A stretch of DNA of 21,309 nucleotides, taken from IMG/VR virus record IMGVR_UViG_3300046787_000122, positions 1-21,309 of that record. One strand, given 5' to 3'. The stretch's first letter is position 1. Each line of letters begins with the position of its first letter. This document shows positions 1 to 21,309 of the stretch, one piece after another. The translations under genes were made by a program, and so were the position numbers. Source of the stretch: a virus. The notes below the pieces were generated by a model that made no database searches, was not told the origin of the DNA, and saw only the letters and a program-made list of their open reading frames with translations.

Positions 1-1
1 G

Positions 2-631
2 GTCACGGCCGCATCGCGCAAAGGCCCCATGGATGTCATGCCCTACGGCCCGATCATCATGGGCATCGACGTCGCTCGCTTCGGTGATGACGGCAGCTCG
101 ATCAGCCTGCGCCAAGGGCGCGTGCTACTGCGCCAGATCAACTTTCGTGGTGCTGACGTCGTTGACGTGGCAGGTCGTGCCAAGGAGGTCTACCGCGAGC
201 AGATGGGTGACATTGCCCAAATCGCGGTCGACACCATCGGTATTGGCTCTGGCGTGGCCGACATCCTACGCCGCGACTTCGGCGACATCGTGGTGGACGT
301 CAACAGCTCGCTGCGCATGAGCGACGGCAAGAGCTACAACCTACGTGCCCACATGTGGCGCGAGATGCGTGAGTGGCTCAAGGCTGGCGCTTCAATTCCA
401 AACGATAATGCGCTGATCACGGATCTGACTGCTTTGCAGTACGGCTACAAAGGCGGCGAGCTTTTGCTTGAGAGCAAGCAAGACGCCAAGAAGCGCGGCA
501 TCAAATCACCAGATAGGGCTGACAGCTTGGCCCTGACATTCGCTTACCCAGTCGAGAAGAAAGACGATTGGGTGGTCCCAACAGGGCAGCACCATGCTTG
601 GGCTGCACTCGACGAAGTAACGGGCTATTGA
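2..631 (+). CDS. terL: Terminase large subunit, C-terminal nuclease domain (5' truncated)
   Basis: The reading frame is open to the first base of the window, so this is the 3' part of a longer gene. The product would be the packaging motor subunit; only its RNase H-fold nuclease half is present, and the ATPase half lies upstream. Counting the ATG at 29 as residue 1, the visible acidic motifs are GIDVARFGDD (Asp14), AVDTIGIGSG (Asp68) and PDRADSLALTFA (Asp165). These fit the three metal-binding acidic positions of gp17/TerL-type nucleases that cut concatemeric DNA. It ends nine bases before the portal start, as in most tailed phages. The ATG at 29 is internal and not the true start. Family assignment is from motif pattern and gene order; exact subfamily is not determined. 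Confidence 0.9.
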   Translation, partial: VTAASRKGPMDVMPYGPIIMGIDVARFGDDGSSISLRQGRVLLRQINFRGADVVDVAGRAKEVYREQMGDIAQIAVDTIGIGSGVADILRRDFGDIVVDVNSSLRMSDGKSYNLRAHMWREMREWLKAGASIPNDNALITDLTALQYGYKGGELLLESKQDAKKRGIKSPDRADSLALTFAYPVEKKDDWVVPTGQHHAWAALDEVTGY

Positions 632-639
632 GGTAAACC

Positions 640-2817
640 ATGAACCAAGAAACAAACAATCGCGATTTCGCAGTCATTGACGGCGAAGATGTCATGACGC
701 AAGAGCAGCATGAGCAGCGCATCAAGCAAGAGGTCGAGCAGCTGCACGGCGTCTTCTCCAAGATGCGCGACAAGTGGGTGCAGTACCGCGCAGTGTCTAG
801 CGTTGAGAAGCGTTGGCGTCGTGCGGCTCAGCTCTATTGGGGTGAGCACAACAGCACCACTGGTGAGTTCGAGAACACGTTACGTAACGGCCCGCCCGCG
901 CGCAAGGTGACCGACGGCAATCGCTCACGCGTCGTGGTCAACATCGTGCGCCCCAAGGTGGACCAAGCCATTGCTCGCATGTGCGAGATCTTGTTCCCCA
1001 CCGACGACAAGAACTGGGGCATCAAGCCCACGCCAGTGCCAGAAGTGGCTGCCATGCAGGGCGACGAGCGCCCCACGGTGAACCCAGCCACGGGCGAACC
1101 CACTGGCATGACCGCCAACCAAGAGGCGCAGGTCGTGATCGAGGCTGCCAAGAAGTCGGCCGAGGGCATGGAGAAGTCCATCGACGACAGCCTCACCGAG
1201 TGCAGCTTCAATGGCGAGAGTCGCCAACTGATCGACAACGCTGTGCGATTGGGCACAGGCATCATGCATGGCCCCTTCCCTGCCCGCCAATCGAGCAAGG
1301 TATGGCTACCCCAAGAGGGTGGCACGCAAGTGCTTCAAATCAACGAATCAATCGTCCCAGCGTCAGAGTCGTTGGACCCATGGAACGTGTTCTTTGACCC
1401 AGCGTGCGGCAACGACCACCAACGCGGTCGTGGTTTCTTCATTCGTCGTGACGTAACGCGCAAGGAACTGCGCCGCCTTGTGGGGATTCCCGGCTACGAC
1501 GCCGACGCCGTCCGCGAAGTCCTCCGCTCCCCACCCAATCGCATCCGCGTCGCCGAAGGCCGCGTCATGCGCGACGTCATCCAAGAAGACAGCTACGAGA
1601 TGTGGACCTACCACGGCGAGATCGAGCCTGACGAAATGGAATTGCTCACCTCGCGCACCAACGTTGACCCCTTGACCGACGTCGACTTCGGCGTGCTGAT
1701 CATGGTCAACGACAAGATCATCGGCGCCATGCAGTCTTGGGTCGAAGACAAGAGCCTGCCCGTGGATGTGTGGTGTTGGCGCAAGGCCGACGACATGCCA
1801 CAAGGCTTTGGCCTATGCGACGAGTTGGAGCACCAACAGCGCGTGGTCAACTCTGCTTGGCGCCAAGTCATGGACAACGGTCGCACCTCGTTGGGTGGCC
1901 AAGTCGTCATGAAAAAGGGCATGGTCATCCCACAAAACGGCAGCTACGAGATCACCCCCAACAAGATTTGGTTGGCCAAGGATGACACCGAAGACGTCAG
2001 CCGCGCCTTCAACGTGTTCGAGTTCAATAGCCACTTGGCTGAGCTTTTGCAAATCGCTCAAGCCGCCATGACCTTTGCCGACCAAGAGACGGGCATGCCC
2101 CAAATCATGGGCGGCGAGAAGGGCAGCGCACCTGAGACCGTCGGCGGCATGGTCATGCTATACAACAACGCCAACAGCGTGCTGCGCCAACGCGTCAAAC
2201 TGTACGACGACTGCATCACTCGCCCGCACATTGGTCGCTACTACGATTGGAAGATGGCCAACGATCCAGATCCAGAGATCAAAGGCGACTACGAGATCGA
2301 TGCACGCGGCTCAACTGCACTGATCGAGCGCGACATCCAAAACCAAGCCCTCCTGAACTTGGCCAACATCACCAACAACGAGCGCTACATCCCTCACCTC
2401 AAAGAGCGTGCCGAGTTGTCTGCCATCCTGAAGGCGTTCAAAGTCAACCCTGACGAGCTGATGAAGACCGAGGACGAGTACGCTCAGTTCATGCAGCAGC
2501 AACAGCAGGCCGCGCCTCAGCAAGACCCACGCATTGCTTCCGCAGAGATGAAGGCTCAGACCGAGATGGCCAAGCTGGAAGATAACAAGGAGCAGCGTGC
2601 ATTCGAGGCGCAGAAAGAGCAGGGCGAGTACGAGATCGCAATGACTGGCGCCTCCATCACCCGCGACCTTGGCATCGCTAAGCTCGAGCAGGACGGCACG
2701 CTGACCCGCGAAGAGATCGCAGCCAAAGAACGCTTGGCCTCACTCGAGATCAACAACGAGCGTGAGCTGTTCAACGCCGAGGCCGCCTTAAAGGTGAATC
2801 AAGGTAGCGGAATTTAA
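640..2817 (+). CDS. Portal protein (P22-type)
   Basis: Predicted 725 residues, the same length as P22 gp1. The portal dodecamer is the DNA entry and exit channel at one capsid vertex and binds the terminase. A helical N-terminal region (about 20-110) precedes a central domain with the aromatic-rich motif DPWNVFFDPACG near residue 245. The last 110 residues are rich in Gln, Glu, Lys and Ala (MQQQQQAAPQQ, then long charged helices), as expected for the C-terminal helical barrel of P22-like portals. A GAGGTAA ribosome site sits just before the ATG, and the terminase stop is nine bases upstream. The position between terL and scaffold/capsid supports the call. Assignment to the P22 portal family is by pattern and length, not by a search. 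Confidence 0.85.
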   Translation: MNQETNNRDFAVIDGEDVMTQEQHEQRIKQEVEQLHGVFSKMRDKWVQYRAVSSVEKRWRRAAQLYWGEHNSTTGEFENTLRNGPPARKVTDGNRSRVVVNIVRPKVDQAIARMCEILFPTDDKNWGIKPTPVPEVAAMQGDERPTVNPATGEPTGMTANQEAQVVIEAAKKSAEGMEKSIDDSLTECSFNGESRQLIDNAVRLGTGIMHGPFPARQSSKVWLPQEGGTQVLQINESIVPASESLDPWNVFFDPACGNDHQRGRGFFIRRDVTRKELRRLVGIPGYDADAVREVLRSPPNRIRVAEGRVMRDVIQEDSYEMWTYHGEIEPDEMELLTSRTNVDPLTDVDFGVLIMVNDKIIGAMQSWVEDKSLPVDVWCWRKADDMPQGFGLCDELEHQQRVVNSAWRQVMDNGRTSLGGQVVMKKGMVIPQNGSYEITPNKIWLAKDDTEDVSRAFNVFEFNSHLAELLQIAQAAMTFADQETGMPQIMGGEKGSAPETVGGMVMLYNNANSVLRQRVKLYDDCITRPHIGRYYDWKMANDPDPEIKGDYEIDARGSTALIERDIQNQALLNLANITNNERYIPHLKERAELSAILKAFKVNPDELMKTEDEYAQFMQQQQQAAPQQDPRIASAEMKAQTEMAKLEDNKEQRAFEAQKEQGEYEIAMTGASITRDLGIAKLEQDGTLTREEIAAKERLASLEINNERELFNAEAALKVNQGSGI

Positions 2818-2818
2818 T

Positions 2819-2847
2819 TTGCACGCGCCATGAAAATGATGTACTAT
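2819..2847 (+). promoter_or_regulatory. Candidate sigma70-like promoter after the portal gene
   Basis: TTGCAC at 2819-2824 and TACTAT at 2842-2847 are separated by exactly 17 nt. Each hexamer is a partial match to consensus (3/6 and 4/6). It begins two bases after the portal stop, so it could start a transcript into the scaffold/capsid block. The terminator at 2907-2940 lies only about 60 nt downstream of the likely start point. This is inference from spacing; it could be chance. Confidence 0.35.
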
Positions 2848-2906
2848 TCGCGTCGGGTCAGTGTCTTTGCATACGGGCCTACGGTTTTTTCATGAGCCAT
2901 TGGTTG

Positions 2907-2940
2907 AGGCGGTCCCTTAAAAAAGGACCGCCTTTTCTTT
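2907..2940 (+). terminator. Rho-independent terminator
   Basis: A perfect 9-bp stem, AGGCGGTCC (2907-2915) with GGACCGCCT (2925-2933), encloses a 9-nt A-rich loop and runs into TTTTCTTTT. This is a textbook intrinsic terminator on the + strand. It separates portal from the scaffold/capsid block and so either uncouples their expression or acts as an attenuator or antitermination site. On the minus strand the stem lacks a following U-tract. Confidence 0.8.
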
Positions 2941-2953
2941 TACGGAGACGACA

Positions 2954-3187
2954 TTGAAACTTGAAGATTTCCACAGCCCATGTTGGAAGCGGCTTTCGCA
3001 ACTTGTTGATGAACGGATCGACGAGTTACGAAAGCTCAATGACTCTGAACTGAGTCCTGAGCGAACATCCTCGGTGCGTGGTGGCATCAAGGAGTTGAAA
3101 AAGATCCTCGCCCTTGCTGATGAAGCAAGCGCGGGAGCAGCTGTTGACCCCGATGAATTAAGCGGCGTCGACAATACCCGCCAGTAA
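2954..3187 (+). CDS. Small conserved phage protein between portal and scaffold
   Basis: Predicted 77 residues, starting with TTG, which is preceded at suitable spacing by ACGGAGA. The N-terminal half is helical and charged (DFHSPCWKRL, then ERIDELRKLND), followed by LSPERTSSVRGGIKELKKIL. Small phage proteins with the layout W..L...L..R...L...N...L....T...RG.I..LK..L are often encoded next to portal or scaffold genes; I know no assigned function for them. The C-terminal tail (about 20 residues) is acidic and probably flexible. It lies just downstream of the terminator and 25 nt before the scaffold gene, so it is probably co-expressed with the head block. Virion component or assembly factor are both possible. 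Confidence 0.7.
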   Translation: MKLEDFHSPCWKRLSQLVDERIDELRKLNDSELSPERTSSVRGGIKELKKILALADEASAGAAVDPDELSGVDNTRQ

Positions 3188-3212
3188 TGGTGACAAGTGA
3201 GACGACAAACCA

Positions 3213-4106
3213 ATGAACGTACAGGAACGAACCAATCCACAAGACGAAGCCCAGAAGATTTGGGACCAGCTCGAAGCAGAGGACGATGGCAAGGCATTGC
3301 CAGAAGACGACGCATCGGGAACTCAGGCAACTGAGTCATCGGATTCGCAACAGCCAGCAGATCAGCATGCAGCAGCACCCGCCGACAAGGCCGATGCACA
3401 AGCAGCAACTGATGCCGCAGGTAATGAGCAATCGTTGATGGACAAAATCGCTGGCTTGGAGAGCATGCTCGGCCAAGTGACAAATCGTCTTCGGAATGCA
3501 GAAGGTCATATCGGTGGCTTGAATGGTCAGTTGAAGCAACAGCAACAACTAGCCAAGCAAGTAGCCAACTCAGGTGGCGAAGCGCCCAATGCGGATCAAA
3601 TCCGTCAAGCGCAATCGAACCCAGAGGCCATGGCCAACTTAAAGCGCGACTACCCAGAGTTCGCGGACGCAATGGAGTCTGCCTTAAAACAGCAGATGCA
3701 AGAGCAGGAGCAGCGCATTCAAGCGTTGCTCAAAGATCAAAAGGGTGGCGTGAGCCACGAAGAGATCGCTCAAATGCGTTCAGAGCTGGCGGTGGAAGCA
3801 AAGCATCCCAATTGGCAAGATCGTGTACAGACGCCTGAATTTGTGGGTTGGCTGCAACGCCAACAACCCGAGGTACAGATGCTTGCGGCGAGCGAAAGCC
3901 CGCGAGATGCAATTCGATTGCTTGATCTGCACCACGAAGCCATGAACTCAGCAACGTCAGCAAACAAAACGCAGCGCCTTAGCTCTGCGGCGGCCATCCC
4001 TTCAGGTCGCAGCGGTTCGTCAGTACGAACCAAAGCGGTTGAAGATATGACGCCACAGGAATATTGGCGCTATCTCGACGAACTCGATAAATCAAAAGGT
4101 AAATAA
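3213..4106 (+). CDS. Capsid scaffolding protein (putative)
   Basis: Predicted 297 residues, very hydrophilic, rich in Gln, Asp, Glu and Ala, and placed directly before the major capsid gene. The N-terminal 75 residues are acidic and low in complexity. A coiled-coil region follows (about 75-190), including a KQQQQL run and EQEQRIQALLKDQ. The C-terminus is a short charged helix, TPQEYWRYLDELDKSKGK, which resembles the coat-binding helix-turn of scaffolds. A motif HPNWQDRVQTPEFVGWL near residue 195 resembles a pattern seen in scaffold-like proteins of podophages. Scaffolds guide coat assembly and are removed before DNA packaging. No protease gene or protease motif is visible. The call rests on composition, size and position. 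The Shine-Dalgarno sequence is weak (AAGTGAGA). Confidence 0.75.
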   Translation: MNVQERTNPQDEAQKIWDQLEAEDDGKALPEDDASGTQATESSDSQQPADQHAAAPADKADAQAATDAAGNEQSLMDKIAGLESMLGQVTNRLRNAEGHIGGLNGQLKQQQQLAKQVANSGGEAPNADQIRQAQSNPEAMANLKRDYPEFADAMESALKQQMQEQEQRIQALLKDQKGGVSHEEIAQMRSELAVEAKHPNWQDRVQTPEFVGWLQRQQPEVQMLAASESPRDAIRLLDLHHEAMNSATSANKTQRLSSAAAIPSGRSGSSVRTKAVEDMTPQEYWRYLDELDKSKGK

Positions 4107-4108
4107 CC

Positions 4109-5140
4109 ATGCAAACCTATTCCTTAGTTCCCTCACGGAACCTCATCATGGCCGAGCGCGAAATGCTCAAGCACGCTATGCCAATCAAAGTTTTGTCTAC
4201 CTTCGGTACACAAAAACAAATCCCTCAAAACAAGACTGACACCGTGGTGTTTCGTCGCGCTTTGCCTATCGATGCTGGTACTAACGGCGCACCTAGCGTG
4301 ACCGCAAGCAACTACTTGATGCAAGAAGGCGTGACTCCAGCAGCTCGCACTATCACGTATCAAGACGTGCAAGTAACTCTGCAACAGTACGGCGTGTTGA
4401 TGAAAATCTCCAGCAAAGCTGAGTCGATGTATGAAGACGACATCCCAGCTGACATGGTGAAATTGGTCGGCGAGCACATGGCTACTTTGGAAGAGTTGAT
4501 CTCTTACGGCGTGGTTCGTGGCGGTACAAACGTTGTTTACGCTAACGGCTCTGCTCGTACAGACGTGAACACTGCTGTGACATTGAACAAGCTGCGTCAA
4601 GCCGCTCGTCAATTGGAAAGCGCGTTCGCTCAGTTGGTGACAGAGAAGTTGGCTGCCTCTGTGAACTACGGCACTCAGGCTGTGGAACCCGGCTACTTGG
4701 TGTTCATCCACACCGACTTGGAAGCCGACTGTCGTAACCTGACTGGCTTCGTTCCTGTCGCTAAGTACGGCTCACAAAAGCCCGTGCACGAGCGCGAGAT
4801 CGGTAGCGTTGAGCGTTTCCGCTTGATCACATCGCCTTACTTCAAGCCATTCTTGGCTGCTGGTGGCACTGTGACTGCTGGCGCTTTCTTGTCAAACGGT
4901 GGCACTTCTGGCACTACTGCCGACGTGTACCCAATGATGGTTGTGGGCCAAGAGGCTTGGGGTCAAGTTGCATTGAAAGGCCAAAACGCCATTCAACCAA
5001 TCTACTTGCCCGCAAAGCAAATCACCCACGCTAACCCAATGGGTCAGTTCGGTTACGTTGGCGCAAACTTCTACAAGAACGCTGTGCGCTTGAACGAAAA
5101 CTGGATGGTCCGTTTGGAATGCGCAGCCTCTGGCCTGTGA
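4109..5140 (+). CDS. Major capsid protein, N4-gp56 family
   Basis: Predicted 343 residues. The sequence matches my knowledge of N4-gp56-family coat proteins: an N-terminal RNLIMAEREMLKHAMP helix, a strand region with KTDTVVFRRALP, then DVQVTLQQYG and KISSKAESMYEDD, and a C-terminal GQEAWGQVALKG followed by the QFGYVGANFYKNAVRLNENWMVRLE strands. It would form the HK97-fold capsid shell. It starts two bases after the scaffold stop, with AAAGGT at the end of the scaffold gene as its ribosome site. Codon use is strongly biased: 20 of 27 leucine codons are TTG, unlike the portal and terminase genes, which fits very high expression. A UUCG hairpin follows the stop. Confidence 0.92.
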   Translation: MQTYSLVPSRNLIMAEREMLKHAMPIKVLSTFGTQKQIPQNKTDTVVFRRALPIDAGTNGAPSVTASNYLMQEGVTPAARTITYQDVQVTLQQYGVLMKISSKAESMYEDDIPADMVKLVGEHMATLEELISYGVVRGGTNVVYANGSARTDVNTAVTLNKLRQAARQLESAFAQLVTEKLAASVNYGTQAVEPGYLVFIHTDLEADCRNLTGFVPVAKYGSQKPVHEREIGSVERFRLITSPYFKPFLAAGGTVTAGAFLSNGGTSGTTADVYPMMVVGQEAWGQVALKGQNAIQPIYLPAKQITHANPMGQFGYVGANFYKNAVRLNENWMVRLECAASGL

Positions 5141-5142
5141 TG

Positions 5143-5164
5143 AGTGAGGGCTTCGGCCCTCATT
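5143..5164 (+). terminator. UUCG-capped hairpin after the capsid gene
   Basis: TGAGGGC (5145-5151), loop TTCG, GCCCTCA (5156-5162), extended by A-U and G-U pairs to 5143-5164. The C(UUCG)G loop is an exceptionally stable tetraloop. Only three T residues follow, then CCCTCC, so termination would be weak. A leaky terminator or a 3'-end stabiliser that keeps capsid mRNA abundant are both plausible. Confidence 0.6.
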
Positions 5165-5195
5165 TCCCTCCCGCAACTTTTTAAGGATTTTCAAA

Positions 5196-5711
5196 ATGTC
5201 TGATAACTTATCTCTCTCTCAAGGCGCAACGTTCGCTTTGAACTCTGGCGCTTTGGCCGAAGGCACAAACGCTAACACCATCAAGACTACTGCCGACATC
5301 AACTACGTGATCGACGGTCGTTTCTACAGCAAGTCAACCACTGACAACATCGCTATCAGCTACTCTGGCGCCACCGTGTACCAAGCTGCTGCTGGTGGTA
5401 TTCAAGCTGTCAACGGTGGTTTCACTGGCGGCGTGAACGGTTCTACTCGCATCTACGGTATCTTCTTGGATACAGCTGGTGCGGTGTCGATCTTGCCCGG
5501 CCCAATCGTTGACTCTGCCGAGTTGGCTGCTGGCCGCGTTGCCTTGCCTTTCCCAACAGCTCCACGTGGCGTTTGCCCGATCGGCGCTTTGCGCATTGCT
5601 TTGACTGCAGGCGTGACGTTCACCCCCGGTAGCACCGACCTCGGCGCCACCAACGTGACCGACACGTTCTACAACTTGGCAGACATGCCAGCCGCACCTC
5701 TGACTGCCTAA
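5196..5711 (+). CDS. Putative capsid decoration/head structural protein
   Basis: Predicted 171 residues, rich in Gly, Ala, Thr, Ser and Asn, with almost no charged stretches and alternating hydrophobic residues typical of an all-beta virion protein (for example YVIDGRFYSKSTTDNIAISY and ALRIALTAGVTFTPG). It follows the major capsid gene, has a good AAGGAT ribosome site, and shares the capsid gene's TTG-rich codon use, which suggests an abundant product. No signal peptide or membrane segment is visible. I do not recognise a specific family; decoration (cement) protein is an inference from position, composition and codon bias. A head fibre or minor capsid protein is an alternative. Confidence 0.65.
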   Translation: MSDNLSLSQGATFALNSGALAEGTNANTIKTTADINYVIDGRFYSKSTTDNIAISYSGATVYQAAAGGIQAVNGGFTGGVNGSTRIYGIFLDTAGAVSILPGPIVDSAELAAGRVALPFPTAPRGVCPIGALRIALTAGVTFTPGSTDLGATNVTDTFYNLADMPAAPLTA

Positions 5712-5720
5712 TAGCAGTCT

Positions 5721-5744
5721 GGCACTCACCTTCGGGTGGGTGCC
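5721..5744 (+). terminator. UUCG-capped hairpin followed by a C9 tract
   Basis: GGCACTCACC (5721-5730), loop TTCG, GGTGGGTGCC (5735-5744): a 10-bp stem with one G-U pair. It is followed by T and nine consecutive C residues (5746-5754), not by a U-tract. It resembles the hairpin after the capsid gene. It may be a leaky terminator or a processing/stability element; canonical termination is not supported. Confidence 0.5.
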
Positions 5745-5774
5745 TCCCCCCCCCTTATCCATGGAGACCATGCA

Positions 5775-6254
5775 ATGACCAAACCCACAACCTACGAACG
5801 CAAAGGCACTGTCGACTCGCACAATGTCGACATCGTTAATTCAGTCCAATCAGTCGCGGACGCCACAGATGCCAAGGGCATCGAAATCGATACTGATCGT
5901 GTGATCAGCACCGATGCATTTGACAATGCTGTGTTCATGCGCGACGAGTTGATTGTGTTCCTGCAGGAGCCCGGCAACGAGAACGATCCCGCCTTCGTCG
6001 AGATCAACGTCAACGGCGACTACCGCTTGGCCGTGCGCGGCAACGAAGTGAAACTGCGTCGCTACCACGTCGCTGTATTGGCCAACGCCAAGCAGTCTCG
6101 TGTGCGTCAAACCAAGGTTGTGAACCCAGATGGCAGCATGGGCTTCCGCGAGGACAACGTTCTGTCGTTGACCTACCCGTTCCAAGTGATGCACGATCCC
6201 AACCCAAAGGTTGGCGCACCTTGGCTTCGTCAACTCTTGCAAACACCAGCTTAA
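5775..6254 (+). CDS. Conserved phage structural protein of unknown function
   Basis: Predicted 159 residues from the ATG at 5775, chosen because GGAG lies eight bases upstream; an in-frame GTG at 5736 falls inside the preceding hairpin and is unlikely. The protein has an N-terminal polar part (TYERKGTVDSHNVDIVNS), a central DAFDNAVFMRDELIVFLQE segment and a C-terminal ENVLSLTYPFQVMHDPN segment. It is soluble, with no membrane segment. Its position between the capsid/decoration pair and the head-tail adaptor suggests a head-completion or virion role, but I do not recognise a characterised family. It ends three bases before the adaptor start. Confidence 0.7.
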   Translation: MTKPTTYERKGTVDSHNVDIVNSVQSVADATDAKGIEIDTDRVISTDAFDNAVFMRDELIVFLQEPGNENDPAFVEINVNGDYRLAVRGNEVKLRRYHVAVLANAKQSRVRQTKVVNPDGSMGFREDNVLSLTYPFQVMHDPNPKVGAPWLRQLLQTPA

Positions 6255-6257
6255 TAC

Positions 6258-6956
6258 ATGAACTACCTCGAGCTAACTAAGATGCTGCGCCAAGAGTGCG
6301 GCATCGCAGGCACTGGCCCTGCATCGGTCGTTGGGCAGACTGGTGAGGCCGCGCGCCTTGCCACCTACATCAACGATGCTTGGCTCGAGTTGCAAGGCAT
6401 GTATGACAATTGGGGTTGGATGCGTTTGCCATTCAGCTACCAAACCGTCGCTGAGCAAGGCGACTACGCACCCTCCTCCACCATCAACACTCTGACGGGC
6501 GACGCCCTAACAGATCTGCGTTATTGGTGGAAGGAGACCGTGCGCTCCTATCGCACTGACATCGGTATCTACGATGAGCAGTGGTTGGTTGAATGGGAAT
6601 ACCAAGTCTTTCGCAACACCTATCGCTTCAACGCGCAGGTGAGCGGTCGCCCTGTGGTGTTCGCCATTCATCCAACGGAGAAGGCAATGATGCTTGGCCA
6701 AGTGCCAAGCGCCGTTTACACCATGGTTGGTGAGTATCAGCGTCTGCCGTCATCTATGACGCTAGACACTGACCTCCCAACAGGTTTGCCTACCCACCTT
6801 CACAAAATCATCGTCTACAAGGCGATGCAGTTCTATGGCTTGTTTGAGGCGGCATCTGAAGTGATTGCACGCGGCGAGCGCGGCGAGTCGTCATTGATGG
6901 CGCAGCTCGAGCGCGAGTGGCTACCTGAAGTTTCCCTCGGCAACCCATTGGCATAA
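6258..6956 (+). CDS. Head-tail adaptor protein (SU10-type)
   Basis: Predicted 232 residues. The N-terminus MNYLELTKMLRQECGI..TG followed by VVGQTGEAARLATYINDAW and WGWMRLPFSY is the pattern I associate with adaptor proteins of podophage SU10 and relatives, which form a ring under the portal. The middle contains tryptophan-rich segments (DLRYWWKETVRSY and EQWLVEWEYQVFRNTYRF) and the C-terminus has helices (THLHKIIVYKAMQFYGLFE). There is no clear Shine-Dalgarno sequence; the start lies three bases after the previous stop, so translation may depend on reinitiation. Its position before the nozzle-like gene fits the role. Family is recognised by pattern only. Confidence 0.75.
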   Translation: MNYLELTKMLRQECGIAGTGPASVVGQTGEAARLATYINDAWLELQGMYDNWGWMRLPFSYQTVAEQGDYAPSSTINTLTGDALTDLRYWWKETVRSYRTDIGIYDEQWLVEWEYQVFRNTYRFNAQVSGRPVVFAIHPTEKAMMLGQVPSAVYTMVGEYQRLPSSMTLDTDLPTGLPTHLHKIIVYKAMQFYGLFEAASEVIARGERGESSLMAQLEREWLPEVSLGNPLA

Positions 6957-6965
6957 GGAGCCGAG

Positions 6966-9020
6966 ATGGCTAGAAATCAAGTCCAGCTCCCCAAGGTCAA
7001 CTACGAATTGATGAACCTCGGCGGTGGCTTGGATCAAGTCACGCCTACGTTGTCGCTGCCGTCTGGCTACGCACGACGTGCCGCCAACTTTGAGTGCTCG
7101 ATCAATGGTGGCTACACGCGCATCGCTGGCTATGAACGCTACGACGGGCACGACAGTCCATCGGCCGCCAACTACAACGTCTTGATCTGCGCACTCACTG
7201 GCACTGTTGCCGTGGGTGACACCGTTACGGGCGTAACGAGCGCAGCCACTGGCAAAGTGATTGCGCGCGATGGCACAAAGGTTGTGCTCGCTCGAGAGAC
7301 TGGCACGTTTGTCAATGGCGAAACAATTCAGGTCAGCTCATCAAACGTGGGCACTGTGACGTCTGTGCAGGGCATGGACGTTGACGGCTTGACGGATGCA
7401 ACCTACAAGGGGTTGGCAGCGGATGAGTATCGAACGTCGATTGCGGCGGTACCCGGCTCAGGGCCAATCCTTGGCGTCGCCTACTTCAACAACACCGTCT
7501 ACGCTTGGCGCAACAACACCGCCGCCACCGCCGCCAAACTCTACAAGTCCACCTCCTCTGGTTGGTCCGAGGTCGCCCTTGGCTACGAGATCAAGTTTGA
7601 TGGCGGCACTGCCGAGATCCTTGATGGCCAAACCGTGACTGGCGGCACCAGCGGCGCAAGCGGCGCGGTCACTCGCGTGGTGCTCGAGTCGGGCACTTGG
7701 TCTGCAGGCACTGCCACTGGCAAGCTGATCATGTCCCTCACGCTTGGCACATTCGTCAACAACGAGGCTTTGAGGGTGGGCGGCGTAAACAAGGCTGTGG
7801 CCGATGGCACAAGCTCTGCTATCACGCTGGCTCCGAGCGGTCGTGTCGAAATCCAAATCGGCAACTTCGGTGGTGGCACGGCCAACACCAAGATCTATGG
7901 CATTGACGGTGTCAATCGCGGCTTTGAGTTTGATGGCACGGTGTACGTGCCAATCAAGACTGGCATGGCCACGGACGTGCCAACGCGCATCGCGGTGCAC
8001 AAGAACCATTTGTTCTTTGCGTTCGGTGAGTCGCTGCAGTTCTCGGGTATCGGCGAGCCATACCAATGGTCGCCATTGGTGGGCGCGGGTGAGATTGCGC
8101 TGAACGGGTTGATTACCAATTTGTTGGTGCTGCCGGGCAACCAAAGCACTGGCGCCTTGGGCGTCTACACCCGCAACGACACCAACATCCTCTACGGCAC
8201 CAGCTCCGAAACGTTCCAACTCTCCACGTTCAACAGCGGAACTGGCGGCTTGCCATTCACTGCTCAAAACATGGACCAAGCCTACGTGCTCGATGATCGT
8301 GGCGTCATGAACATGAACACGTCGCTGAACTACGGCAACTTCGAGTCCAACGCCCTAACGCTGCGCATTCGCCCATTCATGCAGGCGCGTCGCAACTTGG
8401 CCACTGGCAGCGTGCTCAATCGCGAGAAGGGTCAGTACCGCATCTTCTTTAGCGACGGCACTGGCATATACATGACTTTCAACGGCAGCAAGGTGCTTGG
8501 CATCATGCCCGTGCAGTTCGCCAATGCGGTCACATGCTGCGTCGAGGGCGAGACCCCTGACGGCGCGTCCACCTCGTTCTTCGGCTCGACCAACGGCTTC
8601 GTGTACCGCCTTGACGTTGGCACGTCTTTTGATGGCGCCGTCATTCCAGCCAACTTCAACTTGGTCTACAACAGCGTCAAGTCACCTCGCGTTCTCAAGC
8701 GGTATCGTCGCGCAAGTGTCGAGCTGACTGGCGACTCGTATGCTGAGATCGCGTTTGGGTACGACTTGGGCTATCGCTCGGTCGAACTCGAGCAAGCCTC
8801 TGGCGCCCTGTACTCAAACGACTTGCGCTCGAGCTATTGGGATGAGATGACTTGGGATAACTTTGTTTGGGACGGCCGCGACATCTCTCCATCTGAGATT
8901 GAATTGATGGGCACTGCAGAGAATTTGGGTATCCAAATCTCCTCCGTGTCGGCGATAATTAAACCATTCACGGTGAACAACATCATCGTGCATTACTCCA
9001 TGCGCAGAGGGCTTCGATAA
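6966..9020 (+). CDS. Tail nozzle/hub protein (putative, beta-propeller type)
   Basis: Predicted 684 residues, with a strong AAGGAG ribosome site. The start, including YELMNLGGGLDQVTPTLSLP and SGYARRAANFECSINGGYTRI, resembles large tail-hub or nozzle proteins of podophages (P22 gp10-like stabilisation proteins). The central and C-terminal parts carry many short beta motifs such as IAVHKNHLFFAFGESLQFS, LGVYTRNDTNILYG and YVLDDRGVMN, consistent with a beta-propeller platform under the adaptor ring. Two related beta-rich insertions (residues about 79-135 and 213-280) share GDTVTG/GQTVTG..TS.A.G.V and GTFVN.E, and may be surface knobs. The stop overlaps the following fibre gene by one base (TAATG). 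Function is inferred from family likeness and context. Confidence 0.65.
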   Translation: MARNQVQLPKVNYELMNLGGGLDQVTPTLSLPSGYARRAANFECSINGGYTRIAGYERYDGHDSPSAANYNVLICALTGTVAVGDTVTGVTSAATGKVIARDGTKVVLARETGTFVNGETIQVSSSNVGTVTSVQGMDVDGLTDATYKGLAADEYRTSIAAVPGSGPILGVAYFNNTVYAWRNNTAATAAKLYKSTSSGWSEVALGYEIKFDGGTAEILDGQTVTGGTSGASGAVTRVVLESGTWSAGTATGKLIMSLTLGTFVNNEALRVGGVNKAVADGTSSAITLAPSGRVEIQIGNFGGGTANTKIYGIDGVNRGFEFDGTVYVPIKTGMATDVPTRIAVHKNHLFFAFGESLQFSGIGEPYQWSPLVGAGEIALNGLITNLLVLPGNQSTGALGVYTRNDTNILYGTSSETFQLSTFNSGTGGLPFTAQNMDQAYVLDDRGVMNMNTSLNYGNFESNALTLRIRPFMQARRNLATGSVLNREKGQYRIFFSDGTGIYMTFNGSKVLGIMPVQFANAVTCCVEGETPDGASTSFFGSTNGFVYRLDVGTSFDGAVIPANFNLVYNSVKSPRVLKRYRRASVELTGDSYAEIAFGYDLGYRSVELEQASGALYSNDLRSSYWDEMTWDNFVWDGRDISPSEIELMGTAENLGIQISSVSAIIKPFTVNNIIVHYSMRRGLR

Positions 9021-11164
9021 TGTCAAACGATTTTTACAACCACGCCACGTACCCAGCACCAAACTCTGCTGGCTCTTCTGCCGCGATGCGTGCAGAGCTG
9101 GAGTTGATCAAGGCTGGCTTTGACAAGATGCCAACCCTCACTGGCAACGGCTACAAGTTGGTCGGCGTCAACGCCGCTGGTACTGCGCTTGAGGCTGATG
9201 CTCACCTAATGAACGTCGACTTCAGCACGACCAACACTGCCTCTGGTGCAGTTGGTCGACTGACTTGGAACGACACCGATGGCACGCTTGACCTCGGCTT
9301 GAAGGGTGGCAACGTCACCCTGCAAATTGGCCAAGAGCAAAACGTGCGCATCTACAACGAGACCGCAACTGGTTTCACAGACATGCAAGTGGTGCGAGTC
9401 ACTGGCTCGTCAGGTACGCGCCTGACTGCAGACTTGGCACAGGCCAACGCAGAGAACACATCGGCCTCAACATTGGCCATCATGACTGAGCCAGCAGCGT
9501 CGCACGCTGAAGGTTTCGCCACCACGTTTGGCCTGATTCGTCAGGTCAATACATCGTCGTTCTCAGAAGGCGCCACGCTGTACTTGTCGCCATCAACAGC
9601 TGGTGGCATTACGACCACTCGACCAAGCGCGCCGAATCACACAGTGATCTTGGGTTGGTGTGTTCGCTCTCACGCGACACAGGGTCAGATCTACGTCAAC
9701 ATCAACAACGGCTACGAGTTGGAAGAGTTGCACGATGTGCTGATCACATCCGTGGCTAACAACAACATGCTGCGCTACAACTCGTCTTCGGGTGTGTGGC
9801 AAAACATTGCAGGCCCTGCAGGTGCAGTGGTTGGTACGAGCGACACTCAGACTCTGACCAACAAGACCATCAGCGGCGGCACTGTCAACGGCGCTGCCGT
9901 CATTGGCCTCAGCTCTCCAACCAACAGCGGCGACGCGGCAACCAAGGGCTACGTCGACACAGCTGACGCCTTGAAGCTGAACCTTGCTGGCGGCACGATG
10001 TCTGGCGCTATTGCCATGGGCACAAACAAGATCACTGGTGTGGGCACCCCTACCGCTGATCAAGACGCTGCCACAAAGGCTTACGTCGACTCCATTGCCC
10101 AAGGCTTGGACGTCAAGGGTTCAGTCAAGGCTGCGACCACTGCGAACATTACGCTGTCTGGCACGCAAACAGTTGACGGCATCTCGTTGAGCGTTGGCGA
10201 TCGCGTGTTGGTCAAGGACCAAACATCTCAAGCTGAGAACGGCGTCTACGTCGTGGCCTCTAGCACATGGACTCGCACCACTGACGCCGACACATGGGTT
10301 GAGCTGACTGGCGCATTCGTGTTCGTCGAGCAGGGTACTGCCAACGACAACAACGGCTACGTGTGCACGATCTCAAGCGGCGGCACATTGGGTTCGACTG
10401 CAGTGACTTGGGATCAGTTCTCAGGCGCTGGCCAAATCACTGCTGGCGCAGGTATGACCAAGTCGGGCAATACGCTCAACGTCGTCACAGCCAGCTCGGG
10501 CCGCATCGTTGTCAACGCTGACAACATTGATTTGGCAACTGTCGGCACTGCTGGCAACTATGCCTTGGTCACCGTGGACGCATACGGTCGCGTGACCGCT
10601 GGCTCATTGCCCACCACCCTTTCTGGCTTCGGCATCACTGACGCCTACACCAAGACTCAGATCGACAACAGCTTGGCCCTCAAGCTCAATCTGGCTGGCG
10701 GCACAATGAGCGGCGCCATTGCGATGGGCACCAACAAGATCACAGGTCTTGGCGCACCCACTACAGACAACGACGCCGTCACTTTGAAGTACGTCAGCGA
10801 CTTGTATGGCTCAACCGCAAGCGCAGCGTCCTCTGCTGCTGCTGCATTGGTCAGCCAGAACGCTGCGGCGGCAAGCCAATCTGCGGCCGCTACAAGCGCC
10901 AGCAACGCGTCAACAAGCGAGACCAATGCCGCCGCATCAGCTGCGGCCGCTGCGGCCTCCTACGACTCGTTTGACGATCGCTACCTCGGTCCAAAGTCCA
11001 CGGCCCCAACCGTGGACAACGATGGCAACGCGTTGCTTGAGGGCGCCCTGTATTGGAACACTGGCATCAGCGCGCTCTACGTCTATGACGGTGCAAGCTG
11101 GAATTTTTACGGTGCGGCAGATCCTGCTGGCACAGCGGTCGCGATGGCAATCGCTTTGGGTTGA
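9020..11164 (+). CDS. Tail fibre protein
   Basis: Predicted 714 residues. The N-terminal 60 residues (SNDFYNHATYPAPNSAGSSA, then MRAELELIKAGFDKMP and VGVNAAGTALEA) look like a virion-attachment domain. A TQTLTNKTISGGTVNGA segment follows. Two copies of a tail-fibre repeat lie at 318-358 and 554-594 (LKLNLAGGTMSG...AATKAYVDS type). Between them is a beta domain with DGISLSVGDRVLVKDQT and ENGVYVV, common in fibres. Residues about 597-650 are Ala/Ser-rich, probably a trimeric helical stalk. The C-terminus ends in ALYWNTGISALYVYDGASW. It would be the trimeric receptor-binding or connector fibre. No chaperone or peptidase domain is visible at the tip. Confidence 0.85.
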   Translation: MSNDFYNHATYPAPNSAGSSAAMRAELELIKAGFDKMPTLTGNGYKLVGVNAAGTALEADAHLMNVDFSTTNTASGAVGRLTWNDTDGTLDLGLKGGNVTLQIGQEQNVRIYNETATGFTDMQVVRVTGSSGTRLTADLAQANAENTSASTLAIMTEPAASHAEGFATTFGLIRQVNTSSFSEGATLYLSPSTAGGITTTRPSAPNHTVILGWCVRSHATQGQIYVNINNGYELEELHDVLITSVANNNMLRYNSSSGVWQNIAGPAGAVVGTSDTQTLTNKTISGGTVNGAAVIGLSSPTNSGDAATKGYVDTADALKLNLAGGTMSGAIAMGTNKITGVGTPTADQDAATKAYVDSIAQGLDVKGSVKAATTANITLSGTQTVDGISLSVGDRVLVKDQTSQAENGVYVVASSTWTRTTDADTWVELTGAFVFVEQGTANDNNGYVCTISSGGTLGSTAVTWDQFSGAGQITAGAGMTKSGNTLNVVTASSGRIVVNADNIDLATVGTAGNYALVTVDAYGRVTAGSLPTTLSGFGITDAYTKTQIDNSLALKLNLAGGTMSGAIAMGTNKITGLGAPTTDNDAVTLKYVSDLYGSTASAASSAAAALVSQNAAAASQSAAATSASNASTSETNAAASAAAAAASYDSFDDRYLGPKSTAPTVDNDGNALLEGALYWNTGISALYVYDGASWNFYGAADPAGTAVAMAIALG
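9971..10093 (+). repeat. Tail-fibre repeat, copy 1
   Basis: Encodes 41 residues of the fibre (318-358). The first 23 residues are identical to copy 2 at 10679-10801, while the DNA differs at 13 of 69 positions in that stretch, all synonymous. Confidence 0.85.
10679..10801 (+). repeat. Tail-fibre repeat, copy 2
   Basis: Encodes residues 554-594 of the fibre. It is protein-identical to copy 1 over the first 23 residues (from LKLNLAGG to TNKITG), then diverges. The serine codon has switched from TCT to AGC, indicating an old duplication under protein-level constraint. Confidence 0.85.
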
Positions 11165-11180
11165 TTAACAAGGAATCAAA

Positions 11181-11507
11181 ATGGCAAACAATTTCACCTC
11201 CTACGCCAACAAAGATGTCGGCACATCCGCAGCTACTGTGGTCACCGTCGGCTCTTCGACTCAAACCACCGTCATTGGCATGTCGTGCGCAAACACCACG
11301 GCAAGCCCCGTGACTGTTGACGCTTACATCACTCGTTCTAGCGTAAACTACTACCTGATCAAAGGCGCGACAGTCCCAGTTGGCAGCGCGTTGGTGATCG
11401 TTGGTGGAGACCAAAAAGTTGTGCTGACTACGAGCGACGCATTGAAAGTTGTGTCGTCTGCTGCCGCGTCATTGGACGTGGTCACAAGCGTGCTCAACAT
11501 CACCTAA
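11181..11507 (+). CDS. Small beta-rich virion protein (putative)
   Basis: Predicted 108 residues with an AAGGAA ribosome site. It is rich in Val, Thr, Ser and Ala with alternating hydrophobic residues (TVVTVGSSTQTTVIGMSCAN, VTVDAYITRSSVNYYLIKGA, ALVIVGGDQKVVL), as in a compact beta-sandwich. There is no signal peptide or membrane segment. Small proteins of this style are often found between fibre genes in podophages of aquatic bacteria, and a role as a tail or fibre-associated structural protein is likely. I do not recognise a characterised family. It lies between the long fibre and the first adhesin cassette. Confidence 0.65.
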   Translation: MANNFTSYANKDVGTSAATVVTVGSSTQTTVIGMSCANTTASPVTVDAYITRSSVNYYLIKGATVPVGSALVIVGGDQKVVLTTSDALKVVSSAAASLDVVTSVLNIT

Positions 11508-11517
11508 GAGGTAGACG

Positions 11518-12399
11518 ATGTCCTTCATTGGCAACACACCAACACAACAGGCTTTTGTCCCAGCCATTGATTACTTCAGTGGCAATGGGTCAACGGTTGC
11601 ATTCACACTGTCTCGACCTGTGGCCTCGGTTGCTCAGGTGCGAGTCACTGTCAACAACGTTGCGCAAAACCCAAGCACAGCCTTCACTGTTCTCAACAGC
11701 ACGATCACCTTCACAGGCGCACCGTCGACTGGCGCGAGCAACATCTACGTCGAGTACACCAGCCCAATCACTCAGGTGATGCAGCCAAGCCAAGCAACTG
11801 TTGGCACGCTGCAGCTGGTGGATGCTGCTGTCACTGCAGCAAAGCTGTCAAGCACGACAGGCACTGGCGCTGTTGCATTGGCAAGCCTCCCATCATTCCC
11901 CACCACGCTTGGCGTTGGTGGCGCTACGGCTTCTGCCTCTGGTTCTGGTGTCACATTCCCTGCAACTCAATCAGCATCATCTGACGCAAACACGCTGGAT
12001 GATTATGAGGAAGGGACTTGGACTCCGGGCCTTACGTTTGGTGGTGGAGCCTCTGGCATGACATACACCACACAATTGGGCCGATATGTAAAAATTGGCA
12101 AACAGGTAACCATTTGGCTGTATGTCGTGCTGTCGAGTAAGGGCGCTTCCACTGGCTCGGCGAAAATCACTGGATTGCCGTTTACCAACGCATCGGGTGG
12201 AGATGCCGAGGGTGCTTCTTATATCCCAAACTATTGGTTAAACATGGCTACCAGCGTAGTACCCGCTGGATATGTCAATGCAAGTGCAACAACGATTGCC
12301 ATGATAAATAATGTGGCAGGCACAGGCACAGGAGGACTTTCCAATAGCGATTTTGGCAACTCCGCCGCCTTCTACGGCTGTGCAACCTATAGCATCTAA
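11518..12399 (+). CDS. Short tail fibre/adhesin A1
   Basis: Predicted 293 residues; GAGGT lies just upstream of the ATG. The N-terminal domain (about 1-85) contains YFSGNGSTVAFTLS, VRVTVNNVAQNPSTAF and ITFTGAPSTGASNIYVEY, a beta module frequent at the start of phage fibres and shared with A2 at 13984. A short linker (QLVDAAVTAAKLSS) leads to a C-terminal domain starting at DDYEEGTWTP near residue 161, followed by MTYTTQLGRYVKIGKQVTIW, a module I recognise from many aquatic phage fibres and take as the receptor-binding tip. Local GC drops from about 52% in the 5' half to about 42-50% in the 3' half, which fits acquisition of the tip. Adhesin function is inferred. Confidence 0.75.
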   Translation: MSFIGNTPTQQAFVPAIDYFSGNGSTVAFTLSRPVASVAQVRVTVNNVAQNPSTAFTVLNSTITFTGAPSTGASNIYVEYTSPITQVMQPSQATVGTLQLVDAAVTAAKLSSTTGTGAVALASLPSFPTTLGVGGATASASGSGVTFPATQSASSDANTLDDYEEGTWTPGLTFGGGASGMTYTTQLGRYVKIGKQVTIWLYVVLSSKGASTGSAKITGLPFTNASGGDAEGASYIPNYWLNMATSVVPAGYVNASATTIAMINNVAGTGTGGLSNSDFGNSAAFYGCATYSI

Positions 12400-12454
12400 C
12401 CGCAAAGTTCATTAGCCTGATTGGATTGGTCAGGCCAGACACAAAGGAAAAAAA

Positions 12455-12715
12455 ATGTCACTGCAAGAAACAAAAACCATCGACCAAATCACCGTCACCG
12501 AGAACGGCACTGTGTTGTACCGCGAAGCAACTCGCATCCTCAAGGATGGCGAGCAGATCGCTCAGACATTCCACCGCACATCGTTGACACCCGGCCAAGA
12601 CCTGACTGGCCAACCAAGCAACGTGGCTGCAATCTGCACCGCTGCTTGGACACCTGAAGTCATCGCCGCATACGAAGCGCAAATGGCTGAGGCAGCCGCA
12701 CGTCAAGGAGCCTAA
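12455..12715 (+). CDS. Small fibre-associated protein B1
   Basis: Predicted 86 residues with AAAGGA before an A-rich spacer and the ATG. The sequence DQITVTENGTVLYREATRIL, then QTFHRTSLTPGQDLTGQP and a final AWTPEVIAAYEAQ helix is of a type I associate with small proteins encoded next to phage fibres; it appears soluble with an N-terminal beta half and C-terminal helix. It may be a structural or assembly factor for the adhesins. It occupies the same slot as B2 (14982) in the second cassette but shows no likeness to it. Function is not known to me. Confidence 0.65.
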   Translation: MSLQETKTIDQITVTENGTVLYREATRILKDGEQIAQTFHRTSLTPGQDLTGQPSNVAAICTAAWTPEVIAAYEAQMAEAAARQGA

Positions 12716-12717
12716 TC

Positions 12718-13812
12718 ATGGCACTAAGCAAAATTGAAGCCGCGTCCGTCAATGGACTTGGCTATGGGTTTAAGAATCGAATCATTAATGGCGATATGCG
12801 CATTGATCAGCGCAACGCTGGGGCTAGTGTTAGCGGTCAAGGATTTGCTGCTGATAGGTTTTGCTCGTTTAATCAAACGGATGGGGCTATTACCAGCCAG
12901 CAAGTTTCAGACGCGCCAGCAGGATTTAACTACTCTTACAAAATAACTGTAACTACCGCAGACACAAGTCTGGGCACTGTCCAGTACATGGAGCTTCGCC
13001 AACTAATTGAGGGCTACAACGTAGCGGATTTAGGTTGGGGTACTGCGTCGGCAAAAACAGTGACGCTTTCATTTTGGGTCAAGTCAAGTCTGACTGGTGC
13101 TTTTGGTGGTTCTTTAATGAACTCAAGCGTAAACAGGTCTTACCCGTTTACCTACACCATCAATGCGGCAAACACGTGGGAGTACAAGACCATCACCGTC
13201 TCAGGAGACACCACGGGCACTTGGGAGAAAACAAACGGCAACGGCATGTTTCTTATGTTAAACCTTGGTGCTGGTACAGACTTCCAAGGAACTGCTAATG
13301 CTTGGGCTGCATCTAGAAAGCAAACAGTTTCAGGTGCGGTCAGCCTTATTGGAACACTCAATGCCACATGGCAAATTACAGGCGTTCAGCTTGAATCTGG
13401 CCCAGTAGCAACAGAATTCGACTACCGTCCATACGGTGCTGAGTTTTCTTTGTGCCAGCGGTATTTTCAAACAAACATACCTTACGGTACTGCCCCCGCA
13501 AACGGGCTTTCGACATATATTTCGACTGTCATGAATGCGTATAGCACAGGAGGCGGCTACGGAAGCTGGATTACTTTCTCAACGGTAATGAGAGCCACTC
13601 CTACGACGTTTACGTTTTACAAACCATCTGCCTCTGTTGGGGCGGATGGTCAGTGGGTGTATTACACAGGTACTTGGGTGTCATTTACAACAACAGGAAC
13701 GGCTCAGGCTGCGCCTACTGGCTTTGCCATTGAAGCGGTAAAAGGCTCTGCATTTACCTCAAATTTGGCATACATCATGCTTGGAAGTTACACAGCATCA
13801 GCGGAGCTTTAA
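12718..13812 (+). CDS. Tail adhesin C1
   Basis: Predicted 364 residues, with AAGGAG seven bases upstream. The N-terminus has the motif NRIINGDMRIDQRNAGASV, followed by a long beta-rich region with LIEGYNVADLGWGTASAKTV, LSFWVKSSLTGAFGGSLMNS, YPFTYTINAANTWEYKTITV and GDTTGTW, and ends in ITGVQLESGPVATEFDYRPY and LCQRYFQ. This module is common in phage fibres of aquatic viruses, and its layout suggests a jelly-roll carbohydrate-binding domain (inference). The paralogue C2 at 15140 is clearly related up to the LCQRYFQ motif; the last about 110 residues are unrelated apart from F..VMR and the terminal SAEL. Local GC is near 47-50%, lower than the long fibre. Confidence 0.8.
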   Translation: MALSKIEAASVNGLGYGFKNRIINGDMRIDQRNAGASVSGQGFAADRFCSFNQTDGAITSQQVSDAPAGFNYSYKITVTTADTSLGTVQYMELRQLIEGYNVADLGWGTASAKTVTLSFWVKSSLTGAFGGSLMNSSVNRSYPFTYTINAANTWEYKTITVSGDTTGTWEKTNGNGMFLMLNLGAGTDFQGTANAWAASRKQTVSGAVSLIGTLNATWQITGVQLESGPVATEFDYRPYGAEFSLCQRYFQTNIPYGTAPANGLSTYISTVMNAYSTGGGYGSWITFSTVMRATPTTFTFYKPSASVGADGQWVYYTGTWVSFTTTGTAQAAPTGFAIEAVKGSAFTSNLAYIMLGSYTASAEL

Positions 13813-13816
13813 TATG
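13803..13816 (+). promoter_or_regulatory. Ribosome site for D1 inside the last codons of C1
   Basis: GGAG at 13803-13806, seven bases before the D1 ATG, is read within the final Ala-Glu-Leu codons of C1. The same CGGAGCT string sits at the end of C2 before D2 (16191-16197), so the coding end and the ribosome site are conserved together. Confidence 0.65.
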
Positions 13817-13987
13817 AAAACTTACAAACTTGTTCAAAATCAGATTACAGGTGTGTTGTCAGATTACGCACTTGAAATGGTTGACGGCAACTTTACAGGT
13901 GTGAATGTCCACACAGAAACAAACCAAGAGTATCTAAAATGGCTGGCCGAAGGTAACACCCCCGAGCCAGCAGAGGAGCAACAATGA
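13814..13987 (+). CDS. Small tail-fibre-associated protein D1
   Basis: Predicted 57 residues. The ATG at 13814 is chosen because GGAG lies seven bases upstream and the C1 stop is one base before; a longer frame from 13781 would run deep into C1. The protein starts MKTYKLVQNQITGVLSD and ends QEYLKWLAEGNTPEPAEEQQ. The ending is shared with D2 ([16 protein letters not shown]) and is common in small proteins encoded after phage adhesin genes, some of which help fibre assembly. It overlaps A2 by four bases (ATGA). A fibre-chaperone or minor tip role is inferred from position only. Confidence 0.7.
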   Translation: MKTYKLVQNQITGVLSDYALEMVDGNFTGVNVHTETNQEYLKWLAEGNTPEPAEEQQ

Positions 13988-14982
13988 GTCTCATCGGAAA
14001 CCCGCTCAACTCAGTAGCGTTTCTCACTGATCAGTTCAGCGGCAACGGTTCGACCGTGGCCTTCACAATGTCTGTGGCGCCTGCCAACACGGCATCGGTT
14101 CTCGTCGCTATCACAGGCGTCGTGCAAGACCCAAGCACCTACTCTGTGGTGGGTACAACGCTGACGTTCTCTGCCGCCCCTCCAACGGGTACAGCGAACA
14201 TCTCTGTGCGCTACATGGGCATCCCTGCCAGTGGCGTGACAACGACCGCCTATCGCACTGTGACCGAGTTCACTGCAACATCTGGCCAAACAACATTCAG
14301 CGTGCCCAGCTACACGATTGGCTACATCGATGTGTTCCGCAACGGCGCACGCTTGGGTACGGCTGACTACACAGCAAGCAGCGGCACGACTGTTGTGCTC
14401 GCCGCCGCCGCTACGCTTGGCGACCTGATTGTCACCGAGAGCTTCTATGTGAGTTCTGTGTTGAACGCGATCCCTGCTACGGCTGGCGCGGTCAACTCGA
14501 CTTACTTGGCCGACTCTGCTGTGCAGACTTCCAAGCTTGATGCTGCTGCTGTTACTCAAGCCAAGCTCGCTGCAAACGTGGCAGGTACTGGCCCTGCGTT
14601 TAGTGCTGTTATGGCATCAAACCAAAGCGTTACTGGTTCCGTAACAACAAAGATTGCTTTTGCGGTTGAGCAATTTGACACCAATAATAACTATGACACC
14701 AGCACATATCGGTTTACGCCGACTGTCGCTGGGTATTATCAGTTTAATTTGGGTTTGATTTCAAACTCAGTTGATCTTAGCCAACTGACGCTATATAAAA
14801 ACGGGTCTGCAATTTATGGAGCATACCCGTCTACAACAGCTGGACTCAATTTAAGCGCAGTTGTGTACGCAAACGGAAGCACAGACTATTTTGAGGTGTA
14901 TGTACTGACATCTGCAAATGCATCTGTGAGAGACATAGATGTTTACTCATATTTCCAAGGTTTCTTAGCAAGGGCAGCATGA
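13984..14982 (+). CDS. Tail fibre/adhesin A2 with C1q-like tip
   Basis: Predicted 332 residues, overlapping the D1 stop by four bases. The N-terminal domain (DQFSGNGSTVAFTMS, VVQDPSTYSVVGTTLTFSAA, TANISVRYMG) is paralogous to that of A1. A second beta module follows (TEFTATSGQTTFSVPSYTIG, DVFRNGARLG, VTESFYVSSVLNAIP), then an AAVTQAKLAANVAGTG linker. From about residue 200 the sequence GPAFSAVMASNQ, VEQFDTNNNYDTSTYRFTP and TVAGYYQFNLGL has the pattern of C1q/TNF-like trimeric jelly-roll domains. GC falls from about 62% in the 5' part to about 38-42% in the C1q-like part, suggesting domain acquisition. The product would be a trimeric adhesin. Confidence 0.8.
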   Translation: MSLIGNPLNSVAFLTDQFSGNGSTVAFTMSVAPANTASVLVAITGVVQDPSTYSVVGTTLTFSAAPPTGTANISVRYMGIPASGVTTTAYRTVTEFTATSGQTTFSVPSYTIGYIDVFRNGARLGTADYTASSGTTVVLAAAATLGDLIVTESFYVSSVLNAIPATAGAVNSTYLADSAVQTSKLDAAAVTQAKLAANVAGTGPAFSAVMASNQSVTGSVTTKIAFAVEQFDTNNNYDTSTYRFTPTVAGYYQFNLGLISNSVDLSQLTLYKNGSAIYGAYPSTTAGLNLSAVVYANGSTDYFEVYVLTSANASVRDIDVYSYFQGFLARAA

Positions 14983-15143
14983 TGACACTTTACGACAAAA
15001 TCAAAGCAATCTACCCTGAGCTGCAAGACGCAGACTTCTTGACCGTTATTGCGCTGCAAAACGACAGCGATGGTCGTGGTGACTACATCGCTAAGTGGGA
15101 ACACCCAAGCTTGGCCCAACCAACTGAGGAACAATTAGCATGA
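14982..15143 (+). CDS. Small fibre-associated protein B2
   Basis: Predicted 53 residues from the ATG at 14982, or 54 from the adjacent ATG at 14979; AAGGG lies seven bases before the later ATG, which I prefer. The sequence MTLYDKIKAIYPEL, FLTVIALQNDSDGRGDYIAKW and HPSLAQPTEEQLA is a type I associate with small proteins beside phage tail fibres; the W...PT.E.L ending resembles fibre-assembly-type proteins. It overlaps both neighbours (TGATG at its start, ATGA with C2 at its end). It fills the slot of B1 in cassette 1 without visible homology. Function is inferred only from position. Confidence 0.7.
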   Translation: MTLYDKIKAIYPELQDADFLTVIALQNDSDGRGDYIAKWEHPSLAQPTEEQLA

Positions 15144-16201
15144 CAAGAGCAGCATCCTTAGCCCAAATGGGCAGCAACAGTTTGACGATGCGCAATCGCA
15201 TTATCAATGGCAATATGGTCATTGATCAGCGGAATGCGGGGGCAAGTGTTAGTTTTGCAACTGGTACAAACGGATACGCTCTTGACCGTTGGTACATTGA
15301 CAACGCGACTGATGGGGCATTCACGATTGAGCAAGTTGAAGATGCTCCTGCTGGTTTTTATCAATCGCTAAAGCTAACTGTAACTACTGCTGATGCGTCA
15401 ATCGGTGCAACTCAAGACTCAGTCATTGGGCAGAGAATTGAAGGTTTGAATGTCAATGATTTAGGTTTTGGAACCGCATCTGCATCAACAGTCACTATCT
15501 CATTCTGGGTCAAGTCAAGTCTGACTGGCACGTTTGGTGGCTCTTTGATGAACAGTGCTTATACACGAGCATACCCGTTCAGCTTTACCATCAGCTCTGC
15601 AAATACTTGGGAACAAAAATCCGTAACAATTGCTGGTGATACAAGCGGAACGTGGTTAAACACAAACGGCGTTGGTATGCGATTGTCGATATCAATGGCT
15701 GCTGGTTCTTCTTACTCTGGTACTGCGAATGCTTGGGCTTCTAGCTTACTGCTACAGCCAACAGGTTCAACAAACGTCATTGGCACAAGCGGCGCCACGT
15801 TCTACGTCACAGGCGTCCAACTGGAAGCAGGCACAACCGCAACACCTTTCGAGACTCGTCCTTATGGGATGGAGTTGGCTTTGTGTCAGAGGTATTTTCA
15901 GCTTCAATCTGCAGGCGTAAGTGGGGTTTGTTCAAATACAACAGACTTCATTGCGGCTATTAGCTTTACGTGCGTCATGCGCTCACAGCCAACCGCCTCG
16001 TGCCCTGCTTTAAGAATTTCAGATGTATATACAAATGCTTGGGTACAAAGCTCACCAAGCGCAGCGCTTAGGACTGCCTCAGTTGGCGCGGTATCTGGCG
16101 GCACTTATGTATTTAGTAACTTTTCCGGACTTACTGCTGGCAGGTTTTCTGTAGTTGAAAGTGCTGGCTACCAACCAATTTCACTTTCTTCGGAGCTGTA
16201 A
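15140..16201 (+). CDS. Tail adhesin C2
   Basis: Predicted 353 residues, overlapping B2 by four bases, with GAGGA nine bases upstream. It is a paralogue of C1: it shares NRIINGNMVIDQRNAGASVS, EDAPAGF, LTVTTAD, RIEGLNVNDLGFGTAS, ISFWVKSSLTGTFGGSLMNS, GDTSGTW, TGVQLEAGTTATPFETRPYG and LCQRYFQ. The C-terminal about 100 residues (from LQSAGVSGVCSN) differ from C1 except for F.CVMRSQPT and the final SSEL. The conserved part is probably a trimeric beta scaffold with carbohydrate-binding character, and the variable end probably contacts the receptor (inference). GC is around 45%, lower than the upstream long fibre. Confidence 0.8.
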   Translation: MTRAASLAQMGSNSLTMRNRIINGNMVIDQRNAGASVSFATGTNGYALDRWYIDNATDGAFTIEQVEDAPAGFYQSLKLTVTTADASIGATQDSVIGQRIEGLNVNDLGFGTASASTVTISFWVKSSLTGTFGGSLMNSAYTRAYPFSFTISSANTWEQKSVTIAGDTSGTWLNTNGVGMRLSISMAAGSSYSGTANAWASSLLLQPTGSTNVIGTSGATFYVTGVQLEAGTTATPFETRPYGMELALCQRYFQLQSAGVSGVCSNTTDFIAAISFTCVMRSQPTASCPALRISDVYTNAWVQSSPSAALRTASVGAVSGGTYVFSNFSGLTAGRFSVVESAGYQPISLSSEL

Positions 16202-16204
16202 ATG
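16192..16204 (+). promoter_or_regulatory. Ribosome site for D2 inside the last codons of C2
   Basis: GGAG at 16192-16195, six bases before the D2 ATG at 16202, is part of the Ser-Glu-Leu codons that end C2. It mirrors the arrangement at the end of C1. Confidence 0.65.
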
Positions 16205-16369
16205 TATAAACATCCAAAACTTTCTTTTGGTCAAGCCGAAGCAGTTTGCATTATCAGAACAAGCGATGGCGCAAGCATCCCCTTCGACCCCGCCAACACA
16301 GACTACCAACAATACCTCAAGTGGCTCGAAGATGGCAACACACCTGAACCTGCTGACGAGGTGGCCTAA
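16202..16369 (+). CDS. Small tail-fibre-associated protein D2
   Basis: Predicted 55 residues, beginning [20 protein letters not shown] and ending [20 protein letters not shown]. The C-terminal half matches D1, and [20 protein letters not shown] is a pattern familiar from small proteins encoded after phage adhesins. The ATG follows directly after the C2 stop and has a GGAG six bases upstream. Its stop overlaps the next ATG (TAATG). Assembly factor or minor fibre component are the likely options; neither can be proven from sequence. Confidence 0.75.
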
Positions 16370-16680
16370 TGTTTACTGACGACCAAGGTGATCGCAAAGA
16401 AACGCCGGACGAGATGAGCATCGAGCACAAGCTCGACCTTATCTTGCTCGAGTTCAAAAAACTAGAGGGCGCCTTTGCGCGTAACGAAGATGGCAGCGTC
16501 GACTTCGACGGGCACCGCAGATACCACGAGGCAATGATCAAGGCCGCTGAAGAGCAGGCCGCATTTTGGCGCGAGCTGAAGATCGACATTGCCAAGAAGG
16601 GCCTGTGGGGTTTGCTTGTGATTGTGTGCGGCCTGTTCGTTGCTGGCCTCACTGCAAAGACAGGCATCAGCTTGAAGTAA
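16369..16680 (+). CDS. Single-pass membrane protein, possible holin-type
   Basis: Predicted 103 residues, with GAGGTGG four bases upstream and a one-base overlap with D2. The N-terminal 75 residues are charged and helical (EHKLDLILLEFKKLEGAF, DGHRRYHEAMIKAAEEQAAF). One membrane segment lies near residues 79-95 (GLWGLLVIVCGLFVAGL), with KK immediately before it. The short tail is TAKTGISLK. It opens the lysis block, and small one-segment proteins in this place can be holins or accessory lysis proteins. I do not recognise a named holin family, so the role is a suggestion from topology and neighbourhood. Confidence 0.6.
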   Translation: MFTDDQGDRKETPDEMSIEHKLDLILLEFKKLEGAFARNEDGSVDFDGHRRYHEAMIKAAEEQAAFWRELKIDIAKKGLWGLLVIVCGLFVAGLTAKTGISLK

Positions 16681-16681
16681 T

Positions 16682-17368
16682 GTGCCAATAGGGACCGCGC
16701 TATTCGCCGCGACTACAGCGTTCCAACTCGTCAAAGAGGGGTGCGCGCTGTACAAGGAGGTCAAGGGTGTAGCGGGTAACGTTAAGCAGATCTATGACGA
16801 GATCAATGGTCAGTTCGCTGGAAAGAAAGTTTCCAAAGAGCAGGCCAAGAAGATCGAAGAGGAAAAGCAGCGAGTCGCCACGGTGGCCGCTGCAAATCCT
16901 GATGATGTGATCTTCAAGATTGGCGATGAGTTGGGCAACATGTTCGACGCATTCGACAGGCTTGAAGCTCTGTTTTGGGAGCAGGAGCGAGAGGCAAAGA
17001 AACTGCAATCCGCTGACGTATCTCTGAAGCGAATGGCGCTTAGGCGAATCATGATTCGCAACAAGCTATTGGCCATGCAGGTTGAGCTGAGGGAGCAAAT
17101 GGTTTACCACTCCCCACCAGAGCTTGGCGCACTGTGGTCACAGTTCGAAGAGATGCGTGAGCAGATTGAAGAGGAGCAGCGAATCGCAAGAGAGAAGCAG
17201 GCGCGCGAGGACGCAGCGATGCAACGCGAGCGAGAGGCTTTGATGGAAGAGGTCCGTGTCAAATCGATTGACGCTGGCTTGGCTGTTGTTGGTTTGATTT
17301 TTATGGGGTGGTTGTTGTGGCAAGTAAAAAATCAAGCGATAGCACGAGCGTCTTTCTGGCACACCTAA
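16682..17368 (+). CDS. Coiled-coil protein with C-terminal membrane anchor
   Basis: Predicted 228 residues from a GTG one base after the previous stop; no strong Shine-Dalgarno is visible. The N-terminal PIGTALFAATTAFQLVKEG and KEVKGVAGNVKQIYDEI resemble a family of phage proteins with an amphipathic start. The centre (about 100-195) is a long charged coiled coil (MREQIEEEQRIAREKQ and similar). A single membrane segment is near residues 197-215 (AGLAVVGLIFMGWLLWQV). It could be a virion protein that reaches the membrane during DNA entry, or an accessory lysis protein; the sequence does not decide between these. The 3' end overlaps the next gene by about 50 bases. Confidence 0.65.
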   Translation: MPIGTALFAATTAFQLVKEGCALYKEVKGVAGNVKQIYDEINGQFAGKKVSKEQAKKIEEEKQRVATVAAANPDDVIFKIGDELGNMFDAFDRLEALFWEQEREAKKLQSADVSLKRMALRRIMIRNKLLAMQVELREQMVYHSPPELGALWSQFEEMREQIEEEQRIAREKQAREDAAMQREREALMEEVRVKSIDAGLAVVGLIFMGWLLWQVKNQAIARASFWHT

Positions 17369-17508
17369 TCGTGTTGGCAGTATTGATCGTCGTGTTCTCG
17401 TTGACTTTCATTGCCTACGTCGAGACCTTGTGGATGAAAGATGAAATCAAGAAAGAGGCCCGCGAATTGCGCAAGCTCAAAGAGGAAGTAAAGGAGAGAC
17501 TGAAGTGA
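17317..17508 (+). CDS. Small membrane protein with N-terminal segment and charged helix
   Basis: Predicted 63 residues from the GTG at 17317, preferred because GGGGT lies just upstream; a GTG at 17308 would add three residues. The N-terminus is polar (ASKKSSDSTS), then one membrane segment (VFLAHLIVLAVLIVVFSLTF), and the C-terminal 25 residues are a highly charged helix (KDEIKKEARELRKLKEEVKE). This topology resembles a miniature inner-membrane spanin subunit, and the next gene encodes a lipoprotein, but a true Rz/Rz1 pair exists downstream. It overlaps both neighbours. Function unknown; a membrane complex with the neighbouring lipoprotein is an inference. Confidence 0.6.
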   Translation: MASKKSSDSTSVFLAHLIVLAVLIVVFSLTFIAYVETLWMKDEIKKEARELRKLKEEVKERLK

Positions 17509-17720
17509 AGCATTTAATTTTGTTGGCCATGTTCTTGGCGCTAGTTGGTTGCGAGGATCGCTACCGCTATTACTGCCAAGACCCAAAGAACTTCAGCGCC
17601 AAGCGTTGTCAGCGCCCTGACTGCTTGTTCACTCAGGACTGCCCAGACTATCTCGTTGCACCAATCCTTGAGAAGCAGGCGACACAACCACAACCCGTAG
17701 CATCGGAGCCATCTAAATGA
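17505..17720 (+). CDS. Cysteine-rich phage lipoprotein
   Basis: Predicted 71 residues from a GTG with AAGGAG eight bases upstream, overlapping the previous stop by four bases. The N-terminus MKHLILLAMFLALVGC is a lipoprotein signal with lipobox LVGC (Cys16). The mature part starts CEDRYRYYCQDP and has four more cysteines (24, 35, 40, 46), which could form two disulfides in the periplasm. The C-terminus is Pro/Gln-rich. Small lipoproteins beginning with EDRYRY.CQDP are familiar to me from marine phage lysis/late regions, without a proven role. Envelope conditioning, superinfection exclusion or lysis support are possible. Confidence 0.7.
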   Translation: MKHLILLAMFLALVGCEDRYRYYCQDPKNFSAKRCQRPDCLFTQDCPDYLVAPILEKQATQPQPVASEPSK

Positions 17721-18223
17721 AGCACCTTGAAATCAAATCAGTCGACGACCTCGTCAAGCTAATTCAGGTTTGCGTGTGGGCTGTCGTCGTGGTCATCTTG
17801 ATGTTTGTCTTCGGTGGCATCGTGAGTTCATTCCTGTACTCGATCATGTTCGTTGGTCAGCCAATGAAGTCCATGTCACCGATCGACCAAGCATTCACCA
17901 AGATGCTCAACGACATCGTGCTCATCATGGCCAGCTCGATCACCACGATCATCAGTATGTTCGCCGTGAACAAAGCTTCGCAGGCAGTCGCCGAGAAGAT
18001 CGCCCCATCGCTTGGCATCCCACCCAACGCACCGCCCCCACAGGCGCCTGCACCCGTGACCCCTACCTCTGCTATGCCTGACTTCAATTGGATGGGTTCT
18101 GCGCCCGTACAGTTCGATGAGGAGTGGCGTGCACCACCACCACCCACCACGCCAGCAGATCACTTGCACCCAGAGCGTGAAGAGATCGCTTACGAGCGCG
18201 CAGCCGCCGCCAAGGAGCAGTGA
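17717..18223 (+). CDS. Two-segment membrane protein, candidate holin
   Basis: Predicted 168 residues; GGAG lies eight bases upstream and the start overlaps the lipoprotein stop by four bases. Two membrane segments are visible, residues about 15-43 (CVWAVVVVILMFVFGGIVSS and on) and 64-84 (LNDIVLIMASSITTIISMFA), separated by GQPMKSMSPIDQAFTK. The C-terminal 70 residues are Pro-rich and hydrophilic, ending in a charged helix. The position just before the spanins and endolysin makes it the best holin candidate in the window by topology. It is longer than typical class II holins, and I do not recognise a characterised holin family in it. Confidence 0.65.
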   Translation: MKHLEIKSVDDLVKLIQVCVWAVVVVILMFVFGGIVSSFLYSIMFVGQPMKSMSPIDQAFTKMLNDIVLIMASSITTIISMFAVNKASQAVAEKIAPSLGIPPNAPPPQAPAPVTPTSAMPDFNWMGSAPVQFDEEWRAPPPPTTPADHLHPEREEIAYERAAAAKEQ

Positions 18224-18684
18224 TGAAGCGAACGGCCATCACTGTGTTGGTGACCTTGCTGGTGATCTTCGGCATCTACCGCTTCGGTTTCAGCAAAGGC
18301 TGGGGTGAGCGCGATGCTGAGATGCAAAGCGAGATCGCCATCAAGAACGAAGAGTCACGCGCGCGCGAGCAAAAGCTCGGTGAGCAGCTCAACCAAACCT
18401 CAACCCAATTGAAAGACGCCAATGATGCAATCAATCAAAAACAGTCTGCTCTTGATCGCGCTATCAGTGCTGGCCGGGTGCGCCTCCCCTCCTCAAGTTG
18501 CGTACAAGCCAATGCAGGTTCCACCGCTGCCAACGGGAATAGCCAAGCAGGAAGCGAATCTGACCGACAGACTCTCGAGCTTATTGCTCAAATCGCAGCC
18601 GACGGCGACCGAGCCATCCTCCAGCTCAACGCCTGCGTCGACGCCTACAACTCAGTCAGGAGCCAAGTAAATGATCAGCGCTGA
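18223..18684 (+). CDS. Rz: Inner-membrane spanin (i-spanin)
   Basis: Predicted 153 residues from the ATG at 18223, chosen because AAGGAG lies five bases upstream; a GTG one codon earlier is also possible. Residues about 5-20 (AITVLVTLLVIFGIYRFG) are a single N-terminal membrane anchor. The periplasmic part is a coiled coil (about 28-85), then a Ser/Gly-rich region with RLPSSSC, and a terminal helix LQLNACVDAYNSVRSQ. This matches lambda Rz-type i-spanins, which link the inner membrane to an outer-membrane lipoprotein and disrupt the outer membrane in the last step of lysis. A complete Rz1-like lipoprotein gene lies inside it in another frame, which strongly supports the call. Confidence 0.88.
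   Translation: MKRTAITVLVTLLVIFGIYRFGFSKGWGERDAEMQSEIAIKNEESRAREQKLGEQLNQTSTQLKDANDAINQKQSALDRAISAGRVRLPSSSCVQANAGSTAANGNSQAGSESDRQTLELIAQIAADGDRAILQLNACVDAYNSVRSQVNDQR
18422..18670 (+). CDS. Rz1: Outer-membrane spanin lipoprotein (o-spanin), embedded in Rz
   Basis: Predicted 82 residues, read in a different frame entirely within Rz (18223-18684). The N-terminus MMQSIKNSLLLIALSVLAGC is a lipoprotein signal with lipobox VLAGC (Cys20). It is followed by a proline-rich stretch (ASPPQVAYKPMQVPPLPTG), typical of Rz1, and a Ser/Thr/Pro-rich end. The start may be ATG 18422 or 18425. In lambda the mature o-spanin sits in the outer membrane and pairs with Rz. The stop is immediately before the endolysin start. 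This is an embedded architecture, as opposed to overlapping or separate spanin genes. Confidence 0.88.
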   Translation: MMQSIKNSLLLIALSVLAGCASPPQVAYKPMQVPPLPTGIAKQEANLTDRLSSLLLKSQPTATEPSSSSTPASTPTTQSGAK

Positions 18685-19285
18685 ACAACTCAAACGCCTA
18701 CACATCAACCCCGACCTAGCGCCCGTCTTCAACGAGACGTTCGATCGCTGGGGCATCAGCACCCCTCGCCAACAAGCGGCGTTCCTTGGTCAAGCTGGCC
18801 ACGAGTGCGGCAACTTCACCAAGCTGGAAGAGGGCCTCAGTTACGCGGCCGATCGCCTCATGAAGATCTGGCCAAAGCGATTCCCCACCATGGAGATCGC
18901 CAGCAAGTACGCCCGCAATGAGAAGGCTTTGGCCAACTTCGTGTACGCCAACCGCATGGGAAATCGTGACGAGAAGTCTGGGGATGGGTATCGTTTCCGC
19001 GGCTCGGGTTGGCTCCAATTAACTGGGCACGACAACTTCTACCACGCCGGCAAAGCCTGCGGGTTTGACTACGTGATGAACCCAGATTTGGTTCGCACAC
19101 CAAAGCACGCCGCCCTCACGGCCGGCTGGTTCTGGGCGACGCACGACTGCAACCGCTTGGCCGAGACTAGCAATTGGGTCGCCCTCACCAAGAAGATCAA
19201 CGGCGGGACCATTGGCCTAGAAGACCGCATTCGCCACACCGCCTTGGCCATGAATATTTTTGACGCCGGTCCGGTCCTAGCATGA
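18671..19285 (+). CDS. GH19-type (chitinase-like) endolysin
   Basis: Predicted 204 residues, with AGGAG eight bases upstream inside the end of Rz. The motif AAFLGQAGHECGNFTKLEEG gives His44-Glu45 as the likely catalytic acid and Glu54 as the second acidic residue of GH19 enzymes. GDGYRFRGSGWLQLTGHDNF near residue 110 is the hallmark substrate-binding segment, and AALTAGWFWATHDCNRLAE follows. GH19 endolysins cleave the beta-1,4 glycan bond in peptidoglycan. No signal peptide or separate cell-wall-binding domain is visible, so it probably needs a holin to leave the cytoplasm. It is the last gene of the lysis block; the next gene lies 83 nt away. Confidence 0.92.
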   Translation: MISAEQLKRLHINPDLAPVFNETFDRWGISTPRQQAAFLGQAGHECGNFTKLEEGLSYAADRLMKIWPKRFPTMEIASKYARNEKALANFVYANRMGNRDEKSGDGYRFRGSGWLQLTGHDNFYHAGKACGFDYVMNPDLVRTPKHAALTAGWFWATHDCNRLAETSNWVALTKKINGGTIGLEDRIRHTALAMNIFDAGPVLA

Positions 19286-19286
19286 T

Positions 19287-19315
19287 TTGCTTGACCGCGT
19301 CAATTGATCTAGAAT
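19287..19315 (+). promoter_or_regulatory. Candidate promoter before the injection-type genes
   Basis: TTGCTT (19287-19292) and TAGAAT (19310-19315) are 17 nt apart; the -10 matches consensus at 5 of 6, the -35 at only 3 of 6. A better -35, TTGACC at 19291, would leave just 13 nt. This is the only gap over 60 nt in the second half of the window, so a new transcript could begin here. Confidence 0.35.
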
Positions 19316-19320
19316 CCACC

Positions 19321-19348
19321 TCGGCTATCCACGTCTTCGTGGGGCCGA
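19321..19348 (+). promoter_or_regulatory. Leader hairpin upstream of 19369
   Basis: TCGGC (19321-19325) pairs with GCCGA (19344-19348), and CCACG (19329-19333) pairs with CGTGG (19338-19342) around a TCTT loop, giving ten pairs with a small internal loop. No U-tract follows, so it is not a canonical terminator. It lies in the leader of the next gene and ends about 10 nt before the GAAAGG ribosome site at 19358-19363. Confidence 0.5.
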
Positions 19349-19368
19349 CTTCCCATTGAAAGGCCGAC

Positions 19369-20421
19369 ATGGCTACCACTGTACAAAATCCATTTGACAC
19401 ACAGCAGGCGTCGGCCACGGGCAATGGCATCGTAGGCTCTGCTATTCAAAGCGGCTCGCCACCCCCAGCCCCGTCGGTGGCCAGCGAGACCACTGCCCCA
19501 GCATCAAACATCTCTAGCGGCCCATCGCCCGCTGCCAACACCACCGCCATGTATGCGCCCACAACGCGCGACATCGATCAACAGACCGGCACAGTGCAGG
19601 GTCAGGTCAACAGCATCCTCGCCACAGACAGCCCGCTCATGCAGCGCGCACGCACTCTTGCCACCCAGCAAATGGCTGGTCGAGGTTTGGTGAACAGCTC
19701 AATGAATGCAGGCGCAGGCGTGGCAGCAATGACCGACAAGGCTATGGCCATGGGCGCGCAGGATGCCAACGCCTACAACCAAGCCGCCAGTGAAAACGTG
19801 GCAGCCAAGAACGTCTCTGGTCAATTCAATGCAGGCGCATTGAACACCGCCTCTCTGCAGACTGGTCAGCAAAAATTCACCGCAGAGCAAACCGCGTTGG
19901 ATCGCTCACAGCAGACCAACCTGCAAGTCGGCCAACAAAAGTTCACCGCTGAACAGAACAAAGCTCAGCAAGACTTCACCGCGGCCCAAACAAATCTTGA
20001 TCGTGCGCAGCAAGTTGCATTGGCTGACAAGAGCAACGCCGCGCAACTCAACTTGCAAAAGGCTCAGCAAGATTTCACATCTGCTCAAACTGTTCTCGAC
20101 CGTGCGCAGCAGACAAAGCTGCAAGACGACCAGCAAGAGGCAGTCGCCAAGCAACAGGTTCTCGACAACCAAGCAAAGCTCGATCAGCTTGGCCTGCAGA
20201 TTGATGCGAACAAGGCAACCATTCCATCGACGTTTGCGTCGAGCATCACCAACACAGCAATGACTGGCGTCAACGCGATCATGGCCGACGGCGCCATGAA
20301 CGCAGCTGCAAAGCAGACAGCCATCAGCAACTTGGTGACTTACGCGAACAGTCAGATCTCTTGGGCTGAAAAGTTCTACGGCACAACCATTCCAAAAATC
20401 ACAACACCAACAGTTAAATGA
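19369..20421 (+). CDS. Coiled-coil, probably virion-internal protein
   Basis: Predicted 350 residues, with GAAAGG five bases upstream. The N-terminal 65 residues are Ser/Ala/Pro-rich and probably disordered. Residues about 84-140 contain LATDSPLMQRARTLATQQMA, GRGLVNSSMNAGAG and GAQDANAYNQAA, a conserved pattern I have seen in podophage late proteins. Residues 167-248 form a Gln-rich repeat region with copies of QQxFTxxQTxLDRxQQ (167, 189 partial, 200, 233), predicted to be helical. The C-terminus (about 285-350) is a second helical domain (WAEKFYGTTIPKI). The gene lies next to an Ala/Gly-rich membrane-active-looking protein, so a DNA-ejection or internal virion role is likely, but this is inference. 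Confidence 0.65.
   Translation: MATTVQNPFDTQQASATGNGIVGSAIQSGSPPPAPSVASETTAPASNISSGPSPAANTTAMYAPTTRDIDQQTGTVQGQVNSILATDSPLMQRARTLATQQMAGRGLVNSSMNAGAGVAAMTDKAMAMGAQDANAYNQAASENVAAKNVSGQFNAGALNTASLQTGQQKFTAEQTALDRSQQTNLQVGQQKFTAEQNKAQQDFTAAQTNLDRAQQVALADKSNAAQLNLQKAQQDFTSAQTVLDRAQQTKLQDDQQEAVAKQQVLDNQAKLDQLGLQIDANKATIPSTFASSITNTAMTGVNAIMADGAMNAAAKQTAISNLVTYANSQISWAEKFYGTTIPKITTPTVK
19867..20112 (+). repeat. Coding repeat QQxFTxxQTxLDRxQQ
   Basis: Four units within the protein at 19369-20421, starting near residues 167, 189 (truncated), 200 and 233. The last two copies are most alike, both preceded by KAQQ and ending LDRAQQ. Spacing is irregular, so this is helical repeat growth and not a regular tandem array. 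Confidence 0.7.
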
Positions 20422-20858
20422 TCTTTCGCAAAGCCAAACTTGATGACATTCCAGCGATTGTTGATATTGCTGTGGAGTCGGTGTCTCAAGATCCTTTGCC
20501 ACTCAGAATCAATCGCGCCGCGATGGCTGACACCGCAAAGGTTTGCTTGAACCCAGCCCACTTCATGTGGGTTGCTGAAGATGATGGAGTTGTTGTTGCT
20601 GCGGTTGCGGCATGTGTGCAACAGGGATTTTGGTTTGATAAGTTGCAGTGCTCTGTGCTGCTCTTCTACACGCGAAAGCCATCGGCAGGTTTGCCTTTGC
20701 TTCGCGAGTTGGCTAAGTGGGTGAAGAGTCGTAGTGGCATCAAGCTCGCAATTATTTCGTTGGAGCCAAACGCAGATCCGCGGTTGGTAAAGTTTTTTAA
20801 AAAGGTTGGGTTTGACAGAGAGTCAATTCAACTCACGTATGTAAGGAGTGCATCATGA
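20418..20858 (+). CDS. GNAT-family N-acetyltransferase (phage type)
   Basis: Predicted 146 residues, overlapping the previous stop by four bases (ATGA). The start MIFRKAKLDDIPAIVDIAVE is the classic beta1-alpha1 of GNAT folds. The centre has FMWVAEDDGVVVAAVAACV (beta2-beta3 hairpin) and SVLLFYTRKPSAGLPLLREL, where RKPSAGLP replaces the usual Q/RxxGxG/A acetyl-CoA loop in degenerate form. KLAIISLEPNADPRLVKFFK and KVGFDRESIQLTYV give the typical C-terminal strands. It would transfer an acyl group from CoA to an unknown amine. GNAT genes recur among virion genes of podophages; the substrate is not known to me. The loose CoA loop leaves activity uncertain. Confidence 0.8.
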   Translation: MIFRKAKLDDIPAIVDIAVESVSQDPLPLRINRAAMADTAKVCLNPAHFMWVAEDDGVVVAAVAACVQQGFWFDKLQCSVLLFYTRKPSAGLPLLRELAKWVKSRSGIKLAIISLEPNADPRLVKFFKKVGFDRESIQLTYVRSAS

Positions 20859-21309
20859 GTAAGGCAGTTTCAGCGGTAACGCGCAGCGTCACCAGTGTCG
20901 TAAAAGGCGCAACCAAAATATTGACTGGCGGTCTTGCCGGCAAGGCTCTTGGCCTTGTCAAAGATTTTGCAAAGTCAAAGCTGGGCAAGATCTTGATCAC
21001 TGCCGCAGTCATTTACTTTGGAGGCGCGGCCCTTGCGGGTGGCTTCAGCTCATCGGCTGCAGGAGGTAGCTTCCTATCGGGGATGGGGACTGGTGTAGCT
21101 AATGCTGCGTCCAGTCTATCCACCGCATGGGGCAGCGCAATGTCTGGCAACTTGTCTCAAGCTGGCAGTCAAGTAGCTACCGGCTTTAGCGGTCAAGCTG
21201 CAGGCGCCACCACTGGTGCTACAGCCGGCGCTACCGCAGGCACTGCACAACTCGGCACAACAACTGGCAGCACAGTCACTCAAACCGGCGCAGCTGGCAA
21301 CGTTGGTGT
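20855..21309 (+). CDS. Ala/Gly-rich virion protein, possibly membrane-active (3' truncated)
   Basis: Open to the window end; 151 residues visible. The ATG overlaps the GNAT stop by four bases and has AAGGAG six bases upstream. The N-terminal 45 residues are basic and amphipathic (SVTSVVKGATKIL, LVKDFAKSKLGK), followed by a hydrophobic stretch ILITAAVIYFGGAALAGG that could insert into a membrane. The remainder is rich in Gly, Ala, Ser, Thr and Gln (for example GATTGATAGATAGTAQLGTT). This composition suits internal or ejection proteins that help DNA cross the envelope. I do not recognise a specific family and cannot see its C-terminus. Confidence 0.65.
   Translation, partial: MSKAVSAVTRSVTSVVKGATKILTGGLAGKALGLVKDFAKSKLGKILITAAVIYFGGAALAGGFSSSAAGGSFLSGMGTGVANAASSLSTAWGSAMSGNLSQAGSQVATGFSGQAAGATTGATAGATAGTAQLGTTTGSTVTQTGAAGNVG

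Follow-up and report, generated by a model that had tools for sequence, protein, structure and literature searches.

The region from 11518 to 16369 is probably a hypervariable host-recognition island built of four tandem bicistrons, A1-B1, C1-D1, A2-B2 and C2-D2, each made up of an adhesin gene and the small partner gene behind it. Gain, loss and exchange act on the pairs and not on the four-gene block, and A pairs with B, and C with D, strictly by class. The initial annotation had called these eight genes correctly, in order and in position, and had read them as a four-gene cassette duplicated whole, with replacement of one small gene; the relatives and the phylogeny described below do not bear out that history.

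Layout of the array and its surroundings

The window, by which we mean the whole stretch of DNA analyzed, is an entire 21309-base linear virus record, and the carrier of the array is a podovirus-type phage. The array and the features around it are as follows.

640-2817: portal, P22/SU10-type
4109-5140: major head protein (MCP), phrog_1357
9020..11164, + strand: long tail-fibre-like gene, 714 aa, several PHROG tail-fibre matches; left context of the array
11181..11507, + strand: 108-aa gene directly left of the array, 78-96% conserved in array-bearing relatives
11518..12399, + strand: A1, 293-aa fibre protein; aa 1-150 match phrog_18673 tail fiber protein, E 6.6e-13
12455..12715, + strand: B1, 86 aa, small partner of the type-1 head; phrog_6228, E 4.5e-21
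12718..13812, + strand: C1, 364-aa adhesin; phrog_4492 "tail fiber protein," E 5.3e-53
13814..13987, + strand: D1, 57 aa, small partner of C; phrog_20370, E 6.6e-5; motif DYQxYLKWLAEGNTPxPA
13984..14982, + strand: A2, fibre protein, 332 aa; PF00386 C1q head at aa 205-328
14979..15143, + strand: B2, 54 aa, XkdW-family small partner of C1q heads; PF09636
15140..16201, + strand: C2, 353-aa adhesin; phrog_4492, E 1.5e-48
16202..16369, + strand: D2, 55 aa, small partner of C; phrog_20370, E 2.9e-14
18671-19285: GH19 endolysin

All eight array genes lie on the + strand, tightly packed and with open frames. Overlaps of 4 nt occur at D1/A2, A2/B2 and B2/C2, and the 55-nt spacer between A1 and B1 is the sole larger gap. 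Since most neighbors abut or overlap slightly, co-translation is very likely, and with the whole string translated together, one virion probably carries several adhesins. The earlier proposals that these are adhesin or fibre genes and that a virion could bear more than one receptor-binding device are both favored by family matches, fold and neighborhood.

To the right of the array are small membrane-type proteins and then the endolysin. Farther on, a Gln-rich protein (19369-20421) contains degenerate repeats (QQKFTAEQT.LDRAQQ), with homologues of 289 to 1143 aa in relatives, and a GNAT-type acetyltransferase (20418-20858; PF00583 above cutoff) occupies the same position in nearly all capsid relatives. 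A search against a defence-gene library gave no match.

Fibre proteins, adhesins and their small partners

The A proteins consist of a common N-terminal domain joined to unrelated distal heads. Homology between A1 and A2 is confined to aa 1-80 (51%, E 4e-17). The distal head of A1, which we call type 1, spans approximately aa 156-293, begins with DDYEEGTWTP and belongs to a family without a name. That of A2 is a C1q domain, which scores 29.2 bits against a Pfam gathering cutoff of 23.7 for PF00386, a family found in A2 only and not in A1. For A2, sequence searches against solved structures returned only C1q and collagen X; for A1, B1 and C2 they gave no credible relative, the matches being to such proteins as antibody light chains. 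The N-terminal domain is not tied to one kind of head: an HMM of it matches proteins with type-1 (16), C1q (20), C (8) and E (1) bodies, E being a further adhesin-like class described below.

The C proteins are predicted CBM4-like carbohydrate-binding adhesins. C2 consists of an N-terminal leader, MTRAASLAQMGSN, a CBM4-like jelly roll at approximately residues 35-230 and a variable C-terminal beta domain. Its AF2 model has a pLDDT of 82, and Foldseek matched the jelly roll to CBM4 1k42 (E 5.3e-6, probability 1.00, TM 0.64 on the target) at 12% identity. A Pfam search of C1 and C2 gave no match at E <= 1, and for that reason we speak of a CBM4-like fold and not of a CBM4. Proteins of the C family end, after their most variable domain, in an invariant Glu-Leu (consensus SAEL; the C1 and C2 genes end at 13812 and 16201).

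The partner of C is D, which is preceded by C in 212 of 214 loci; conversely, D follows C in 199 of the approximately 220 cases that do not run off a contig. The divergence of D does not correlate with that of C (Mantel r -0.07) or significantly with that of the tail of C (r 0.04), so a finely tuned match between the two is unsupported, and fine co-evolution of D with C was dropped as a candidate. The conserved portion of D is a short motif.

The B genes show the strictest association. HMMs seeded from the window proteins were run on 422 loci, which had been collected as matches of B1, B2, C or the capsid protein and do not count as independent; among these, B1 is preceded by a type-1 head in 84 of 84 distinct loci and B2 by a C1q head in 101 of 105. 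The four other genes upstream of B2 are two E genes and two unlabelled ones that resemble wrong-frame ORFs, and no crossing of B1 or B2 between the head classes occurs among the loci. These counts are conditional on the presence of B, and the two head outcomes are mutually exclusive. The two B proteins are unlike each other, as the initial annotation had noted: their alignment shows no relation. B2 belongs to the XkdW family (PF09636, 31.2 bits, above the Pfam gathering cutoff of 24.6) and also matches a "tail fiber assembly protein" PHROG weakly (0.0014). The AF2 model of B1 (pLDDT 92.5) predicts a three-stranded sheet and two helices; a fold search with B1 found zero PDB matches at E <= 0.001, and its best viral matches in BFVD are uncharacterised phage proteins.

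The divergence of B tracks that of the distal domain of its A (Mantel r 0.22 and 0.25, 0 of 500 permutations) but not that of the first 60 aa (r 0.06 and 0.03), a covariation that may reflect linkage, since the distal part of A is the part that adjoins B. Median dN/dS values are 0.10 for B1, 0.15 for B2, 0.34 for D and 0.36 for C. B1 and B2 are under purifying selection, and B is thus a conserved small gene next to a variable head.

Fibre chaperones such as Tfa, gp38 and V22 gp27 are usually encoded just 3' of the fibre gene. The B genes have the arrangement of such pairs, each being a small gene immediately downstream of, and specific to, a single fibre class. From this position and class specificity we infer that each B is most likely a fibre assembly factor specific to its class; D probably acts as the assembly factor of C, on less evidence than we have for B. 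A different reading of the same modular array is that B and D are not chaperones but small virion parts, remaining on the fibre as tip caps, adaptors or connectors. We consider this rather unlikely in view of the gene slot, which is the customary one for chaperones, and of the weak match of B2 to an assembly protein family, even though class-strict pairing and conservation suit a stable complex equally and the conserved part of D is only a short motif. Fibre chaperones of Alteromonas phages have themselves been suggested to be transient fibre caps (PMC10579305).

With B and D taken as assembly factors, the array may work as follows. C would bind a surface glycan through its CBM4-like domain, and A would present a C1q or type-1 head. 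B, as a chaperone or cap specific to its class, would assist in assembling the distal head of the preceding A, and D would serve C likewise, less specifically.

Relatives and the history of the two sets

We searched the whole records of capsid relatives, which have 84-100% MCP identity to the window. C was found in 2 of 43 searched records. Forty-two of these are MCP relatives, of which only one has any C; many of these 42 contigs are fragments, and several of 57-58 kb likewise lack C. The other carrier, L419, came from the search with C. Relative L321 has 91% nucleotide identity to the window over 11.6 kb up to 11644 and diverges inside A1, and its contig ends soon after. A near-identical backbone with unlike content is the mark of a variable island, and the carbohydrate-binding, C1q, XkdW and fibre genes of the array are the content of such islands.

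The closest array-bearing relative, L401 (MCP 90%, 108-aa gene 95%), has the order A1-B1-A2-B2-E-C-D followed by a homologue of the 16369 gene. It lacks C1-D1 precisely, between B1 and A2, which identifies the A-B and C-D pairs as the units that move. The 45-kb contig L419 has the 108-aa gene and then A1-B1-C1-D1-A2-B2-E-C2-D2; homologues of the window portal and capsid genes were not found in it, so the full string occurs in another backbone too. L412 and L417 have no array; in them a homologue of the 9020 gene, 1611 aa long, is followed by a 77-aa ORF and the 16369 homologue. Homologues of the long fibre-like gene at 9020-11164 range from 601 to 1611 aa among relatives, and L412 and L417, with their long fibre and no adhesin array, give the impression that a phage has either one long fibre or a short fibre together with the array.

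At the DNA level, similarity between the window and L401 is limited to islands: the start of the A1 head (11947-12026), B1 (12437-12661), the N-terminal part of A2 (13992-14607), B2 with approximately the first 30 nt of the following gene (14970-15172), parts of C, and 16276 rightward. The distal heads of the two have no DNA similarity. The right edge of the variable block is the 3' half of D2 (from approximately 16275), identity to L401 and L419 resuming at 16275-16276. B2 is followed by C2 in the window but by E in L401; these two genes start with the same leader (MTRAASLAQMGSN and MTQAANLAQVGSN, respectively) and continue into different bodies.

The E genes, adhesin-like and of 172-175 aa, lie between B2 and C (L401:10129-10656; L419:9543-10061) and have their leader in common with the C2 of the window; the family comprises 39 ORFs in the fetched loci. 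Short N-terminal leaders recur across classes far more than in shuffled sequences, with 20-54% of best matches above the 99th percentile of the latter. This shuffle comparison is the test; regex counts of leader types were post hoc and are not one. Conserved islands (the A N-terminus, B, the N-terminal leaders and the 3' half of D) thus alternate with variable adhesin bodies. Recombination in such islands, in leaders and small genes, could swap or drop adhesin bodies and so change host range.

The arrangement itself invites another history, in which an ancestral A-B-C-D cassette was duplicated in tandem, B was then replaced and the remainder diverged. The order is indeed repeated head to tail, and L419, with its other backbone, has both sets in matching order, so that the two-set state is not a one-off. 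Homology between the sets had been claimed for A, C and D. It stands for C (C1/C2, 49% over 347 aa, E 1e-100; approximately 61% over the core) and for D over 36 aa (44%), and for A it holds only in aa 1-80 and fails for the distal parts. Protein and DNA alignments of the two sets accordingly leave B and the distal two-thirds of A outside any duplication, and at the DNA level the two sets resemble each other most in short conserved segments, one of 118 nt (77%) and one of 59 nt (83%).

The C genes also do not behave as the products of a duplication. A sister relation of C1 and C2 was rejected in an AU test (p 0.0056, lnL difference 33.8; 39-row IQ-TREE), and the clade that unites them in a FastTree built from 155 C cores has 148 leaves. 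Their nearest relatives sit in other contigs: C2 is 77% identical to L003 and C1 67% to L089, compared to 61% between C1 and C2. The same holds across contigs. In a sample of 208 C-D pairs, a co-resident C was the closest relative of none of the 51 C genes that share a contig with another C, and the nearest co-resident had a median rank of 73 of 208; arrays are thus generally composed of unlike members. Judged from these comparisons of sequence, C1 and C2 have separate histories. The block boundaries, moreover, do not act as a single unit, since L401 lacks the internal C1-D1 alone, and each B fits the distal domain of its own A. The relatives essentially show units acquired separately, and we regard duplication of the whole cassette as highly improbable.

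The initial annotation had also suggested that one set might be a reservoir for switching, in which case it would be silent and brought into use by inversion or site-specific recombination. The existence of two sets favors this idea and nothing else does. There are no inverted repeats of >= 25 nt within 10500-17500, which rules out switching through them; the genes run in one direction, touching or overlapping by a few bases and with all eight frames open; B is under purifying selection; and a sister-like pair that could act as donor and recipient is absent. We consider a silent reservoir likewise highly improbable.

Between two and five C genes occur in at least 25 of 156 C-bearing loci, a count that takes in the window and some loci near-identical to each other. 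Multi-unit arrays are widespread, in cultured phages as well.

Known systems and the pairing rule

Among annotated phages, in which the units (C, D, C1q-XkdW and type-1-head genes) were detected with the HMMs built here, Myoviridae sp. ct2os315 (MW202796) has C1q, xkdw, a tail fiber gene and a small ORF. Methylophilales phage Venkman has two C-D pairs, and Methylophilales phage MEP401 has C1q-XkdW, a 336-aa gene and C-D. Synechococcus phage S-H34 (L162) has five C and three type-1-head genes within approximately 10 kb; most of them are labelled hypothetical or tail fiber, and the HMMs detected neither B nor D in this run. The exact string A1B1C1D1A2B2C2D2 was found in none of these four phages, nor were E and B1 found in their array regions. 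We found no description of the exact array in the open-access literature searched.

The kinds of genes and their variability are already known (PMC3909814, PMC7468147). Metaviromic islands of marine phages hold host-recognition genes that vary between related phages (Mizuno et al. 2014, PMC3909814), and as here they include "carbohydrate binding domain" proteins, tail fibres, C1q, XkdW and putative tail fibre assembly proteins. The passages on those islands list gene types and do not describe a pairing of small gene with head class or tandem AB-CD arrays. Recombination between conserved islands has long been described for the adhesin loci of T-even phages (Tetart et al. 1998, cited in PMC7468147).

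In the Alteromonas phages A5 and V22 (Gonzalez-Serrano et al. 2023, PMC10579305), as here, a fibre gene is followed by a small partner, and the module is common to phages of different backbones. The chaperone there combines a small beta sheet with a helical body, which the B1 prediction resembles in outline only; no match in sequence or fold links B1, B2 or D to it, and here four pairs of three types stand in one locus. The branched, multi-receptor tail spike complex of Ackermannviridae (PMC11414711) likewise has tandem receptor-binding genes with common N-terminal domains, variable C-terminal heads and exchange. It differs in its XD/TD connector domains and depolymerase spikes, domains that were not found in the array.

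The array is thus an ordinary means for aquatic phages to alter attachment, made of gene kinds that are known. The pairing of small gene and head is undescribed in the open-access literature as far as searched, and to that extent it is a new detail. More tentatively, and at somewhat less than even confidence, we suggest that class-specific adhesin assembly factors include two families so far unrecognised as such, phrog_6228 (B1) and XkdW (B2), each serving one kind of distal fibre head, and that the virion displays combinatorial adhesins plugged onto common N-terminal leaders. If this is true, the pairing rule leads to a direct test of the function of XkdW, long unassigned.

The rule itself is testable: the small 3' gene predicts the fibre tip, with B1 denoting a type-1 head, XkdW a C1q head and D a CBM4-like adhesin. 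It offers a starting hypothesis for each of three small phage protein families that lack an assigned function, and it aids the annotation of receptor-binding loci in uncultivated freshwater phages, where the adhesins are too variable to recognise.
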